This document shows positions 1-64,000 of a DNA stretch of 64,000 bases, in pieces (the stretch's first letter is position 1; the number at the start of each line of letters is the position of its first letter). The notes beneath the pieces are model-generated. The model ran no database searches. It saw nothing but the letters and a program-made list of their open reading frames with translations, and was not told the DNA's origin. The DNA is from Lachnoclostridium sp. Marseille-P6806 (GTDB taxonomy: Bacteria > Bacillota > Clostridia > Lachnospirales > Lachnospiraceae). The position numbers were made by a program, and so were the translations under genes. The DNA lies in NCBI RefSeq assembly GCF_900625025.1, contig NZ_LR130574.1:248001-312000 (forward strand), given 5' to 3'.

Positions 1-327
1 GCCGACGCTCCGGCTTCTGCCCGCCGCATACCGGCTATCGGAAACACCCGACGTATAGCGCCGCCGGTCATAGCGGACCTCCTGCCCGTCATCCCCGTCG
101 TCAACGCTTTCCCCGTAGCGGTAATTCCCGCTGTCGCGGCGGACGCTCCCTTTTCCGAAGCTGCGCCGGACATAGCTCACATTTTCAAATTCTCTGTCTT
201 CAAATTCCCTGTCCCCATGGCTCTCCTCTTCCGCGTCCTCCGCCGGTCTCCCGGAGGCTCCGTATCGTATCCCGGCATCCGTATAATACCGCTCCCCGCT
301 GTCTCGTCTATGGTCCGTATTGCCCAT
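1..327 (-). CDS. partial hydrophilic protein of unknown function (N-terminal part only)
   Basis: This frame opens with ATG at 327, preceded by an AGAGG ribosome binding site, and runs off the left edge without a stop (109 codons seen). The visible peptide is very hydrophilic and low in complexity, rich in Arg, Asp, Glu, Gly, Ser and Tyr, with repeated YxRR and EFE-type patches. It shows no signal peptide or membrane segment. No family was recognised. Such charged N-terminal tails often precede a membrane or cell-wall domain in Firmicutes, but that domain would lie outside the window (inference). The opposite strand is also open here, so the call rests on the start codon and RBS. Confidence 0.45.
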   Translation of the reverse strand, partial: MGNTDHRRDSGERYYTDAGIRYGASGRPAEDAEEESHGDREFEDREFENVSYVRRSFGKGSVRRDSGNYRYGESVDDGDDGQEVRYDRRRYTSGVSDSRYAAGRSRSVG

Positions 328-1299
328 GAAAACCTCTGAAAATCTGGGCCTTGCAGTCATACTCTGTCTGCATCTGCCCGTAACCTTTGATATTATAGCA
401 CAGCTCCCCCGCAACAGACAAAGACCGGGCGCATGTATCGCAGTCCGGTGCACGGCAGTGCCCTCCGTCCCTATTCTGCCACAGATACACACGCCCGAAA
501 GACAGGCTGTTCAGATATGCTTTTCGATTTGATAAAAGACCGGCATCCCCATTCAATAAGGAAAAGGCACGCCGCAAAGACAGACGGCAGGCTCTTCAGT
601 GCGGCCATCTCGGAGGTCTGCGTCTTGCATTTCCGTGGGACGCCTCCGCGGTCAGAGCCCGCCGCGGCATGGGACAGTAGCCTCTGCACATTGCAGAAAT
701 ACACTTCACGGCAGACGCCGATCCGCGGACAGAACATCATCGTATTGTGAATTCGCGTGAAAAAATTTCAGTGAAGCCTGAAAGAATGCGGAGAGAATAT
801 CCGCCGCACAGCAGATCCGCAGACCGCGGGCACTCTGCAGACAGAGGCCCGTGCGCAGCTTCCGTCCGGACGCTGCACCGTACTGCGAAAAAAGATAAGT
901 AGTACTCCGCAGAATGCGCGGAGAGACAGGTTCACCTGTCGGAAAAACGGTTCGCCTCCTTTCCGGATACATGGATTTGTCCCGCATCAGCCGTCATGAG
1001 TATAACCGGGCGCCCAGCCGCTGCTCAAGGCCGCCGCGCCACTTAATTACGCAAAACAGTTTTCTTGTCCGTTTCGATCTCTTCATCTAAAAAATGCACA
1101 ACATCTGAAAAGTACACAGCCTGACAGGGAGAGGCGCACCGCACCTCTCCCTGTGGGCGGCCAGAGGCGATGCTCGCCTTGGCCGCCCTGAACCATTACA
1201 AAGTATAAAACTTTAGTGAAACCGCGTCCCATCCTATTGACGCTGTATTTTCAAAAGTGTATAAGTGGGGAAAAGAACTGGCAATATGGGGTTATTTCC
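328..1299. other. gene-free stretch of about 970 bases
   Basis: No convincing gene was found. Overlapping ORFs of 70-105 codons exist on both strands but have no good ribosome binding sites, no recognisable domains and odd compositions. Structure that is visible: a perfect small hairpin GACAGG-TTCA-CCTGTC at 925-940, two strong tandem hairpins at 1125-1188 (listed separately), and an AT-rich segment near 1190-1215 that could hold the mecA promoter (a TATAAA at about 1204 has no clear -35). No tRNA or known RNA family was recognised. Confidence 0.5.
1125..1188. other. two strong tandem hairpins upstream of mecA
   Basis: The first stem is CAGGGAGAGG (1125-1134) with CCTCTCCCTG (1144-1153), 10 perfect pairs. 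The second is GGGCGGCCA (1155-1163) with TGGCCGCCC (1180-1188), continued inside by AGGCGA-TGC-TCGCCT, about 15 pairs with one bulged G. Only one base separates the two. No U-run follows on either strand, so neither is a classical terminator. They could be a structured leader of mecA, the end of an unrecognised small RNA, or a mobile palindromic repeat. Confidence 0.6.
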
Positions 1300-2058
1300 A
1301 TGAAAATAGAACGATTGAACGATAATCAGATCCGCTGCACGCTCACGGGCGAGGATCTGGCAAAACGAAATATAAGGCTCTCCGAGCTGGCCTACGGCTC
1401 CGACAAGGCCCGCCGTCTGTTCAGCGACATGATGCAGCAGGCCGCGGTTCAGTTCGGCTTTTCCGCGGACAATATTCCGCTGATGATCGAGGCCATTCCG
1501 CTCAATTCCGAGAGCATTGTGCTGGTCGTGACAAAGGTTGAGGATCCCGAGGAGCTCGATACCCGCTTTTCCAATTTCGCTCCCTCTGTCGAGAAAGAGG
1601 CAGGCGGGGACGACGCGGGTTCCCCCTCGACGTTTGAGCGTCTGATGGACGCCATCCGGCAGGGCCCCGCCGAAGCAGAGCCGGAAGCCCGCGGCGGAGC
1701 GGGCGGAAACGATGAGGCCGCAGGAAAAGGACTGGCCGATCTGCGGCGCTATATCTTCACGCACCGCCTCTTTTCCTTTGAAAATATGAACGACGTCATC
1801 GCCGCGGCCCGGCTCGCCTCTCCCGATCTTGGCCCGGATACGCACTGCGCTCTCTATTTCAGCGAGACGGCGGGACGCTACCATCTGGTTCTGGCTTTCC
1901 CGGATCCCGACGCGGTCAAAAAGCACCAGAACGTGCTGGCCTGCCTGTCCGAATACGGCGCTCCCGAGGTGATGTCCTTTGCCCGCGAGCTCCATCTGCA
2001 GGAGCACGAGCGCGCCGTCTGTCCGGAAAACGCGCTCGCCACGCTGGCGGCGCTCTGA
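1300..2058 (+). CDS. mecA: MecA-family adaptor protein
   Basis: 252 aa. MecA proteins deliver substrates such as competence and stress regulators to the ClpC AAA+ unfoldase for ClpP degradation in the cytoplasm. The N-terminus MKIERLNDNQIRCTL and the following LTGEDLAKRNIRLSELAYGS are typical of the MecA substrate-binding domain (about residues 1-85). An acidic, Gly/Ala-rich linker (about 95-150) leads to a C-terminal domain containing the FENMNDVIAAAR and YHLVL segments, which in this family contacts ClpC. The longer open frame from 1216 is rejected because the family start is at 1300. The RBS is weak (GGGG). The gene is monocistronic, with a terminator directly downstream. Confidence 0.88.
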   Translation: MKIERLNDNQIRCTLTGEDLAKRNIRLSELAYGSDKARRLFSDMMQQAAVQFGFSADNIPLMIEAIPLNSESIVLVVTKVEDPEELDTRFSNFAPSVEKEAGGDDAGSPSTFERLMDAIRQGPAEAEPEARGGAGGNDEAAGKGLADLRRYIFTHRLFSFENMNDVIAAARLASPDLGPDTHCALYFSETAGRYHLVLAFPDPDAVKKHQNVLACLSEYGAPEVMSFARELHLQEHERAVCPENALATLAAL

Positions 2059-2070
2059 ACAATAATTAAA

Positions 2071-2121
2071 AGAAAAGGGACTGCGGCAAAACGATCCTCG
2101 TTCTGTCACAGTCCCTTTTCT
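2071..2121. terminator. bidirectional terminator between mecA and the DUF1858 gene
   Basis: AGAAAAGGGACTG (2071-2083) pairs perfectly with CAGTCCCTTTTCT (2109-2121), with a 25-base loop. A/T-rich arms on both sides fit termination of the two convergent genes. Confidence 0.8.
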
Positions 2122-2146
2122 CGCGTCCGCGTATCCGCGTCTGCTC

Positions 2147-2356
2147 TTACTCGGCTTTAGCCGCGCAGGCCGCCTCAATATGCTCCATCAGCTCGTGAAT
2201 ATCCACGCCGTGAACCATCGCCGCCTCCTCGAGCGTCTCGCCCTGCGATGCCGGGCAGCCGAGGCAGTGCATGCCGATCTGCATGAGAACCGGCGCAATA
2301 TTCGGGTTTGCCATGAGCGCCTGTCCGATTGTCATATCCGGAGTAATCTGTGCCAT
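2147..2356 (-). CDS. DUF1858 / hybrid-cluster-associated redox disulfide protein
   Basis: 69 aa. It matches the small DUF1858 domain (TIGR03980-type): [15 protein letters not shown], then HCLGCPAS with a CxxC pair (CLGC, about residues 32-35), then a helix ending in Ala/Lys. Members are predicted cytoplasmic disulfide redox proteins, sometimes fused to or near hybrid cluster proteins. The biochemical role is not established. ATG at 2356 is chosen over the upstream in-frame ATG (2371) because GAGGTC lies at the right distance. It is convergent with mecA and divergent from PFOR, so a role in anaerobic redox balance is plausible but inferred. Confidence 0.85.
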
Positions 2357-2607
2357 ATGCTTTGACCTCATTTCTGAAAAACAGTGGTGTCTGATGAACG
2401 GATCCGAATGGGATCCCTTTCCATGATGAACTTTCCATCGAAGTATAGACCACCCGCGTCAAAAGCGCAACCGGACAAACCCGGACAGTTGTCCATGTTT
2501 TCCGATGCTACCGGTCCTCCGCGCAAAAGCTCCGGACCGCCTTTCCAAATCGCTCCCAAACGCCTTGTTTTGTGCGTTTTCCCGCCGTTTGCACAGGTAT
2601 AAATACA

Positions 2608-2636
2608 TTGCTTTTTGCATGTCCCGATGCTACTAT
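2608..2636 (+). promoter_or_regulatory. putative promoter of the PFOR gene
   Basis: TTGCTT (2608-2613), 17-bp spacer, TACTAT (2631-2636). Transcription would start near 2643, upstream of the palindromic operator and about 60 bases before the PFOR start codon. It lies in the 349-base gap between the DUF1858 gene and PFOR, otherwise empty apart from this site and the operator. Confidence 0.55.
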
Positions 2637-2655
2637 GGGCATAGGGGTTGATTCA

Positions 2656-2676
2656 TTGTATACAGGCTGTATACAA
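2656..2676. promoter_or_regulatory. palindromic operator upstream of PFOR
   Basis: TTGTATAC-N5-GTATACAA is a perfect inverted repeat. It can also be read as two TGTATACA palindromes 11 bp centre to centre. Its place just downstream of the predicted start point suits a repressor acting as a block to transcription. TGTATACA-type half-sites suggest a GntR-like regulator, but no regulator gene is adjacent, so the binding protein is unknown. Confidence 0.6.
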
Positions 2677-2705
2677 CATCAGAATAAACATAGGAGGAAA
2701 CATCA

Positions 2706-5700
2706 ATGGCCAGAAAATTCAAAACCATGGATGGCAACGAAGCTGCCGCTCATGTAGCATATGCCTACACAGAAGTAGCTGCCATCTATCCCATCACGCC
2801 GTCGTCCGTCATGCCCGAGCATGTCGATGAATGGGCGACCGCGGGAAGAAAGAACATCTTCGGTGAGACAGTACAGGTCACCGAAATGCAGGCCGAGAGC
2901 GGTGCCGCCGGCGCCGTGCACGGTTCTCTCGCCGCAGGTGCAATGACTTCCACATTTACCGCTTCTCAGGGTCTTCTTCTCATGATTCCCGACATCTACA
3001 AGGTCGCGGGCGAGAGACTTCCCGGCGTATTCAATGTATCCGCGCGCTGCGTCGCTACGCATGCGCTGAATATCTTCGGCGATCATTCCGACGTATATGC
3101 CTGCCGCCAGACCGGCGCAGCCATGCTCTGCGAGTCCTCTGTGCAGGAGGTCATGGATCTGACCCCCGTCGCCTATGTCGCCGGCGTCGAGGGCAAGCTT
3201 CCTTTCATCAATTTCTTCGACGGTTTCCGCACCTCCCATGAGATCCAGAAGATCCAGATGTGGGACTATGAGGATCTGAAGGATCTCATCGATCTCGATA
3301 AAATTCAGGAGTTCCGCAACAATGCCCTGAACCCGAATCATCCCCGTCAGATGGGTTCCGCGCAGAATCCTGATATCTTCTTCCAGACCAGAGAGTCCTG
3401 CAACGCCGCCTACGACGCAATGCCTGCCATCGTACAGTCGGCCATGGACAAGGTCAATGCCAAGCTCGGCACGGATTATCGTCTGTTCAACTACTACGGC
3501 GCGGCGGATGCCGAGCAGATCATCATCGCCATGGGCTCTGTCAACGAGACCATCGAGGAGACGATCGACTATCTCAATGCGCAGGGACGCAAGGTCGGCC
3601 TCATCAAGGTCCGCCTGTACAGACCTTTCGCGGCGGATGCCTTTGTCGCCGCGATTCCCGACACCGTGAAGAAGATCTCCGTTCTCGACAGAACCAAGGA
3701 GCCCGGATCCATCGGCGAGCCTCTGGCGCTCGACGTCATCGCAGCTCTCAAGGGAACGAAGTTCGGGAACGTCCCGGTCTTCTCCGGACGCTACGGCCTC
3801 GGCTCCAAGGACACCACGCCGGCGCAGATCATCGCGGTCTATGACAACGAGGAGAAAAAGAGATTCACCATCGGCATCGTCGACGACGTCACCAATCTTT
3901 CCCTTTCCACCGGCAGAGAGATCGTCACGACCCCCGAAGGAACTATCTGCTGCAAGTTCTGGGGCCTCGGCGCGGACGGAACGGTCGGTGCAAACAAGAA
4001 CTCCATCAAGATCATCGGCGACAACACCGATATGTACGCGCAGGCGTATTTTGACTATGATTCCAAGAAGTCCGGCGGCGTGACCATGTCCCACCTCCGC
4101 TTCGGCAAGAAGCCGATCAAGTCCACCTACCTCATCCATCAGGCGAATTTCGTGGCCTGCCACAAGGCATCCTACATTCGCCAGTTCAACATGGTGCAGG
4201 AGCTGGTTGACGGCGGCACGTTCCTTCTCAACTGCCCGTGGTCCGTCGACGAGCTCGACAAGGAGATTCCCGGACAGGTCAAGAAGTTCATCCATGATCA
4301 CAAGATCAACTTCTACATCATGGACGGCGTGAAGCTCGGCATTGAGACCGGCATGGGCCCGACCCGGATCAACACCATCCTGCAGGCGGCGTTCTTCAAG
4401 CTGGCGAAGATCATCGACACCGATACCGCCGTCGATCTGATGAAGAAAGCGGCAGCTAAGACCTACGGTTCCAAGGGACAGGACGTCGTCGACAAGAACT
4501 GTGCAGCCATCGACGCCGGAGCGGCGGACAAGAACCTTGTCAGAGTCGAGGTCCCGGAGTCATGGGCAAACGGCGAGGACGAGGGTCTTCATGTCGGCCA
4601 TGCGGACAGCGGCCGCGAGGATGTCGTCGCTTTCGTCAACAGCATTCAAGCCAAGGTGAACTCTCAGGAGGGCAACAGCCTCAAGGTTTCCGAGGTTCTT
4701 CCGTACACCGACGGCTCCACTCCCTCCGGCTCCTCCGCCTTTGAGAAGCGCGGCATCGCCGTCAACATTCCGGTATGGGATGCGGAGAAGTGTGTAGGCT
4801 GCAACAAGTGCTCTTTCGTCTGCCCGCACGCCGCGATCCGTCCGGTTGCCATGACCGAGGAGGAGGCCGCAAAGGCTCCCGAGGGAATGTCCATCAAGGA
4901 TCAAAAGCAGTACGCTCCGTTCAAGTTCGCCATCGTCAATTCCGCTCTGGACTGCACCGGTTGCGGAAGCTGCGCGAACGTCTGCCCTGCCAAGGCTCTG
5001 ACCATGAAAGATCTGGAGGCCAATCAGGGCAACCAGAGATTCTTCGACTTTGCCGTAAACGAGGTCACGCAGAAGCAGGAGCTTGTAGACAAGTTCAAAG
5101 AGGTTTCCGTCATCGGTTCTCAGTTCAAGAAGCCTCTGCTTGAATTCTCCGGCGCCTGCGCAGGCTGCGGCGAGACGCCTTATGCGAAGCTCGTCACCCA
5201 ACTGTTCGGCGACAGAATGTACATCGCGAATGCGACCGGCTGCTCCTCGATCTGGGGCAACTCCTCCCCGTCCACGCCTTACACCGTGAACGCAAAGGGA
5301 CAGGGCCCCGCGTGGTCCAACTCCCTGTTCGAAGATGCCGCCGAGTTCGGCTACGGCATGCTACTCGCACAGAACGCGATCCGCGACCGTCTCTCCGGCA
5401 AGGTTAAGGTTCTTGCGGACGACGGCAACGCTGCGGCGCAGGAGTGGCTTGATACATTCCACAGCGGTGCGAAGAACGGCGCCGCCACGGAGAAGCTGCT
5501 CGCCTCTCTCGCCTCCGATACATCGGCCGAGGCGGAGGAACTGAAGAAGAACAAGGATTTCCTTGCAAAGAAGTCCCAGTGGATCTTCGGCGGAGACGGA
5601 TGGGCCTATGATATCGGCTTCGGCGGCCTCGACCATGTTCTGGCCTCCAAGAAAGATATCAACGTCTTCGTCTTCAATACCGAGGTCTATTCCAACACCG

Positions 5701-6221
5701 GCGGACAGTCCTCCAAGGCTACCCCTGAGGGCGCTGTCGCACAGTTTGCAGCCGGCGGCAAGGAGACTACACAGAAAGATCTGGCAAGCATCGCGATGAG
5801 CTACGGCTATGTCTATGTCGCGCAGATCGCTCTGGGCGCCGACCCGAATCAGGCCGTCAAGGCAATCGCCGAGGCGGAGGCCTATCCGGGACCGTCCCTG
5901 ATCATCGGCTATGCTCCCTGCATCAACCACCACATCAAGGTGAAAGGCGGCATGTCCAAGGTCATGGACGAGGAAAAAGCAGCCGTGGACACCGGCTACT
6001 GGAACCTGTTCCGCTTCAATCCTGCGGCGGACAAAAAGTTCTCTCTGGACAGCAAGCCGGCAACGGCTCCGTACAGCGACTTCCTCGCAAGAGAGGCCCG
6101 CTACACGAGCCTGCAGCTCAAGAATCCGGAGAAAGCAGAGAGACTGTTTGCAGAGGCCGCGGCACATGCCGAGCAGCATTACAGCTATCTGCAGAAGCTG
6201 GGCGAGCTCTACAACAACTGA
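2706..6221 (+). CDS. nifJ: pyruvate:ferredoxin (flavodoxin) oxidoreductase
   Basis: 1171 aa, the usual length for single-chain PFOR. It oxidatively decarboxylates pyruvate with CoA to acetyl-CoA and CO2 and passes electrons to ferredoxin, the central step of clostridial fermentation. Domains in order: N-terminal pyrimidine-binding domain with YPITPSSVMPEHVDEW, a transketolase C-like domain, a gamma/EKR region, two [4Fe-4S] motifs CVGCNKCSFVCP (about residue 697) and CTGCGSCANVCP (about 750), and a C-terminal TPP domain with GDGWAYDIGFGG (about 964) and NTEVYSNTGGQ. ATG at 2706 follows a near-ideal AGGAGG. Ferredoxin, its electron acceptor, is the next gene. Confidence 0.98.
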   Translation: MARKFKTMDGNEAAAHVAYAYTEVAAIYPITPSSVMPEHVDEWATAGRKNIFGETVQVTEMQAESGAAGAVHGSLAAGAMTSTFTASQGLLLMIPDIYKVAGERLPGVFNVSARCVATHALNIFGDHSDVYACRQTGAAMLCESSVQEVMDLTPVAYVAGVEGKLPFINFFDGFRTSHEIQKIQMWDYEDLKDLIDLDKIQEFRNNALNPNHPRQMGSAQNPDIFFQTRESCNAAYDAMPAIVQSAMDKVNAKLGTDYRLFNYYGAADAEQIIIAMGSVNETIEETIDYLNAQGRKVGLIKVRLYRPFAADAFVAAIPDTVKKISVLDRTKEPGSIGEPLALDVIAALKGTKFGNVPVFSGRYGLGSKDTTPAQIIAVYDNEEKKRFTIGIVDDVTNLSLSTGREIVTTPEGTICCKFWGLGADGTVGANKNSIKIIGDNTDMYAQAYFDYDSKKSGGVTMSHLRFGKKPIKSTYLIHQANFVACHKASYIRQFNMVQELVDGGTFLLNCPWSVDELDKEIPGQVKKFIHDHKINFYIMDGVKLGIETGMGPTRINTILQAAFFKLAKIIDTDTAVDLMKKAAAKTYGSKGQDVVDKNCAAIDAGAADKNLVRVEVPESWANGEDEGLHVGHADSGREDVVAFVNSIQAKVNSQEGNSLKVSEVLPYTDGSTPSGSSAFEKRGIAVNIPVWDAEKCVGCNKCSFVCPHAAIRPVAMTEEEAAKAPEGMSIKDQKQYAPFKFAIVNSALDCTGCGSCANVCPAKALTMKDLEANQGNQRFFDFAVNEVTQKQELVDKFKEVSVIGSQFKKPLLEFSGACAGCGETPYAKLVTQLFGDRMYIANATGCSSIWGNSSPSTPYTVNAKGQGPAWSNSLFEDAAEFGYGMLLAQNAIRDRLSGKVKVLADDGNAAAQEWLDTFHSGAKNGAATEKLLASLASDTSAEAEELKKNKDFLAKKSQWIFGGDGWAYDIGFGGLDHVLASKKDINVFVFNTEVYSNTGGQSSKATPEGAVAQFAAGGKETTQKDLASIAMSYGYVYVAQIALGADPNQAVKAIAEAEAYPGPSLIIGYAPCINHHIKVKGGMSKVMDEEKAAVDTGYWNLFRFNPAADKKFSLDSKPATAPYSDFLAREARYTSLQLKNPEKAERLFAEAAAHAEQHYSYLQKLGELYNN

Positions 6222-6233
6222 CCCGCTCTGCCG

Positions 6234-6323
6234 GGCGGTCCGCTGTGACCGCCGACCGCCGAAAGGTCTGTTACCGCAATATCCGTTTCGGTGCAGTCTC
6301 TGCTCAGGAGCTGCGCCGAAACG
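6234..6323 (+). promoter_or_regulatory. two hairpins between PFOR and ferredoxin
   Basis: GGCGGTC (6234-6240) pairs with GACCGCC (6247-6253). CGTTTCGGTGCAG (6284-6296) pairs with CTGCGCCGAAACG (6311-6323), 13 pairs with one G-U. No U-run follows. They may protect or process the PFOR mRNA, or act as a leaky terminator that sets the ratio of ferredoxin to PFOR (inference). Confidence 0.5.
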
Positions 6324-6371
6324 ATATGATTTCATCATCCATACATCGTTATTCAAAGGAGGATATTTATT

Positions 6372-6542
6372 ATGGCACGTGTAATCAGTGAAGCTTGCAT
6401 CAGCTGCGGCAGCTGCGCCGCGCAGTGCCCCGTGAGCTGCATCACCCCGGGCGACACCCAGTACAACATCGACGCGGATTCCTGCATTGACTGCGGATCC
6501 TGCGAGGCGCAGTGCCCTGTCGGCGCCATCTCCATGGCATAA
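6372..6542 (+). CDS. clostridial 2[4Fe-4S] ferredoxin
   Basis: 56 aa, the classical small clostridial ferredoxin. Two CxxCxxCxxxC cluster motifs are complete: CISCGSCAAQCP and CIDCGSCEAQCP, each followed by the usual hydrophobic turn. It is a soluble electron carrier that takes electrons from PFOR and passes them to hydrogenase, Rnf or other ferredoxin-dependent enzymes. ATG at 6372 follows AAAGGAGG. It lies 150 bases after PFOR, separated by hairpins, and is followed by a strong terminator, so co-transcription with PFOR or an independent transcript are both possible. Confidence 0.95.
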   Translation: MARVISEACISCGSCAAQCPVSCITPGDTQYNIDADSCIDCGSCEAQCPVGAISMA

Positions 6543-6561
6543 ACAAGACCGCATGACACAA

Positions 6562-6615
6562 AACAGCCCCCGCTGCTGCCGGCTTTCTATCGGTAACAGC
6601 GGGGGCTGTTTCTGT
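6562..6615 (+). terminator. intrinsic terminator after ferredoxin
   Basis: AACAGCCCCCGCTG (6562-6575) pairs with CAGCGGGGGCTGTT (6597-6610), followed by a T-rich tract. On the other strand it can also end the GH78 transcript. Confidence 0.85.
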
Positions 6616-6703
6616 CTTCTTATATAAGGACGGCGGCGAAGCCGCACGGCGCGTCCCGACGCCGGCACCATCCGGAGCGGCCCGCCCGTGCCGGCGCCGG
6701 GCC

Positions 6704-9520
6704 TCAGCGCAGGAGACGGATCCGATAGCTTCCGGCAGGGAGCAATACCGACTCCCCTTGTCCCAGAACCTGCGGAACGGGCGCCGGGCCGGTTTCTCCA
6801 TCCGCAGCAGCCTCCTCTTTTTCCTCCGCTCCGGCCTTGGTGATCTCCGCCCTTTGTAGCGCGCCGCATACAGCAAAGTCCGCGGCCGTATCAAAGGGAA
6901 CGGTGAGGCGCATCGTATAACCGTCCTCCTCCGTCTCCCAGCAGGAGACGATTGTTCCGTAGACCGATTCATACTCTGTCCGGCAGAAGCCGAAGCGCGG
7001 ATCCGGCTCGGGCCGGAGCCGAAAACGGCGGAAGCCTCCGCCTTGCTCGTCCGGATGAATGCCGCCCATCGTCCGGTAAACCCACTCTACCACCGCCCCA
7101 TACGCATAATGGTTCAGACTGTTCATGCCGGTATCGCTGATGCTGCCGTCCGGCAGGACGGAATTCCAGCGCTCCCACACCGTCGTGGCTCCCATATTGA
7201 CCTCATACAGCCAACTGGGATAATCCTCGTTGAGAAGAAGCGTGTAGGCATACTCCGTGAGCCCGATTTCCGAGAGCGTCCGGCACAGATACGCCGTTCC
7301 CACAAAGCCCGTCGTCAGATGAATCTTTTCCTCCTCAAGGCTCCGCCGCAGGTCCTCCCGCAGGCGCTCCCTCGCGTTCTCCGGCGCGATGCCGAAGTGC
7401 AGAGCCAGAACGAGAGCCGTCTGCGTCGGAATGGCAAGACGCCCCGTAGCCGTAAAATATTCTCTGCGCATTGCCTCGCGCACCTCTCCGGCAAGTCCCG
7501 CATAATACGCGGCATCCTCCCCGCAGCCCAGCACCGAGGCCGCTCTGGCCGTCAGCTCCGCCGAGTGCAGATAATAGGCGCTCGCCACATAATACGGATC
7601 CGTCCCCCCGAACGAGGAGCCCGCGTGGAAATTATCGAGAGCCAGCCAGTCCGCAAAATGAAAGCCGTGTGTCCAGAGCCTCCTCCCGCCGCAGAAGCAG
7701 TCGTCGATATCGTGGATATGATCGACCCAGAGCTTCATATTTTCATATTGTTCCGCAAGCCGGGTTTTGTCCCTGAAAAATACATACATCGTCCATGGGA
7801 TCACCGTGGCCGCATCTCCCCACGCGCAGGACCCGGCCGCCGCATCCGTTTCCTCGGGCATATTCCCATCTTCCGGCGCATTCCCATCTTCCGGCGTATT
7901 CCCGTCCTCCGGCAGCTGCAGCGTTCCCTCCGCCGCGTCTGTTTCTTTCTGATCCGCGCTTCGCCGCTTCATCACCCTGCCGATCTGATCAAGAACGTCC
8001 GGCACGACATGAGGGACGCTGCCGGCAAGAAAATCCTCTTTCTGCTCCTGCCGCATATCATAGAGAAATTTCCCGTAAAAGCCCGGTGTGTACATATTGA
8101 AGCTCGCGGTCGCCGCAAAGGCCTGCGCGTCCCCTGTCCAGCCCATGCGCTCGTCCCGCTGCGGGCAGTCCGTGGGGACATCCACGAAGTTCCCTTTTTG
8201 CCCCCATCTCGCATTCTGAATCAAGCGGTTCACTTTCTCATTATCCGTCGTAATCCGCCCGGTTTCCGGCATATCGGAATGCAGAACAAGGCCGGTGAAG
8301 TCAGAGAGCTCGAACTGCGTAAAGCCCTCCGCTTTCATATAGCGGAATCCGTAAAAGGTGAAATGCGAGGTGTAGCTTTTTTCCCCGCCGCCCGCATAGT
8401 AAATCAGCTCCTGCTTTGCCGTCCGGAGATTCTCATTGTAGAAATTCCCGTTCTGCAGAATCTCGCCGAACCGCAGATGAATCCGCGTTCCCGCCTTTTC
8501 CCGGCACACAAAAGAAATCAGTCCCGTCATCTCCTGTCCGAAATCAAGGACCGTCTCGCCGGCCGCCGTCCGGATCAGCTCCACCGGTGCAAGGCGCTCA
8601 TGCACCACGAGCGGAAGACTCCGCCGGGCCGACAGCCTTGCCGTGAGCTCCTCCCCCGCCGGAACCGCCGCCGCCCATCCCCTCTCCTTTGAGAGCTCAC
8701 AGCGGGCCGTGCCGAAGTCCTCCGCCTCAAGGCGGGCGTCGTATTCCTCCCCGTCGTAGATGCTGCTGGCAAGCATCGGGGAACGATGCGCACAAAAGCT
8801 CTCATCCGACGAAATCACCACCGCCTCGCCGGACGGCAGCTCCGCCGTCAGCTCGCAGATCAGCTGCTGCGTATCGCCGTAGAGACGGTCCAGCCCGTCG
8901 ATGAAGCCGAAGCGCCCCATATACCAGCCGTTCCCGAGCGCGATTCCGAGCGCGTTGTCTCCCGCCTCGAGCTGCTCCGTGATATCGTAGGTCTCCACCT
9001 GTATCCAGTGATTATAGTCGTTGTAAAAGGGCGCGAGATAATCCTCCCCCACGCGTTCCCCGTTCAGAAACGCCTCGTAAAGGCCAAGGCCCGTGATCCG
9101 CAGACGGGCCCTCACCGGCTTTTCGTCAAGCCGGAAGCGCTTCATAAAAATCGCGTGACCTCCCTCTTCAAACGGCGCTCTGATCCATTTCGCCGCCTCT
9201 CCCATCGCCCGATAACGCTCAAAAAATGCAGTCCCGCTCTCCGCGCTGTCCCCGGCGTCATCCGTGACATATACTTTCCAGAAATAGCGCACACCCTCGC
9301 AGGCGGTAAACGCGGGGACAAAGGAGGCGGAATCCACTCCCGCCCGGCGGCCGCTGTCATACACGGGCTCCGCAAAGCTCTCGTCCCGCGAAATCAGGAC
9401 CCGCACCGTCTCCGTTTTCTTCCCCGCGGCTTCCCTGACTTTCCACGAAAGAGAAAGCACATCCAGCGCATAGCCGACCGGATTTTCCATATGATTTGTT
9501 TTCAGCTCGACAATCCTCAT
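6704..9520 (-). CDS. alpha-L-rhamnosidase, GH78 family
   Basis: 938 aa, no signal peptide, so probably cytoplasmic and acting on imported rhamnosides. N-terminal Ig-like and jelly-roll domains (YMGRFGFIDG, FYGFRYMKAEGF) precede the (alpha/alpha)6 catalytic barrel with DCPQRDERMGWTGDAQ (about residues 450-465), which carries the acidic residues of GH78, and a C-terminal beta-sandwich. RBS AGGAGG precedes ATG 9520. An unusual insertion near residues 525-555 holds three 6-residue repeats PEDGN(T/A/M) in an acidic linker. It is the last gene of a LacI-controlled operon, so the imported sugar is probably a rhamnose-containing oligosaccharide. Confidence 0.93.
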   Translation of the reverse strand: MRIVELKTNHMENPVGYALDVLSLSWKVREAAGKKTETVRVLISRDESFAEPVYDSGRRAGVDSASFVPAFTACEGVRYFWKVYVTDDAGDSAESGTAFFERYRAMGEAAKWIRAPFEEGGHAIFMKRFRLDEKPVRARLRITGLGLYEAFLNGERVGEDYLAPFYNDYNHWIQVETYDITEQLEAGDNALGIALGNGWYMGRFGFIDGLDRLYGDTQQLICELTAELPSGEAVVISSDESFCAHRSPMLASSIYDGEEYDARLEAEDFGTARCELSKERGWAAAVPAGEELTARLSARRSLPLVVHERLAPVELIRTAAGETVLDFGQEMTGLISFVCREKAGTRIHLRFGEILQNGNFYNENLRTAKQELIYYAGGGEKSYTSHFTFYGFRYMKAEGFTQFELSDFTGLVLHSDMPETGRITTDNEKVNRLIQNARWGQKGNFVDVPTDCPQRDERMGWTGDAQAFAATASFNMYTPGFYGKFLYDMRQEQKEDFLAGSVPHVVPDVLDQIGRVMKRRSADQKETDAAEGTLQLPEDGNTPEDGNAPEDGNMPEETDAAAGSCAWGDAATVIPWTMYVFFRDKTRLAEQYENMKLWVDHIHDIDDCFCGGRRLWTHGFHFADWLALDNFHAGSSFGGTDPYYVASAYYLHSAELTARAASVLGCGEDAAYYAGLAGEVREAMRREYFTATGRLAIPTQTALVLALHFGIAPENARERLREDLRRSLEEEKIHLTTGFVGTAYLCRTLSEIGLTEYAYTLLLNEDYPSWLYEVNMGATTVWERWNSVLPDGSISDTGMNSLNHYAYGAVVEWVYRTMGGIHPDEQGGGFRRFRLRPEPDPRFGFCRTEYESVYGTIVSCWETEEDGYTMRLTVPFDTAADFAVCGALQRAEITKAGAEEKEEAAADGETGPAPVPQVLGQGESVLLPAGSYRIRLLR

Positions 9521-9597
9521 GCCTGCCTCCTGCCCGCGCCCCGCCGCGGCGCATCAGAAACCGGGAAAATTCCCGCTTCTTTCTGTCTCCGCACTCT

Positions 9598-10449
9598 CTA
9601 GCCCTTTACCGCCCCCGCGGTCATGCCCTCCATATACAGCCTTGAAGTAAAGAGAAACAGAACCAGAATCGGAAGCGTGGCAATGACATAGCCCGCAAAC
9701 ATGGAACCGATGTTTACTGTCCCCTGCGCGTTCGTAAACACCCGAACCGCGACCGTGATGACCTGCCGGGTATTGGATTCAATCACCATCATCGGCCAGA
9801 TAAAGTCGTTGTAATAGCCCACCATCTGCATCACGGCGACCGTCGAGAGGATCGGCTTTGCAAGCGGAACCGCGATGTAAAGGAGCTCTCCCAGCTCCCC
9901 GCAGCCCTCGAGCCGCGCCGCCTCAAACAGATCGGCCGGGAGCTGTTCGATAGAGTTTCTGCACAGGACGATGCCCAGAATCTGTCCGCCGGAGATCCAC
10001 GGAAAAATCAGAGCCCACCATGTATTAAACAGTCCGTATTTCTGTATCAGCACATAGTTCGGCGCAAAATACAGATTCCCGGGAATCATCATGAGCGCCA
10101 GAAGAAGCAGATACAGCAAGCGCTTTCCCGGAAAATCGAGCCGCGCGAAGACAAAGCCCGACACCGCTGCAAGCACCAGTGTGAGCACAACCGCGAGGCC
10201 CACGACGCCGATGGTATTAAGCATATTGCGGAACAACAGCCGGAACGCGTCGCCGTAGTTCTCCAGATGAGGGCGTTTAGGCAGGGCGAAAAAATCGTGA
10301 TAAATTTCCACATTCGTTTTGAACGAGGTCACGAGCATGACCAGAATCGGGACAAAGGCCAGCAGCGTGATCAATCCCATCACAAGCTCGACCAGGAGCT
10401 GGAAGCGCTGCTCCCGCGCATGCCGTCCGCCTTTTCTCAGAATCGTCAT
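9598..10449 (-). CDS. carbohydrate ABC transporter permease (MalG/AraQ type)
   Basis: 283 aa, six predicted membrane helices. It forms half of the membrane channel of a CUT1-type sugar importer with the fused permease encoded just upstream. The cytoplasmic EAA-like loop FEAARLEGCGELGELLYIAVPL contacts the shared ATPase, which is not encoded in this operon, as is common in Firmicutes. ATG at 10449 follows AAAAGGAGG and sits 4 bases after the upstream stop. The 49-codon upstream extension of the frame has no RBS and is rejected. The C-terminus ends in the family-typical GAVKG. Confidence 0.93.
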   Translation of the reverse strand: MTILRKGGRHAREQRFQLLVELVMGLITLLAFVPILVMLVTSFKTNVEIYHDFFALPKRPHLENYGDAFRLLFRNMLNTIGVVGLAVVLTLVLAAVSGFVFARLDFPGKRLLYLLLLALMMIPGNLYFAPNYVLIQKYGLFNTWWALIFPWISGGQILGIVLCRNSIEQLPADLFEAARLEGCGELGELLYIAVPLAKPILSTVAVMQMVGYYNDFIWPMMVIESNTRQVITVAVRVFTNAQGTVNIGSMFAGYVIATLPILVLFLFTSRLYMEGMTAGAVKG

Positions 10450-10453
10450 CCTG

Positions 10454-12421
10454 TCACGCCTCCTTTTCTCTTGTAAGAAACATATTGGCAAGCGTGACAG
10501 CCATGGTAAACAGAAACAGCACCACGCCCAGCGCGCAGGCATAGCCGTATCTGCCGAACTGAGCCACATTGAAATACAGCTCCAGCGCCGGCACATAGGT
10601 CGATGTCCCCGGACCTCCCTGCGTCAGAATGTAGATCTCATTGAAATTCTGCATAATGCCGATCATCGTCAGAATCAGCATGACGCGGAACTGCGGCCGG
10701 ATCAGGGGGAGCTGTATTCTCCAAAAAATATCCCGTCTCCTCGCGCCGTCTACGACGGCAGACTCCTCCACCTCTCGTCCGATTCCGATAAGTCCGCCGT
10801 AATACACGAGAAACGCCATGGCGTTCACAAAGGGAAATCCCATGAATACGATTGCCCAGATCGCCGTCCCCGCGTTGCCGAGCCAGACCCGCGTCCAGCT
10901 CTCCCGCCCGATTCTCCGCAGGAGCTCATTGATCAGCCCGATATTCGGGTCGTATATCTTGAGCCACGTCATGGCACTGATCACGCCGGGCACCACGATA
11001 GGGAGAACAAAGAGAAAGCGGTGAAGGTACTTTCTTCTTCCGCCGCTTGCGGAGTAGACAAGCCAAGCGCAGAGCACAGGGACGGTCAGAACCTTGACCA
11101 CGCCTGTCCCGGCAAGAATCAGAAGATTCCTCATGCCCACCAGAAAATAGCCCTCTGTGAGCATTCTTCTGAAATTATCAAGACCGACAAAGTGCATCTT
11201 CGCGACGGTATTGTTCGTCAGGGACCAGTCCGTGAATGCGCGGACAAGCGCCGTGAGGATCCCCCGGTAATTGAACAGCCAGATAAGAATAAAGGTAGGC
11301 GCCAAGAGAAGATACGCCATGCGGCAGCGCCAGATCCGCCGCGCCGTCCAGCGGATCGCCGCCCCCGTTCCCGGAAAGGACAGGAGGAGAAAGAAGACGG
11401 CAGCCGGGTACAGCACCGCCGCCGCGGCTCTTGTATACTTCGCCGCCGCGATATTCCGCTTGATATGCGCAAGCTCCTCCATATTCATGCTCTTGATGAA
11501 ATCGCCCGACCCGGTGAACCAGACGCTCCCGCCCTCCGCCGCGAAGCCGGCAATGCCCGCGCCGATGCGGTCGGTGTAGATCTGCTCGTCCTGCTCATTC
11601 AGAATAAACAGATAGCCTTCCTCACTGCCGACAGCCACATAGCGCTGTTCCCCGTCCGTGCCGACCGACGACGGCGTCGCCTGCATGCCGTTCGCAATGC
11701 GTCCGTGTCGAAGAATACAGAGTTCATCGTCAAAAAAGAAATATCCTCCGTCCTTGCAGAGCACAAGGTGCGAATCCCCGGCGTCGATCATCTGCACCAC
11801 ACTGTAATCCGTCCGGTACTCGGTCTCCTTTTCTCCTCCCTCTCCGATGCGGATCAGCTCTCCCCGATTATTGCCGATGATCATTCTGTCGTCCGCCGTG
11901 ATGGCAATTCCGCCGATTCTGACCTTAAAGGATGCACTTTCCAATAGTTGACCATTCCGGTCAAAAAGAAGAGCCCCCGCCTTGCTCGTGCCGGTCAGCG
12001 TCGCCGCGGCAATTCTTTCGCCGTCGTCCGAGACCGCAATCGCCACCACGCGCCTCTGCACGTCAATTGTCTGTACAGAACGTCCGTCGTTCAGATCATA
12101 GAGATAAATGTGACCGTCCTGATTCCCCGCAAAGACAAGCCCGGAGCTCACTTCAACATCCGCGAACGCCCCCTGCGCGGACTGCCGCCACAGCTCCCCG
12201 CCGTCCCGGAAAGCAATCAGCTCATTGCTCCCGGTTGTTCCGACAAGGAGCGTCTGTGTGTCCTCATCACAGGCAATGCAGCTGTTCACCGCCCCGGTCG
12301 AGACCGGCGCCGCGGTGATCCCCTCCGTCCGGGCCCGGTACAGAAGATGCGCTGCCGTCAGAAGGAGCGCCGCGGCAAACAGCAGGATAGAAATCGCGGC
12401 AGTCTTTTTCCCGGTTTCCAT
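10454..12421 (-). CDS. beta-propeller/sugar ABC permease fusion protein
   Basis: 655 aa, more than twice the usual length of a MalF-type permease (about 300 aa). After an N-terminal membrane anchor (about residues 8-28), residues 40-310 form a repeated beta-rich segment of WD40/PQQ-like blades (for example GLVFAGNQDGHIYLYDLNDG, RYVAVGSEEGYLFILNEQD), expected outside the membrane. A second helix (about 325-350) leads to a complete permease domain: MAYLLLAPTFILIWLF, further helices, and an EAA-like loop EESAVVDGARRRDIFWRI (about 550-570). RBS AAAGGA precedes ATG 12421. It lies between its binding protein and partner permease. The propeller may dock the binding protein or sense substrate (inference). 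Confidence 0.85.
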   Translation of the reverse strand: METGKKTAAISILLFAAALLLTAAHLLYRARTEGITAAPVSTGAVNSCIACDEDTQTLLVGTTGSNELIAFRDGGELWRQSAQGAFADVEVSSGLVFAGNQDGHIYLYDLNDGRSVQTIDVQRRVVAIAVSDDGERIAAATLTGTSKAGALLFDRNGQLLESASFKVRIGGIAITADDRMIIGNNRGELIRIGEGGEKETEYRTDYSVVQMIDAGDSHLVLCKDGGYFFFDDELCILRHGRIANGMQATPSSVGTDGEQRYVAVGSEEGYLFILNEQDEQIYTDRIGAGIAGFAAEGGSVWFTGSGDFIKSMNMEELAHIKRNIAAAKYTRAAAAVLYPAAVFFLLLSFPGTGAAIRWTARRIWRCRMAYLLLAPTFILIWLFNYRGILTALVRAFTDWSLTNNTVAKMHFVGLDNFRRMLTEGYFLVGMRNLLILAGTGVVKVLTVPVLCAWLVYSASGGRRKYLHRFLFVLPIVVPGVISAMTWLKIYDPNIGLINELLRRIGRESWTRVWLGNAGTAIWAIVFMGFPFVNAMAFLVYYGGLIGIGREVEESAVVDGARRRDIFWRIQLPLIRPQFRVMLILTMIGIMQNFNEIYILTQGGPGTSTYVPALELYFNVAQFGRYGYACALGVVLFLFTMAVTLANMFLTREKEA

Positions 12422-12451
12422 GGATTTCTATTCCTTTCCGTCAGTTTTCCG

Positions 12452-14119
12452 TCAGTTTCCGGTCGGCTCGTTCTGCGGATTGGCGAGGTCGCTCTCGCCG
12501 ACTCCCTTGGCCGCCATGGCATCCAGCACATGGTTCATGATATTCTGCTCATGCTTCTCCGCCCACTCATCGACCGTAATCGCGCCGCTCAGATAATCAT
12601 AGGAATACTGGTAGAAATCGCGGAACGTCTCCGCCGACTCTCCGATGCCCCGCGCCAGAAGATTGTTGAAGTCTTTCTGCACATTTCCGATAAAGGTCAG
12701 ATTGGAAAACGCATTCTGGATCTCCTCCGGATATTCGACACCGTACACAAGGCTCGAGCCGGCCACATTTCCTCCCGCTTTCAGGGATTCCTCGATGCAG
12801 ATGCTCTGTCCCTCCTTCGAGGAGAAGAACATCAGAAAATCAAGAACCAGATCATCATGCTCCTGTCCCTTGGAGATGACGCCGAGGAAGCCGTTGGCGA
12901 CCTCGATGGTTCTCGCTTTCGCCTCGATTCCCTCGCCCTCCATGGACGGCATATTGAACGAGCCGAGATCAAACTGAATGGCATCCGCGATCGCTTCGCC
13001 GTCCGAGGTCTCGATGCTGCCGCCGCTCTCCAGCGCGGCCATATCGTTCATGAAGTCGATAATGCCCCACGCGCCGTTGACCATCATCGCCGCCTTGCCC
13101 TGATAAAACAGAGTCTTCGCGCCGTCCGCATTGGTTCCGAAGAACGCGTCGCCTCCGGCATATTCCGGGAATACCTCCGCAAAATTCTTCCAAACCGTTT
13201 TCATTCCCGCCGTGTCACCGGTGTAAACGCCGTCCTTTACATTTGCAAAGGCACGACCCGGATTCTGCGTCAGCTTCGCCGCGTCGTCATTCCACGGATC
13301 CGAGGGATCGTATTCCCACACGCCGTCAATATCCGGATCGTAGCAGTAATCGCCCTCCTGCGCCCGATTCTTCTCCACCATGGACCGGGTCGTCTGATCC
13401 GCGTAGACCTGTGCCAGCCATCCCATGGTTCCGGAATAGAAGCTGTCATAGTCGCCGGGCATCGCAATCGGCTGGTAGCCTGCGTCTTTCAGCTTCTTGC
13501 AGACGTCGATCAGCTCGTCCCATGTCTCCGGCGCGCTGACCCCGACCTCATCAAAAACGGATTGATTATACAGCCACACGACCTGAACCGACTGAAGCGA
13601 AAGAGCCGTCATTTCTCCGGTGGACATATCCACCTTCTGCTGGGCGACGTCGAACTGCTCTCCCCATGTCCCGTCCGAATACGGGCTGTCGTTGTCAATA
13701 TAGTCCGAGAAGTTCACCGCCTTGCCGGTGCTGGTATCGCCCGCCAGATTGATGTTGACGATATCCGCCGCCGGATTCTCGGAGGTAAACGCCGTCTGAA
13801 CCCACTGGTCATAGCCGTCCGCCGCTTTCAGGTCGATGATGACGTCCACATCGGGATTTTTTTCCTCATACGCGGCCGCCACGGCATCCCATCCCGCCTG
13901 CACGCCGGTGCCGGTCTGTATGCTGACGGTGATGGTCTTTTTGCCGGAGCCCTCTTCTGTGGGCTCCTCTGCTTCGCTCGCCTCCAGCGCCGCGCTTTCG
14001 TCCTGCTGCGCCGCAGACTCCGTCTCGGCGGGAGCCGTTCCGCCCGCGTCCTGACCGCAGCCCGCAAGCAGAGAGCTCGCGAGCACCCCCGAAATCAACA
14101 CTGCCAATACTTTTTTCAT
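12452..14119 (-). CDS. extracellular sugar-binding lipoprotein (ABC importer)
   Basis: 555 aa. A lipoprotein signal peptide ends in LLAGC (Cys21), followed by a Ser/Glu/Ala-rich linker to about residue 60, then a family 1 solute-binding fold with the start KKTITVSIQTGTGVQ and segments such as MMVNGAWGIIDFM and GFLGVISKGQEHDDLVLDFL. It captures the oligosaccharide outside the membrane and presents it to the two permeases encoded downstream. ATG at 14119 follows AAGGAGG. The 32-codon extension upstream is rejected because it would bury the signal peptide. It is about 100 residues longer than typical maltose-binding homologues. Confidence 0.92.
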   Translation of the reverse strand: MKKVLAVLISGVLASSLLAGCGQDAGGTAPAETESAAQQDESAALEASEAEEPTEEGSGKKTITVSIQTGTGVQAGWDAVAAAYEEKNPDVDVIIDLKAADGYDQWVQTAFTSENPAADIVNINLAGDTSTGKAVNFSDYIDNDSPYSDGTWGEQFDVAQQKVDMSTGEMTALSLQSVQVVWLYNQSVFDEVGVSAPETWDELIDVCKKLKDAGYQPIAMPGDYDSFYSGTMGWLAQVYADQTTRSMVEKNRAQEGDYCYDPDIDGVWEYDPSDPWNDDAAKLTQNPGRAFANVKDGVYTGDTAGMKTVWKNFAEVFPEYAGGDAFFGTNADGAKTLFYQGKAAMMVNGAWGIIDFMNDMAALESGGSIETSDGEAIADAIQFDLGSFNMPSMEGEGIEAKARTIEVANGFLGVISKGQEHDDLVLDFLMFFSSKEGQSICIEESLKAGGNVAGSSLVYGVEYPEEIQNAFSNLTFIGNVQKDFNNLLARGIGESAETFRDFYQYSYDYLSGAITVDEWAEKHEQNIMNHVLDAMAAKGVGESDLANPQNEPTGN

Positions 14120-14243
14120 ACCACCCTCCTTGCCGAAGCACCATTTGAGAAATACGCCGTTCCGCGCTTTCCCTCTGTAAAATGAGACTTCCGCCGCCGG
14201 CTGCGCCGTGCACATGCGCCTCCCGCAGCATGTTCTTTATCAA

Positions 14244-15224
14244 TCAGGCATCGGAGCCGCAGAGCGCCCCAACGCTCTCCCGCTCGATATATCTGCCTGT
14301 AATGATACTTTTTTCTGCCTGCTCCCCCCGCATCCTGCACAGGAGCAGCTTCATCAGCTCCTCTCCCGCGAGCGCAGACGACACGTCGATGGTCGACAGA
14401 TGCGGGTTGACGAAACGCCCGATTTCAATATTGTCGCAGCCCACGACCGAGACATCGCCGGGAATGCAAAGCCCTCTCTCCCGCAGTGCGTCCATGGCGC
14501 CGATCGCCATCAGATCATTGGTCGTCATGAGCGCCGTGAAGCGCACGCCTCTGCGGAAAAGCTCCGCGACGCCCCGGCGTCCGTCCCGCTCGCTCGTGGT
14601 CTCTCTGCTCTCTCCGTATACGATCTGCTCCTCGCCAAACGGAAGCCCCGCCGCGGCCACGGCCTCTTTGAAGCTCCCGCAGCGCTCATCCGGATTGTCT
14701 TCCCTCAGACCGCTCACATAGGCGATGCGGCGATGCCCCTTTTCCGCAAGCGAGCGCACCGCACTGAAGATCGCGTCCCGGTACCGGATGCCGACATATT
14801 CGCCGGAGGACACGGTGGGAACCTCTCCGGACAGGAGACGCTCGATCTCGGCGTCTCTCTGCGACGCCATGATGATCCCGTCGAGCCTCCGCTGCATCAG
14901 GCGGATGATCCCCTCCTCATCCGTGTCGTCTATGAGAAGAAGAGACGTGAGATACCCCGCTCTCACCGCCGCTCTCTGCGCTCCCATGAGGAGCGACGCG
15001 TAATAGGGGTTCTCGAGATTGTCGACCAGAATCGCAACATGCTGCGTTTTGCTGGTTGCAAGCCCCCTTGCCACGAGATTCGGCCGGTAGCCCAGCGTCC
15101 GCACCGCCTCCTCGACCCGCTCCGTGACCTCGGGAGAAAGGCGCTTTGTCCCGTTCACGACATAGGACACCGTCGCAACGGACACCTTTGCCAGCTCCGC
15201 TACCTCTCTGCGCGTAACAGCCAT
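14244..15224 (-). CDS. LacI-family transcriptional regulator
   Basis: 326 aa. N-terminal helix-turn-helix and hinge: VAELAKVSVATVSYVVNGTKRLSPEVTERVEEAVRTLGY, then a periplasmic-binding-protein-like sensor domain. ATG at 15224 follows GGAGG, and the more upstream in-frame ATGs (15236, 15281) are less likely. It is the first gene of the sugar operon. Its own promoter contains a perfect GGTTAC-N4-GTAACC palindrome, which fits autorepression plus control of the transporter and GH78 genes, relieved by the imported sugar (inference from layout). Confidence 0.92.
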   Translation of the reverse strand: MAVTRREVAELAKVSVATVSYVVNGTKRLSPEVTERVEEAVRTLGYRPNLVARGLATSKTQHVAILVDNLENPYYASLLMGAQRAAVRAGYLTSLLLIDDTDEEGIIRLMQRRLDGIIMASQRDAEIERLLSGEVPTVSSGEYVGIRYRDAIFSAVRSLAEKGHRRIAYVSGLREDNPDERCGSFKEAVAAAGLPFGEEQIVYGESRETTSERDGRRGVAELFRRGVRFTALMTTNDLMAIGAMDALRERGLCIPGDVSVVGCDNIEIGRFVNPHLSTIDVSSALAGEELMKLLLCRMRGEQAEKSIITGRYIERESVGALCGSDA

Positions 15225-15229
15225 ATCAA

Positions 15230-15243
15230 CCTCCATGCCGAAC
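15230..15243 (-). repeat. minimal copy of the RBS-bearing leader repeat
   Basis: The sequence TTCGGCATGGAGG, read on the minus strand, lies directly before lacI and supplies its ribosome binding site. The same string occurs at 29.8, 46.5 and 48.8 kb. Upstream similarity here is weak, so this may be only a chance or fragmentary copy. Confidence 0.4.
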
Positions 15244-15345
15244 CCAAATCGCCGTATGAAATCCCCTGCGCCGATGCGCATGGGTACAAGCCGCTTTGTG
15301 GCTCATGCCGCCCCGCCGTCGCTGCTGATCTCCCTTTTCTTTTTT

Positions 15346-15361
15346 GGTTACTCGCGTAACC
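15346..15361. promoter_or_regulatory. putative LacI-family operator
   Basis: GGTTAC-TCGC-GTAACC is a perfect 6+4+6 palindrome, directly downstream of the predicted lacI promoter start point. Position and symmetry fit the binding site of the adjacent LacI regulator. Confidence 0.7.
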
Positions 15362-15370
15362 TATGAGATA

Positions 15371-15399
15371 AATATAACACAGCTTTGCTGAAACGTAAA
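15371..15399 (-). promoter_or_regulatory. putative promoter of the lacI-transporter-GH78 operon
   Basis: On the minus strand: TTTACG (15399-15394), 17-bp spacer, TATATT (15376-15371). The start point is expected near 15364, so transcripts would cross the operator immediately. No second promoter was evident before the binding protein. Confidence 0.65.
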
Positions 15400-15444
15400 G
15401 AATTTTCTACTTAGTTCCCGCGCAAATCAGAAACAAGGCGCGTC

Positions 15445-15470
15445 ATACCCCGCAGCCTGCTGCGGGGTAT
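15445..15470. terminator. hairpin 3' of the DUF6056 gene, possible terminator
   Basis: ATACCCCGCAG (15445-15455), loop CCTG, CTGCGGGGTAT (15460-15470): 11 perfect pairs, 45 bases after the DUF6056 gene. No U-run follows on the minus strand, so it may be rho-independent only in part or a 3'-end stabiliser. Confidence 0.5.
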
Positions 15471-15514
15471 TTGACTCACAAAAAGCGGCTGTCAAAGTCA
15501 TGCCTGTATGATGT

Positions 15515-17071
15515 TCAGAAGCCGAAAAGGCCGTTTTCCTCCACCTCTCCGTAGTTGTTCTGCGCGGCCTCCTCCTCGGTCTCCCGGCCGACGGAAACCG
15601 CCCACTCGTCATACGGCAGAGCGGAGATCGAGCGCACGCCGTAGTACTCCGCCATCGCTACGTTCGTCCAGTAGCCGGGATCCTCGGTCAGATCGCCGTC
15701 GTAGGCCGCCGTGAATTTATTCCGGAAATCCGCGTGGAGCTGTCCGACGGTGATTTCCTCGTTTCCCGCCGCTTTCTGCTCCAGAATATAGACCGTACGC
15801 TCATGGCTGTCCCGCCAGACGCGCACCATGTTGGCCCCGTTGTCAAGGTACATGAACACAAAAAACAGCGACGCCGCGGCAAGAAAGGACCAGCAGACCG
15901 CGCGCACGCCGATATGCTCATCCCGCTCTTTCTCCCCGGAAAGGACGTCCTGTATGCCCTGCAGACAGGCGATGATGAGGAAGACGCCCGCGCCGAAGAA
16001 CGCCCGCGGCTGCGTCTGCGCCGTCAGAATCAGCGCATAAGAGGTCATGAAAAAAAGAAACGCAAACAAAAGCCGCTCGCGGAGCAGCGCCCGGAGCTCC
16101 GCCCGGCTCTCCCGGCGCTTTTGCAGCGCGCTGACCACAATCGTGAGAATCAGAAGCGCCAGCAGAAAGAAAAAGTACTTTTCCACGCGGAGCGTCACTT
16201 TCTGAAAGCGCGAGAGCAGACCGAACAGGCCGTCGTGCTCCTCCGTGCGGTACGCCGCGCGGAGCGCGTTGCCCGGCGCGCTCACCATAAGAAAGAGGCC
16301 GAGCGCATTCCCCGCGGCCGCAGCGCAAAGAGGAAGCGGCGGCAGTGTGAAGCGGTGCGGCCGCTTCCTTTCCGTTCTGCCCTCCATACTGCGCGCCGAT
16401 ATATTCCAAAGCAGAAGCAGAGCAAACAAAAGCGCGCCTCCCGAGGTGTTCTCATTACACCAGCCCGCGGCGACGCCAAAGAAAAGCATTCCCGCCGCCA
16501 GCGCGGCCTGTCTTGCCTTTCCCCGGGACTTTTCTTTTTCTATCCTCTCCGCGGACCCCTCTCTCTCCGCATCCGCCAGACGGCGCAGCACCGTCATAAA
16601 GCCCAGAATAATCGTCGTCCCCCAGAGGTAATTGCAGGCCCCGGTCTCCCACAGGACGGTCTGCGCGAAGTCCACCCCGGTAAACCACAGAAACAGCACC
16701 CCCGCGAGGTAGAGCCCCGGCTCATAGCGTCCCCGCCGCGTCACATTGGCGTACAAAAGCCACGTGAGCAGCACAAAAACCGCGCTGTTGCAGAGCTTGA
16801 ACACGACGGGCGGAAGCACGAGAAAGCAGCGCAGCAGAAAATGCACAAGAGAGCGGCCGTTCCATGTCATATACTGCCGGTACTCCTGAAGCAGCAGCGC
16901 CCGCACGCTCCCCGCGTGCCGCGCCTGCGCGCCGTAGCTGAAATCATCCGTCAGCATCGGCGTCATCAGATTGAAGAGCAGGATGGTCACGAACGTCATG
17001 ACCATCAGCAGGTAAAACGCCGTCCGGCCCCTGTCCTGCTTTAATCCTCTTGATCGGTTTCTGAATGGCAT
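15515..17071 (-). CDS. DUF6056-family polytopic membrane protein
   Basis: 518 aa with about ten predicted helices. Features typical of DUF6056: the early MTPMLTDDFSYGA loop with adjacent acidic residues, YMTWNGRSLVHFL, a central WCNENTSGG, and a C-terminal soluble segment. These proteins resemble integral-membrane GT-C-like glycosyltransferases, in which an acidic pair in the first external loop binds the lipid-linked sugar donor; the specific reaction is unknown. Start ATG 17071 has GGGAGAAACAG before it. It follows the flippase-like ABC exporter by 16 bases, suggesting that the pair builds or exports a cell-surface glycan (inference). Confidence 0.75.
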   Translation of the reverse strand: MPFRNRSRGLKQDRGRTAFYLLMVMTFVTILLFNLMTPMLTDDFSYGAQARHAGSVRALLLQEYRQYMTWNGRSLVHFLLRCFLVLPPVVFKLCNSAVFVLLTWLLYANVTRRGRYEPGLYLAGVLFLWFTGVDFAQTVLWETGACNYLWGTTIILGFMTVLRRLADAEREGSAERIEKEKSRGKARQAALAAGMLFFGVAAGWCNENTSGGALLFALLLLWNISARSMEGRTERKRPHRFTLPPLPLCAAAAGNALGLFLMVSAPGNALRAAYRTEEHDGLFGLLSRFQKVTLRVEKYFFFLLALLILTIVVSALQKRRESRAELRALLRERLLFAFLFFMTSYALILTAQTQPRAFFGAGVFLIIACLQGIQDVLSGEKERDEHIGVRAVCWSFLAAASLFFVFMYLDNGANMVRVWRDSHERTVYILEQKAAGNEEITVGQLHADFRNKFTAAYDGDLTEDPGYWTNVAMAEYYGVRSISALPYDEWAVSVGRETEEEAAQNNYGEVEENGLFGF

Positions 17072-17087
17072 CTGTTTCTCCCGCGCG

Positions 17088-18980
17088 TCACGCCTCGCGC
17101 CGCTGCTGCCGGATCAGCTCCAACAGCTCTTCCTTTGTCAGCCGGTTGAATTTCTGATTTTCCACGCGGTACACCGCGTCACAGTTTGCAATCGTCGAGA
17201 GCCGGTGCGCCACAATGATCAGCGTCTTGCGGCCGTGCAGCCTCTCGATCGCCTCCATGATCGCTTTCTCCGTCTCGTTGTCGAGCGCCGAGGTCGCTTC
17301 GTCAAAAATCATGATCTGCGGATCGTTGTACAGCGCTCTGGCAATGCCGATGCGCTGCCTCTGCCCGCCGGAGATCCGGACGCCCCGCTCGCCGATGCCG
17401 GTATTCAGGCCGTCGGGCAGGCTCCGGACAAACTCGTCGAGCTTCGCCTCCTCAAGAACATGCCAGACCTTTGCGTCGTCGATATCCTCCGGCCTCACGC
17501 CGTAGGCGACGTTGCTTCGTATGGTGTCGTCGAGCATGAACATCATCTGCGGCACATAGCCGATATCCGCATACCAGCCCGGCAGATTTTCCTCGATGTC
17601 AATGCGTCCGTCCACAAGAATCTGCCCCTCCTGCGGCTTCAGCAGGCCCAGAATGATATCGACCGCCGTGGATTTCCCCGCTCCGGACGGACCAACCAGA
17701 CCGATGGAATGCCCGATCGGAATCGTGAGAGAGCTGTCTTTCAGAATATCCGTCTCCGTCCCGGGATAGCGGTAGCTGATGTCTCTCAGCTCCACATGGT
17801 CCGAAAAGCTAAGCGGACGGATCTCATCGCGCCCCTCAAAGCGGGCGTCGACGTTCGCCGCGCGCGAGTCGGTGATGATCGTTTCCACGGCGGTCAGGCT
17901 GGGCTCATAATAGGCCACGCTGTTCAAAGACTGTGCGATGCGATTCGCGCTCGGCATGATGCGGATCGCCACTACCGCGAGAACGCCGATGCGAGCCATC
18001 ATCGGCGCGGCGTTGTCCGTTCTCCCGATGAAGATTCCCATCATGGCGAGAATCCCCACCATCGTCATCGTCTCGATGGACAGGCGGGGGAGGTTCGCGA
18101 CGGAGGCGGACTGGGTCTGAATCTCGGCGAGCTTCTTTCCGCTCCGGTCATATTGATCGATGAAGTATTTCTCCCGGTTCAGCACCTTTGTCTCCTTGAT
18201 GCCGTTGATCGCCTGCATGAGCCACTTCGTGACCAGCGCGTTGTTGACGTTCGCCTCATGCCCCCAGCGCCGCGAAACCGGACTGATGATGATTTTGTTC
18301 ACAGCGAGAATGAGGCCGATCACAAGAATCATGACCCCGGTCATCGTCGGGCTCATGAACAGAGAGACGGCAAACAGCGCCGCAAAGATGATGATGTCCG
18401 TAAAAAGAGAGAGATAGGTTCTGACTAAGTTATAGACCCCGTTGACGTCGCTGGCGATATGCCGGATGGTCAGCGGCGTGCTCGCATCCAGAAAAAATTC
18501 ATAATCCCGCGAGACAAAATCCTTGAACACCGTCCGCGAGGTCCGGTACATGCCCTGATAGACAAAGCGGTTCTGCATGAGATACATGACATACAGAAAC
18601 ACGTTCTTGATCAGGTAAATCACCATGAGCGATACGATCATCAGCAGCAGAAAGGAATTGACGCTGCGAAGCTGCAGAAGCTCGTAGATCATGCGGTAGC
18701 GCCGCCTGCCGAGCGCCTCGCCGGGCGCCATCGCCACCTCGATCAGGGGAAGAATCAGCGAGGTTCCGACGGTTTCCAGCGCCGCGCCGATCAGCATCAT
18801 AAAAAAAAGCCCCAGCATCCGGCGTTTTTCCGCCGGCGTCAGAACCCGGAGCACGCGGCGGAACACCTGCGCCTCGTTTACGCGGCGTGTCCGGCGCTGC
18901 TCTTCCTTTTTTTCCTGCGCCTCCAGAGAATCGATGTGCTCCCGCGCCGTTTGCGCCGCGCCGTTTTTTTCTTTTTCCAT
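17088..18980 (-). CDS. ABC exporter, fused permease-ATPase (PglK/flippase-like)
   Basis: 630 aa half-transporter. A charged N-terminal extension (about 50 residues, Glu/Lys/Arg-rich) precedes six membrane helices. The ATPase domain has Walker A GPSGAGKST (about residue 430), signature ISGGQRQRIGIARAL and Walker B MIFDEATSALD. The domain layout resembles lipid-linked oligosaccharide flippases such as PglK and peptide or lipid exporters; the substrate cannot be read from sequence. ATG at 18980 with GAGGGAG upstream is chosen, because the longer frame overlaps dnaB. It starts 65 bases after dnaB and is followed by a DUF6056 protein. Confidence 0.85.
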   Translation of the reverse strand: MEKEKNGAAQTAREHIDSLEAQEKKEEQRRTRRVNEAQVFRRVLRVLTPAEKRRMLGLFFMMLIGAALETVGTSLILPLIEVAMAPGEALGRRRYRMIYELLQLRSVNSFLLLMIVSLMVIYLIKNVFLYVMYLMQNRFVYQGMYRTSRTVFKDFVSRDYEFFLDASTPLTIRHIASDVNGVYNLVRTYLSLFTDIIIFAALFAVSLFMSPTMTGVMILVIGLILAVNKIIISPVSRRWGHEANVNNALVTKWLMQAINGIKETKVLNREKYFIDQYDRSGKKLAEIQTQSASVANLPRLSIETMTMVGILAMMGIFIGRTDNAAPMMARIGVLAVVAIRIMPSANRIAQSLNSVAYYEPSLTAVETIITDSRAANVDARFEGRDEIRPLSFSDHVELRDISYRYPGTETDILKDSSLTIPIGHSIGLVGPSGAGKSTAVDIILGLLKPQEGQILVDGRIDIEENLPGWYADIGYVPQMMFMLDDTIRSNVAYGVRPEDIDDAKVWHVLEEAKLDEFVRSLPDGLNTGIGERGVRISGGQRQRIGIARALYNDPQIMIFDEATSALDNETEKAIMEAIERLHGRKTLIIVAHRLSTIANCDAVYRVENQKFNRLTKEELLELIRQQRREA

Positions 18981-19045
18981 ACGCTCCCTCGTGTCGCTCC
19001 GCCGCGGGCCGGACGCCGCGGATGCCCCGCAGAATCCGATCCCGC

Positions 19046-20410
19046 TCAGTCCGGTGCGGCAAAGTGATCCCTGCCGCCGGCAAGATTTGAAAACTTTGTG
19101 TACTGCGCCTGCCACGACAGCTCGACCGTCCCGATCGGGCCGTTTCGCTGCTTGGCGATGATCACCTCGGCAATTCCCTTTTTCTCGGTGTCCGGATTGT
19201 AGTAATCATCCCGGTAGATGAACATGACGACGTCCGCATCCTGCTCGATCGCTCCCGATTCACGCAGATCCGAGAGCATCGGCCGGTGATTCGGGCGGCT
19301 CTCCACCGCGCGGGAAAGCTGCGAAAGGGCGACGACCGGGCATTTCAGCTCGCGCGCCAGCGCTTTGAGCGAACGCGAGATCTCCGATATCTCGTTCTGT
19401 CTGGAATCCGAGGCCCGCGAGGTGCTCGAGGTCATGAGCTGCAGGTAATCGATCAGAACCATCTCAAGGCCGTACTCGCTCTTGTATTTGCGGCACTTGG
19501 TCCGCAGCTCCGCCACGGAAATGCCCGGGGTATCGTCAATGATCAGCCTGCTCTGCCCGATCTCCCCCGCCTTGGCGATGAGGTCCGCCCACTCCGCCTC
19601 GTTCAGATCGCCCGTGCGGATATGCTGCGCCTCAACGCGCGATTCCATGGCAAAGAGACGGTTTACCAGCTGCTCCTTGGACATTTCCAGAGAGAAAATG
19701 GCGACCGCACGGTGGTCGCGGAACGCGACGTGCTCCGCGATGTTGAGCGCCAGCGCGGTTTTTCCCATCGAGGGGCGGGCCGCGATCAGAATCAGATCCG
19801 AGGGCTGCATTCCCGCCGTCCGGGTGTCCAGATCCGTGAAGCCGGTCGCCACGCCGGTCACGGTTCCCTTGGATCGGGACGCCTGCTCGATTCTCTCCAT
19901 CGCGTTCAGAACAATGCGGGAAATCGGGACAAAGTCCCCCGAGCCGCGCTTCTGCGAAATATCAAAAACGCTCTTCTCCGCCCGGTCGAGAACCACATCC
20001 AGCTCCTCGGTTCCGGCATAGCAGTCGTTCGCAATCGCCTCCGCCGCGCGGATCATCCGGCGCAGCGTCGATTTTTCCTGCACAATGCGGGCGTAGCTGC
20101 GGATGTTCGCCGACGTAGGGACCACCGACACCAGCCCGGCGATAAATTCGGGGCTGGCCGACTCCGGCGGGAGATTTTTCCCGAGAAGCCGGTTCTGGAG
20201 CGTCACCGCGTCGATCTCGACATTTTCATTATGAAGTTCACAGACGGCATTGAACACAATGCCGTACTGCTTGGAGTAGAAATCGTCCGCCGTAAGATAC
20301 TCGGTCGCGATCTCCACCGCTTCGGCGTCCATGATCATAGCCCCGAGGACGGACTGCTCCGCCTCCAGACTGTGCGGCATGACGCGCCGGATCACTTCCT
20401 CTTCAGGCAT
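19046..20410 (-). CDS. dnaB: replicative DNA helicase DnaB
   Basis: 454 aa. The hexameric helicase that unwinds DNA 5'-3' at the replication fork. N-terminal domain MPHSLEAEQSVLGAMI binds primase, and the RecA-like domain has Walker A AARPSMGKTA (about residue 210), Walker B VLIDYLQLM and the family segment QRNGPIGTVELSW. RBS AAGGAG lies about 10 bases before ATG 20410. It follows rplI and gdpP in the order conserved across Firmicutes. Confidence 0.98.
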   Translation of the reverse strand: MPEEEVIRRVMPHSLEAEQSVLGAMIMDAEAVEIATEYLTADDFYSKQYGIVFNAVCELHNENVEIDAVTLQNRLLGKNLPPESASPEFIAGLVSVVPTSANIRSYARIVQEKSTLRRMIRAAEAIANDCYAGTEELDVVLDRAEKSVFDISQKRGSGDFVPISRIVLNAMERIEQASRSKGTVTGVATGFTDLDTRTAGMQPSDLILIAARPSMGKTALALNIAEHVAFRDHRAVAIFSLEMSKEQLVNRLFAMESRVEAQHIRTGDLNEAEWADLIAKAGEIGQSRLIIDDTPGISVAELRTKCRKYKSEYGLEMVLIDYLQLMTSSTSRASDSRQNEISEISRSLKALARELKCPVVALSQLSRAVESRPNHRPMLSDLRESGAIEQDADVVMFIYRDDYYNPDTEKKGIAEVIIAKQRNGPIGTVELSWQAQYTKFSNLAGGRDHFAAPD

Positions 20411-20424
20411 GGAACCGGTTCTCC

Positions 20425-20871
20425 TTATTTCTCCTGCACCGAAACATAGAGCGTGCCGGTCACCTGCGGGTGAAGACGGATCGGCACCTGACGCATGCCG
20501 AAGCCGCGGATCGGCTCATCAAGCTGAATCTTCTTCTTGTCCAGCTCCAGCCCGTGCTGCGTCTTTGCCGCCTCGGCAATCTCCTTGGAACTGACGGAGC
20601 CGAACGCCTTGTCGCCCTCTCCCTTTTTCATGTAGACGGTAAGTTTGAGCCCCTCGAGCTTCGCCGCGAGAGCCTGCGCCTGCTCCAGCTTTTCCGCCGC
20701 GAGCTTTTCCTCGTGCTGCTTTCTCAGCTTCAGATCGTTCTTATTCTTCTCGGTCGCCTCCACCGCAAGGCCCTTGGGAATCAGCGCGTTGCGCGCGTAG
20801 CCGTCGCTCACGGTCACAATATCCCCTGCCTTGCCGAGCGTTCTGACATCCTGCAGTAAAATCATCTTCAT
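20425..20871 (-). CDS. rplI: 50S ribosomal protein L9
   Basis: 148 aa, the standard L9 length. The N-terminal domain MKMILLQDVRTLGKAGDIVTVSDGYARNALIPKGLA is nearly invariant, followed by the long connecting helix and the C-terminal rRNA-binding domain. ATG at 20871 is preceded by AAAGGAG. The frame open to 20949 overlaps gdpP and is rejected. It lies 74 bases after gdpP and 14 before dnaB. Confidence 0.97.
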   Translation of the reverse strand: MKMILLQDVRTLGKAGDIVTVSDGYARNALIPKGLAVEATEKNKNDLKLRKQHEEKLAAEKLEQAQALAAKLEGLKLTVYMKKGEGDKAFGSVSSKEIAEAAKTQHGLELDKKKIQLDEPIRGFGMRQVPIRLHPQVTGTLYVSVQEK

Positions 20872-20945
20872 AAATTCCGTTCTCCTTTCTGTTTTCCGGC
20901 GATCCTGTTCCCCGGAGGTTCCGTTTTCCGGCATATTTCCGATCA

Positions 20946-22994
20946 TCACGAAATTTCGCCCTCGGCGATCATGTCGTCCAGCGTGCGCTTGAGAATGCTA
21001 CCCGCCTCCTCGATGGACACCTCCTCCATCTGACAGCCCGCAATGTTCATATGGCCGCCGCCGCCCAGCCGCTCCATGATGACCTGCACGTTCACCTCGT
21101 CGATGGAGCGGGCGCTGATGAAGATCTGGTTCTGATATTCCGTGAGAATAAAGCTCGCCTTGACGCCCTTGATGTTGAGAAGCTCGTTCGCCGCCTGCGC
21201 GCCGACCACCGTAGGGCTCTCGATCTCGTGGTTCACGCACACGGAGATCGCATAATTATCCCGATAGATTTCCGCCTGCGAAACCGCGTCCGCGCGCGCC
21301 TTGTATTCGCCGGCATCCTCCCGGAACAGCTTGCGCACCCGGGTGACATCCGCCCCGTTCCGACGCAGAAACGCCGCCGCCTCAAAGGTCCGGACCCCCG
21401 TCTTGCTGACGAAATTGTTCGTATCCACAACGATCCCGGCATACATCGCGTCCGCTTCCTCCTGCCGTATGTGGATGTTCTCCCCGATATACTGAAGAAT
21501 CTCGGAGACCATCTCACAGGCCGAGGAGGCATAGGCCTCGACGTAGGAGAGCGTCGCGTTTTCAATGACCTCCGTCCCCTGCCGATGATGGTCGAGAACA
21601 ATGATCGACTTGCACAGACGCAGGAGCTCGGGACATTCCGTGATGCTGGGCTTGTTGACATCGACAACCACGAGGGCCGAATTGCCGGACACGGTGTCCA
21701 CCGCCTGCGGACTCGTGTAGAAGAGATCCTCCGGATATTCCGGATTGTCCGTGAAGAGCTCCATGATCGGCTTCAGCGAATTGGTGACCTCGTTGATGAC
21801 GATGTGCGCCTCCTTGTTCATCGTTCTGGCGATGCGGTAGATTCCGACGGCCGAGCCGAAGCTGTCCACATCTCCCAGACGGTGCCCCATGATATAGACC
21901 TTGTCCCGGGTGGAAATGATCTCTTTCATGGCCTGCGCCTTGACACGGGCCTTGACGCGGGTGCTCTTCTCCACCTGCTGGGTCTTGCCGCCGTAATACA
22001 CGGTGTTGTCCGGCGTCTTGATCACCGCCTGATCGCCGCCCCGGCCGAGGGCCAGATCGACGGCATTGCGCGCAAACTCGTAATTCTGCGCATAGCTCAG
22101 ACCGTTCATGCCGATTCCGATGGAGATCGTGATCGACATCTCGTTGCCGATATTGACGGTCTTGACGTCTCCCAGCAGCTCAAAATGAGCGTTCTGGAGC
22201 TGAAGCAGCGATTTCTTGCGCATGACGACAAAATACTTGTCTTTCTCAATCTTGGCGCAGACGCCGTCGACCGAGGAAACATACTTTGCGACCTTTCGGT
22301 CAATCAGCGCGATGAGGAGAGAGCGGCGGACGTCCTCGATGCTCTCCAGCGCCTCCTCATAGTCGTCCATATAGATAAAGCCAACGACCACGCTCTGGTC
22401 GTCGACCTCCTGCAGCGCCAGCTTTACCGCCGTCTCGTCAAAGAGATAGAGCGCGATCAGAAAATCCTGATACCCGGACGCGTCGATGATATCGCTGTTG
22501 GCCGCCATATCGTCAAGCGGAATGCGGGTCATATGCGCCGTGTAGTAGCTGTTCTCGTACTCCACGGGAAAATCCTTCTCGTCCTCCCGGGACGGCAGAT
22601 TGTCCCGCGTCAGCGCCGGGAAAATTGTGGTGATCGAGCGCCGGTACCCCTTTTCCCTGTGCGTGATGCGCTCGAACTGCTCGTTGGTCCAGATGATGCG
22701 CCCGGTCTCGTCGAGAACCGCGTAGGGAACCCCCAGCTCCCGCAGGAGCTTGCGCTGAATCTGCCCGTATTCCGTCGCAAAGCTCACCAGCTCGCCCGTA
22801 AGCAACGACCGGTTGTTGATGTAGAGAGAGCCCACAATCAGAAAATAGACTGCGGTGAAGACGGTCAGGAGCAGGCCGCTCGGCCAGCTCACGAAATAAA
22901 TGATCAGATCAACCAGAATAAGGAAGATTCCGAGCCGCAGCGGCGCATTGAAATAATTGGCCAGTCTCCCTTTCAGTTTTACGTGATTGTTCAT
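20946..22994 (-). CDS. gdpP: GdpP-type cyclic-di-AMP phosphodiesterase
   Basis: 682 aa membrane protein that hydrolyses the second messenger c-di-AMP to pApA. Two N-terminal helices (about residues 18-62), a degenerate PAS domain (about 75-150), a degenerate GGDEF domain (about 170-320), then DHH/DHHA1 catalytic domains: GHRLGDVDSFGSA (about 370), VVDVNKPS, LDHHRQG (about 468) and GGGGHMNIAG (about 646). All metal-binding motifs are intact. RBS AGGAG precedes ATG 22994. It heads the gdpP-rplI-dnaB block; in many clostridia this block follows rpsR, but here ycxB and msrAB lie between. Confidence 0.96.
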   Translation of the reverse strand: MNNHVKLKGRLANYFNAPLRLGIFLILVDLIIYFVSWPSGLLLTVFTAVYFLIVGSLYINNRSLLTGELVSFATEYGQIQRKLLRELGVPYAVLDETGRIIWTNEQFERITHREKGYRRSITTIFPALTRDNLPSREDEKDFPVEYENSYYTAHMTRIPLDDMAANSDIIDASGYQDFLIALYLFDETAVKLALQEVDDQSVVVGFIYMDDYEEALESIEDVRRSLLIALIDRKVAKYVSSVDGVCAKIEKDKYFVVMRKKSLLQLQNAHFELLGDVKTVNIGNEMSITISIGIGMNGLSYAQNYEFARNAVDLALGRGGDQAVIKTPDNTVYYGGKTQQVEKSTRVKARVKAQAMKEIISTRDKVYIMGHRLGDVDSFGSAVGIYRIARTMNKEAHIVINEVTNSLKPIMELFTDNPEYPEDLFYTSPQAVDTVSGNSALVVVDVNKPSITECPELLRLCKSIIVLDHHRQGTEVIENATLSYVEAYASSACEMVSEILQYIGENIHIRQEEADAMYAGIVVDTNNFVSKTGVRTFEAAAFLRRNGADVTRVRKLFREDAGEYKARADAVSQAEIYRDNYAISVCVNHEIESPTVVGAQAANELLNIKGVKASFILTEYQNQIFISARSIDEVNVQVIMERLGGGGHMNIAGCQMEEVSIEEAGSILKRTLDDMIAEGEIS

Positions 22995-23048
22995 ACGGTA
23001 AAAGCTCCTTCTGCAGATCGCCGCAAAGGGCGATATACAGAATATATT

Positions 23049-23654
23049 TTACCACAGACAGCGCGCGGCGCGCCAGAGGCGCGGTTCTCCCAGCCTCTCC
23101 ACAAAGGCAATCAGTTCGGGTGAGCATTCCGCACGGACCAGATTCACCCCCTGCGCCTTGCCCAGCATGATATACAGATTCGTCTCCGTGGCAATGACCC
23201 GATAAATATCCTCATAGCGGAGCCTCAGCTCGCCGTGCTTGCTGACCGCCGTCACATGATCCTCATAAAAAAAATACCGCCTCACGGAGTCCCGCAGAGT
23301 CCGGTCCGACTCCCACGCCTCGTGCGCAACCCTGCGAAGCCTCCGGCGCATCCGCGCCATCATCAGGAAATAGTACGATGCGCCGAAGAGGATAAAGAAA
23401 ATATCCAGAGGATTCGGCCCGCCGGAGACCGCCAGCATGACGATTCCCGCGAGCAGAATGAGCCCGGAAAGGACGAGATAGGTTTTCCTCGCTTTTTCGA
23501 GCGATTCGGCGAGGCAGACCATATTAAAGCGGATATACTCCTCCTCGGTTCATACCGTCTGCGCGGTGAAAAGGGGAGTGCCCTCCGGCTGTTTTCCCTC
23601 CTTAAAATTTCTCTCTTCAAAAGCTGCCGACTGATTCTCTGATGTCTGATTCAC
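23049..23654 (-). pseudogene. YcxB-like membrane protein interrupted by an in-frame TGA
   Basis: An ATG-initiated frame (23522-23049, 157 aa) encodes two helices and the YcxB C-terminal domain (FFYEDHVTAVS, LRLRYEDIYRV), but the family N-terminus lies upstream in the same frame across one TGA (23552-23550). The upstream 34 codons, from a GTG at 23654 with GAGGT before it, end in PLFTAQTV, then the stop, then TEEEYIRFN, which is the normal start of the YcxB fold. This is a single nonsense codon in an otherwise continuous gene. Restart at 23522 could give a shortened protein. Function of YcxB proteins is unknown. Sequencing error is possible. Confidence 0.7.
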
Positions 23655-23772
23655 AAGCTGTACCTCATTGATTCCGCTGGATGAAATGAGAATTTACCGT
23701 TCAAATCCACGCCAATTTTTTACGATGTATAACCAAGCCCGTTGAGGATCACCTTATCATATTGATTTATGC

Positions 23773-24705
23773 CTATTCTTTCTCAAAGAGATTCCGGTAC
23801 TCACCGTACCCCTGTTCTTCCAGTTCATCATAGGGAATGAAGCGAAGTGCAGCGGAGTTGATGCAATAACGCAGACCACCGGATTCCTTTGGACCGTCGT
23901 CAAACACATGTCCCAGATGGGAATCCGCACCGCTGCTGCGTACCTCTGTTCGGATCATTCCATGGGATGTATCTGTGCTTTCCGCAACGGCATCCTCGGT
24001 AATCGGTTTCGTAAAGGCCGGCCAGCCGCAGCCGGAGTTGTACTTGTCCATGGATGTAAAGAGCGGCTCTCCGCTGACAATATCAGCATAGAGGCCCTTT
24101 TCAAAGAAGTCGTCATATTCTCCTGTGAATGCGTATTCCGTGGCGGCATTCTGTGTGACTTCATAAGCAAGATCACCGATTCGCTCCCGCAGTTCTTCTT
24201 CTGATTTTTCTGCATTGTTCTGCTGAAGCTCAAAGTAACTGCCCGGGATGTGGCAATAACCTCCCGGATTCTTGTCTAAGTACTTCTGATGATACTCTTC
24301 TACAGGAAAGTAATGTTCCAGAGGGAGCAGTTCAACAGCAAGCTTGGCTCCGGCTTTCTCCTCCTCCGCCTGATAAACAGCTTCAATTTCCGGGAGTTGT
24401 TCATCTTCTGTATAATAGATTCCCGTCCGGTACTGGATACCCCGGTCATTGGCCTGCCTGTTGACGGAGAGCGGGTCTATCACCATAAAATAATAGTTCA
24501 GCAAATCAGTCAGAGATATTACGTCGGGATCATAGTCAATCCGAACCGTCTCGGCGTGCCCGCTGCTTCTGCATACATCCTGATAGCTTGGCGCCTCATC
24601 CGGTCCGTTCGCATATCCGGCCTCCGTCTGAATCACACCATCAAACTGGTCGAAGAATTTCTGCATGCCCCAGAAGCATCCTCCCGCAAGGTAGATTGTT
24701 TTCAT
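23773..24705 (-). CDS. msrAB: bifunctional peptide methionine sulfoxide reductase MsrA/MsrB
   Basis: 310 aa. Reduces methionine-S-sulfoxide (MsrA, residues about 1-155, catalytic GCFWG) and methionine-R-sulfoxide (MsrB, about 175-310, [20 protein letters not shown] and [11 protein letters not shown] with the catalytic Cys). ATG at 24705 starts exactly at the MsrA fold. GC content is clearly lower than in the neighbours (hand counts: 48% at 24241-24300 and 35% at 24481-24540, against 60% at 21901-21960 in gdpP), suggesting insertion by transfer into the rpsR-gdpP block. An out-of-frame lipoprotein signal peptide overlaps its start (see next entry). Confidence 0.95.
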
Positions 24706-24800
24706 GTTCTCCGGTAATTTGCCGAGCATCCGGTCAGCAGAAATACAGCTGGCAGAAACAAAAACAACCGTTTTATGTTACAAATGCTTTTTTCTTCCAT
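24702..24800 (-). CDS. 32-aa lipoprotein signal peptide ORF overlapping msrAB
   Basis: ATG at 24800 with AGGATAG upstream opens a 32-codon frame: charged N-terminus with KR, a hydrophobic core LFLFLPAVF, lipobox LLTGC (Cys25), then seven residues and a TGA that overlaps the msrAB start as ATGA. It is a complete bacterial lipoprotein signal joined to nothing. Surface-anchored MsrAB lipoproteins exist in other Firmicutes, so the simplest reading is that one base was lost and the signal was split from the enzyme. A short translationally coupled leader is the alternative. Confidence 0.6.
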
Positions 24801-24907
24801 TTATCTATCCTGCTTTGAGCTCAATAAGCTACGAATTAAGCGGCATCTCTGCTAATAGATCAGCGCCGCTATTATACAGGAGAGCTTCTCAATGGAAAAG
24901 TATATTT

Positions 24908-24938
24908 TTTAAAAAAGCCCCATCCTTGCGGACGGGGC
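24908..24938 (-). terminator. terminator of the rpsF-ssb-rpsR operon
   Basis: GCCCCGTCC (24938-24930) pairs with GGATGGGGC (24925-24917) around a 4-base loop with one mismatch, followed on the minus strand by TTTTTT (24916-24911). It separates the ribosomal operon from msrAB. Confidence 0.85.
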
Positions 24939-24977
24939 CTGATGATGCTCTGTTTTTACTTCATTCGATGGGAATGA

Positions 24978-25241
24978 TCAGATCTCGCTGTACGGCATCA
25001 GAGCCAGATGGCGCGCTCTCTTGATCGCGACCGTCAGCGCTCTCTGATGGGTAGAGCAGGTTCCGGTGATTCTTCTCGGGAGGATTTTACCGCTCTCGGA
25101 CACATACTTGCGGAGCTTCGCAACGTCCTTGTAGTCAATGGTATTATCCTTACCGCAGAAAACACAAACCTTTTTCTTTCTGTGGAAGCCGCCTCTCTTC
25201 TTGAAAGGCGCATCTCCTCTGTCAGATTTTGTATAAGCCAT
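24978..25241 (-). CDS. rpsR: 30S ribosomal protein S18
   Basis: 87 aa. S18 core with [39 protein letters not shown] and a C-terminal [13 protein letters not shown]. It binds S6 on the platform of the small subunit. ATG 25241 follows AGGAGAT. Last gene of rpsF-ssb-rpsR, 36 bases after ssb, followed by a clear terminator. Confidence 0.98.
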
Positions 25242-25277
25242 GATCTATCTCCTGTCTTATCCAGACCGTTTCGCAGC

Positions 25278-25757
25278 TTATGAGAACGGAAGCTCCTCGT
25301 CGATCCCATCCGGGATATTCATGAAGCCGTCTCCCGCTGCGGAAGGCTGTGCATTGCTGTTATTGTTTCCGGAGGACTGCCCGAATGAATCTCCGCCGTA
25401 GCTGCTGCCGTAGTTGTTCTGGCTCTGCGCGCTCTTGCTCTCCGCAAATTCCTGATCCTCAACGACAACGTCTGTGGTGTAGACCTTCTGCCCCTCCTTA
25501 TTGGTGTAGCTTCCCGTCTGGATCCTGCCGGTCACCGCGAGCTTCGTGCCCTTGTGGCAGTACTTCTCGGCAAATTCCCCGGACCGTCCAAATGCAACAC
25601 AGCCGATGAAATCCGCTGTCTGCCCGTCCTGATTGTTCCGGCTCATTCTTCTGTCCACCGCCAGCGTGTAGCGCGCGATGCACATCGGATTTTCACCCTG
25701 GGTATATCTGACGTCGGGGTCCCTTGTGAGACGCCCCATAAGTATTACTTTATTCAT
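25278..25757 (-). CDS. ssb: single-stranded DNA-binding protein
   Basis: 159 aa. OB-fold (residues about 1-108) beginning MNKVILMGRLTRDPDVRYTQ, a flexible Gly/Ser/Asn-rich linker, and the acidic C-terminal tip DEELPFS that recruits replication and repair proteins. RBS AGAGGT before ATG 25757. Sits between rpsF and rpsR as in nearly all Firmicutes. Confidence 0.98.
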   Translation of the reverse strand: MNKVILMGRLTRDPDVRYTQGENPMCIARYTLAVDRRMSRNNQDGQTADFIGCVAFGRSGEFAEKYCHKGTKLAVTGRIQTGSYTNKEGQKVYTTDVVVEDQEFAESKSAQSQNNYGSSYGGDSFGQSSGNNNSNAQPSAAGDGFMNIPDGIDEELPFS

Positions 25758-25775
25758 TCTGACCTCTGCTTTCCG

Positions 25776-26066
25776 TCAAGCCTCGTCTGTTCTGACGCAC
25801 AGATAACGGAGTACATTTGCCATAATGCGCATGCGGTTCTCGATCTCGCGGATCGCGGCGCCCTCTGCGTCGAAGTGAATGAAGTAATAGAACGCCTCAT
25901 TCTGCTTCTGGATCTCGTATGCCGTCTTCTGCTTGCCCTGGTCATCGACATCGCTCACAGTGCCGCCGAATCTCTCGATCAGTGCCTTGCACTTGTCAAG
26001 GGTCGCGGTTCTGGCTTCGTCGTCGATCTGTGCACTGACAACAACGGCTAACTCGTACTTGTTCAT
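25776..26066 (-). CDS. rpsF: 30S ribosomal protein S6
   Basis: 96 aa. N-terminus MNKYELAVVVSAQIDDE and the YEIQKQNEAFYYFIHFDAEG core are typical of S6, which pairs with S18 on the 30S platform. RBS AAGGAGG precedes ATG 26066. First gene of the operon. The leader between the promoter and ATG (26067-26149) could carry the S6:S18 autoregulatory structure known from other bacteria; a small hairpin with GGAC and GTCC arms is visible, but the motif was not proven. Confidence 0.97.
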   Translation of the reverse strand: MNKYELAVVVSAQIDDEARTATLDKCKALIERFGGTVSDVDDQGKQKTAYEIQKQNEAFYYFIHFDAEGAAIREIENRMRIMANVLRYLCVRTDEA

Positions 26067-26149
26067 GCTGTATCTACCTCCTTATGGTCTCTGGCCCTCC
26101 CACTGCGGAGAGCAAGGAAATCGAGGACATAAACGTCCCACGGAGCTTT

Positions 26150-26178
26150 AGTCTATCACACTGCCGCCCCGAATACAA
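26150..26178 (-). promoter_or_regulatory. putative promoter of rpsF-ssb-rpsR
   Basis: On the minus strand: TTGTAT (26178-26173), 17-bp spacer, TAGACT (26155-26150). It lies about 80 bases before the rpsF start codon. Confidence 0.6.
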
Positions 26179-26231
26179 GCGCTTTTCCGCGCTCTCCGGC
26201 AGCTCGAACGGCGAAGTAACGGCGACTCCTC

Positions 26232-26459
26232 CTATGTCCCTCCTGTGACGGCTTCTCCCGCGGCGGCTCCGCCGCTTTTCTCTCCGGGAATCACCTCCCG
26301 GATGCGCTTTTCCAGCGCCGGGCGCGCCAGCATGAGCTGATGGCCGCAGCCCCTGCATTCTATCCGGAAATCCGCTCCCGCCCGAAGCACCCGCCACTCC
26401 GACGCTCCGCAGGGATGCGGCTTTTTCAGTCGGACGATATCTCCCACCTGTATATTCAT
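26232..26459 (-). CDS. DUF951 domain protein
   Basis: 75 aa. The N-terminal 60 residues match DUF951: MNIQVGDIVRLKKPHPCG, EWRVLRAGADFRIECRGCGHQLML, with Cys residues that could form a small zinc-ribbon-like site. Molecular function is unknown. The gene commonly sits just 5' of rpsF in clostridia, as here. ATG at 26459 is the family start, and the 18-codon extension upstream overlaps the sirtuin gene. The last 15 residues are a Gly/Ala-rich tail. Confidence 0.88.
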   Translation of the reverse strand: MNIQVGDIVRLKKPHPCGASEWRVLRAGADFRIECRGCGHQLMLARPALEKRIREVIPGEKSGGAAAGEAVTGGT

Positions 26460-26499
26460 GCACCGCCTCTCCGGCGTCTGCGCCGGTCTGTATCCACGC

Positions 26500-27249
26500 T
26501 CACAGCCTTGCATCCACCGCGCCGAGCACCTCGCCGATGCTGCCGTCGATCACCAGAGACGCCCCGGCATCCCGCGCCGTCCTGCCCCGGTTGATCAGAA
26601 TCAGATGATCTCCGCGGTAATAGTCGATGAGCCCCGCCGCCGGATAGACCGCGAGCGAGGTTCCGCCGATGATAAGCAGCTCCGCGTCCCGGATCAGCTC
26701 CGCCGCTTCCTGAAGAAGCGCCATGTCAAGCCCCTCCTCATAGAGCACCACGTCCGGCTTCACCCGGCCGCCGCAGCCCGGCCTCGTGCAGGTCGGAACG
26801 CCCTGCGCCCGCTCGACAAACTCCATGTCATAGAACGCATGACAGCGCTCGCAGTAGTTGCGGAGCGTGCTGCCGTGCAGCTCCAGAACCCGCTTCGAGC
26901 CCGCGCGCTGATGCAGACCGTCGATATTCTGCGTGATGACCGCCCGGAGCTTTCCCAGCCTCTCCCATTTCGCCAGCGTCCGGTGCGCCGCGTTCGGCTC
27001 CACGCCCCGTACAAGAAGCTTGTCCCGATAAAATCGGAAAAATTCCTCCGGTCTGTCGCGGTAAAAGCTGTGGCTCAGAATTTCCTCGGGCGGATAGTCA
27101 TATTTCTGATGATACAGCCCGTCCACACTGCGGAAGTCCGGGAGCCCGCTCTCCGTCGAGACGCCCGCGCCGCCGAAGAATATGATATTTCGGGAGCCTC
27201 TGACAAGCTCCGCCAGCCGGTCCAGCTTCTCCTCCTGTCTGTTTTCCAT
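26500..27249 (-). CDS. cobB: NAD-dependent protein deacylase, Sir2 family
   Basis: 249 aa sirtuin. Removes acyl groups from lysines with consumption of NAD+. Motifs: GGAGVSTESGLPDFRS (NAD binding), TQNIDGLHQRAG with the catalytic His, and a zinc site formed by CERC and CTRPGC. The downstream GTSLAVYPAAGL and LILINRG segments complete the Rossmann fold. ATG 27249 follows GGAGAGGAG; the frame upstream to 27321 lacks support. It starts about 105 bases after the terminator that closes the fucosidase operon. Confidence 0.95.
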   Translation of the reverse strand: MENRQEEKLDRLAELVRGSRNIIFFGGAGVSTESGLPDFRSVDGLYHQKYDYPPEEILSHSFYRDRPEEFFRFYRDKLLVRGVEPNAAHRTLAKWERLGKLRAVITQNIDGLHQRAGSKRVLELHGSTLRNYCERCHAFYDMEFVERAQGVPTCTRPGCGGRVKPDVVLYEEGLDMALLQEAAELIRDAELLIIGGTSLAVYPAAGLIDYYRGDHLILINRGRTARDAGASLVIDGSIGEVLGAVDARL

Positions 27250-27353
27250 ACGCCGCTCCTCTCCGCGCACCGGGCCGTATAAGGACAGAGATGTCCGCAC
27301 GGGGCTAAGCTTTGGCCGCACGAACAGAGCATCGCCGGATTGGCCCCCGCACA

Positions 27354-27394
27354 GAGATAAAAATACCCGCGCGGAGACAAAACTCCCGCGCGGG
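27354..27394 (-). terminator. terminator of the fucosidase-cutC operon
   Basis: CCCGCGCGG (27394-27386) pairs with CCGCGCGGG (27374-27366) on the minus strand, followed by TATTTTTATC. It lies just 3' of the small unknown gene. Confidence 0.75.
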
Positions 27395-27416
27395 ACGGAG
27401 TGAAGTCACCGCCCGG

Positions 27417-27737
27417 TTACCGCGCGTCAGAAAAGCGCACCGCGGTGATTTCCTCGCAGGCCATGCAGGCGCGCAGCAGGGCAAGCCCCTCCTCCGCATC
27501 CGGTTTTTCCCCGAACGCAAACCGCTCGTTCATCTGCCGCAGCAGCTCCAGCCGGACGCCGCCGCGGTGGATGGCGCAGGGCTCCGGATCGCCGAAAAGC
27601 TCCATGCTCTTTTTCAGCATGAAGCTCTCCTCAATCGGCACATCCTCCCAGCGCCCCCGGTAGAGCTCGATGCTCTCTGCCATAATTGTGACACATTCCG
27701 GCGCTTTGCGGGATATTTTTTTGTGAATTCCAAGCAT
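27417..27737 (-). CDS. small conserved-looking protein of unknown function
   Basis: 106 aa, or 88 aa from the second ATG (27683). No family was recognised. The sequence is soluble, with ESIELYRGRWEDVPIEESF, a helix with LLRQMNERF, and a C-terminal ALLRACMACEEIT with two close Cys. ATG 27737 lies 6 bases after the cutC stop, which suggests coupling, but neither start has a strong RBS. As the last gene of the glycan operon before a terminator, it is probably expressed with cutC and the fucosidase. Confidence 0.6.
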   Translation of the reverse strand: MLGIHKKISRKAPECVTIMAESIELYRGRWEDVPIEESFMLKKSMELFGDPEPCAIHRGGVRLELLRQMNERFAFGEKPDAEEGLALLRACMACEEITAVRFSDAR

Positions 27738-27742
27738 AATTT

Positions 27743-28486
27743 TTACCGGCTTTCCACAGCGCTGACGAGACGCTCCACCTTTTCTCCGGATACGGCGTCG
27801 TACATGCCGCGGTGTCCGTCCCCTGCATAATTATAGGAGATCGTCCTGCCCTCTGTCGTGGGGTCAGCCCTCCACTCTCTGCAGGAGCTGTGCAGCTGGG
27901 AAATCCCGGTATTTTCTATCAGCGCCGCCGCGTTCCTCTCGTTGACGCCGCCGCCGGCAAGAATTTCGATTCTCCCGTCCGCCGCTCTGTGCAGCGCCCG
28001 TATCTGCTCCGCTCCCTCCGCGGCCGTGAGCTTTCCGCCGCTGGTGAGCACGCGGTCGACGCCGAGGCGGATCAGAATCTCCAGCGCCTCCTTAGTCGCT
28101 CCGGTGCAGTCGAAAGCCCGGTGAAAAACGGACTCCCGGCCATAGCGGTGCGCCAGCTCCGTCATTTTTGCCGTCCGCTCCTCGTCGATGGCGCCGTCCG
28201 CCCTGAGAAAGCCGAAGACGATGCCGTCCGCCCCGGCTTTCAGAAGCTCCTCGGCATCCGCCAGCATGGACAGAAACTCCGCCTCCGAGTAGCAGAAGCC
28301 CCCGCCGCGCGGGCGAACCATCGCGCACACCGGCAACCCGGTATCGCGCTTCACCAGCCGCAGAGTTCCGATTCCGGGCGTCAGGCCGCCCATGAAGAGC
28401 GCACTGTTCAGTTCAATCCGATCCGCTCCGCCGTCCATGGACAGCAGCGCATCCTCGTAGCCTCCGCAGCAGATTTCCGTTACCAT
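27743..28486 (-). CDS. cutC: CutC family protein (TIM-barrel)
   Basis: 247 aa. CutC was named for copper homeostasis, but its biochemical role is not settled. Motifs: EICCGGYEDALLSMDGGADRIELN at the N-terminus, MVRPRGGGFCYSEAEF, and a GGVNERNAAAL strand. ATG 28486 shares one base with the fucosidase stop (TGATG), so the two are translationally coupled. This places CutC in a sugar operon and supports a metabolic role here rather than metal resistance (inference). Confidence 0.92.
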   Translation of the reverse strand: MVTEICCGGYEDALLSMDGGADRIELNSALFMGGLTPGIGTLRLVKRDTGLPVCAMVRPRGGGFCYSEAEFLSMLADAEELLKAGADGIVFGFLRADGAIDEERTAKMTELAHRYGRESVFHRAFDCTGATKEALEILIRLGVDRVLTSGGKLTAAEGAEQIRALHRAADGRIEILAGGGVNERNAAALIENTGISQLHSSCREWRADPTTEGRTISYNYAGDGHRGMYDAVSGEKVERLVSAVESR

Positions 28487-29808
28487 CAGCAGTTTCCCCG
28501 TTTCGTCCTCACCGCGAGAACATAATCTACCGGATCCGGAAGCACCGGATCCTCTCCGAGATCCGCAAAGCACAGCTCCGGATAGTCGCTGTGAACCCAG
28601 CTTGTGGAAACCGGAATCTCATAGCCGTTTTCCAGCGCGCGGATGGAGACGATCTCCTCCGGGCGAAGCCCCGGCAGCGGGATCGGACCGATCGTGTTTT
28701 CATAAATATGGAAATAGTAGGTGTCTCCGTTCTGCGTGATCCGGCCGAACTCCGGCTTTTCCACGTCCGCCCTACCGCAGCCGTAAATGCTCTCGTGATT
28801 CTTCTTCATCCAGCGCCCGATCTCCCCGAGAATCGCCATGGATTCCTCCGGGATGTTCCCCCGGGCGTCCGGTCCGACGTTCAGCAGCAGGTTCCCGCCC
28901 TTGGAAACGCACTCGACCAGCTTTTTGATCAGCATCGGCGCCGGCTTGAACAGGCGGTCCGTCCCGCAGAAGCCCCAGTGACCATTCATCGTGACGCAGG
29001 CCTCCCATACCATGGGATTTCCCTCGACGTCGAGAATGCCCTCCGGCGGGATCATCTGCTCGGGGCTCACAAAATCGCCGTGATACGGCGTGGGGCGGCA
29101 CTCCGCGAGCGACCCGCGGCCCTCGCCCGAAACCTCAAGGCGGTTGTCGATGATGACGTCCGGCTGCAGCTCGCGCACCATATTCATGAGCTTGGTCGCG
29201 CCCCATTTTTCCCCGCGCATATCGTCATAGGAAAAATCGAACCAGAGAAGATCGATCCGGCCGTAATTGGTGCAGAGCTCGCGCACCTGATTGTGGAAAT
29301 ATTCCAGATAGCGCTCCCATACGCGGTTCTCGTTGCCGCACTCCGGGCGGTTCCTGTCCGGATGGATCCGGTCGCCGAAATGCGGATAATCCGGATGGTG
29401 CCAGTCAAGCAGCGAATAGTACAGCCCGACCCGCAGCCCCTCCGCGCGGACCGCGTCGACGTACTCGCGGATCAGATCGCGCCCCGCTTTCGTGTTCGTC
29501 GCTTTCCAGTCCGTGTACTGACTGTCGAACAGGCAGAAGCCGTCGTGGTGCTTGGCCGTGAGGACAACGTACTTCATCCCGGCCTCTTTCGCCGCGCGGG
29601 CCCAGCTCTTCGGATCATAGTCGGCCGCGTCAAACTCCTCAAAAAACTTCACATATTCGCTCTCCGGCATCTGCTCGGTGCTGCGCACCCATTCGCCGCG
29701 GGCCGGAATGGAATACAGCCCCCAGTGAATAAACATCCCGAAGCGATCGTGCGTATACCACGTCATACGGCGCTGATAGCTTTCTCTGTCAAACTGATAC
29801 ATATACAT
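28486..29808 (-). CDS. alpha-L-fucosidase, GH29 family
   Basis: 440 aa, no signal peptide, so cytoplasmic. GH29 barrel motifs: YTHDRFGMFIHWGLYSIP, VLTAKHHDGFCLFDS, YYSLLDWHHPDY and LLWFDFSYDD, whose Asp is the expected nucleophile. A C-terminal beta-sandwich follows. It probably removes L-fucose from imported glycans. ATG 29808 is preceded by GGAGG, supplied by the end of a leader repeat; the frame upstream to 29829 runs through that repeat and is rejected. It follows the two permeases of a complex-carbohydrate importer. Confidence 0.94.
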   Translation of the reverse strand: MYMYQFDRESYQRRMTWYTHDRFGMFIHWGLYSIPARGEWVRSTEQMPESEYVKFFEEFDAADYDPKSWARAAKEAGMKYVVLTAKHHDGFCLFDSQYTDWKATNTKAGRDLIREYVDAVRAEGLRVGLYYSLLDWHHPDYPHFGDRIHPDRNRPECGNENRVWERYLEYFHNQVRELCTNYGRIDLLWFDFSYDDMRGEKWGATKLMNMVRELQPDVIIDNRLEVSGEGRGSLAECRPTPYHGDFVSPEQMIPPEGILDVEGNPMVWEACVTMNGHWGFCGTDRLFKPAPMLIKKLVECVSKGGNLLLNVGPDARGNIPEESMAILGEIGRWMKKNHESIYGCGRADVEKPEFGRITQNGDTYYFHIYENTIGPIPLPGLRPEEIVSIRALENGYEIPVSTSWVHSDYPELCFADLGEDPVLPDPVDYVLAVRTKRGNC

Positions 29809-29811
29809 AAA

Positions 29812-29870
29812 TCCTCCATGCCGAAGCACTTTGATGCGAGGCGGCCCTCACGCAGGGCACACGTTTACGA
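29812..29870 (-). repeat. short member of the RBS-bearing leader repeat family
   Basis: Minus-strand sequence GTGCTTCGGCATGGAGGAT ends just before the fucosidase start and holds its RBS. A GCCCT-N5-AGGGC hairpin lies a little upstream in the place where longer copies have their terminal stem. The 5' part of the longer copies is missing. Confidence 0.5.
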
Positions 29871-29884
29871 AGCTCCCGGACGGC

Positions 29885-30784
29885 TCAGCCCTTGACCGCG
29901 CCGATCATGACGCCCTCGACAAAATATTTCTGAACAAAGGGGTAAATCGCAAGCACCGGCACCGATGCGACCACGATGGTGGAATACTTGAGCAGCTGCG
30001 CAAGTCCCTGCATCTCCGAGGCCGCTTTGGCGTCCCGCAGCATCGTAAAATCAACCTGATTCTGTATCAGGATCTCACGCATGACAATGGTCAACGGCTG
30101 CAGCATCTCATTTTTCAGGAAGATCATCGCATTGTAGTAGTCGTTCCAGTGCGACACGCCGTAATACAGAACCATGACCGCGAGAATCGGCTTGCAGAGG
30201 GGCACCACAACCTTTACCAGATACTCCCACGGCGAACCGCCGTCGATCTCGCAGGCCTCATACAGCTCATCCGGTATCGAGTTCACCATGTAGGTGCGGC
30301 AGATGATCATGTTGTAGGAGCTCATCGCCGTCGGAATCAGCATGGCCCAGACCGTGTTGACCATGTGCAGGTTCCTGACCAGAATGTAGGTCGGCACCAG
30401 ACCGCCGGAAAAATACATCGTGAACACAAAGTAGCTGGTGATCCGGTTTCGCGCCGTAAACTCCTTTCGCGACAGGGGATATGCACACAGCACGGTCATC
30501 ACAAGATTGATGAGCGTTCCGACGATCGTGTAGAGAAAGGAATTCCGGAAGCCCGTCATGATCTTGGGGTTCTGAAATACCGCGCGGTATCCTTTCAGCG
30601 TCACATCCACCGGCAGGAGAAGCACCTTTCCGGAGATCACCGCCTGCGGAGAGGAGAACGACGCGCTTACGATATAGATCAGCGGATAGGCGATCACAAT
30701 GACCAGAAGAATCAGGAGCACATAATCCACGATTGTAAAAATCTTTTCTCCGAGAGACATATGACGGAATTTTTCGTTTTTCAT
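29885..30784 (-). CDS. ABC transporter permease, LplC/YtcP type
   Basis: 299 aa with six helices. Belongs to the permease subgroup of complex polysaccharide importers, recognisable by YPLIYIVSASFSSPQAVISGKV, an EACEIDGGSPWEYLVKVVVPL EAA-type loop and the C-terminus FVEGVMIGAVKG. It pairs with the LplB-type permease encoded 30 bases upstream. ATG 30784 follows AGAGGTG. The ATPase is encoded elsewhere. Confidence 0.94.
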   Translation of the reverse strand: MKNEKFRHMSLGEKIFTIVDYVLLILLVIVIAYPLIYIVSASFSSPQAVISGKVLLLPVDVTLKGYRAVFQNPKIMTGFRNSFLYTIVGTLINLVMTVLCAYPLSRKEFTARNRITSYFVFTMYFSGGLVPTYILVRNLHMVNTVWAMLIPTAMSSYNMIICRTYMVNSIPDELYEACEIDGGSPWEYLVKVVVPLCKPILAVMVLYYGVSHWNDYYNAMIFLKNEMLQPLTIVMREILIQNQVDFTMLRDAKAASEMQGLAQLLKYSTIVVASVPVLAIYPFVQKYFVEGVMIGAVKG

Positions 30785-30814
30785 TTCCCACACCTCTTGC
30801 TTCGGCTGCGTCGT

Positions 30815-31744
30815 TTACCAGAGACTTGTTTCCGTCACCTTCTTTGCGATCCAGTTGACGAGGAGGAGCAGAGCAAAGCTGACCAGCGACTGGAACAGCC
30901 CCGCCGCTGTGGAGAAGCCGAAGTCCGAATTGACCAGACCGACCTTATACACAAAAGTGGAAATCACCTCGGAGACGCCGGCGTTCATACTGTTCTGCAT
31001 CAGGAATACCTTGTCGAAGCCGATGCTGACGATGCCTCCGCAGGCAAAAATCAGCATGATGGTGATGGTCGGCAGGATGCTCGGCAGATCGACATGGATG
31101 ATTCTCTGCAGGCGGCTCGCCCCGTCGACGACCGCCGCTTCCTTGAGCTCCATGCTGACGCCGGACAGCGCCGCGATGTAAATGATCGAGCTGTAGCCTA
31201 TCGTCTGCCAGAGCCCGCTCCACACATACAGGCTGCGGAAGATGCCCGGATCCCCGAAGAAGTTCACCGCCGTCCCGCCGAGCATGACGATGATGCGGTT
31301 GATCACGCCGGTGCGCAGATCCATCATCTGCATCATCATGCCGACCAGCACCACCGTGGAAATGAAATACGGGGCGTAGCTGATGAACTGGACAAATTTC
31401 TTGAATTTCTGGTGATACAGCTCGTTGACGAGAACCGCGAGAAGAATCGGCAGCGGAAAGTTGACCACCAGACTGTAAACGCCCAGAATCAGCGTATTCC
31501 GGATGACCGTCACGCTGGAGGTGGAGGTCAGAAACTGCCGGAAATATTTGAGTCCCACCCAAGGACTCCCCAGAATTCCCTTGCGGATGCTGTAATCCTT
31601 GAACGCCATCAGAATGCCGCCCATCGGAATATACGCAAAAATGAACGCGTAGAGCAGCGGCAGGGCGATAATCGCCCAGAACTGCCAGTCGTACTTGCCG
31701 TGCCTTTTCTTTTTCTGTTGTCCCGCCTTAGCCTGTTTTGCCAT
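30815..31744 (-). CDS. ABC transporter permease, LplB type
   Basis: 309 aa, six helices. Typical opening for the family: a Lys-rich start, then WAIIALPLLYAFIFAYIPMGGILMAFKDYS and GSPWVGLKYFRQFL, with the EAA-like loop KEAAVVDGASRLQRIIHVDLPSI. ATG 31744 has GAGG six bases upstream; the 60-codon longer frame crosses an intergenic hairpin region and is rejected. Partner of the LplC-type permease and of the lipoprotein encoded upstream. Confidence 0.93.
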   Translation of the reverse strand: MAKQAKAGQQKKKRHGKYDWQFWAIIALPLLYAFIFAYIPMGGILMAFKDYSIRKGILGSPWVGLKYFRQFLTSTSSVTVIRNTLILGVYSLVVNFPLPILLAVLVNELYHQKFKKFVQFISYAPYFISTVVLVGMMMQMMDLRTGVINRIIVMLGGTAVNFFGDPGIFRSLYVWSGLWQTIGYSSIIYIAALSGVSMELKEAAVVDGASRLQRIIHVDLPSILPTITIMLIFACGGIVSIGFDKVFLMQNSMNAGVSEVISTFVYKVGLVNSDFGFSTAAGLFQSLVSFALLLLVNWIAKKVTETSLW

Positions 31745-31902
31745 TATCAGCCTCATGCCGCAGCCGCGCCCCCTCTTTGTTCTTGATGAGATCAGAGCTT
31801 CCATCGGTCCCGAACGGCCGGAGTGCCCTGCGCCCCGCGTTCCCGGATCCATCGAAGCCCGGATCCGCATTCCGCATATCCATGCGGTTCCTTTCTGTAA
31901 AA

Positions 31903-31997
31903 CTGCGGCGCGAAGCACGTGCAATAAGCCGTGTCATTTTCACGCCGCAGCGTTCTTTCTGACTGACGGCGCCTTACCTTTTCAAAAGGGAGGCGTC
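31903..31997 (-). promoter_or_regulatory. two intercistronic hairpins between binding protein and permeases
   Basis: CTGCGGCG (31903-31910) pairs with CGCCGCAG (31943-31950). A second, bulged stem spans 31965-31997 with CCTTTT and AAAAGG inner arms. They lie in the 275-base gap after the binding-protein gene. Such structures often stabilise the upstream mRNA or terminate part of the transcripts, so the lipoprotein is made in excess over the permeases (inference). Confidence 0.5.
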
Positions 31998-32019
31998 ATG
32001 TTTCATCCGTTCCGCTTAT

Positions 32020-33789
32020 TTATTTGCCCATCGTTCTGTCGTAAACCGTCTGATAGGCCGCGAGCAGATCCTGCAGTCCTGCCGCATCGAGGGACTTAAG
32101 ATATGCATCCCAGCCGGCATCGAGATCCTGCGTTCCCATGATGAACGCAACCTGCGATTCCTTGATGATCTTGTCAACCTCAACGCCGATGGTAGCAACT
32201 GAGGAGGATTCCTCCGCCGTCAGCTTCATCTCCGGAAGCACATCGAGATCCGAGTTCTCCGCCGTCTGTCCGTAAGGCGCATAGTTTTCTTTCGACGCGT
32301 CGTACAGAAGCTTCTCCAGTCCGTCGGGGCCGTAGGGGTCAACCGTAGGATCGGTGGCCTGTCCGAGGCGGTACGCCTCCGGCGCCACACGGATGCCGAT
32401 ATCCTGCCAGTCATGATTCTGCGGCTCGCCGGAATATCCGTTGAGAACCTCATACATTGCAGGCTCGCCGTTCAGACCGACCTTGCCCTCCGGAGCCATG
32501 ACCCAGTCTACGCCCTCGTCCGCGCCGTACTGCGAGCAGAGGTCGCCTTTGGTGGAATAGAAGAAATCAACCCACTTCAGCGCTGCCGCCGGATCCTTGC
32601 ACTTGTCGGTAATCATGAACGCACCGGAGCCCACTGCGGAATACTTGTAATAGGTAGCAAGACGCACGCCGTCCGGTCCCTCGAGAGGCGGAAGCGTCAC
32701 ATACTGCTTATACAGGTCGGGGTTGGACACCACGTCGATGTAATCGGAGATCGTGCCCTCCGGCATGCAGAGCACAGGGGACTGCTCCGGGTTATTGACA
32801 AGAGTCTTGAGCTGCTCCTGCGTCTGAGTGAAGTCACCCTCGTAAATCGCGCCGGCCTCATAGAGCTCATGCGCATAGGCGAGGAAATCGCGGTATCTTT
32901 CATCCGTGGCCGCACAGACGATTTTGCCGTCCTTGTTGACCGCCGTATAGTCATAGATGCCGAGCGTATAGGAGCCGCCCGGATACAGGAGGAACGAGTT
33001 CATCATCCACTCCTGGAAGAAGGAATGCCAGCCCGAGCCGACCTCGGTGCCGCCGACCGCAATGCCGGTCGGATACTTCTCAAGGAACTTCGCGCAGACA
33101 TCGGCAAATTCCGCCGTCGTCCCGGGCATATCGACGCCGAGCTCCTCCAGATACGTCGCGTTGATCCACATCTTGCCGGCGTATTTGCAGTGATAGCAGT
33201 CGTTGGTCGAAAGCAGGGAATAAATCTTTCCGTCCGCCTCGCGGGACAGGTCGAGCTGATCGCCGAACATCTTCATGTAGTTCGGGCAATTCTCCTCCGT
33301 CAAATAGTCATCCAACGGGATGATGATACCCTCCTCACAGCCGTACTTCGCAAGATCCGGGTTCACGCCGAGGATCACATCCGGATAATCTCCAGAGGAA
33401 AGAGCCAGATTCAGCTTCTCTCTCCAGTCGTCACGGGAGCCTGTCTGGAACTCGAGATGCACACCGGTCAGCTTCTCAAGATACATGGTGAAATCGTTGG
33501 TCGAAAGATCGGTGACATTGGGCATCGACATCGTGAACACACTCAGGTTCACCGGCTCGTCCGCCACCGGATAAAAGTCCGGGTTGTCATAACTCGCGCC
33601 CAAAGCAGACGCATCCTCTGCTGCATCGTCTCCGTCCGTCTCTGCCTGCGCCGTCTTTACCGCGCCGTCGTTCCCGGCCGGAGCCGTACCGCCTGTCGCG
33701 CCCCCTCCGCCGCAGGCGGCAAGGCCCACTGCCATAGCGCCCGTAAGCGTCACGGCGAGGATACGATTCAGCAACTTCTGATTACTCAT
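32020..33789 (-). CDS. extracellular solute-binding lipoprotein (complex glycan importer)
   Basis: 589 aa. Lipoprotein signal peptide with lipobox LAAC (Cys26), a Gly-rich then Asp/Glu-rich linker to about residue 70, then a large solute-binding fold of the LipO type (for example PDVILGVNPDLAKYGCEEGIIIPLDDYL and KWVDFFYSTKGDLCSQYG). The length above 500 aa is usual for the binding proteins of LplB/LplC systems. RBS GGGAGG before ATG 33789. It is the first gene of the operon that continues with two permeases, the GH29 fucosidase and cutC, so a fucosylated glycan is the likely ligand. Confidence 0.93.
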   Translation of the reverse strand: MSNQKLLNRILAVTLTGAMAVGLAACGGGGATGGTAPAGNDGAVKTAQAETDGDDAAEDASALGASYDNPDFYPVADEPVNLSVFTMSMPNVTDLSTNDFTMYLEKLTGVHLEFQTGSRDDWREKLNLALSSGDYPDVILGVNPDLAKYGCEEGIIIPLDDYLTEENCPNYMKMFGDQLDLSREADGKIYSLLSTNDCYHCKYAGKMWINATYLEELGVDMPGTTAEFADVCAKFLEKYPTGIAVGGTEVGSGWHSFFQEWMMNSFLLYPGGSYTLGIYDYTAVNKDGKIVCAATDERYRDFLAYAHELYEAGAIYEGDFTQTQEQLKTLVNNPEQSPVLCMPEGTISDYIDVVSNPDLYKQYVTLPPLEGPDGVRLATYYKYSAVGSGAFMITDKCKDPAAALKWVDFFYSTKGDLCSQYGADEGVDWVMAPEGKVGLNGEPAMYEVLNGYSGEPQNHDWQDIGIRVAPEAYRLGQATDPTVDPYGPDGLEKLLYDASKENYAPYGQTAENSDLDVLPEMKLTAEESSSVATIGVEVDKIIKESQVAFIMGTQDLDAGWDAYLKSLDAAGLQDLLAAYQTVYDRTMGK

Positions 33790-33840
33790 TTGTTGTCCTC
33801 CCTTACATTATGTTATGAAGTGCCGATTGCTGAAAACTCT

Positions 33841-33865
33841 ATATAATAACCGCGCCCTCACGCGG
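33841..33865 (-). terminator. weak hairpin at the end of the thioredoxin/CcdA fusion gene
   Basis: CCGCG (33865-33861) and CGCGG (33854-33850) form a 5-bp stem that includes the stop codon, followed by TTATTATAT on the minus strand. It may partly separate this gene from the binding-protein operon. Confidence 0.35.
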
Positions 33866-35516
33866 ATATTATCACTGCGTAAACCAGAAAAAGCACTGCG
33901 GTGAGAAGCTTGATCCACGCCTCATGCTTCGCAAAAAAGGCAGTGACGCCGTGAAGCCTCCCCGTCGCCGCAATCACGGCCGTGAGCCCCGCGGACGGAA
34001 GCAGGATGCCAAGCGCATACAGAGCAAACATCGCCGCGCCCCCTCCCGTAAGTCCGTTCTCCCGCCTCGCAAGGGACAGGATGGATGCCGCATATAGCTG
34101 ACCGGCGCAGAAAAATTCACCCGCTGAAATAACCAGTCCGAGGAGAAAGGCCGCCGGAAGAAGCAGTCTCTCCGTCCCCGCAAGCCTGCGGATCGCCGCA
34201 TGCGCCGCGCGGCGGAGGCCCGCCGGAAGCTGCATCCTCACTCTGCCGAAATCCCTGCGGAACGCAAAGTACGCATCCCGGAAATTCATCACCGCCAGAA
34301 CAGCGAAGACCACAGCCAGCGCAATGCCAAGCGCCCTCCCCGCTCTCCCTACCGTGCCGGAGGTCAGCGCGGCCGCCGCCCGGAACAGCACGACGCCCAG
34401 CAGGGCGTAGGCGGCAAACTTGCCCGCAAGATACATCACGGCGCTGGAAACGATCTTCTTTCCCGATGCGAGCAGCACGGAGAACAGCATGAGCAGCATG
34501 GAGACAGAGCACGGATTCAGTCCGACCGCCACGCCCTGCGCAAGAAGCGCGTACCACGGGATATCCGCCGCACGCCCCGGAGCAGCGCTCTCCGTCAGGG
34601 ATTCCGCCGATGCGCTCCGGCTCTGCAGGCGCCGCAGCAGAATGCCGGCCGTCGTTTCCGCCTCGCCGCGCGGCGCGGCTCCGGGATTCGCATCGCCGGA
34701 ATTTACGTTTCCGGAATTTGCTGCCGCCGTCTGATATTCCCCTTTCCATGCGAGCAGGGCGTCCCGGCAGGCATCGCCGCCCGAAGAGATTTCCTCTCCG
34801 AGAAAAAGACACGGCACCTGACGCTCTCCCTCCGGCTGTCCCTCCAGAAGAAGCTGCAGCGCCTCGCCGCAGCCCGGCTCGAGAATGCTGAACACCCGCA
34901 CGGGAAGCGCCGGATATTTCCGCAGCAGCGCCTCCGCCTTTTGACAGTCCCCGCAGGATGCCGTCACAAAAAGGATCGCCGTTTCGCCGTCCTCCTGCAT
35001 GCTGTCAAGCTCTATCATGAACTGGCGCAGCTCCGGAGAAGCGTCCGAAGAAGCACCCGAAAGCACCGTGTCTTCCTCCGCCGGAACCGCCGTACTCCAT
35101 GAGGGATCCTCCATCACGCGACGGAGCTCCTCCCGTATCGCCGTATAGCCGACAAGCCGGATATCGCCGCAGATCAGCACCGGCAGCTCCATGGAGGGGT
35201 TCGCAGGCTCTCCGTCAGCCTCCGCCGTCTCACAAAAACGGAGATACAGCTCGTAATTCGCGCGCTCGAACACGTTCACTGCGCGGAGCTCGTAGTGCAG
35301 GGCGGCGCGTTCCTCCTCGCTGAATTCCTCTCGGAACAGCTCGTAGATCTTTTCGCTCTCGTCGCAGGAGGCGCAGGGATTATCATAAAAAAAATAGACG
35401 ATCCGTGTCTCCTGCGCCCGGACGCGAAAGCATTCCCCAAAAACCGCGGCAGGAAGCAGCAGCGCCGCGAGGAAAGCCATCCCCCGTATCAGAATCTGTT
35501 TCTGTCTCCTCTGCAT
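33858..35516 (-). CDS. double thioredoxin-like/CcdA-like membrane redox protein
   Basis: 552 aa. Order: signal peptide (about residues 8-34), a thioredoxin-like domain with CASC (48-51), a second one with CGDC (about 187-190), a Ser/Asn/Ala-rich linker (about 265-315), then a six-helix CcdA/DsbD-beta-like domain with NPCS (about 330) and FFCAG (about 470), the two Cys positions used to carry electrons across the membrane. It probably moves reducing power from the cytoplasm to extracytoplasmic partners. ATG 35516 has GGAG close by; the frame upstream has no ATG start. No maturation partner such as a cytochrome c gene is near. The start is moderately certain. Confidence 0.78.
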   Translation of the reverse strand: MQRRQKQILIRGMAFLAALLLPAAVFGECFRVRAQETRIVYFFYDNPCASCDESEKIYELFREEFSEEERAALHYELRAVNVFERANYELYLRFCETAEADGEPANPSMELPVLICGDIRLVGYTAIREELRRVMEDPSWSTAVPAEEDTVLSGASSDASPELRQFMIELDSMQEDGETAILFVTASCGDCQKAEALLRKYPALPVRVFSILEPGCGEALQLLLEGQPEGERQVPCLFLGEEISSGGDACRDALLAWKGEYQTAAANSGNVNSGDANPGAAPRGEAETTAGILLRRLQSRSASAESLTESAAPGRAADIPWYALLAQGVAVGLNPCSVSMLLMLFSVLLASGKKIVSSAVMYLAGKFAAYALLGVVLFRAAAALTSGTVGRAGRALGIALAVVFAVLAVMNFRDAYFAFRRDFGRVRMQLPAGLRRAAHAAIRRLAGTERLLLPAAFLLGLVISAGEFFCAGQLYAASILSLARRENGLTGGGAAMFALYALGILLPSAGLTAVIAATGRLHGVTAFFAKHEAWIKLLTAVLFLVYAVIISA

Positions 35517-35624
35517 ATTCTCCGCTTCGGCCGCTCCGCCTGCGGAGCTTCTCCGCGGGCGCCGCACCCCCGTATTGTTCAATCTGTACAGCAGGCCGAT
35601 CAAAACAGGTGCTTCACTGCTCAA

Positions 35625-35653
35625 ATTGTAACACGGATTTTTCTTGTTGTTAA
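35625..35653 (-). promoter_or_regulatory. strong predicted promoter of the thioredoxin/CcdA fusion gene
   Basis: On the minus strand: TTAACA (35653-35648), 17-bp spacer, TACAAT (35630-35625). It differs from consensus at one position in each box and is preceded by an A/T-rich upstream element. The predicted leader is about 100 bases. Confidence 0.7.
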
Positions 35654-35700
35654 TTGTTTTTTATTATTTTTTATTGATTTCTATTGATTTTTATTGATGT
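35654..35700. repeat. AT-rich 10-bp phased repeat (UP-element-like)
   Basis: Three consecutive 10-mers TTATTGATTT, CTATTGATTT, TTATTGATGT follow a TTATTATTTT block in otherwise GC-rich DNA. The helical-turn spacing and A-tracts predict curved DNA that could bind the RNA polymerase alpha subunit just upstream of the -35 box. Confidence 0.55.
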
Positions 35701-35704
35701 GAAC

Positions 35705-35748
35705 AAAAAAGAGACTGCAAAAGGCGATAAATTGCTTTTTGCAGTCTC
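35705..35748 (-). terminator. intrinsic terminator of ilvE
   Basis: GAGACTGCAAAA (35748-35737) pairs with TTTTGCAGTCTC (35722-35711) on the minus strand, followed by TTTTTT (35710-35705). It lies 33 bases 3' of ilvE. Confidence 0.9.
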
Positions 35749-35780
35749 CTGTATCCTTATAAAACAGAGGCGCCGTCCGC

Positions 35781-36812
35781 TCAGCAGATCGGGACGACCC
35801 AGCCCTCCGGGCCCTCGATGCGCCCGAGCTGAATGCCGGTCAGCGTATCATACAGCTTCGTCAGCACCGGCCCCATCTCTCCGCGGTTGTTGTCCTCAAA
35901 GACGATCTCTTTCCCGTGATCGTTGATGCAGCGGACGGGGCTGATGACCGCTGCGGTCCCGCAGAGCCCCATCTCCCGGAATGCGCCGATCTCGTCCAGA
36001 TAAACCTCACGCTCCGTGACCTGAATGCCGAGGTAATCCCTCGCCACCACCTCAATCGAGCGGCGGGTGACAGAGGGAAGAATACTGTCGCTCCGCGGAA
36101 TCACAAGATTTCCGTCCGCATCGACAAAAATCGTATTGGCGCCGCCGGTCTCCTCAATCTTGGTGCGGGTCGCCGGATCGAGATAAATATTCTCCGCAAA
36201 GCCCTCTTTATGGGCCTCCACGATGGCGTGCAGGCTCATGGCATAGTTCAGGCCGGCCTTGATGTTTCCTGTTCCACGGGGCGCGGCGCGGTCATAGTCG
36301 GACACCTTGATGTCAATCGGCTTTGCGCCGCCCTTAAAGTAGGGGCCCACCGGCGTCGTGAAGATGCGGAATTGGTAATCCTCCGCCGGCTTCACGCCGA
36401 TCACCGGGCTGATGCCGAACATATACGGGCGAATGTACAGCGACGCGCCGCTCCCGTAGGGCGGAACCCACGCCTCGTTCGCCGCGACGACCTGCTTCAC
36501 CGCGTCAACAAAGCGGTCCTGCGGGAACGGCGGCATCTCCAGCCGCAGCGCGGAATCATACATCCGCTGCGCGTTGAGATCCGGGCGGAAGCAGACGACG
36601 TGACCGTCCTCCGTCGTATACGCTTTGAGGCCCTCGAAGACGGACTGGGAATACTGCAGAACGCCCGCATCCTCGCTCATGACGATCTTGTCGTCGCTGA
36701 TCAGCGCGCCTCCGTCCCACGCTCCGTCCGTAAAATTCGATACGTAGCGCTTGTCCGTGACGTGATATGCAAAATCCAGATTTCCCCAGTCAATGTCCTT
36801 TTTTTTCACCAT
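35781..36812 (-). CDS. ilvE: branched-chain amino acid aminotransferase
   Basis: 343 aa, fold-type IV PLP enzyme that interconverts Val, Leu and Ile with their 2-oxo acids. Motifs: YSQSVFEGLKAY, RPYMFG, GNIKAGLNYA with the PLP lysine, and the family segment EETGGANTIFV. ATG 36812 follows AGGAGG at good spacing; the 25-codon upstream extension is rejected. A TATACT -10 at about 36870 has only a weak -35. Flanked by its own terminator, it is likely a single-gene unit downstream of the polysaccharide cluster. Confidence 0.95.
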   Translation of the reverse strand: MVKKKDIDWGNLDFAYHVTDKRYVSNFTDGAWDGGALISDDKIVMSEDAGVLQYSQSVFEGLKAYTTEDGHVVCFRPDLNAQRMYDSALRLEMPPFPQDRFVDAVKQVVAANEAWVPPYGSGASLYIRPYMFGISPVIGVKPAEDYQFRIFTTPVGPYFKGGAKPIDIKVSDYDRAAPRGTGNIKAGLNYAMSLHAIVEAHKEGFAENIYLDPATRTKIEETGGANTIFVDADGNLVIPRSDSILPSVTRRSIEVVARDYLGIQVTEREVYLDEIGAFREMGLCGTAAVISPVRCINDHGKEIVFEDNNRGEMGPVLTKLYDTLTGIQLGRIEGPEGWVVPIC

Positions 36813-36965
36813 CTCCGGCCTCCTGTTCTTCGTCAAAACGTCTGGCACCAAAACATTTGATACATAGTATAGTTCCGAAGATGGCATAATTCCAGTATTT
36901 TCTTTGAAAATCAGGCCGGCATCCCCCGATGCGGCGCTTCGTTCCGGGCAGCGCGCAAGGCAGGA

Positions 36966-38063
36966 TCACCCCGCCCGCCGGAGCCGCCGGTGCACGTTCC
37001 GCGCAAGGCGAGGGCACAGCGTAAACAGCGCAAGATACAAACGGTTTTTCACCGTGAGCACCGGAATGAACAGCGTATCGGCAAAATGCGAGCGCAGATA
37101 CCGCAGCGTCTCCACATAAAATGCATTGCCGACGTGCATGTCCCCAATCGGCACGTGCAGCATGTAGTCCATCCGCTCATAAAGACCGAAACGCCGGGCC
37201 GCCGCGCGGAGCGCCGGATATTTTTTCACGACCTCATCCTCCACATAATCGGCCTGCCGGACGATATCGATATAGGCCCTTGAAAACTGTCCCGCATTCG
37301 CCCGCCGGGTTGCCGATCCCGCGCGGTGCACCACGTGATAGCCGGTTTTCGGAATAAGAAGCACGCCCTCCGTATCAGGCAGCATCTCCATATGAAGACG
37401 GAAGTCCTCCCCCAGCGTTCCCTCGGGAAAGGGATGCGCAAGGAGCAGCGCCCGCGGCGTCAGCTTTGTGCAGTAGGAGGCATCTCCGGTATAGAGCAGA
37501 AGACTCCGCATAAATTCTTCGGGTGATATCCGCCTCTCCTGTGTCTGCGGAGGGAGCACGTCCGGGAGCCTGTGCCCGCTCTCATCCTCCTCCATGCGCC
37601 CCGTCTGCACCAGAAACGGCAGACTGCCGCCTGTTCCGCCGCCTTTCACAGCACCGCCGCCCGTCATATTCCCGCCGGGTGCGGCGTCCTCCGGCGCTGC
37701 CCCGGCAGAAGCGCCGCCCCCCGCCGCCTGCTGCCGGAGCCACGCCTCCACAAGGCTCTCGATCATGTCCGGCTCAATCCAGTCGTCCGAATCAACAAAG
37801 CCGATCAGATCACCGCGCGCCTTTGCCACTCCCAGATTTCTTGCACTGGACGCCCCGCCGTTCTCCTTATGAAATATGCGGATCCTCTCATCCGCCTCCG
37901 CCATCGACCGCATCAGCGCATAGGAGCCGTCCGCAGAGCCGTCGTCCACTAAAAGAATCTCGAGCCGCTCATAGCTCTGGCGCTGCACCGAGCCGACGCT
38001 GCGGCGCAGGAACGCTTCTGAATTGTAAACCGGTATGACAACCGAAATAAGGGGAGCTTCCAT
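36966..38063 (-). CDS. glycosyltransferase family 2 (A-fold)
   Basis: 365 aa. GT-A core: PLISVVIPVYNSEAFLRRSV, ILLVDDGSADGS, and FVDSDDWIEPDM with the DxD metal-binding motif. A Gly/Ala-rich insertion at about residues 110-150 (AAGGG, GGGAVKGGGTGG) is unusual and probably a disordered loop. ATG 38063 has GAGG and GAGAGG upstream. The frame continues upstream only because the last fragment of a decayed YczE-like gene is in phase with it. Last gene of the polysaccharide cluster; substrate unknown. Confidence 0.88.
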   Translation of the reverse strand: MEAPLISVVIPVYNSEAFLRRSVGSVQRQSYERLEILLVDDGSADGSYALMRSMAEADERIRIFHKENGGASSARNLGVAKARGDLIGFVDSDDWIEPDMIESLVEAWLRQQAAGGGASAGAAPEDAAPGGNMTGGGAVKGGGTGGSLPFLVQTGRMEEDESGHRLPDVLPPQTQERRISPEEFMRSLLLYTGDASYCTKLTPRALLLAHPFPEGTLGEDFRLHMEMLPDTEGVLLIPKTGYHVVHRAGSATRRANAGQFSRAYIDIVRQADYVEDEVVKKYPALRAAARRFGLYERMDYMLHVPIGDMHVGNAFYVETLRYLRSHFADTLFIPVLTVKNRLYLALFTLCPRLARNVHRRLRRAG

Positions 38064-38402
38064 CCTCAGCCTCTCTCTGTTTTCATGATGCGCCTCAGCC
38101 AGCACAAAGGCGACGTCCGTAGCGATGCGCACCATGCGGAAGCGCCGGTGCATCACATCGCTCAGCACAACCGCCGCCAGATCGTTCGTCTCGATCCCCG
38201 CGTCGGATATGCGTGATGCCGTGCGTCAGAAAGGGAACCTCCGCGGCGCTAAGGCTCCGGAAGAGTCCCTGAATCAGCACGTTAGACGGATCCGCCCCAA
38301 ATCAGACAGAAGAAAAAGGGTGACGCCGAAATACGCGACGACAAGCCCGGCAAAAAGGAGTGCAATCCGGATCAGCATCTCTTTCGTTCCTCTCACGTTC
38401 AT
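38064..38402 (-). pseudogene. decayed YczE/DUF6198-like membrane protein
   Basis: Three frames must be joined to read the protein. ATG 38402 starts a first helix ending FLLSDLG. A missing G in the run at 38295-38298 shifts the frame, after which ADPSNVLIQGLFRSLSAA continues up to THGITHI. Near 38205 the frame shifts again, and the similarity resumes with GIETNDLAAVVLSDVMHRR and FRMVRIATDVAFVLA, resembling the second half of YczE proteins. The middle and the C-terminus are missing. The start lies 5 bases after the preceding glycosyltransferase stop, so the gene was once part of the operon. Family assignment is from pattern memory. Confidence 0.6.
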
Positions 38403-38407
38403 GGCAA

Positions 38408-39727
38408 TCACCATTCCTCTTTCGGCCGGACAAAGGGACGAAGCCGCGGTGCAGGGCTCATCGGGCCCTCCCGCGGCGGATCCCAGCCCTTCGGCAGAAC
38501 CGGTTTCTCCTCCGCGCGGCAGGCGAGAATATACCGCGTGAAACGGAGCAGCTCCCGCGCCGCCGTCTCCGCATTCCAGAGCGTCCGTATCGTCTCCTCG
38601 GCCGCCCGGCCGAGACGCCGCACACGCTCCGGATCCTCCGTCAGCCACAGCGCCTTGCGGATAAAGTCCCGCTCGTCCTCCCCGGCAAACAGGAGGCCGT
38701 TCTCTCCGTGGCGGATGAGATAGGGCGAAGCGCCGGCCTCCGCCCCGGCGACCACCGCGCAGCCGCTGTTCATCGCCTCGTTCAGGACCGCGCCCCAGCC
38801 CTCAAGATGATTGCTGGGAAAGAGAAACACCTGCGCCCGCTCCATGAAAGCGCGCACCTCGTCCGGCGAAAGAAAGCCGCGAAAAACAACCGGGAAATCC
38901 TCCGCATCCGGAGGGTCTGCCTGCGCTCCTCCGCGCCGGCGCGCCGCGGCGCCCTCCGCCAGGACTCTCTTTGCCGGAACGTTCGCGGCGGAGCCCCGCG
39001 GCGCGCAGAGCCGTCTTTGCTCCGCGTATTCCCGGAGCTCCTCCTCCATCTCGCCGCCGCCGATCATATCAAGACGGAAGCGGACTCCTCTCTCACGGAG
39101 ACGCTCCGCCAGATGCAAGGCAAATTCCGGATGCTTGTAGCCCGGCACGAAGCGCCCTGCGAAGAGGAGCCGCAGCGTCCCCTCCGCGTCCCGCTTTTTA
39201 TATTCCTCCAAAGCGCCCTCCGCATAATGCCGGAGCTTTGGAAAGTAGCCCCAGCGGAAGCATTTGCCGGGGTAGCTCCGGATCAGCGCAAAATCCGACG
39301 CCGCATAGGCCCCGGCGCACAGCATCCAGCAGTCGCTCCTCCGGTATTTCGTATGCTCCCGGTATTTCGCAAGCAGCCCCCGGGGCGAAGCCGCCTTCCA
39401 CTGTCCCTCCTTGTAGATGCGCTCGCTCACGCGGAGCAGCGGAAGCCCGGCAGCCAGTCTCTCTGCCGCAAGGTCAAAGCGATCCGTCCAGCCAAACAGC
39501 ACCATATCACTCTCCATGATCCTTGTCCGGGCCGCCGCCTCGTCCTCATAGAGGCACAGCACGTACGGAAGCGCCGAAGTCTCCGCCGCCCAGCCCATCC
39601 GGATCCGCTCCTCCTCCATGGGCATGGTCTGGATAAAGCAGAAATCCACGTCCGGCTCCGCGAGCATCGCCTCGGCGAAAGGGATCTGATGATGATTGAT
39701 ATAGTTGGAGACAAAGGTAAACCGCAT
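38408..39727 (-). CDS. glycosyltransferase, group 1 (GT-B fold)
   Basis: 439 aa. Starts MRFTFVSNYINHHQIPFAEAM, with LLFAGRFVPGYKHPEFALHL at the beginning of the donor-binding domain and the GT4-like FPSNHLEGWGAVLNEAMNSGCAVVA motif. An Arg/Ala-rich insertion near residues 245-275 separates two parts of the C-terminal domain. RBS GGGGAG before ATG 39727. Fourth of the clustered glycosyltransferases downstream of the initiating transferase; acceptor and sugar unknown. It lies 26 bases after the previous gene. Confidence 0.88.
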   Translation of the reverse strand: MRFTFVSNYINHHQIPFAEAMLAEPDVDFCFIQTMPMEEERIRMGWAAETSALPYVLCLYEDEAAARTRIMESDMVLFGWTDRFDLAAERLAAGLPLLRVSERIYKEGQWKAASPRGLLAKYREHTKYRRSDCWMLCAGAYAASDFALIRSYPGKCFRWGYFPKLRHYAEGALEEYKKRDAEGTLRLLFAGRFVPGYKHPEFALHLAERLRERGVRFRLDMIGGGEMEEELREYAEQRRLCAPRGSAANVPAKRVLAEGAAARRRGGAQADPPDAEDFPVVFRGFLSPDEVRAFMERAQVFLFPSNHLEGWGAVLNEAMNSGCAVVAGAEAGASPYLIRHGENGLLFAGEDERDFIRKALWLTEDPERVRRLGRAAEETIRTLWNAETAARELLRFTRYILACRAEEKPVLPKGWDPPREGPMSPAPRLRPFVRPKEEW

Positions 39728-39753
39728 AGCTCCCCCGCAGACTCCGGCGCGCC

Positions 39754-41094
39754 TCAGCCGCGGGCCGGCGTTCCCATGATCGAACGGTAAATCGAAAGCA
39801 GCCTCTTGAAATTGGTGTCCGGATTGTGCGTCACCTGCGCCGTCCGGCGCGCATGGGTTCCCAGCGTCCGTGCCAGTTCATCGTCATAGAACAGCGCTTT
39901 CACGCCCTCCGCCAGCTCATCGTACTTCCCGCCCGGAAAGAGGATGCCGTCCTCACCGTCGGAAAGAAGATCCGGCACGCCGCCCACCTTGGCCGCCACG
40001 CAGGGCACGCCCAGCAGCATCGCCTCACACAGCGAATTGGGTGAGTTCTCCATGATCGAGGCGCAGACGAACACATGCGACCGGAGAAACTGCTCTTTCA
40101 TCTGCTGTGCGTCAAGCCGCCCCAGCATGATCACATGACCGCCGAGCCGGTTTTTCCGGATCAGCTTCCGGAGATACCTGCCGTAGGCCGTGATCCGAAG
40201 CGGCAGAGGAACCCTCTTCTTTTCCCGGAGCCGGCCCCCCACCCCGCCGATGATGGAGTTCCCGGAGACATAGAGCTTTGCGTCCGGAAACGCGCGCAGA
40301 ATCGACGGCATCGCCTCCAGCATGTAGTGAAAGCCCTTGAGCGGATAATCGCCCTGACTCAGAAAAATGCTGTGCGGCTCGATATGCGCCGGATCCCATT
40401 CCCCGGAATAAAAATCATTCCGCAGCGTCTCGTTCATCATGTGGTACACCGCGTCGGGATTGATCTCCCCCGCGGCCGCACGGTCAAAGCCCGTCCGCCC
40501 GGTGATGTGCGCAGTATGCGCGAGCGCCTGTTCCTCCATGCGGGCGCGCACACGGAACTTGTGCTGCTGCTCCCGCAGAGAATCCCTGCGCACGCGGTCG
40601 CGAAACGTTGCGCCCCGCTGCACCCGGTACGGGAGATCCGCCATATAGCGCTCTGCAATGCTGCCGCACATTCCCTGTATTCCGATCAGCGTGCGCGTCG
40701 GATTGCGGAACGCCCGCACCATCGCCAGCGTATGCGGAAACTCCGTGCCGAAAATGTGTACGATATCCGGCCGGAAATCCGCAAGGATCCCCGCAAAGCG
40801 CAGCTCCAGCGAGCGGTCGTATACCTCCGGATGCTCCAGATTTTCCTGAAAGCCGTAAAAAACCACGCCCTCCAGTTCTCTGCGGCAGTCTCCGAGCGTC
40901 TCCGGAACTGGAAAGCACACTCCCAGATCAATATTCAGAAGCGCATCCTGCTCCCCGTTTTCGCGATAAACTTTCTGTTCCCTGCGCAGCCGTTCAAAGC
41001 TCCCGCTGAGCCAGCCCTCGCGACAGCTGTACGGAAGTCCCTCTGCTTTCGCGAATGCTGGCAGCATGATGTTGCAAAGCCAAAGTATTCTCAT
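39754..41094 (-). CDS. glycosyltransferase family 4
   Basis: 446 aa, GT-B fold. N-terminus MRILWLCNIMLPAFAK, domain junction IFLSQGDYPLKGFHYML, and the donor-site motif VCASIMENSPNSLCEAMLLGVPCVAA with the conserved Glu pair. ATG 41094 overlaps the stop of the upstream gene (ATGA), so it is translationally coupled. It adds one sugar to the growing lipid-linked repeat unit; specificity cannot be told. Confidence 0.9.
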   Translation of the reverse strand: MRILWLCNIMLPAFAKAEGLPYSCREGWLSGSFERLRREQKVYRENGEQDALLNIDLGVCFPVPETLGDCRRELEGVVFYGFQENLEHPEVYDRSLELRFAGILADFRPDIVHIFGTEFPHTLAMVRAFRNPTRTLIGIQGMCGSIAERYMADLPYRVQRGATFRDRVRRDSLREQQHKFRVRARMEEQALAHTAHITGRTGFDRAAAGEINPDAVYHMMNETLRNDFYSGEWDPAHIEPHSIFLSQGDYPLKGFHYMLEAMPSILRAFPDAKLYVSGNSIIGGVGGRLREKKRVPLPLRITAYGRYLRKLIRKNRLGGHVIMLGRLDAQQMKEQFLRSHVFVCASIMENSPNSLCEAMLLGVPCVAAKVGGVPDLLSDGEDGILFPGGKYDELAEGVKALFYDDELARTLGTHARRTAQVTHNPDTNFKRLLSIYRSIMGTPARG

Positions 41095-41912
41095 ATATTC
41101 CCATCTGATGTCCCGCGCCGGTACAGGCGGTTTTTCAGTCCATGATAGAGCGCCGCCGTGTATTTGCCGCGGGAGAACTTCTCGCGGAGCGGCTGCAGCG
41201 TGAAAATCATATACAGTCGGAACAAAATCCGGCTTCTGAGCGGCAGGTACAGCGCGGTGACAAGGCGGTGCTCCTTTGCCGAGAGCCTGCGGTTTTCCCG
41301 CGTCTCCGAAAAGCCGCCCCCCTCGTAATCCGCGATCACCATCGGAAGCGCCGTCAGCTCCGCTCCCGCGCGGTACCGGCAGTACAGAAAATGTTCGTAA
41401 TCCGCCCGTACCCGGAGATCCGTGTCGAAGCCTCTGTCCGCGAAGAGCGCGCGGCTGTAAAAGCAGGCCTGATGGCAGGGGAGATTGCGGTAGCAGGCAA
41501 AATCGTCCATCACCGGGCTCGCCGCCGCGATCTGTCCGGTCAGTCTCTCATAAATATCCCCGTAAAACAGCTGCGGCGCCGGGCGTTCTTTCCGCCGGAC
41601 GATGGCATCATGCACCCGCCGGAGCACCTCCCTGTCATACAGGTGATCGCCGCAGTTGAGAAAGTAAAGGTACTCTCCCTCCGCCCTGCGGACCGCCTCG
41701 TTCATCGCGTCATAGATCCCGCAATCCCTGCCGGAAATGACGCGGATTCTGGCATCCTCCGGAATGGACGCAAGCGAGCCGTCCGAGGACTTTCCGTCCT
41801 TGACGATCACCTCATAATCGGCGAAGCTCTGCTCCCGGATGCTCTGCAGCGTCGTGCGCAGACGGTCTCCGGGATTGAAGCTCACCACGATAATGCTGAA
41901 AAAAGGATTCAT
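41091..41912 (-). CDS. glycosyltransferase family 2
   Basis: 273 aa. GT-A fold: PFFSIIVVSFNPGDRLRTTLQSI, VIVKDGKSSDGS, GIYDAMNEAVRRAEGEYLYF and FLNCGDHLYD, resembling the colanic-acid/WcaA-type subgroup. ATG 41912 follows a possible GTG one codon earlier, and the RBS is weak. It lies 22 bases after the EpsG-type gene and is coupled to the GT4 downstream by ATGA. Confidence 0.9.
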   Translation of the reverse strand: MNPFFSIIVVSFNPGDRLRTTLQSIREQSFADYEVIVKDGKSSDGSLASIPEDARIRVISGRDCGIYDAMNEAVRRAEGEYLYFLNCGDHLYDREVLRRVHDAIVRRKERPAPQLFYGDIYERLTGQIAAASPVMDDFACYRNLPCHQACFYSRALFADRGFDTDLRVRADYEHFLYCRYRAGAELTALPMVIADYEGGGFSETRENRRLSAKEHRLVTALYLPLRSRILFRLYMIFTLQPLREKFSRGKYTAALYHGLKNRLYRRGTSDGNI

Positions 41913-41934
41913 CACAAATCTCTCATTGCCGCGG

Positions 41935-43128
41935 TCACCGGTTCACATCCGACCAGATCGCCGGCATCTCATGAAAAAGGAAGCTCTTATACGGCAGGAG
42001 CTTGATCGTCTCGTCCGGCATTTTGCGAAGCAGCATCACAAAATACAGCAGCGCCGCCGCGACGACCAGCGCCGCCGCAGCCTTTTTCCGACGTCGCTCC
42101 GCCGCCGTCCCCTCCGGCATGCTGCAAAGGAGCTCCGGGAGAAAGAATATCTGGGTGATGGTCAGGTAATAGCCGATCCGCGAGATAAACGGGATAAAGG
42201 AGGCGAATACATAAAGAAAAAGCGCCTCGATCTCACAGTAATAATAAAACCGGTTCCGCCGAAAACGCAGAGCCGCCGAAAACACCGCCGGAGCATTTTC
42301 CCGACCGCGCAGGAGCCATGCAAAGCCGATGACCGCCGCGCAGCGGACAACATTGCTCCAGCTGATTCCTCCGCTCGCAAGAAACTCCGTCCCCGCATAG
42401 GAGGGATAGAGCTTCACTGCGACGGCAAGCCAGAAGCCCTTTGTCGCGTATACCGCGCCGCCGAGAAGTGCAAGCGCCCACAGCATCCACGTCCGCCACG
42501 GCAGGAGAGCCAGCGGGTACAGCACCAGAACGATCAGCACCGATTTGTGAAAGGACGCCGCCGCGAGCACCACCAGCACGAAATAAGCAATTCTGCCGTC
42601 CAGCAGAAAGCGCAGCGCCCAGAGCACCACGGCCAGCACAAAATAATAGCGCACGGTGTTGTAGCTCTGAAAATAATAGCCGAACATCATAAAAAGAAAG
42701 AACGTGAGCGGAAAATTCTCCGCCTGCTCCCGCATCGCCAGCAGGAAGAAGCCGGCCGTCAGCGCCGCAAACACGGCGAAGACCAGCAGATAGTTCTCAA
42801 AGCCAGAGAGAGAATAAATCGCTCTCACCACCGCGTTGAAGCCGAACTCCGTCGCTACATAATCATAGGCCCCGCTGTCGATATTGTGAAAGAAATCGAC
42901 ATATTTGGCGTAATCATTGCCCGTGTTGACGCGCAGCGCCTCCGGGATCACCAACACAGAAAAGAGCAGCGCAAGGCAGAGCCGGGAGAGCGCGTCCTGC
43001 CTCGAGATCCCGCCCCGGAGGCGGAGACCGCAGCGGGACGCCGGCGCAGCATATTCCAGCGGCGCGCGCCGCCGCACCTGAGACGCCAGAAGCAGCGCCA
43101 GTCCTGTGACGATGAGATAAACAATCAT
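41935..43128 (-). CDS. EpsG-family polysaccharide polymerase-like membrane protein
   Basis: 397 aa with about ten helices. Matches the EpsG family: IPEALRVNTGNDYAKYVDFF with the conserved Gly-Asp-Tyr, TEFGFNAVVRAIY, and helices with SYNTVRYYFVLAVVLWAL. These proteins act as Wzy-type polymerases joining repeat units outside the membrane. ATG 43128 overlaps the upstream stop as ATGA. It is the only polymerase candidate in the cluster. Confidence 0.88.
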   Translation of the reverse strand: MIVYLIVTGLALLLASQVRRRAPLEYAAPASRCGLRLRGGISRQDALSRLCLALLFSVLVIPEALRVNTGNDYAKYVDFFHNIDSGAYDYVATEFGFNAVVRAIYSLSGFENYLLVFAVFAALTAGFFLLAMREQAENFPLTFFLFMMFGYYFQSYNTVRYYFVLAVVLWALRFLLDGRIAYFVLVVLAAASFHKSVLIVLVLYPLALLPWRTWMLWALALLGGAVYATKGFWLAVAVKLYPSYAGTEFLASGGISWSNVVRCAAVIGFAWLLRGRENAPAVFSAALRFRRNRFYYYCEIEALFLYVFASFIPFISRIGYYLTITQIFFLPELLCSMPEGTAAERRRKKAAAALVVAAALLYFVMLLRKMPDETIKLLPYKSFLFHEMPAIWSDVNR

Positions 43129-43910
43129 TGCTCCCGAATCCCCTTTTTCATCAGCCGGTAGCAGGAAAGAAGCGGAATCTCACGGCACATCCGCCGGCGC
43201 TTGCGCAGCAGGAAAAGCAGCGCGAACGGCCGCGCCATCACGCCATAGAGGAAATGGTACAGCACCCCGCGGTCATAAAAGAATTTCTCATTATATCCCT
43301 TGAACCACGTCGATTCCTCGTCCTCGCTCCGCTTCCTCTCATGCCCGATGCTCACCGGCACTGCATAGATCCGAAGCCCCTTTTTCAGACAGTCGTGAAT
43401 GAACAGCGAATCCTCGCCGTTGCTGTACTTCGCGCCGCCCCCGAAGAGCAGGGAAAAGCTCACGTTCGCCCGGTGCAGCCGATCCACCCGCGCACACATG
43501 CTGTACGTGGGATAGCGCCCGTAATTGTACCAGCGGACTCTCTTATGGCGGATGTTCTCGTAGGTGCGCCGGTGCTCGGTCGCCTGTACGTTGAACATCA
43601 GCACATCTGCCTGCGGATTCCTCTCAAATTCCCGCAGAATCTTCTCCTCGTAGTCGTCGTCATACACGATGTCCTCGTCGGCAAAGGCACACAGTTCAGT
43701 GTCCGCCCGCATCAGCGCATTGTTCCGGTTGAGGCCGACGCCCCGCTCCGCAAAGGAAAAGGCCCGGACTTTCCGGCCCCGGTGCACATACTCCTGATAG
43801 GAATACTCACGGCACTGATTGCAGATGATCGCCTCCGTGGACAAATTCATGTGCTCCGAGAGCATAACGACATTTTCCTCAACCGCCGCCACCAGAACCT
43901 GTATTCTCAT
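43125..43910 (-). CDS. glycosyltransferase family 2-like
   Basis: 261 aa. MRIQVLVAAVEENVV, GVGLNRNNALMRADTELCAFADEDIVYDDDYE (the acidic run replaces a classical DxD) and NGEDSLFIHDCLKKG, typical of capsular GT2-like proteins acting on bacterial repeat units. It begins 32 bases inside the end of the Wzz-like gene in another frame. RBS GGAGAGCGGG. Acceptor unknown. Confidence 0.85.
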   Translation of the reverse strand: MRIQVLVAAVEENVVMLSEHMNLSTEAIICNQCREYSYQEYVHRGRKVRAFSFAERGVGLNRNNALMRADTELCAFADEDIVYDDDYEEKILREFERNPQADVLMFNVQATEHRRTYENIRHKRVRWYNYGRYPTYSMCARVDRLHRANVSFSLLFGGGAKYSNGEDSLFIHDCLKKGLRIYAVPVSIGHERKRSEDEESTWFKGYNEKFFYDRGVLYHFLYGVMARPFALLFLLRKRRRMCREIPLLSCYRLMKKGIREQ

Positions 43911-45063
43911 TCCCGACCCGCTCTCCTTTGACCGCTCCGTTTTCCGTATCCGTTCCCGCAGACCGCCGCAGACTGCCGCGGCAGCAACGATAATACCGGT
44001 GAATAAATTTCATATCTGCACGATCTAGCGCAATCGCCTGCACCGGACAGCCCTGTTGCCGCAGCACGCTGAAAAGGTGATCCGCCGCCGCACCGCAGCG
44101 CACCCCGAAAGGAAGCGCCAGAACCACCGCTCCGGCCTCCCGAAGCGCCGCATACTCATCAGCGCGAAGCTCCGGGAGAGCTGTTCCTGTTTCCTCCGTT
44201 CCCGCCGGTCTCCTGCCCGCAGCTTCGCTCCGGCCTCCCGAAGCGCCGCTCCCGGAGGAAAAGGCCGGGAGACGAACCAGAACCGGCGGCCGGCCGTTCT
44301 CACCGCACTCTTTCAAGCGGGCGAGGTTCGCCGCAATCTCTCTCTCCCACTCCGCCGTGAGGCTCTGCCCCTCCTTGGCGCAAAGAAGTCCGAGCACCGG
44401 CACGCCATAGCGCCGCTCCGCATCCTCCGGGACATAGACCGCGTCGTTCACCGTCTCCCGCAGGAGCAGAACGCCGGCGCCCGTGAGCGCGCCGAGGAAC
44501 AGTCCGAGCAGAATCGCGTTTTTCGTCCGGTTCGAGTACACGAGCATCGACGGGCCGCGCACCGACATTACCGTGATCCGGTCAAATTCCTTTGCCCCTG
44601 CTCCGAAGTGCTCAAGCGCGGAATTCACCGCCGCACCGATCGCCTCGGCCCGCGCAGGGGAATGATCTGTCACCGTAACGGTCATCACGCGGATGTCCGA
44701 CAGGATCGCCGCCTTGACCTCCTCCCGCACCGTGTCAAGGCTGGCCCCCTCCGGGAGATTTTCCTCGATGGTGTCTGAAATCGCCGGATTCGCCGTCAGA
44801 AGATCCGTCCACGTCCAGCCGTTATAATAGTCGTAGGCCGTCTGCGTGTCCTCATTCACCGCATATTCCACATACAGCTTCGACACATATTCGTATTCGC
44901 GGACGCCCGAAAAAACCGTCGTCACAAGAAAATAGGCAAGAAAGCACAGAAGCGCCCCGAACCCCGCCCCGGCCGGCACGAGCCAGAGGCCGTGCAGCAC
45001 CCGGAGATAGCGGACGCGCTGATTCAGTTCTTCGGTTCCGTATCGCAGATTATGTCTCGTCAT
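43879..45063 (-). CDS. Wzz/capsular chain-length regulator-like protein
   Basis: 394 aa. Two membrane helices (about residues 30-55 and 185-205) flank an extracytoplasmic domain with YVSKLYVEYAVNED and TVTDHSPARAEAIGAAVN, as in chain-length determinants. The cytoplasmic C-terminal part (about 215-390) looks like a relic BY-kinase or nucleotide-binding fold (VPVLGLLCAKEG, GAVVLALPFGVRCG) but has no Walker A, so kinase activity is not expected. No separate tyrosine kinase or phosphatase gene is in the window. It overlaps the sugar-phosphate transferase gene by 14 bases. Confidence 0.82.
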   Translation of the reverse strand: MTRHNLRYGTEELNQRVRYLRVLHGLWLVPAGAGFGALLCFLAYFLVTTVFSGVREYEYVSKLYVEYAVNEDTQTAYDYYNGWTWTDLLTANPAISDTIEENLPEGASLDTVREEVKAAILSDIRVMTVTVTDHSPARAEAIGAAVNSALEHFGAGAKEFDRITVMSVRGPSMLVYSNRTKNAILLGLFLGALTGAGVLLLRETVNDAVYVPEDAERRYGVPVLGLLCAKEGQSLTAEWEREIAANLARLKECGENGRPPVLVRLPAFSSGSGASGGRSEAAGRRPAGTEETGTALPELRADEYAALREAGAVVLALPFGVRCGAAADHLFSVLRQQGCPVQAIALDRADMKFIHRYYRCCRGSLRRSAGTDTENGAVKGERVGNENTGSGGGG

Positions 45064-46438
45064 TTTTCATCGCCGTGGTCTGACCCTCGCCGACGCCCTC
45101 CGTACTTTCCGGCTGCACCAGAATCTTGAGCGTAAGGAGCATGAGCTTCAGATCGAGGCCGACTGAATAGTTCTGTATGTATGTGAGATCCAGCTTCAGC
45201 TTGTCATAGGGCGTCGTATTGTATTTGCCGTAGATCTGCGCATAGCCGGCAAGTCCCGCCTTGACGCGGGTCCGAAACGCAAACTCGGGCATCTCCTCCA
45301 TATACTGCCGGATGATCTGCGGGCGCTCCGGCCGGGGCCCGATAAAGCTCATTTCCCCCCGCAGGACATTGAAAAGCTGCGGCAGTTCATCGATCCGGCA
45401 GGTGCGGATAAAGCGTCCCACCGGCGTGATCCTGTCGTCATTCTGCGCGGCAAGGCGTGCCACGCCGTCCTTTTCGGCATCCACGCGCATGCTGCGGAAT
45501 TTGATGATGCGAAATTCTTTCATCCCCTGCGTGCAGCGAGTCTGCCGGTAAAACACCGGCCCGCGGTCATAAAAATAGATCGCGAGCGCCGTGATAAGAA
45601 AAACGGGCGAGCTGAGAATCAGCAGGAGCACCGCGCCGACAAGATCGATCGCCCGCTTCCAGAAGCGCTGCTCAAAGCTCAGCGCATATTCCCGGGTCAT
45701 ATACAGAGGCGTGTCCGACAGATGGATCTGGGCCGAGCCGCGCATCAGCACATCCGGTATCTTGGGCATCACATACATGCGGATGGCATGTCCGTAGCAG
45801 TACTTCATCAGCCGGTTCCGGTCCATGGTCGGGATATCCCACAGAACGACGGTTCCGAATGCCTCTGCCTTTTTTTCGACCGCCTCGATTCCCTCCGAAA
45901 TATTCATGCACGCCGTAATCCGGTATTTATCCGGGCGGCCCGCAAATTTCGCCATGATATCCTCGATCGGCCGCTCCCCGTAGACGAGCAGCATGTCCCG
46001 GGGCGGAAACACCCGCTTGTACACAAAATCACTGATGTTGACCCAGAGCACGGCCAGCACGCACTGCAGCGCCAACAGCTTCCACATGGGTACCTGCGGC
46101 ACAACCCAGTTCCGCATCAGGGAAATCTGGAAATAGGAAATCACATCGACCGCCGCGAGTGAAAAAATCTGCGACAAAATCACGTCAAAGGGCTTGAGAT
46201 AGCCGATCTTATTTCCCTCATAGGTCCGCGTCAGGAAAAGAAGCAGGAAAAAATAGATCAGCAGGATCAGGATATGCCCCTTTACGTAAAATTTCAGTTT
46301 CAGCCGCACCAGCGGATAATAGGAATCAAACCAGATCCACGCATACAGCGCCGTCTGCAGCAGGAGCCCTACAAGGTCCATCTGCAGCGCAAGTATTCTC
46401 CGGAGCGATTCCCGTTTTGACGGCCTGCCTGTATTCAT
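45050..46438 (-). CDS. undecaprenyl-phosphate sugar-phosphate transferase (initiating enzyme)
   Basis: 462 aa. Four to five N-terminal helices, a CoA-binding-like middle domain (about 145-240), then the bacterial sugar transferase domain: KRAIDLVGAVLLLILSS, GPVFYRQTRCTQG, FRIIKFRSMRVDAE, RIDELPQLFNVLRGEMSFIGPRPE. It transfers a hexose-1-phosphate to undecaprenyl phosphate and so starts repeat-unit synthesis. ATG 46438 is 12 bases from GGAGGA in the leader repeat; TTG 46447 is closer (3 bases), so the start is uncertain. The ATG in the repeat opens a 7-codon ORF that ends by ATGA overlap at this start. Confidence 0.92.
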   Translation of the reverse strand: MNTGRPSKRESLRRILALQMDLVGLLLQTALYAWIWFDSYYPLVRLKLKFYVKGHILILLIYFFLLLFLTRTYEGNKIGYLKPFDVILSQIFSLAAVDVISYFQISLMRNWVVPQVPMWKLLALQCVLAVLWVNISDFVYKRVFPPRDMLLVYGERPIEDIMAKFAGRPDKYRITACMNISEGIEAVEKKAEAFGTVVLWDIPTMDRNRLMKYCYGHAIRMYVMPKIPDVLMRGSAQIHLSDTPLYMTREYALSFEQRFWKRAIDLVGAVLLLILSSPVFLITALAIYFYDRGPVFYRQTRCTQGMKEFRIIKFRSMRVDAEKDGVARLAAQNDDRITPVGRFIRTCRIDELPQLFNVLRGEMSFIGPRPERPQIIRQYMEEMPEFAFRTRVKAGLAGYAQIYGKYNTTPYDKLKLDLTYIQNYSVGLDLKLMLLTLKILVQPESTEGVGEGQTTAMKNDET

Positions 46439-46450
46439 GTACCGCAATAA

Positions 46451-46611
46451 TCCTCCATGCCGAAGCGTTCCTCAGCGAGGCACGCGCCGTAAAAGCACCC
46501 TGCGCCGGCGCGCAGGCTGCCGAGCCGCTTCGCGTCTCGTGCCGTCCCACTACGCAACTGCACTTTTCGCTCACGGATCAAATCAGCGCATCAGCGTGAT
46601 TTTTCACACTA
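46451..46611 (-). repeat. leader repeat, copy upstream of the initiating transferase
   Basis: Read on the minus strand it begins AGTGTGAAAAATCACGCTGA, and ends with TTTTACGGCGCGTGCCTCGC, a GCGT-N-CCTC-GCT-GAGG-N-ACGC hairpin, and CGCTTCGGCATGGAGGA. Both ends match the 48.9-kb copy almost exactly, but the centre differs and carries its own CCTGCGC-N4-GCGCAGG hairpin. It fills the gap between two genes and carries the RBS of the second. Confidence 0.75.
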
Positions 46612-46618
46612 TCTCCCC

Positions 46619-47548
46619 TCACAGCGTCTCTTTTACAATGTAGATCGGCCGGTGCTTTACCTCGAGATAGGTTTTTTCAAGATACTGGCCGACCGCTCCG
46701 AGGCACAGCATCTGCACGCCGCTGACCAGCAGAATAATACACACAAGAGACGGCCAGCCGCTGGTCGGATCGCCGAACACCAGCTTGCGGACAATGGTCA
46801 GCAGGATCATCAGCACCGAGGCGGCACAGAACAGCACGCCGGTGACGGAGGCGATCCGTAGGGGCGCCGCGGAAAAGCCCACAATACCGTCGACGGCATA
46901 TTTGAAAAGGCTCCAGAAATTCCACTTTGTTTGCCCTTTCACCCTCTCAATGTTCTCGTACTCCACCCATTTCGTCCGAAAGCCGACCCAGCTGAAAATC
47001 CCCTTGGAAAAGCGGCAGTATTCCGTCATGGAGAGAATCGCATCCACGACCTGACGGCTCATGAGCCGGTAATCGCGGGCGCCGTCGACAATTTCGGTCT
47101 GCGACCAGCGGTTGATGAGCCGGTAGAAGCGGCGCGCAAACCACGAGCGGAGCTTCGGCTCGCCCGTTCTTGTGGTGCGCCGCGTCGCCGCCGTATCATA
47201 GCCCTCCATGAGATAGCCGTAGAGCTCCGGCAAGAGTGACGGCGGATCCTGCAGATCCGCGTCCATGATCGCCACGTAGTCGCCCTTGGAGCTCTGCATT
47301 CCGGCGTACATAGCCGCCTCTTTCCCGAAGTTGCGCGAAAAGGAGATCAGATGGACCGCGCCGTCCTCGGCCGCCAGCTTTTTCACCTCGGCCGCCGTCC
47401 CGTCAAGAGAACCGTCGTCCACATAGATCAGCTCGTAGCCAAGCCCATTCTCCTCAAAAAAGGGACGGTTCCGAATGAACTCGTCATAGAAATAACGTAC
47501 ATTCTCCTCTTCATTATAACAGGGCACCACCGCGCTGATCAGCTTCAT
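46619..47548 (-). CDS. polyprenyl-phosphate glycosyltransferase (GtrB/DPM1-like GT2)
   Basis: 309 aa. N-terminal GT-A domain: KLISAVVPCYNEEENV, IYVDDGSLDGT, ISFSRNFGKEAAMYAG and IMDADLQDPP, the motif of dolichol- or bactoprenol-phosphate sugar synthases. Two C-terminal helices (about 230-300) anchor it. It charges undecaprenyl phosphate with a single sugar, used for side-branch addition outside the membrane. ATG 47548 has GGAGG six bases upstream; the TTG two codons earlier is less likely. Confidence 0.93.
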   Translation of the reverse strand: MKLISAVVPCYNEEENVRYFYDEFIRNRPFFEENGLGYELIYVDDGSLDGTAAEVKKLAAEDGAVHLISFSRNFGKEAAMYAGMQSSKGDYVAIMDADLQDPPSLLPELYGYLMEGYDTAATRRTTRTGEPKLRSWFARRFYRLINRWSQTEIVDGARDYRLMSRQVVDAILSMTEYCRFSKGIFSWVGFRTKWVEYENIERVKGQTKWNFWSLFKYAVDGIVGFSAAPLRIASVTGVLFCAASVLMILLTIVRKLVFGDPTSGWPSLVCIILLVSGVQMLCLGAVGQYLEKTYLEVKHRPIYIVKETL

Positions 47549-47617
47549 AGACAACCTCCACCTCCACGGACAGAGCTTACAGTCAGGTAATTATATCACG
47601 AAAGCCAAGCCCTGCGG

Positions 47618-47678
47618 TTTTTGCACCGGAAGAATCCGCGTCATGCCTGCATGTAAGCGGTTCTTTCGCGTGCAAAAA
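47618..47678. other. long, almost fully paired hairpin
   Basis: TTTTTGCAC (47618-47626) pairs with GTGCAAAAA (47670-47678). Inside, GAAGAA pairs with TTCTTTC (one bulge), CCGC (47636-47639) with GCGG (47657-47660), and CATGC with GCATG around a 2-base loop. The whole 61-base element can fold into one rod. It lies about 70 bases upstream of the GtrB-like gene, next to the tandem repeat. It may be a regulatory RNA element or a palindromic mobile repeat. Confidence 0.65.
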
Positions 47679-47724
47679 GCATGGGGCGCAGCCCCGGAGC
47701 GAGAAAACGCGCCAGCGTTTGCGA

Positions 47725-47865
47725 GCGCCGCAGGGCGGTAATGCGGCGTGGACGGAGCGCCGCAGGGCGGTGATGCGGCGTGGACGGAGCGCCGCAGGGC
47801 GGTAATGCGGCGTGGACGGAGCGCCGCAGGGCGGTAATGCGGCGTGGACGGAGCGCCGCAGGGCG
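47725..47865. repeat. 32-bp tandem repeat, 4.4 copies
   Basis: Unit GCGCCGCAGGGCGGTAATGC plus GGCGTGGACGGA, copies at 47725, 47757, 47789 and 47821, with a partial fifth at 47853. Only one difference was seen (A to G in copy 2). Each unit contains CGCCGCA and TGCGGCG, so each can fold into a hairpin. The array ends 8 bases before the araC-family stop codon (47874). Together with the hairpin at 47618 it occupies the 325-base gap 47549-47873, which has no gene. Confidence 0.9.
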
Positions 47866-47873
47866 AAGCGCGC

Positions 47874-48806
47874 CTACTGCACGCGCTTCCCCGTCTTGTA
47901 CTGCTTCGGCGTGACCCCCTTGAGCCGGCGGAATGTCTTGATCAGATGGCTGCTGTCTGCAAATCCCGTCTCCTGACTGATATAGCTCAGATCACAGTTG
48001 GTAAACAGAAGCAGGTCCTCCGCCTTGCTGATCCGGATATGCTCGATATACTCCTTGCACGAGCGGCCGTACAGGCTGTGAAAGCTGCGGGCAAAATAAG
48101 AGTAGCTCATGCTGCACAGCCCCGCAAGCTGTTCCACCCGCAGATCCTCTCCGGCATGGTTGTCAATATACGCCGTGATATTGTGAATCGAAATTCCCTC
48201 GGTATCCTCGGCGATGGCCACATCCAGATTGATTCCTTTTTCTCTCCAGAGGCGGACGATTTCCGTCATGATCATGGAGATGAGGCTCTGCACCATCAGA
48301 TCATAGCCGTATTCCTTATTTTCCAGCTCCTCCCGTATTCTCGCCATGGTGTCGCCGATCCGCAGACCCGCGATCTGTTTTTTGGGGAAATACATCGGCG
48401 CATGCTGCTCATTGCCCGCCTTGCGCAGGATCACATCCATTTTCGGAACATAGCTGTTTCCGGAATGAAGCCGGCTCACATCAAATTTCAGAATCTCACA
48501 TACCGCCCTCCGCTCTTCATTCTGAAAAAAGCAGTGCACAACCTCCGGACGCACCATGTAGAAATCACCGGCACGGACAAGCTGCGTCACGCCGTCGCTC
48601 TCCACGATCATCCCGCCGCGCAGCATATAAATGATTTCCATATAATAGTGCCAGTGCGGCCGCACCGGCATGGTGATCACGTTAGTGTCAAACAGAAGCG
48701 CTTCCTGCGGCTTGTTCAGCACATCCGACAGCTCTATGAGACTTCCGAGATTTGTCTGCCGTCCGACGTCAGAGCGTCTCCGGTCTCCCCCCTGATTCAC
48801 TGCCAT
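47874..48806 (-). CDS. AraC-family transcriptional regulator with cupin sensor
   Basis: 310 aa. N-terminal cupin-like sugar-sensing domain (about residues 25-165: ITMPVRPHWHYYMEIIYMLRG), a linker region, and two C-terminal helix-turn-helix motifs (LAGLCSMSYSYFARSF and DLSYISQETGFADSSHLIKTFRRLKG). ATG 48806 follows GGAGGAG; the in-frame ATG four codons earlier is part of the leader repeat. It precedes the polysaccharide genes on the same strand and may regulate them, or a sugar operon elsewhere (inference). Confidence 0.93.
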   Translation of the reverse strand: MAVNQGGDRRRSDVGRQTNLGSLIELSDVLNKPQEALLFDTNVITMPVRPHWHYYMEIIYMLRGGMIVESDGVTQLVRAGDFYMVRPEVVHCFFQNEERRAVCEILKFDVSRLHSGNSYVPKMDVILRKAGNEQHAPMYFPKKQIAGLRIGDTMARIREELENKEYGYDLMVQSLISMIMTEIVRLWREKGINLDVAIAEDTEGISIHNITAYIDNHAGEDLRVEQLAGLCSMSYSYFARSFHSLYGRSCKEYIEHIRISKAEDLLLFTNCDLSYISQETGFADSSHLIKTFRRLKGVTPKQYKTGKRVQ

Positions 48807-48811
48807 ATCCT

Positions 48812-48954
48812 CCTCCATGCCGAAGCGTCCCCCAGCGAGGCACGCGCTGTAAAATACGCGCAGGCGGTTTTACAGCTGCGATCAGGGGCACTTTGGGCTT
48901 CGGCACAAATTGCCGTGCGCAAAAATCATCGCATCAGCGTGATTTTTCACACTA
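48812..48954 (-). repeat. leader repeat, most complete copy, upstream of the AraC gene
   Basis: On the minus strand: AGTGTGAAAAATCACGCTGA start, a GCTGTAAAA-N13-TTTTACAGC stem (48876-48868 with 48854-48846; 9 pairs), a terminal GCGT-N-CCTC-GCT-GGGG-N-ACGC hairpin and the CGCTTCGGCATGGAGGA end. Compared with the 46.5-kb copy, one pair in the terminal stem changes from U-A to U-G, so pairing is kept. It lies between the DUF3810 gene and the AraC gene and provides the RBS of the latter. Confidence 0.75.
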
Positions 48955-49016
48955 CTCCTCCACGTTGAAAGCTCCCCGGAGGGGCTGTCGCCGCGTTCCT
49001 TTTCCGCTCTGCCGCC

Positions 49017-50372
49017 TCACTGCGCCGCCTGCTTTTCCTGCCACCATTCCAGAAGATGGACAACCACCAGAGCGTAGCTGCCCCGTCCTTCTGCTATACC
49101 GTTTGCTTTCATCGAAGCGTCCGACAGTGTCTCATTGGCTGACTGCAATGTCTCCGTGTCGATGACGGCGCTCTCCTCGACCGCCGCCCGGACATCCTCC
49201 CGCAGAAACTCCTGATCCCTGCGCACCTGCTTCGAGATTGCCGGCTGCTCCGCGTAGCGCGCCCGGTTTCTCCCGATCGACTCGTAGTAGGCGTTGTCCA
49301 CATAATTCAGGATGCCCAGCCACCCGCTGTACCGGAACGCCGGGTCCCCGCTTTCCAAGCAGGCAAAAAAGCCGATCATATTGCAGTCGTCCTCCCTCAT
49401 ATACCCCTTAAGGTGCGCCAGCTCATGGCATAAGGTAAACGGAACGTGCATGACCGTCATATCGAGGTTGTAATTCGCCTCCATCGAAAACGGAAAATAA
49501 TAGCCCTGCATTTCGGCCTGACTCATAAGGTGCGAGTACGCCATGCCCTTGGGCCGGGGATAAAATCCCTGAAGCTGCGGTATCTTCCGGTTCTCCGCCA
49601 GACGTCGAAGACAGCAGATCGCCTCCGCGGAGGCGTCCTCCCCGAGCAGAACCTCTCCGGCCGCATCGCGCGGCACAATCTCTGCAAGTCGGTTCGACTG
49701 CTCCGCAATATAATTCCGGAGCTGTCGGAGCGATTCCGCCGTGTCTGCGCCGTCCTCCGTCTCCGCTTCTGCCGCGGCCGGATCGCCGAGCGAAAACCCG
49801 GATGCATGATATACGATGAAGCAGTTCAGCGTCATAATCAGAACGACGACCGACACGAGCCACAATGATATTCTGCAAAAAACGGCGGCGGGCCGCCACA
49901 ATCCGAGGCGAGACTTCCCGGGCGAAATTTTGCCGGCCGGGAACTTCTCAGCCGACGACACCTCAGCCGATGACCTCCCGACAGGCGACGGACCAGAATG
50001 GCCGTCCCGCCCCGTCCGCCGACGGCGGAACAACCCCGACAGGGCGCGGATTCCTCCCGCGGCGGCAAGCGCCGCTCCTGCCGCACACCAGAGCGCTCCC
50101 GCCGTGAGCATCACCTCTCCCACAGAAAACGGAGCAAGGCCGGTCAGCCGTCCGAGGCTCCCGACCCAAAGCGGAAAAATCCGGCACTGATACCAGTCGC
50201 AGAACGGAACGGAGGACCACGCCGCAAGATTCAGCAGCCCTGACAGCGCAAGGAGAAGCACCGGGAGCCTGCGTATTCCCGCTGTCCTCACGCCGCCGGA
50301 GACAGCGCGCGTTCTCCGCCTCCGCAGCGCTTTCGGTCTGCGCTTTTTTCTCCCGCTCGTTCCTGTGGTCAT
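49017..50372 (-). CDS. DUF3810 membrane protein with HExxH metallopeptidase motif
   Basis: 451 aa. A basic N-terminus (many Arg/Lys to about residue 30), three helices within about 35-190 with a low-complexity Ser/Pro/Gly loop between the second and third, then an extracytoplasmic domain typical of DUF3810 with TLCHELAHLKGYMREDDCN (HExxH at about residue 314) and YPRPKG. The zinc-binding HELAH suggests peptidase activity, not demonstrated for the family. The start at 50372 fits a promoter-like TATAGAAT just upstream near 50415; the frame start at 50414 is not excluded. It is the last gene after nitrilase, nudC and ydcF. Confidence 0.82.
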   Translation of the reverse strand: MTTGTSGRKKRRPKALRRRRTRAVSGGVRTAGIRRLPVLLLALSGLLNLAAWSSVPFCDWYQCRIFPLWVGSLGRLTGLAPFSVGEVMLTAGALWCAAGAALAAAGGIRALSGLFRRRRTGRDGHSGPSPVGRSSAEVSSAEKFPAGKISPGKSRLGLWRPAAVFCRISLWLVSVVVLIMTLNCFIVYHASGFSLGDPAAAEAETEDGADTAESLRQLRNYIAEQSNRLAEIVPRDAAGEVLLGEDASAEAICCLRRLAENRKIPQLQGFYPRPKGMAYSHLMSQAEMQGYYFPFSMEANYNLDMTVMHVPFTLCHELAHLKGYMREDDCNMIGFFACLESGDPAFRYSGWLGILNYVDNAYYESIGRNRARYAEQPAISKQVRRDQEFLREDVRAAVEESAVIDTETLQSANETLSDASMKANGIAEGRGSYALVVVHLLEWWQEKQAAQ

Positions 50373-50552
50373 GAATCTATCCGCACTTCCCCGCGCCGCC
50401 GTCTTACGCAGCATTCTATAACGATTCTTACAGTTTTAAAAGGCACATCTGCGCCGTTTATAAATAGTATAGAATATATTTGTACAAGTTTCATGGGAAA
50501 TCTCCGGTCCGGGTCCGCTCTGGGCTCGAACCGCCCCGCGAGGCGTTTCCCG

Positions 50553-51428
50553 TCACCGCCGAGAGTCCGGACGCAGAAATGGTTCCTCACAGCGCCGCTC
50601 CGTCAAGAGGCCGTAGCGATCCGGTCTGCGATAGGCGTTTCCCTGCACCTCCCGCCTGCGGTAGGCACGGAGCTGATCGAGATCGAGCTCCGCCATGAAA
50701 ATCCCCTCTTTCTCATCGGCCTCTATTATTTTTGTATCGCGCGAATCCGGCTGTCCCGGAAGATAAGCCACGCCGTCAAACACGGTCGAATGGCCGTTGC
50801 AGTCGGGCGTCCCCGCCGGATAATTACAGGTCGCGATCGCCAGCATGTTTTCATAGGCCCGCCCCCGGAGCTGGGAGAGCCGGTTGATCTCCATGGGACA
50901 CGCATTGGGAACCAGAATGAGCTCCGCCCCTTTCAGCATGAGGATCCGCGCACTTTCGGGAAACTCCCGGTCAAAGCATATCATCGCGCCGACCTGCACC
51001 CGGCCGACCGCGGTGTCCAGCTCTGCGGCATAAAAATCCTCCCCGGGAGCAAGGCCCGCCTCGGAGGCAAAGACGCAGGTATGAACCTTGGCATAGTCCA
51101 GCACCCGTCTCCCGCGGCGGTCAAAAAGCGCGAGCGCATTGCGCGGCGCCGGCTCACGGTGCTCAAGATAGGTGATCGCGACTGCCATATCGAGCCGGGC
51201 CGCCAGTTCCCCGAATTCCGTGACAAAGCGCCCGTCCGCCGGAACGCTCCGGCACAGTCTCTCCGACGGCTCCTGCGGAATGACATAGCCGCTGCTCCAC
51301 ATCTCCGGGAAAAGTGCGATATCGGCCCCCAGACGTTTCGCCTCCGCACAGGCGCTCTTTCCCTTTTCCAGCGCCTGGTCCTCGTCCGCCCCGGGCAGGA
51401 GCTGAAGCAGTGCAATGCGCAGTTTCAT
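50553..51428 (-). CDS. carbon-nitrogen hydrolase (nitrilase superfamily amidase)
   Basis: 291 aa. Catalytic Glu-Lys-Cys triad visible: LFPEMWSSGY (Glu about 42), DYAKVHTC (Lys about 114) and AMICFDREFPE (Cys about 147). The fold hydrolyses amides of small molecules such as carbamoylated amines or omega-amides; substrate not determined. RBS GAGGAG precedes ATG 51428. It follows nudC by 22 bases and so may act in NAD or amide turnover with it (inference). Confidence 0.9.
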   Translation of the reverse strand: MKLRIALLQLLPGADEDQALEKGKSACAEAKRLGADIALFPEMWSSGYVIPQEPSERLCRSVPADGRFVTEFGELAARLDMAVAITYLEHREPAPRNALALFDRRGRRVLDYAKVHTCVFASEAGLAPGEDFYAAELDTAVGRVQVGAMICFDREFPESARILMLKGAELILVPNACPMEINRLSQLRGRAYENMLAIATCNYPAGTPDCNGHSTVFDGVAYLPGQPDSRDTKIIEADEKEGIFMAELDLDQLRAYRRREVQGNAYRRPDRYGLLTERRCEEPFLRPDSRR

Positions 51429-51450
51429 TCTGTCCGTCTCCTCTCTCCGC

Positions 51451-52311
51451 TCAGAACGTCCCCTCCCGGAAACGGCAGATCATTTCATTGGTAAGGCTCA
51501 TGTTCTGAAATTCTTCGGTGATAGCCTGCCGCTCCACCCACTCGGCCTGCGCGAGTTCGGCGCTGTCCATCCGGATCGTGCGGTCCCCGTCCAGCTCACA
51601 AAAAAAGCCCAGCAGCAGATCCGAGTCAAAGCCCCACGGCTGCGATTTGTAATAGCGGATGTTCCGGACACGGATCCCGGCCTCCTCCATCACCTCCCGG
51701 CGCACGGTGTCCTCGGCCGTCTCCCCGATCTCACAGAAGCCCGCGATCAGGGCGTTTCCCTTATATTCCCTGCCGGCGTACCGCGTCATCAGGATGCGGC
51801 TGCCGTCGACGACGCCCACGATCACTGCCGGCATGATCTTCGGAAAAACCACATGTCCGCACGCCGGGCAGTTCATGGTGCGGAGCTTTGTTCCGACGCT
51901 CATTTTCGAGCCACACCGGCCGCAGTGGCGATTATCCATATACCACCAGAACAACTGATACGCCGTTTCTGCGGCAAAGCAAAGCTCCCGGGGAGACACG
52001 CTCCGAAGAACCCGGAGAGGCCGCTCCCTAAAGCCGAGGGCCAAGAGCCGTTCCGCCTCGTCCGGTCCCACCGGGGAGAGGCGTGTATAGACCCCTGCCC
52101 CTCCGAGAGAAAAGAGGTACTGAAAGCCGGTTTCTCCGGCAAGACACGACATCGCCTGCACCGCCTCGGGAAAACGCAGACGGCCGTCCTCTGTTTCTCC
52201 CGCAAAAAGTCTCCCAGCAGAACTGCCGAACAGAACCGCAATGTCTCCTCCCCCGGCGGCGCGAGACGTATATTCATTATGGAAGATGCCCTCTCCGATA
52301 TCCTGTATCAT
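51451..52311 (-). CDS. nudC: NAD(+) diphosphatase, Nudix family
   Basis: 286 aa. Cleaves NADH/NAD+ to NMN(H) and AMP, and in some bacteria removes NAD caps from RNA. A zinc ribbon CGRC...CPAC (about residues 130-150) precedes the Nudix box GFCEIGETAEDTVRREVMEE, followed by SQPWGFDSDLLLGF, the NudC signature (canonical SQPWPFPxS). ATG 52311 follows GGGGGAAA; the 41-codon longer frame overlaps ydcF. It starts 17 bases after ydcF. Confidence 0.95.
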   Translation of the reverse strand: MIQDIGEGIFHNEYTSRAAGGGDIAVLFGSSAGRLFAGETEDGRLRFPEAVQAMSCLAGETGFQYLFSLGGAGVYTRLSPVGPDEAERLLALGFRERPLRVLRSVSPRELCFAAETAYQLFWWYMDNRHCGRCGSKMSVGTKLRTMNCPACGHVVFPKIMPAVIVGVVDGSRILMTRYAGREYKGNALIAGFCEIGETAEDTVRREVMEEAGIRVRNIRYYKSQPWGFDSDLLLGFFCELDGDRTIRMDSAELAQAEWVERQAITEEFQNMSLTNEMICRFREGTF

Positions 52312-52328
52312 CTGTTTTCCCCCGCTCT

Positions 52329-53069
52329 TCAAAGATTCCCGGCCGCCCAGTCCTTTACAATGCCGAACGTCTCGCGGAGCATGTTGTTTGGCAGATAAAA
52401 GCCGACCGAGGGGGCCGCGATGCCGCAGACCCACCCGTAGCCTGCCTTTCTGGCGATCCGGACGCCGCGGAACACATGGAAATTATTGGTGACAATCCCT
52501 ACGGAGGCCTCCTCCGCGTTAAAATACGCGCTGCTGTTCCGGATATTCTCCACGGTATTCCCCGACTGGTTTTCCTCGATGATCCGCTCCGCGGCAATGC
52601 CCCGCTGCACAAGATACTTCTTCATAGCGGCGCCCTCCGGCTCCGGCTCGTTTGCCCCCTGCCCTCCGGAGACAATGCAGAGCGTGTCCGGGTTCTCCGC
52701 AAGGTAATCACAGGCTGTGTCCAGACGATAGCGCAGCACCCCGCTCGGACCCGTCGGTCTGACCTGTGCCCCCAGAACAACGAGATAATCAAGCCCCGGC
52801 TCGCCCCCGGCAAAGCAGCCCGGCAGGAGACACAGCCACGTGATCAGAACGGTCAGGCCGAAAACACCGGCAGAAATCAGCACCCCCGCCCGGACAGCCG
52901 CCGGAAACCTCCCCCACAGGTGAAAGCGCTGTACCAGCGCGCCGCCTGCAAAGAGCAGTCCCAGCGCGATCCAGACAAGATAAAATGAGGTTCCGGAGCC
53001 TGTCAGGAGGACGCATACGCCGTAGAACAGACAGAGCAGCGCCAGAACGATATACAGCACATGCAGCAT
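52329..53069 (-). CDS. YdcF-like DUF218 membrane protein
   Basis: 246 aa. Three N-terminal helices, then the DUF218 fold: DYLVVLGAQVRPTGPSGVLRYRLDTACDYL, CIVSGGQGANEPEPEGAAMKKYL, ENQSGNTVENIRNS and VTNNFHVFRG, all standard for the SanA/YdcF/ElyC group linked to envelope and lipid-carrier metabolism. ATG 53069 follows GGAGGA; the frame upstream (to 53978) is antisense to the MATE gene and is rejected. First gene of ydcF-nudC-nitrilase-DUF3810, with its own promoter. Confidence 0.92.
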   Translation of the reverse strand: MLHVLYIVLALLCLFYGVCVLLTGSGTSFYLVWIALGLLFAGGALVQRFHLWGRFPAAVRAGVLISAGVFGLTVLITWLCLLPGCFAGGEPGLDYLVVLGAQVRPTGPSGVLRYRLDTACDYLAENPDTLCIVSGGQGANEPEPEGAAMKKYLVQRGIAAERIIEENQSGNTVENIRNSSAYFNAEEASVGIVTNNFHVFRGVRIARKAGYGWVCGIAAPSVGFYLPNNMLRETFGIVKDWAAGNL

Positions 53070-53105
53070 GACTTTTTCCTCCTCCCACTTCTTTCTTAAA
53101 TAATT

Positions 53106-53155
53106 ATTGTAGCCTCCTGTTCCGCCGAATGCAAAAGAGATATTCCTGCTATAAT
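53106..53155. promoter_or_regulatory. divergent promoter pair between ydcF and the MATE gene
   Basis: Minus strand: TTGCAT (53134-53129), 17 bp, TACAAT (53111-53106) for ydcF. Plus strand: extended -10 TGCTATAAT (53147-53155) without a good -35 for the MATE gene. Confidence 0.65.
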
Positions 53156-53189
53156 AGGTTCCACGACAGTCTGAAAGGATCAGATTCCC

Positions 53190-54629
53190 ATGAAGCACGA
53201 TTACCTCGCCGAAATGAGAGAGGGGCGGCCCCTCACCACCACGCAGGAGATGCAGATGATACTGCGCCTCTCCCTTCCTGCCATTCTCGCCCAGATGACC
53301 AGCATCATCATGCAGTATATCGACGCCTCCATGGTCGGCCATCTCGGTGCGGATGCCACAGCCGCCATCGGTCTTCTCGGCCCCTCGACATGGCTTTTCG
53401 GCGGCATCGTCGGCGCGGTTTCCACCGGCTTTGCCGTGCAGGTCGCGCAGGCCGTCGGCGCCGGAAAGGACGGCACCGCCCGCGGGCTGGTGCGTCTCGG
53501 TCTCCTCTCCTCCTGTCTCATCGGCCTTTTGCTGCTCGCCGTCGGCGCATCGCTCCACCTCGTTCTTCCGAAGTGGCTCGGCGGCGCTCCGCAGATTCTT
53601 CATGATGCATCCGCCTATTTTCTCGTCTTCGCATTCACGCTGCCCGTGGCGCAGCTTGCGCATATCGCGGCCTCCATGCTGCAGGCAAGCGGAAACATGC
53701 GCTTCCCGAGCTCGGTTCAGATTCTGATGTGCGCGCTCGACGTGCTGTTCAACCGCCTGCTGATCTACGATGCCACCGCCGTGCCTTTCGGCGGCTCTGC
53801 TCTCGTGCTTCCCGGAGCGGGTCTCGGCGTTCTCGGCGCCGCGCTCGGGACAACGCTGGCGCAGGCTGCGGGAATGGCCATACTTCTGGGATATCTTCTT
53901 TTCTTCTCTCCGAAGCTCCGCCTCCGCCGCGGGGATCCCAAGCTCCCGAAGCGCCCCTATCTCGTCCGGGCCCTCCATTTAGCGCTTCCCGTCGCGGCGG
54001 AGCAGAGCGTCCTCTGCACCGCCCAGATCGCCGTCATCCGCATCATCGCCCCTCTCGGGACGGTCGCCGTCGCCGCCAATTCCCTCGGCATCACCACCGA
54101 GAGCTTCTGCTACATGCCCGGTTACGGCATATCCTCCGCCGCCGTCACGGTCATCGGACAGTCCGTCGGCGCCGGACGAAAGGACATGACGAGAAAGCTG
54201 GGCGTCATGGCGGTCATTCTCGGCATGGGCTTCATGAGCGTCACCGGCGTTCTTCTCTATCTCTTCGCACCCTCTCTCATAGGCATCCTCACGCCGGTTC
54301 CGGAGATCGTGGAACTCGGCGCGGCCTGTCTCCGCATCGAGGCGCTCGCAGAGCCTCTGTTTGCCGCCTCGATCGTCGCGGCCGGCGTGTTCCGCGGCGC
54401 CGGCAACACACTGTACCCCAGCCTCATCAATCTTCTCTCCATCTGGCTCATCCGCATTCCGGCGGCCGCTCTCCTGTCTCCCCGCATCGGACTTACCGGG
54501 GCGTGGATCGGCATGGCGCTCGATGTGAGCGTGCGGGGCCTCCTGTTTCTCCTCGTGCTCGCCGGTACGCAGTGGCTTGCCCGGGCCTATCCGGAGCTTC
54601 ACCCGAAAAAAATCCGGCATCCGTCCTGA
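53190..54629 (+). CDS. MATE-family efflux transporter
   Basis: 479 aa, twelve predicted helices in two related halves (each opens with a LSLPAILAQMTSIIMQYIDASMVGHLG / LALPVAAEQSVLCTAQIAVIRIIAPLG pattern). Exports cationic compounds or drugs in exchange for Na+ or H+; substrate unknown. RBS AAAGGA before ATG 53190. It is the only intact plus-strand gene between 6.6 kb and the right end. Its stop lies within a hairpin that may serve as terminator, and a decayed two-component system follows. Confidence 0.93.
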   Translation: MKHDYLAEMREGRPLTTTQEMQMILRLSLPAILAQMTSIIMQYIDASMVGHLGADATAAIGLLGPSTWLFGGIVGAVSTGFAVQVAQAVGAGKDGTARGLVRLGLLSSCLIGLLLLAVGASLHLVLPKWLGGAPQILHDASAYFLVFAFTLPVAQLAHIAASMLQASGNMRFPSSVQILMCALDVLFNRLLIYDATAVPFGGSALVLPGAGLGVLGAALGTTLAQAAGMAILLGYLLFFSPKLRLRRGDPKLPKRPYLVRALHLALPVAAEQSVLCTAQIAVIRIIAPLGTVAVAANSLGITTESFCYMPGYGISSAAVTVIGQSVGAGRKDMTRKLGVMAVILGMGFMSVTGVLLYLFAPSLIGILTPVPEIVELGAACLRIEALAEPLFAASIVAAGVFRGAGNTLYPSLINLLSIWLIRIPAAALLSPRIGLTGAWIGMALDVSVRGLLFLLVLAGTQWLARAYPELHPKKIRHPS

Positions 54630-54649
54630 TGTTCAGACGGACGCCGGAT
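54612..54649 (+). terminator. hairpin at the end of the MATE gene
   Basis: ATCCGGC-A-TCCGTC (54612-54625) pairs with GACGGA-C-GCCGGAT (54636-54649) with one mismatch, overlapping the stop codon. The following tract is only moderately T-rich. Confidence 0.5.
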
Positions 54650-54659
54650 ATCCTGAGAT

Positions 54660-55119
54660 TTTATGACAACAAACCCGGCTGGACGGGCTGGAAATGGCCG
54701 CCGCCATCCGGAAGTTTTTGCCTGAGTGCCAGTTTATTTTTCTGAGCGGTTATTCGGATAAAGTCAGGCAAAACCCTCGCCCGAATATCTGCGCCGCCTG
54801 TACTGTCAGATTATGTTCTTATTTTTATATGCCGCCGAGAGCCGGGGCGTCCGGCCCATCACCGAGCAGACGGATTCCCTGCTGTACACCGCGGTCCGTC
54901 AGGAAACGCTCTCCGGGCTGTGGGACATTCTGCGTCAGACGGCGCAGGATTATGCGAGCTCACCGTGCCAAGGAGCTTCTCGCAGGTACCGGCCGCAAGT
55001 TCTATGAAATTGCCAACGCCGTCGGCTACGGAGACGGAAAATATTTTGTCAGGCTGTTCACCCGGGAGGTCGGGCTGTCGCCCAAGGAATACCGGAAGAG
55101 GCATTCGTATGAGGAATAA
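54660..55119 (+). pseudogene. decayed YesN-like response regulator
   Basis: Fragments of an AraC-type response regulator in changing frames. The receiver part is recognisable as a KPGLDGLEMAAA pattern once one missing base near 54682 is restored, followed by IRKFLPECQFIFLSGYSDK. A middle fragment (FLFLYAAESRGVRP) is in another frame. The C-terminal helix-turn-helix is intact only in its second half: GRKFYEIANAVGYGDG and TREVGLSPKEYRKRH. The receiver N-terminus, phospho-acceptor region and most of the middle domain are missing. The 141-codon open frame at 54694-55119 is therefore not a functional gene. Confidence 0.7.
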
Positions 55120-55382
55120 GCTCTTTCGCTGGCTGCAGTGGTCCGGCGTCGACCAGATCCGCCTCTACGTGGAGAATGATTATCCCTACTCCAATACCAG
55201 AACCAATGTCATCAAGAACGAGATCCGGCACGCGCAGCTCTATGTCGATATCCAGAACATGCGCTTTGAGGACCGCGTCTGCGCCCATTGGGAGCTCGAT
55301 CCCTCGGCCTCTCCTGCGTCAGCAGCCCGGGGGCGGGGGAACGACGGTCACGGTTTATATTCCGGCGGTTGAGGAGCCGTAA
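55109..55382 (+). pseudogene. decayed YesM-like sensor histidine kinase
   Basis: ATG 55109 overlaps the regulator's stop. The first twelve residues look like the cytoplasmic start of a sensor kinase (MRNKLFRWLQW), but then jump directly to RLYVENDYPYSNTRTNVIKN and LYVDIQNMRFEDRV, the helix after the phospho-histidine, so the whole sensor domain and the His region are deleted. A frameshift in a G-run near 55332-55343 separates the last piece, GGGGTTVTVYIPAVEEP, which is the end of the ATPase domain. The rest of the ATP-binding domain is gone. Confidence 0.7.
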
Positions 55383-55432
55383 ACCGGCATGCCGGGTACA
55401 TGTTCCCGCATTTCCCGTCCGGTGCTCTTTTG

Positions 55433-56701
55433 TTACTGTCTTCGCTGCCGCGCGAGCCAGTCAAATACGTCCGCCTGCCTGCCGTCCAGCATCACAGGAC
55501 TGCCGTCATAGTCAAAATTGCAATCCCGGTTAAAGAGCGGGATCCATGCAAAATGGCCGATATATTCAAAAGGCGTCCCGTCCGGATTTTTCCACCCTTC
55601 ATGCCGGTCCACGATGCAGTCGAAAAAACTGAAATGCAGATTCTTCGCGCCAGCTGCTTTCAGTCTCTGATAAGTCGCATCCGCCGTCTCTGCCGGAATG
55701 ACCACCGGGTCATTCCTGGAATGAATGAACCACATCGGAAGCTTTGCCAGCTCACGGATCTGCGCATCCGAAATTGTATTGTCATAGAGCGCTTCACAGA
55801 CAGGGAACGCCGCAGCAAAGAATCCGGGATAATCGATGCACATCCGGACGGTCATGAATCCTCCGTTGGAATCGCCGCCGATATAGATCCGGTCCCGGTC
55901 GATTCCCGGGTTTTTGCTGATAAACTCATCAATTACCGCTTTCAGCGCCCGGATATACATGCTCCTGCCAGTGCTGCCGTACTTATGGGACCCGTCGTCC
56001 AGCCACATGGTCGGACACTGGGGCACCAGCAGGTACGCGCCGTCAAAGAGTTCCTGAATTTCCGGCGTGATCATAGAGGTCACCTTGTTTCCCATATAAG
56101 CGATCTTTGTCTCAGATCCACCCTCACCCGCGCCGTGAAGCCAGAGGATGAGAGGCTTCTTTTCCTGCAAGGTCTGGGGAACATAGTAGCCGTAGCGCAG
56201 CGGCAGCTCCGGATCCGAAGACACCGACTCGCGGAACTCAGCGTAGTCGCTGCAGCGATTTCCGTACTTCCGGTCGAATACGAGCCCCGCACAAGCTCCT
56301 GATTCGGTGCGCACCGGTTTTGTCATAGTGATGCAGTACTCACTGATCACTGACACATTAAAGCCATCCGGAGCGGAAATCTCCGCCGTAATGGAATGAA
56401 GCGGTCCATAGGCCAGCTCCAGAGTAATGCAGTCTCCGCCGGGAGTCCTCCTGCCGCCCAGATCCGACGCATAGGCATCGGTCACTTCCGCATATCCAAC
56501 GCTCGGTTCTTTCTTATCCCTCTCCAGCCAGTTAAGCGGCAGCTGCATGATCTCTCCGCGCCGGTTCCGTCTCTCCACATAGACACTGAATCCGTCTTTT
56601 TCCGGCTCTTGCGTCAGCTTGTTCTCCATGGGCAGAACCAGTTTCGTCACATAGGGGCCGAAATCGGTCACGCGCACGTCTGCAAAATATCCTCTTGCCA
56701 T
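55433..56701 (-). CDS. alpha/beta-hydrolase esterase with N-terminal beta domain
   Basis: 422 aa, no signal peptide. Residues about 1-150 form a beta-rich N-terminal domain (MARGYFADVRVTDFGPYVTKLVLP), and residues about 165-420 a hydrolase of the PHB-depolymerase/xylan-esterase type: PLILWLHGAGEGG (oxyanion region), IYIGGDSNGGFM (nucleophile Ser), PMWFIHSRNDPVV (Asp) and a late His in DRHEGW. It probably de-esterifies imported plant glycans. RBS AAGGAGG before ATG 56701. Last gene of a minus-strand carbohydrate operon with damaged permeases. Confidence 0.87.
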   Translation of the reverse strand: MARGYFADVRVTDFGPYVTKLVLPMENKLTQEPEKDGFSVYVERRNRRGEIMQLPLNWLERDKKEPSVGYAEVTDAYASDLGGRRTPGGDCITLELAYGPLHSITAEISAPDGFNVSVISEYCITMTKPVRTESGACAGLVFDRKYGNRCSDYAEFRESVSSDPELPLRYGYYVPQTLQEKKPLILWLHGAGEGGSETKIAYMGNKVTSMITPEIQELFDGAYLLVPQCPTMWLDDGSHKYGSTGRSMYIRALKAVIDEFISKNPGIDRDRIYIGGDSNGGFMTVRMCIDYPGFFAAAFPVCEALYDNTISDAQIRELAKLPMWFIHSRNDPVVIPAETADATYQRLKAAGAKNLHFSFFDCIVDRHEGWKNPDGTPFEYIGHFAWIPLFNRDCNFDYDGSPVMLDGRQADVFDWLARQRRQ

Positions 56702-56762
56702 CGCCCTTTGCCTCCTTACCACAAAACAAAATCTGCTAAAACTTCTGTCGGTCTATTATACC

Positions 56763-57590
56763 TCATACTTTCAAATATCTGTCCAGGAAAGCCAGCACCT
56801 TGGCCGAAATCTCGTTCTGGTAGAAACGTGGATCAGCATGCCCCGCGCCCTCAATCACAGACAGCTGACAGGGGACGCCGCACACCTCCATCTGCTCATA
56901 GAACTTTTCACTCAGGACCACGGGGATGAAAGGATCTTTCGTCCCGTGCAGCAGGTAATACGGAGGGGTGTTTTCATCCATAAACGTCACTGCCTCCCGC
57001 TCTGCGTCGGTCACCGGCGTACCTTTTGGAACCAGCTGCTCCGCCGCTCCGTCGAGGCCGTCGCCACGGTTAATTCCCGAGGGGCCGTAAAAATCGACGA
57101 CGGCCTGCACTGCGCTGGATTCCCCGAGATTCTCTCCCACATCAAATCTGGGCTCTCTTCCTGTGGCGCCTGCCATAGCGGCGAGGTATCCGCCGGCGGA
57201 CTCTCCCATGATCCCCACATAGCGAGGGTCGATGCCATAGACCTCCGCATGAGCTCTCAGATACCGGATGGCCGCCTTGACATCTTCCAGATTCGAGGGA
57301 TAGCGGGCGCTGTTGGAGAGCCGGTACTCCACGCTCGCCACCACATAGCCGCGCTCCACATAATAAGTCAGATACGGGATATATGCTCCCTTTTCCATCG
57401 TTAGGAAACCGCCGCCGCAGACCCACACAAGAAGGGGCCTCTTTTCTGCCGGACCGAAAGGACGGATAATATCCATCTTGAGATCGCGGTAATTACAAAA
57501 TGGGAACCAATAGGGGACCTGAGCAAAGGTCACGTTTTCAATCATCGCGTACATGGGTTCTTTGACTGCTACTTCTATGATTTCTTTCAT
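56763..57590 (-). CDS. alpha/beta-hydrolase (BD-FAE/carbohydrate esterase type)
   Basis: 275 aa. PLLVWVCGGGFL (HGGG-like oxyanion motif), VGIMGESAGGYLAAM with the nucleophile Ser, LLHGTKDPFIP with Asp and GAGHAD with His form a complete triad. Similar to feruloyl and acetyl xylan esterases. ATG 57590 directly follows the permease stop (57593), so it belongs to the same transcript. It likely removes acyl groups from glycans taken up by the neighbouring transporter. Confidence 0.9.
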   Translation of the reverse strand: MKEIIEVAVKEPMYAMIENVTFAQVPYWFPFCNYRDLKMDIIRPFGPAEKRPLLVWVCGGGFLTMEKGAYIPYLTYYVERGYVVASVEYRLSNSARYPSNLEDVKAAIRYLRAHAEVYGIDPRYVGIMGESAGGYLAAMAGATGREPRFDVGENLGESSAVQAVVDFYGPSGINRGDGLDGAAEQLVPKGTPVTDAEREAVTFMDENTPPYYLLHGTKDPFIPVVLSEKFYEQMEVCGVPCQLSVIEGAGHADPRFYQNEISAKVLAFLDRYLKV

Positions 57591-57592
57591 AA

Positions 57593-58357
57593 TCAGCCTT
57601 TCACGCCTTCCAGCGTAATGCCTTTTACAAAGTTTTTCTGAATAAACGGATATACCACGATCACCGGCAGAATACCCAGGGTCGCCATGGCCATTCGGAC
57701 AGTAGAGGTGGGGATCTGCGCCAGCCCCTGCTGGGCTCCGGAAATGTTGTTGGCGTTCTGCGCCAGTGCCTGGATATTCTGCATCAGACGGTTCAGAAGA
57801 TTCTGAATCGTGAACAGCTCCGTATGCTTTACGATATAAATATAGCCGTTGTTCCAGTAGGCAAGGCCCGCAAACATGGCGATGGTGGCCATGATCGGCC
57901 TGGAGAGAGGCAAAGCGATCTTCACCATCGTGGTGACCTCACCCGCGCCGTCGATATAGGCCGCCTCCATAATTTCATCCGGAACGCTGGCAGTGAAATA
58001 GCTCTTCATAAGAAGCACATTGAAAGCATTCATCATCAGCGACGGTATCAGCAGACCGAAGATCGTGTCCTTGATGTGGAACATATTCGTATAGTTGATG
58101 TAGGTAGGGACGAGGCCTCCGTTGAACAGCATTGTAAAGAACACAAGGAAAGTCAAGGCGCCTCGGAAAGGCAGGTCTTTCTTGGATAAGCCATAGGCCA
58201 GCGTCGTGGTAAGAAACAATGCGCAGGCCGTCCCGATGCCTGTAATGATAAAGGACATACCGTAGGAGCGCAGAATCGGGATGAGCGCGGTCAGTGTCAG
58301 CAGAATCATAATCATATTTCCGATGATTTCAAACCGTATCTGTTCTTTTGTTCTCAT
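57593..58357 (-). CDS. ABC permease, LplC type, with apparent internal deletion
   Basis: 254 aa, about 40 residues shorter than family members such as the 299-aa protein at 30 kb. The first helix ends TLTALIPILR and is followed at once by SYGMSFIITGIGTACALF, which is the second helix; the external segment normally between them (about 40 residues) is missing without loss of frame. The remainder (EAAYIDGAGEVTTMVKIALPL, FVKGITLEGVKG) is intact. Function is doubtful. Partner permease 58412 is also damaged. Confidence 0.85.
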   Translation of the reverse strand: MRTKEQIRFEIIGNMIMILLTLTALIPILRSYGMSFIITGIGTACALFLTTTLAYGLSKKDLPFRGALTFLVFFTMLFNGGLVPTYINYTNMFHIKDTIFGLLIPSLMMNAFNVLLMKSYFTASVPDEIMEAAYIDGAGEVTTMVKIALPLSRPIMATIAMFAGLAYWNNGYIYIVKHTELFTIQNLLNRLMQNIQALAQNANNISGAQQGLAQIPTSTVRMAMATLGILPVIVVYPFIQKNFVKGITLEGVKG

Positions 58358-58411
58358 GTTGTCTCCTTCATGCGGGAGTCGGACGACGGCACTGTCAAAA
58401 AATCTGCCTGC

Positions 58412-59225
58412 TTATACCAGCGCGCTGTCCGGATCGATCCTGCGGACCAGCAGATTGGCAATCAGAACCAGGACAAAACCAATGATCGACTGATAAAGGC
58501 CTGCCGCCGCTGACATGGAAATATTGCCGATTTGAATCAGGGACCGGTACACATAGGTATCGATGGTATTCGTCGTGGAGTACAGCGCGCCCTGATTCAT
58601 CGGCACCTGATAGAATAAACCGAAATCGGAATAGAAGATTCTGCCGATGGCCATCAGCGTCAGCATGATCACGGTGGGCTTCAGGAGCGGTAGAGTAACG
58701 AAACGTATCTGCTGCCACTTGGACGCCCCGTCAATCGCCGCCGACTCATAGATGGACTTGTCGATGCCCATGATAGTAGAGAGATAGATAATGCAGTTGT
58801 AGCCGACGCTCTTCCATGCGCTCACAAAGATGAGGACAAAGGGCCAGTATTTCGGATCACTGTACCAGTCGACAGGAGTCCTGCCCAGCAGCGGCAGGAT
58901 CGTATTGTTCATAAAACCGTTCTCGACGCTGAGAAAACCAAACACAAGATATCCGATGATAACGCTGGAGATCAGGTTAGGCAGCAGAATAGCCGACTGA
59001 TAAAAGTTTTTGATTTTTCCGGTCAGTTCGCTGATGATGATCGCGACCAGAATTGCCATGAAGGTATTGACTGCGATAAACGCCAGGTTGTAAAGAATGG
59101 TGTTCCGTGTGATGACCCAGGCGTCGCTCGTCTTAAAGAGAAACTGGAAGTTCTTCATTCCGACAAAAGGACTGCCGAAGATTCCTTTTTGAATGTTGTA
59201 CTGCTTGAAGGCCACGACAAGGTCT
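58412..59225 (-). pseudogene. ABC permease, LplB type, 5'-truncated
   Basis: From about base 59220 the sequence is a normal LplB-type permease: VVAFKQYNIQKGIFGSPFVG, helices, the ESAAIDGASKWQQIRFVTLPL loop, and an intact C-terminus. The expected N-terminal 40 residues (Lys-rich start and first helix ending in YVPMYG-like) are absent, replaced by frame antisense to the response regulator on the other strand. The open frame runs on to 59359 but that part is not permease sequence. A deletion joins it head to head with the truncated regulator. Confidence 0.75.
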
Positions 59226-59227
59226 GG

Positions 59228-59842
59228 CAGCAGTTTACGAGAGATCGGATCGATGTGATGCTCTGCGACATCGACATGCCCCGGGGCAGCGGTCTTGATC
59301 TCCTTACCTGGGTCCGGGAGAACAAGTACACCACCGAGTGCATCTTTCTCACTTGTCACGCCAACTTTGACTACGCAGCCAGTGCGATTCGTCTGGATTC
59401 CACCGATTACCTGCTAAAACCCGTTTCTGCGCAACAGCTGGAAACAGCTGTAGGGCGGGCGGTGCAGCGTCTGGGCAGAATTTCTCTTGTAGAAGATCTG
59501 CCCTCCGGCGAGAGCGCTTCGGGCACAAGAGCTCTGATCCCCTCCATCCGAAAATACATCGTTGAACATCTCGCTGAGGATTTGGACCGGGACAGCATTG
59601 CCGCTGCCGTCCATCTCAGTCCCGACTATCTCTCCCACATCTTCCGGGAAAAAACCGGGGAATCTCTGTCTGCATATATCCTGAATCTGCGCATAGAAAA
59701 AGCGATGCGGCTTCTCTCCATGAGCAGTGCCAGCATCGCCGATATCGCATCTGAATGCGGATTCAACAATATTTCCTATTTTTCCAGGCAGTTCAAGGCC
59801 TGCACCGGCAAGACCCCCCATGAGTTTCAAAAGAACGGGTAA
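59228..59842 (+). pseudogene. AraC-type response regulator, 5'-truncated
   Basis: Receiver domain lacking its first strand and acidic pair, beginning around QQFTRDRIDVMLCDIDMPRGSG (phospho-acceptor Asp present) and continuing to DYLLKPVSAQQLE. A short linker leads to a complete AraC double helix-turn-helix (AAAVHLSPDYLSHIFREKTG, IADIASECGFNNISYFSRQF). The regulators of this YesN group usually have a longer middle region. A TTG at 59191 could start translation inside former permease sequence, but no RBS was seen. It shares its breakpoint with the permease. Confidence 0.72.
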
Positions 59843-59925
59843 GCCCGCACCGCACATTGCCGCGCTGCGCGCTCACCGCACAACGTCATCTATAGCGCAA
59901 AGACCGCACATGCGCAGGATCTGAT

Positions 59926-61374
59926 CTACTGCACAGTGATCACCGCCCGGGCGTAGGCCGCCATGTACTCCGGATGTTCGCCCCTGGCGCTGTCTCTGCA
60001 GGTCACCATCAGATGAATCGTATCTCCTGCCGAAGCATCCTCCGGGACGGTAAAGCGCACAGTCCCGTCTCTTCCGTCCGCGCTCTGAGAGCTCTCCAGT
60101 CGGATCTCTTCCTGACCCCTATACCGGTCCGCCGCGGCGTAACGCCAGAAAGTCAGTCGCATCGCGTCGCCATCCGGATCCTCCGCACACACATGAAGCG
60201 TAATTTCTTCTCCCGCCCCGGCAGTCCGTTCGAGTCCTCCATCCACCTGCAACAAGGGACAGTGATTGGTCTGCAGCCGGTCCGCCGTCTGCGTCCAGGA
60301 AGCTCTTGCCGCGAAGTCATTCATCCAGTCTGCGATCCAACGGGACAGGGCATAAGCCTTTCCATCCACCTGCCCGCAGCTTTCATCCTCTGCACTCAGC
60401 CAGTAATCGGTCCTCGGATCAAAATCGTGCTCCGATGTTCTCTCGTAGCGGCCGCCCCAGCCTCCCCAGGAGGGATCCTCGAGAGATCGAAGCCCTCTGT
60501 CCAGGAGATACAGGAAAGACGGCGAATCTCCCTCGGAAATCATATCGTATTTTGTGTGCGGAACATGTCCCCACCAGTTGCCGGCAAGAAGATCCGGATT
60601 ATCTCCAAATTGTGATCCCGGCTCTTCGCCGTCATAATGATGCCCGTCCCCCCAGGTATGGTAGCGGGCCATGAATGCCCCTTTGTCCAGGAGATGTTCT
60701 TTCATCCATGGCGCCGAAAAGCACTCCAGAGCCTCCACAGGGTCCCCTTTCGGGCCATACAGAAAAGCAACAGGAAGAATCGTCATGCAATGGATCATCT
60801 GCACATCCGGCCACACTGGGGAAATGTAATCTCTGTATGTATCGTCCTGGGTCACAATCATCACAATGACCAGAGTATCCGATACTTTCCGGCGGATCTT
60901 TCCCCAGTCCGCAGAGTCCCTGTATTCCTCCTCGATCGAACGAAGCGCCCGGGCCACAGTGCTCGTCCCTCCTCCAATCTGTACATAGAGCTTTCCCGGC
61001 TTGTCTTTAAGAATCGCTTCCCGGATCAGCTCAGACCCTTCTGTCACCTCCTCCATCTCCGACACCATGCGGACATTGCCGATCGCCACGATACTGCGGA
61101 GATAATCCGGATCCGGGTACGCCGGATCATGAGCCTTAAGATTCGGCCACACCTTTTCATAGTCATTGATATATTCATACATCCATGCCGGATCCGCCCA
61201 GCGCATCGGAGGAATCCCTTTCTCCGGGATTCCCTGATAATGGAACTTTGAGCCGGAATAGACGATTCCCTCCAGATCTATGTCGTTGGCATAGAGCAGC
61301 AGATGCAGGAACGTGTTCATATCATCGCATTCCCCATCATTGGTGTAGATAGTGCGCACTTTCTGTTGAGCCAT
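59926..61374 (-). CDS. DUF1593 (Sde182-like) glycan-associated hydrolase
   Basis: 482 aa. N-terminal nucleoside-hydrolase-like DUF1593 domain (RTIYTNDGECDDMNTFLHLLLYANDIDLEGIVY, with the acidic metal-binding loop; YVQIGGGTSTVARAL) and a C-terminal Ig-like domain ending YARAVITVQ. Homologues occur near plant-polysaccharide genes; the substrate is not known. No signal peptide. RBS AAGGGGG before ATG 61374. Preceded by a gene remnant and followed by the truncated transporter genes, in one minus-strand locus. Confidence 0.88.
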   Translation of the reverse strand: MAQQKVRTIYTNDGECDDMNTFLHLLLYANDIDLEGIVYSGSKFHYQGIPEKGIPPMRWADPAWMYEYINDYEKVWPNLKAHDPAYPDPDYLRSIVAIGNVRMVSEMEEVTEGSELIREAILKDKPGKLYVQIGGGTSTVARALRSIEEEYRDSADWGKIRRKVSDTLVIVMIVTQDDTYRDYISPVWPDVQMIHCMTILPVAFLYGPKGDPVEALECFSAPWMKEHLLDKGAFMARYHTWGDGHHYDGEEPGSQFGDNPDLLAGNWWGHVPHTKYDMISEGDSPSFLYLLDRGLRSLEDPSWGGWGGRYERTSEHDFDPRTDYWLSAEDESCGQVDGKAYALSRWIADWMNDFAARASWTQTADRLQTNHCPLLQVDGGLERTAGAGEEITLHVCAEDPDGDAMRLTFWRYAAADRYRGQEEIRLESSQSADGRDGTVRFTVPEDASAGDTIHLMVTCRDSARGEHPEYMAAYARAVITVQ

Positions 61375-61395
61375 CGTTTTCCCCCTTTGCTCCTT

Positions 61396-61587
61396 TCAAT
61401 CCGGTTTCGTTAATACCCGTACCGTTTCGACGGGATTACCTTTTTCCCACAAGACATCCCTCAACATATCTGCTTCGTTCGCATATGTAAAAGAAATCTG
61501 GACTGGTGTTGATTCCGGCGGAAGCAGGACATCGGCGCCCCGCTCCGCATTTGCCTTGATAATGATCCTTTTTCTTACAGAATATTC
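61396..61587 (-). pseudogene. 63-residue C-terminal remnant of an unknown protein
   Basis: Minus-strand frame with no start codon, from just after a TGA (61590-61588) to the TGA at 61398. The peptide reads like a folded beta-rich C-terminus: GADVLLPPESTPVQISFTY, NEADMLRDVLWEKG, VETVRVLTKPD. It ends 21 bases before the DUF1593 start with normal operon spacing, so it is probably what is left of the gene that once preceded DUF1593. The family was not recognised. Confidence 0.5.
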
Positions 61588-61601
61588 TCAACGCTTTTCC
61601 C

Positions 61602-62966
61602 TTACATCTCTCTCGTGAGGTTCCTCACCCAGAGATATTTCCGGAAATGCAGCATCACCCAGGGGATCTTGCCCACCTCATCGAGGCAGGTACAGGCATA
61701 GACGACAAGCACGGGAAGATGCAGGACAAACGCGCCGGCAAAGGCCGCCGGGAGCGCGAAGCACCACATCGAAACCGCGAGCGAATACACATCGAACTTC
61801 GTGTCTCCGCCGCCGTCAAAGATGCCGTTGATCACCACGGTATTCACGCAGCGTCCGATCATGTAGACAGAGGTGATGACGAGCATTCCTACAAGGTAGC
61901 TCCGCGCTTTCTCCGTGAGTATCATGAAATGCGCGATGAGCGGCGTCGCGGCAAGAATCAGCCCCATCGTGAGGAAGCCGATCAGGAAAGAGAGGATGCA
62001 GAGCCGCTTGCCGTAGAGCTTCGCCTTTTCGAGCTTTCCCGCGCCCAGCTCATTGCCGAGAATGATCGCGCCGGCGCTGCTGATGCCGTTGCACAGGCAG
62101 CACATGAGATCACGGACGACCGCCGCCACAGAGTTGGCCGCCGCGGCGTCCGCCCCCATATGCCCCATGATCGCCGTATAGGAGGTGAAGCCCACGCCCC
62201 AGAGGAGCGACGCCCCGAGAATCGGAAAGGATATTTTGCGGAAATCCATATTCAGAAGCCGGTTTCGCCGCAGCAGACCGCGCAAACGGGGATGCAGAAA
62301 ACCGCTCTGATAAGAGGAAACCACGCACCAGATGAGCTGGATCACCCGGGAAATGAGCGTCGCCAGCGCCGCGCCGTCTGCCCCCATGGACGGCAGCCCG
62401 AGCAGCCCGTAGATAAAGATCGCATTGAGCACCACATTGAGCACGACCGCACCGGAGGAAATCCACGCACTGCGGCTTACATGCTCGGAGATGCGCATCA
62501 TGGTGAGGTAGCACTCCGAGAAACCGGTGAGCAGATACGACCACCCGGCGATCCGCAGATACCCCGCGCCGATGCGTGCAAGCTCCGCATCATTCGTAAA
62601 AAACAGCATCAGAAATTCCGGAAAAAACACGCAGGCAACAAAAAAGGCCGTGTCGATCAGCGTGATCATCCGGAGGATTCTGCAGAATATATCGTCCAGC
62701 GTCTTAAGATCCTGTTTCCCCCAGTACTGCGCTCCGAGTATCGACGCCGCACCCGTCTCCGCAAAGAGAAACATATTCATGACAAACTGCACCTGCGTCG
62801 CCAGAGAGACGGCCGCCATGGAGTTCTGATCGAGACGCCCCAGCATGACCGCGTCCGCAGCCGCCACCGAGGCCAGCATCAGACTCTGCAGAGCAATGGG
62901 AAGCGTGAGCGTGATCAGCTTCCGGTTAAAATTGTGATCGGTAAAAATACCCTCCCGCATCTGCAT
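61602..62966 (-). CDS. MATE-family efflux transporter
   Basis: 454 aa, twelve helices. Opening KLITLTLPIALQSLMLASVAAADAVMLGRLDQ and second-half repeat ISFPILGASLLWGVGFTSYTAIMG are typical. Related only distantly to the MATE at 53.2 kb. ATG 62966 follows GGAGG, supplied by the end of a leader repeat; the 34-codon upstream frame runs through that repeat. Exports an unknown compound with Na+ or H+. It follows aroK on the same strand. Confidence 0.93.
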   Translation of the reverse strand: MQMREGIFTDHNFNRKLITLTLPIALQSLMLASVAAADAVMLGRLDQNSMAAVSLATQVQFVMNMFLFAETGAASILGAQYWGKQDLKTLDDIFCRILRMITLIDTAFFVACVFFPEFLMLFFTNDAELARIGAGYLRIAGWSYLLTGFSECYLTMMRISEHVSRSAWISSGAVVLNVVLNAIFIYGLLGLPSMGADGAALATLISRVIQLIWCVVSSYQSGFLHPRLRGLLRRNRLLNMDFRKISFPILGASLLWGVGFTSYTAIMGHMGADAAAANSVAAVVRDLMCCLCNGISSAGAIILGNELGAGKLEKAKLYGKRLCILSFLIGFLTMGLILAATPLIAHFMILTEKARSYLVGMLVITSVYMIGRCVNTVVINGIFDGGGDTKFDVYSLAVSMWCFALPAAFAGAFVLHLPVLVVYACTCLDEVGKIPWVMLHFRKYLWVRNLTREM

Positions 62967-62970
62967 CTGA

Positions 62971-63100
62971 CCCTCCATACCGCAGCGCTTTACGCAAAAC
63001 ACGAGCTCCCAAAGCCATACAAGCGATTTTAGGGCTGTGATCAACGGTGGTTCCGGCTTCAGAACCAATCACTGCACAAAATCCCTGCCTCAGCGTCGGA
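62971..63100 (-). repeat. diverged leader repeat upstream of the MATE gene
   Basis: Homologous over about 120 bases to the 48.9-kb copy: shared blocks on the plus strand include GCTG(C/T)GATCA, GGCTTC-G-AC-AAT and GC-TCAGCG, and the end is GCGGTATGGAGGGTCAG in place of CGGCATGGAGGA. It overlaps the last bases of aroK and provides the RBS of the MATE gene. Confidence 0.55.
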
Positions 63101-63587
63101 TCACAGCAAGGAGCTTCTGCAGCGTCTCCTCCTGTGAACAACCCTTTTCATCAATCGTAATATCACTGTAACGCTCATACAGCGCCGTGCGCTCCTCATA
63201 GAGTCCGCGCTGCGTCTGTCCGGGCAGGAGAACAACGCCTCTCCTCCGGAAAGAGGAGCCCGTTCTTTTCCGCATCTCCTCAAACGAGATCCGGAGATAG
63301 ATGCAGCGCCCGTTCTCTTTCAGACGGCGCATGGCCCGTTCTCCGTATACTGCGCTCCCGCCGGTCGAGATAACGGTTTTTTCCGCCTGTATGCCGCTCA
63401 GAATCTCGTCCTCCACACGGATAAATTCCTCCGGGCCGTCCTCGGCGATGATCTCCGAAAGAAGCTTTCCGGTGGTTCTCTGAATCAGCAGATCCGTGTC
63501 AAGAAAGCGGTATCCCAGATATTTTGCCAGCATGACGCCGATGGTGCTCTTGCCGCTGCCGGGCAGACCGATCAGAACATAATTCAA
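63090..63587 (-). CDS. aroK: shikimate kinase-like protein, TTG start
   Basis: 165 aa. P-loop LIGLPGSGKSTIG, FLDTDLLIQ (shikimate-binding Asp region) and VISTGGSAVYGERAM (canonical GGG is GGS here), then a lid with FRRRG and a basic C-terminus. It phosphorylates shikimate in aromatic synthesis. The start is TTG 63587, which overlaps the TRAP permease stop (TTGA) and has GGAGG eight bases upstream; the longer frame lies inside the TRAP gene. Coupling to a TRAP transporter rather than to other aro genes is notable. Confidence 0.88.
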   Translation of the reverse strand: MNYVLIGLPGSGKSTIGVMLAKYLGYRFLDTDLLIQRTTGKLLSEIIAEDGPEEFIRVEDEILSGIQAEKTVISTGGSAVYGERAMRRLKENGRCIYLRISFEEMRKRTGSSFRRRGVVLLPGQTQRGLYEERTALYERYSDITIDEKGCSQEETLQKLLAVIRR

Positions 63588-64000
63588 TCCGCAATCCTCC
63601 GCGCCGTCGTCCGGCGTGCCGTCACAAGCTGCCACGAAAACGCCGCCGCAATAAGAACGAGTCCCGCCGCGTCCGTCACAAAATGCGGATCGATCAGCAT
63701 GATCCCCCCGGCCGCGCTCATCACACGGACCAGCGGATTCATATACGCCCTGAGATACCCCTCCAGCGCCGCCGCGAGAGCAAAAATGCCGATGAACGAC
63801 GTCACGCCGATCTGAACCACCTTTCCCGGCGTGGTGTCAATGAGCAGCATCGCCGGGCTGAAGCAGAAGACATACGGGACAATGAACACGGCAATTGCAA
63901 GCTTCGAGGCGTTGAGCGCGGTCTTCATAGGGTTGGACTTGGCAATCGCGGAGCCCGCGTAGGCCGCGAGAGCGACCGGCGGCGTAATGTCCGCAACGAT
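63584..64000 (-). CDS. TRAP transporter fused permease, C-terminal part
   Basis: 138 codons to the right edge, open upstream. DITPPVALAAYAGSAIA and FCFSPAMLLI are typical of the large DctM-like part of TRAP fused permeases (TAXI-type, TIGR02123 group), followed by three further C-terminal helices. Sodium-driven uptake of small organic acids through an extracytoplasmic binding protein, which would be encoded outside the window. Its stop overlaps the aroK start. Confidence 0.88.
   Translation of the reverse strand: MVADITPPVALAAYAGSAIAKSNPMKTALNASKLAIAVFIVPYVFCFSPAMLLIDTTPGKVVQIGVTSFIGIFALAAALEGYLRAYMNPLVRVMSAAGGIMLIDPHFVTDAAGLVLIAAAFSWQLVTARRTTARRIAD

What the first reader, a model, noticed from the sequence alone, without database searches (positions are those of the whole stretch)
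46451..48954. Dispersed structured leader repeat that carries the ribosome binding site of the next gene
Two copies (46451-46611 and 48812-48954) share near-identical ends, with an AGTGTGAAAAATCACGCTGA start and a CGCTTCGGCATGGAGGA end, while their centres differ but keep internal hairpins. A diverged copy lies at 62971-63100, a short one at 29812-29870, and a minimal one at 15230-15243. All face the same way, sit directly 5' of a gene and supply its Shine-Dalgarno sequence. The terminal stem keeps pairing through a U-A to U-G change. Targets are unrelated genes (AraC regulator, initiating transferase, MATE, fucosidase), so it behaves like a portable 5' leader. It may be a translational control RNA or a mobile element that inserts at starts.
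Basis: partly seen in the sequence, partly recalled or inferred. Interest (0 to 1): 0.72.

Follow-up and report, generated by a model that had tools for sequence, protein, structure and literature searches.

The report
Structured repeat inserted before start codons
A folded, roughly 140-letter piece of DNA has been inserted many times in certain gut bacteria, typically in the narrow gap between a gene's ribosome landing site and its start codon, and it brings a replacement landing site with it, so that even housekeeping genes can carry it.

Summary
The copies belong to a dispersed family of about 140 nt with four hairpins: 74 matches at E<=1e-7 in this genome, matches in 45 of 117 related genomes, own included, and in many named Lachnospiraceae assemblies. 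No Rfam family matches. Copies usually lie on the coding strand, most often 5-6 nt before a start codon, and end in a Shine-Dalgarno sequence (SD). Stems covary strongly. A previously unremarked pairing, hairpin-2 loop with the strand before the SD, covaries between genomes and competes with hairpin 4. Orthologous empty sites at two loci show the element between the original SD, kept at its 5' flank, and the start codon. Targets include pyrE, guaB, glmM and lepA. So it is an inserting, SD-regenerating portable leader. What moves it is unknown: Y1 transposases and reverse transcriptases are each missing from several high-copy genomes. Folding calculations gave no clear support for an SD-hiding switch; regulation is untested. 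Best filed as a new variant of small interspersed mobile repeats.

The parts
48812..48952 (-). complete element copy (4 hairpins + SD), leader of the AraC-type regulator 47877-48806
   Evidence: R1 143.1 bits, E 2.5e-35; R2 86.3 bits
48957..48961 (-). GGAGG in the 5' flank just before the element (SD1, probably the original SD of the target gene)
   Evidence: sequence; 5'-flank SD enrichment; empty sites at two other copies
48915..48952 (-). hairpin 1 (GTGTGAAAAATCACGCTGATGCGATGATTTTTGCGCAC)
   Evidence: A2 columns 1-38, 96.7% of cells paired
48887..48914 (-). hairpin 2; its loop 48897-48905 (TGCCGAAGC) pairs with 48818-48826
   Evidence: A2 columns 39-66; long-range pairing columns 48-56 with 128-136
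48843..48880 (-). hairpin 3
   Evidence: A2 columns 73-111, 97.4% paired, 5 pairs changed on both sides
48818..48842 (-). hairpin 4; its 3' strand 48818-48826 (GCTTCGGCA) is shared with the long-range pairing
48812..48816 (-). GGAGG carried by the element (SD2), 5 nt before ATG at 48806
   Evidence: sequence, ORF
46452..46609 (-). composite copy: hairpin-1 5' part + module B + hairpin 3/4 part + SD, no hairpin 2; leader of the sugar transferase (TTG 46447 or ATG 46438)
   Evidence: R1 42.9 bits; module B match at G000:C1:294500-294580 = window 46500-46580; ORFs
46613..46618 (-). GGGGAG, SD-like 5' flank of the composite copy
   Evidence: sequence
62972..63107 (-). diverged copy before the MatE gene (61605-62966)
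   Evidence: R1 36.9 bits, E 5.9e-8; R2 21.4 bits
29813..29906 (-). decayed copy, hairpin 4 + SD recognisable by eye, before the fucosidase (28489-29808)
   Evidence: R1 9.6 bits only, E 0.66; exact 15-nt tail
15230..15244 (-). tail only, before the LacI regulator (14247-15224)
   Evidence: 1 mismatch
   Evidence: 1 mismatch, sequence

Best explanation
This is a family of small (about 130-145 nt, longer with module B) non-coding elements of Lachnospiraceae and one neighbouring family that spread by insertion. SHOWN: most copies lie in sense orientation just before a start codon and end in an SD of their own (SD2); most complete copies also have an SD in the 5' flank (SD1); at two loci orthologs in related species lack the element, and at the better-aligned one (4 of 4 junctions) the ancestral SD is the one now lying 5' of the element; the sequence is under strong selection for pairing, including a long-range pairing of the hairpin-2 loop with the strand before SD2 that competes with hairpin 4; copies tend to cluster by genome. 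INFERRED: the SD-start gap is the preferred landing site, either because an unidentified enzyme recognises it or because only these insertions survive; regenerating the SD keeps the target gene translated, which is how housekeeping genes tolerate it; the folded RNA becomes a portable 5' leader of the mRNA. The moving machinery is unknown. The retained SD1 may still load ribosomes at the element's first GUG.
For: Copy number: 74 matches at E<=1e-7 and 125 at E<=0.1 in the own genome, 150 of 1938 first-look candidates scored. Position: start codon of an ORF within -2..+13 nt of the 3' end in 56 of 73 own copies and 57 of 73 copies from named assemblies, against 16 of 73 and 6 of 73 on the opposite strand and 556 of 2920 and 494 of 2960 random positions. 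SD1: anti-SD pairing energy <= -5 in 26 of 34 (own, non-tandem, complete 5' end) and 51 of 63 (named assemblies), against 8 and 7, and 14 and 8, in two upstream control windows. Empty sites: of 7 genomes searched with the G007 locus L045, 4 span the junction and all 4 lack the element, reading ..CAGGAGG..ATGAAG (no model hit there); the own pyrE copy is absent from 26 of 27 same-genus orthologs with a visible pyrE start, and the 27th carries a different, related hairpin element in the same gap. Near-identical copies: 11 fetched from G125 with unrelated flanks, SD-like 5' flank in all 11 by eye, two of them remnants of another copy's tail. Covariation: 154 double-change cells against 43.7 shuffled for hairpins 2+3; long-range pairing 32 against 11.2 and duplex energy -15.5 against -11.5 kcal/mol permuted, 0 of 2000, in 55 copies from named assemblies. 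Amplification by lineage: nearest neighbour in the same genome for 33 of 33 own copies and 20 of 47 others, permuted mean 4.6, largest 11. Housekeeping targets.
Against: No enzyme found. No general target-site duplication: same-copy 5'/3' similarity equals permuted in the own genome (435 of 1000 permutations as high); the mixed-species set shows an excess (0 of 1000) that species differences could cause. Empty sites come from different species (78-88% identity at the G007 locus), so movement itself was not caught. Not every pyrE ortholog has a clear SD at the corresponding point (by eye). Related repeats that break the rule exist: L068, L074, L075, L076, L079 and L085 have an atypical 3' end and none has an ORF of 60 codons starting within 40 nt (0 of 6). 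17 of 73 own copies failed the ORF test: copies in which the model stopped at module B, short ORFs, and real exceptions such as C4:44787 (tail lost) and the metK copy C4:30910, where the only good start is the ATG inside the tail itself, so SD2 cannot serve it. The long-range pairing shows no covariation within the own genome, where it hardly varies (-12.37 against -12.22, 423 of 2000).
Confidence: 0.74

Rival explanations
1. A true cis-regulatory RNA: the strand before SD2 switches between hairpin 4 and the hairpin-2 loop in response to a signal and sets translation of a scattered regulon; copies spread because selection favours putting genes under this control.
For: Two mutually exclusive pairings of the same strand both covary, with matching changes in all three segments in examples such as L141 (GAGCAA / GCAAC / GTTGC against GAGCGA / GCGAC / GTCGC, by eye). 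SD1 is as strong in the lower-scoring as in the higher-scoring half of 34 own copies (-7.19 against -7.02), as if still used. Masking the long-range strands raises predicted SD2 exposure somewhat in the named-assembly set (0.328 to 0.404).
Against: SD2 is not clearly more or less exposed than in shuffled elements (0.388 against 0.360; 0.328 against 0.377), and masking changes nothing in the own set (0.388 to 0.393). For hairpin 4 two of five covariation measures do not exceed shuffles. Targets are unrelated genes. The window copy at 46452-46609 lacks hairpin 2, so it cannot switch. Patchy presence among species of one genus.
Confidence: 0.25
2. A leader-peptide system: ribosomes load at SD1 and start at the GUG at the element's third base (GUG AAA AAU), and their passage through the hairpins controls the downstream gene.
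For: SD1 is retained at start-codon distance; a start codon at +3 is present in 32 of 42 complete own copies (the 72 of 72 in named assemblies follows from the search pattern).
Against: The frame is open to the element's end in only 20 of 42 own and 34 of 72 other copies, and ends after 6-7 codons in 7 of those 72; lengths vary by single bases, so no reading frame is conserved.
Confidence: 0.1
3. A REP/PATE-type element moved by a Y1 (HUH) transposase of the IS200/IS605 or RAYT kind.
For: Hairpin-rich, strand-specific insertion without clear target-site duplication, high copy number. PF01797 is present in 5 other element-bearing genomes (G058, G015, G008, G125, G031).
Against: PF01797 is absent from the own genome and from 6 further high-copy genomes G337, G330, G207, G358, G324, G340, and present in 6 of the 12 genomes chosen as element-free.
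Confidence: 0.05
4. Retro-insertion: an RNA copy is reverse transcribed into place (5'-truncated copies that keep the 3' end would fit).
For: Many own copies keep the 3' end but lack hairpin 1. The own genome has one reverse transcriptase, and 6 further element-bearing genomes have at least one.
Against: No reverse transcriptase (PF00078) in 5 element-bearing genomes, G330, G207, G324, G008 and G031; 3'-truncated copies would be removed by selection anyway because they lose the SD.
Confidence: 0.04
5. An old leader present in the ancestor and lost in relatives.
For: At least one position is shared by close species (before a gene I read as pyrG, in G007 and G024).
Against: Losses would have to restore a clean SD-to-start distance independently in 4 of 4 orthologs of one locus and remove the element in 26 of 27 of the other; own copies resemble each other more than copies elsewhere.
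Confidence: 0.03

Closest known systems
BOX elements of Streptococcus pneumoniae (PMC3049150, passages read)
   Same: Small interspersed repeat, modular (boxA-boxB(n)-boxC; here a four-hairpin core with optional module B), tightly folded if transcribed, affects expression of nearby genes, judged parasitic by its authors.
   Different: The passages report over-representation between convergent genes, not before start codons, and the one mention of Shine-Dalgarno sequences is that BOX-encoded ORFs lack good ones; BOX termini resemble ISSpn2. No sequence comparison was made here.
MITEs in prokaryotes (review PMC10969869, passages read)
   Same: Short, non-coding, dispersed, structured when transcribed, presumably moved in trans.
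   Different: No terminal inverted repeats between the two ends, no general target-site duplication, not more AT-rich than its surroundings (element GC 0.566 against locus GC 0.575; 0.479 against 0.471), no parent IS found (only two enzyme families searched).
REP/BIME/REPIN elements with RAYT transposases (PMC2817692 and PMC3116915: search listing and starts of abstracts only)
   Same: High copy number, palindromes, amplification by lineage.
   Different: Longer, four hairpins, strongly biased place and orientation at start codons, no Y1 transposase in several high-copy hosts.
Riboswitches and other structured 5' leaders (recalled)
   Same: Covarying stems, competing pairings next to the SD, in the 5' leader.
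   Different: Unrelated targets, dozens of copies in a genome, insertion history, no Rfam match.

Membership tests
MITE | terminal inverted repeats | tested here: not met
   By eye: the 5' end GTGTGAAAAATCA and the 3' end CGGCATGGAGGATTA are not inverted repeats of each other (sequences); the inverted repeat is local to hairpin 1
MITE | target-site duplication | tested here: inconclusive
   None above permutation in 31 own copies; excess in 57 copies of the mixed-species set
MITE | AT-rich sequence | tested here: not met
   Element and locus GC about equal: 0.566/0.575 own, 0.479/0.471 named assemblies
MITE | dispersed insertions with empty sites in relatives | tested here: met
   Two loci:
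MITE | parent insertion sequence with matching ends in the same host | not tested
   Only two enzyme families were searched; no search for an IS with matching ends
REP/RAYT or PATE | Y1 (HUH) transposase in the host | tested here: not met
   0 matches in G000 and 6 further high-copy genomes; present in 5 other element-bearing genomes
Group II intron or its remnant | intron RNA domains and reverse transcriptase | tested here: not met
   No Rfam match; RT absent in five element-bearing genomes, present in seven, own included
Known Rfam RNA family | score above the gathering threshold | tested here: not met
   Window at gathering threshold; window 46300-49200 and 7 loci with permissive E-values: none
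Riboswitch | ligand-dependent change of expression | not testable with these tools
   Covariation present; no binding or expression data
BOX element | boxA/boxB/boxC sequences | not tested
   No BOX sequence was compared; only passages of the paper were read

The most novel reading that the evidence does not exclude
A class of mobile elements whose landing site is the translation-initiation gap itself: it enters between Shine-Dalgarno sequence and start codon, regenerates the SD at its far end so that any gene, essential ones included, becomes a safe harbour, and is moved by machinery that is neither a Y1 transposase nor a reverse transcriptase. Its pseudoknotted RNA may be the substrate or guide of that machinery, or a portable translation switch.
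Probability: 0.4. Interest if true: 0.88.

Novelty: new variant of a known kind. Interest (0 to 1): 0.74.

Why it matters
If right, dozens of genes in some gut bacteria are translated through a transplanted leader, and annotation and expression prediction for Lachnospiraceae should take it into account. It shows a strategy that I know of (from recall and the searches listed) in no other small bacterial repeat: sitting in the SD-start gap and replacing the SD. It gives a natural experiment, the same leader on dozens of genes with orthologs that lack it, to measure what a structured 5' leader does to translation. It also poses a sharp question: which enzyme, if any, recognises an SD?

Tried and rejected
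Rfam with permissive thresholds: miRNA-like chance matches and a SAM-I-IV match far below gathering. Protein-coding reading: no conserved frame. Target-site duplication as the source of the 3' SD: not supported in the own genome, where the 3' SD region looks more uniform than the 5' flank (by eye). Y1 transposase and reverse transcriptase as the required enzyme: rejected for several hosts, though each is present in others. SD occlusion switch and SD insulation: no clear support in folding calculations. G-U against A-C census to tell RNA from DNA selection: mixed (all helices of A5: 55 GU, 39 AC; long-range pairing 19 against 5), and hairpin 1 of A5 cannot be used because those sequences were picked by an exact hairpin-1 pattern. 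One class-level hit outside families f1 and f8 (G423) has only a hairpin-1-like palindrome by eye and was set aside as chance. Literature: no description found in searches of the held library, which lacks most subscription journals and most preprints; only titles and starts of abstracts were looked at, apart from passages of two papers. Rows dropped: 1 of 74 own copies (no locus held); 16 of 90 matches (cut by a contig end, weak or secondary); length and 5'-end filters reduced the copies used to the numbers stated there; one search used 80 of the 117 stretches, the other 37 were read only by eye. Of 25 relatives' copies printed, 4 were skipped because the locus was cut and 1 (L066) was mis-sliced.
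Full report
OBSERVATION. A covariance model of 19 own-genome copies (R1) gives 143, 43 and 37 bits for the three longer copies and only 9.6 bits (E 0.66) for the short one; the tails at 29813 and 15230 stand on their 15-nt end alone. I add a sixth, tail-only copy at 14125-14140. The window copies are a small sample: the own genome has 125 matches at E<=0.1, 74 of them at E<=1e-7, with 150 of 1938 candidates scored.

ANATOMY. A complete copy reads SD1 - hairpin 1 - hairpin 2 - hairpin 3 - hairpin 4 - SD2 - start codon. On the own-genome alignment A2, 94.6% of cells pair and 12 pairs change on both sides, against 5.4 in shuffles. On 38 copies from other genomes (A5), hairpins 2 and 3 have 93.9% of cells paired and 154 double-change cells, against 43.7 shuffled and at most 37 in slid controls. 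Shuffles do not keep relatedness, so the slid controls are the fairer comparison. The loop of hairpin 2 pairs with the strand directly before SD2: 91.4% paired, 32 double-change cells against 11.2 shuffled and at most 8 slid, though the number of pairs with a double change (5) is reached by 59 of 500 shuffles. In the own genome alone these partners hardly vary and show no covariation. Hairpin 4 uses the same strand (74.8% paired, 26 double-change cells against 9.6 shuffled and at most 10 slid; two of its five measures do not exceed shuffles), so the two exclude each other. Measured without an alignment, loop and strand of one copy fit better than those of different copies (-15.5 against -11.5 kcal/mol, 0 of 2000 permutations, 55 copies from named assemblies; own genome -12.37 against -12.22, 423 of 2000), and for hairpin 4 this holds in both sets (-8.6 against -6.8 and -9.16 against -7.89, 0 of 2000 each). 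In other species hairpin 1 has quite different letters and still pairs (by eye).

MODULES. An 85-nt module B sits in hairpin 1 or hairpin 3 of some copies. Of 41 matches in the genome, 30 were fetched; 23 have hairpin 1 within 170 nt upstream, 24 the element's tail within 190 nt downstream, and 29 of 30 have at least one. The window copy at 46452-46609 is hairpin-1 part + B + hairpin-3/4 part, as recombination between two module-B copies would give (inference).

PLACE. In the own genome 56 of 73 copies have an ORF start codon within -2..+13 nt of the 3' end on the same strand, most often 5 or 6 nt; of 73 copies from named assemblies 57 do. The opposite strand gives 16 and 6 of 73, random positions 556 of 2920 and 494 of 2960. 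The misses are copies whose model match stopped at module B, short ORFs, copies followed by another copy, and real exceptions: C4:44787 has lost its tail, and at C4:30910 the reading frame I take for metK begins at the ATG inside the tail, so SD2 cannot serve it. The targets are ordinary genes. Pfam domains fit aspartate carbamoyltransferase, ClpB, PyrE, YlxR, LepA, HisH, GlmM, IMP dehydrogenase, SAICAR synthetase and S-adenosylmethionine synthetase (10 proteins chosen by me; gene names from my reading of sequence and domain), and in the window a sugar transferase, AraC, MatE, fucosidase and LacI proteins.

INSERTION. The 5' flank just before hairpin 1 also carries an SD: anti-SD energy <= -5 in 26 of 34 own and 51 of 63 other non-tandem copies with complete 5' ends, against 8 and 7, and 14 and 8, in control windows upstream. 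Orthologs explain it. I searched 7 genomes with a G007 copy (locus L045); in 4 (G024, G060, G003, G069) the match spans the junction, at 78-88% identity on the two sides. All four read ..TCTCAGGAGG..ATGAAG; G007 reads ..TATCAGGAGGAA, then the element from GAGTGAAAAATCAC to ATGGAGG, then TAAAAGTGAA and ATGAAA. At the own pyrE copy, 27 of 29 fetched same-genus loci gave a pyrE start. 26 have no element in that gap by eye, and the models find none there (L308 has a hit elsewhere); one (L284, G047) has a weak match to a different hairpin element in the very same gap. Some of these orthologs keep a CAGGGAGG like the own SD1 (for example L302, L310), others show no clear SD (by eye). So the element came in between the original SD and the start codon in the one well-aligned case, and the second case fits. 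In G125, eleven near-identical copies have unrelated flanks, all with an SD-like 5' flank by eye, two of these being remnants of another copy's tail. No general target-site duplication was found.

DISTRIBUTION. 45 of 117 genomes (own included) match at E<=0.001, unevenly within one genus. An order-wide sample gave 22 of 294, all in families f1 and f8; a class-wide sample gave 4 of 392, one of them (family f50) only a chance-like palindrome. These large searches use strict filters, so absences are soft. R1 matched 79 of the 80 stretches searched. Copies cluster by genome: 33 of 33 own copies and 20 of 47 others have their nearest neighbour in the same genome, permuted mean 4.6, largest 11 of 200 permutations.

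MECHANISM. Shown: insertion into the SD-start gap (two loci), a replacement SD, strongly biased orientation, selection on pairing, clustering by genome. Inferred: that the gap is a target and not merely the only survivable place; that SD2 now drives translation; that the leader is transcribed. Unknown: the mover. Y1 transposases are missing from the own genome and six other high-copy genomes but present in five other element-bearing ones; reverse transcriptases are missing from G330, G207, G324, G008 and G031 but present in seven element-bearing genomes, own included. Neither is therefore required. A regulatory role is possible because two pairings of one strand are conserved, but nested folding shows no clear difference in SD2 exposure against shuffled elements (0.388 against 0.360 and 0.328 against 0.377); masking the long-range strands leaves the own set unchanged (0.388 to 0.393) and raises the other from 0.328 to 0.404. 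Such calculations cannot model the pseudoknot. SD1 is as strong in the lower-scoring half of own copies as in the upper half, a hint that it is still used.

KNOWN THINGS. No Rfam family fits. The library searches found BOX/RUP/SPRITE repeats, MITEs and REPs as nearest kinds (passages of PMC3049150 read, of PMC10969869). In those passages no SD-gap preference is described; BOX and its kin are over-represented between convergent genes. The MITE passages name AT-richness, terminal inverted repeats and target duplication, which are not met or not shown here. I therefore call it a new variant of the small interspersed mobile repeat, working like a portable leader, and not a member of the MITE, REP, BOX or riboswitch families.

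LIMITS. The named set was picked by an exact hairpin-1 pattern. Some related repeats break the rule: L068, L074, L075, L076, L079 and L085 have an atypical 3' end and no ORF of 60 codons starting within 40 nt. No expression or movement was observed.

Noticed in passing
window 47723-47882: A 32-bp tandem repeat (GAGCGCCGCAGGGCGGTAATGCGGCGTGGACG, about 4-5 units) lies between the glycosyltransferase and the AraC gene.
   Followed up: no
window 47608-47688: Long imperfect hairpin (31-nt arms) that drew a miRNA match below gathering in Rfam; perhaps a terminator.
   Followed up: no
L284:2326-2435 (before pyrE, G047) and L308:2387-2511 (G005): A sister family with a similar layout but other letters (in L308 GTTTGAAA...TTTCAAAC hairpin, end TCAGCGAGG before ATG) also sits before start codons; in G047 it occupies the same pyrE gap as the own-genome element.
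   Followed up: partly
L068, L074, L075, L076, L079, L085: Related units with an atypical 3' end and no ORF of 60 codons starting within 40 nt; L074 runs straight into another unit.
   Followed up: partly
L115 around 123-155: A lone hairpin 1 flanked by SD-like sequences facing inward from both strands, as if two opposed copies had recombined.
   Followed up: no
L067 (G021): The hairpin-2 loop appears inverted (GTGCTCAGGCAC instead of a GTGCCTGAGCAC-type loop), which would break the long-range pairing.
   Followed up: no
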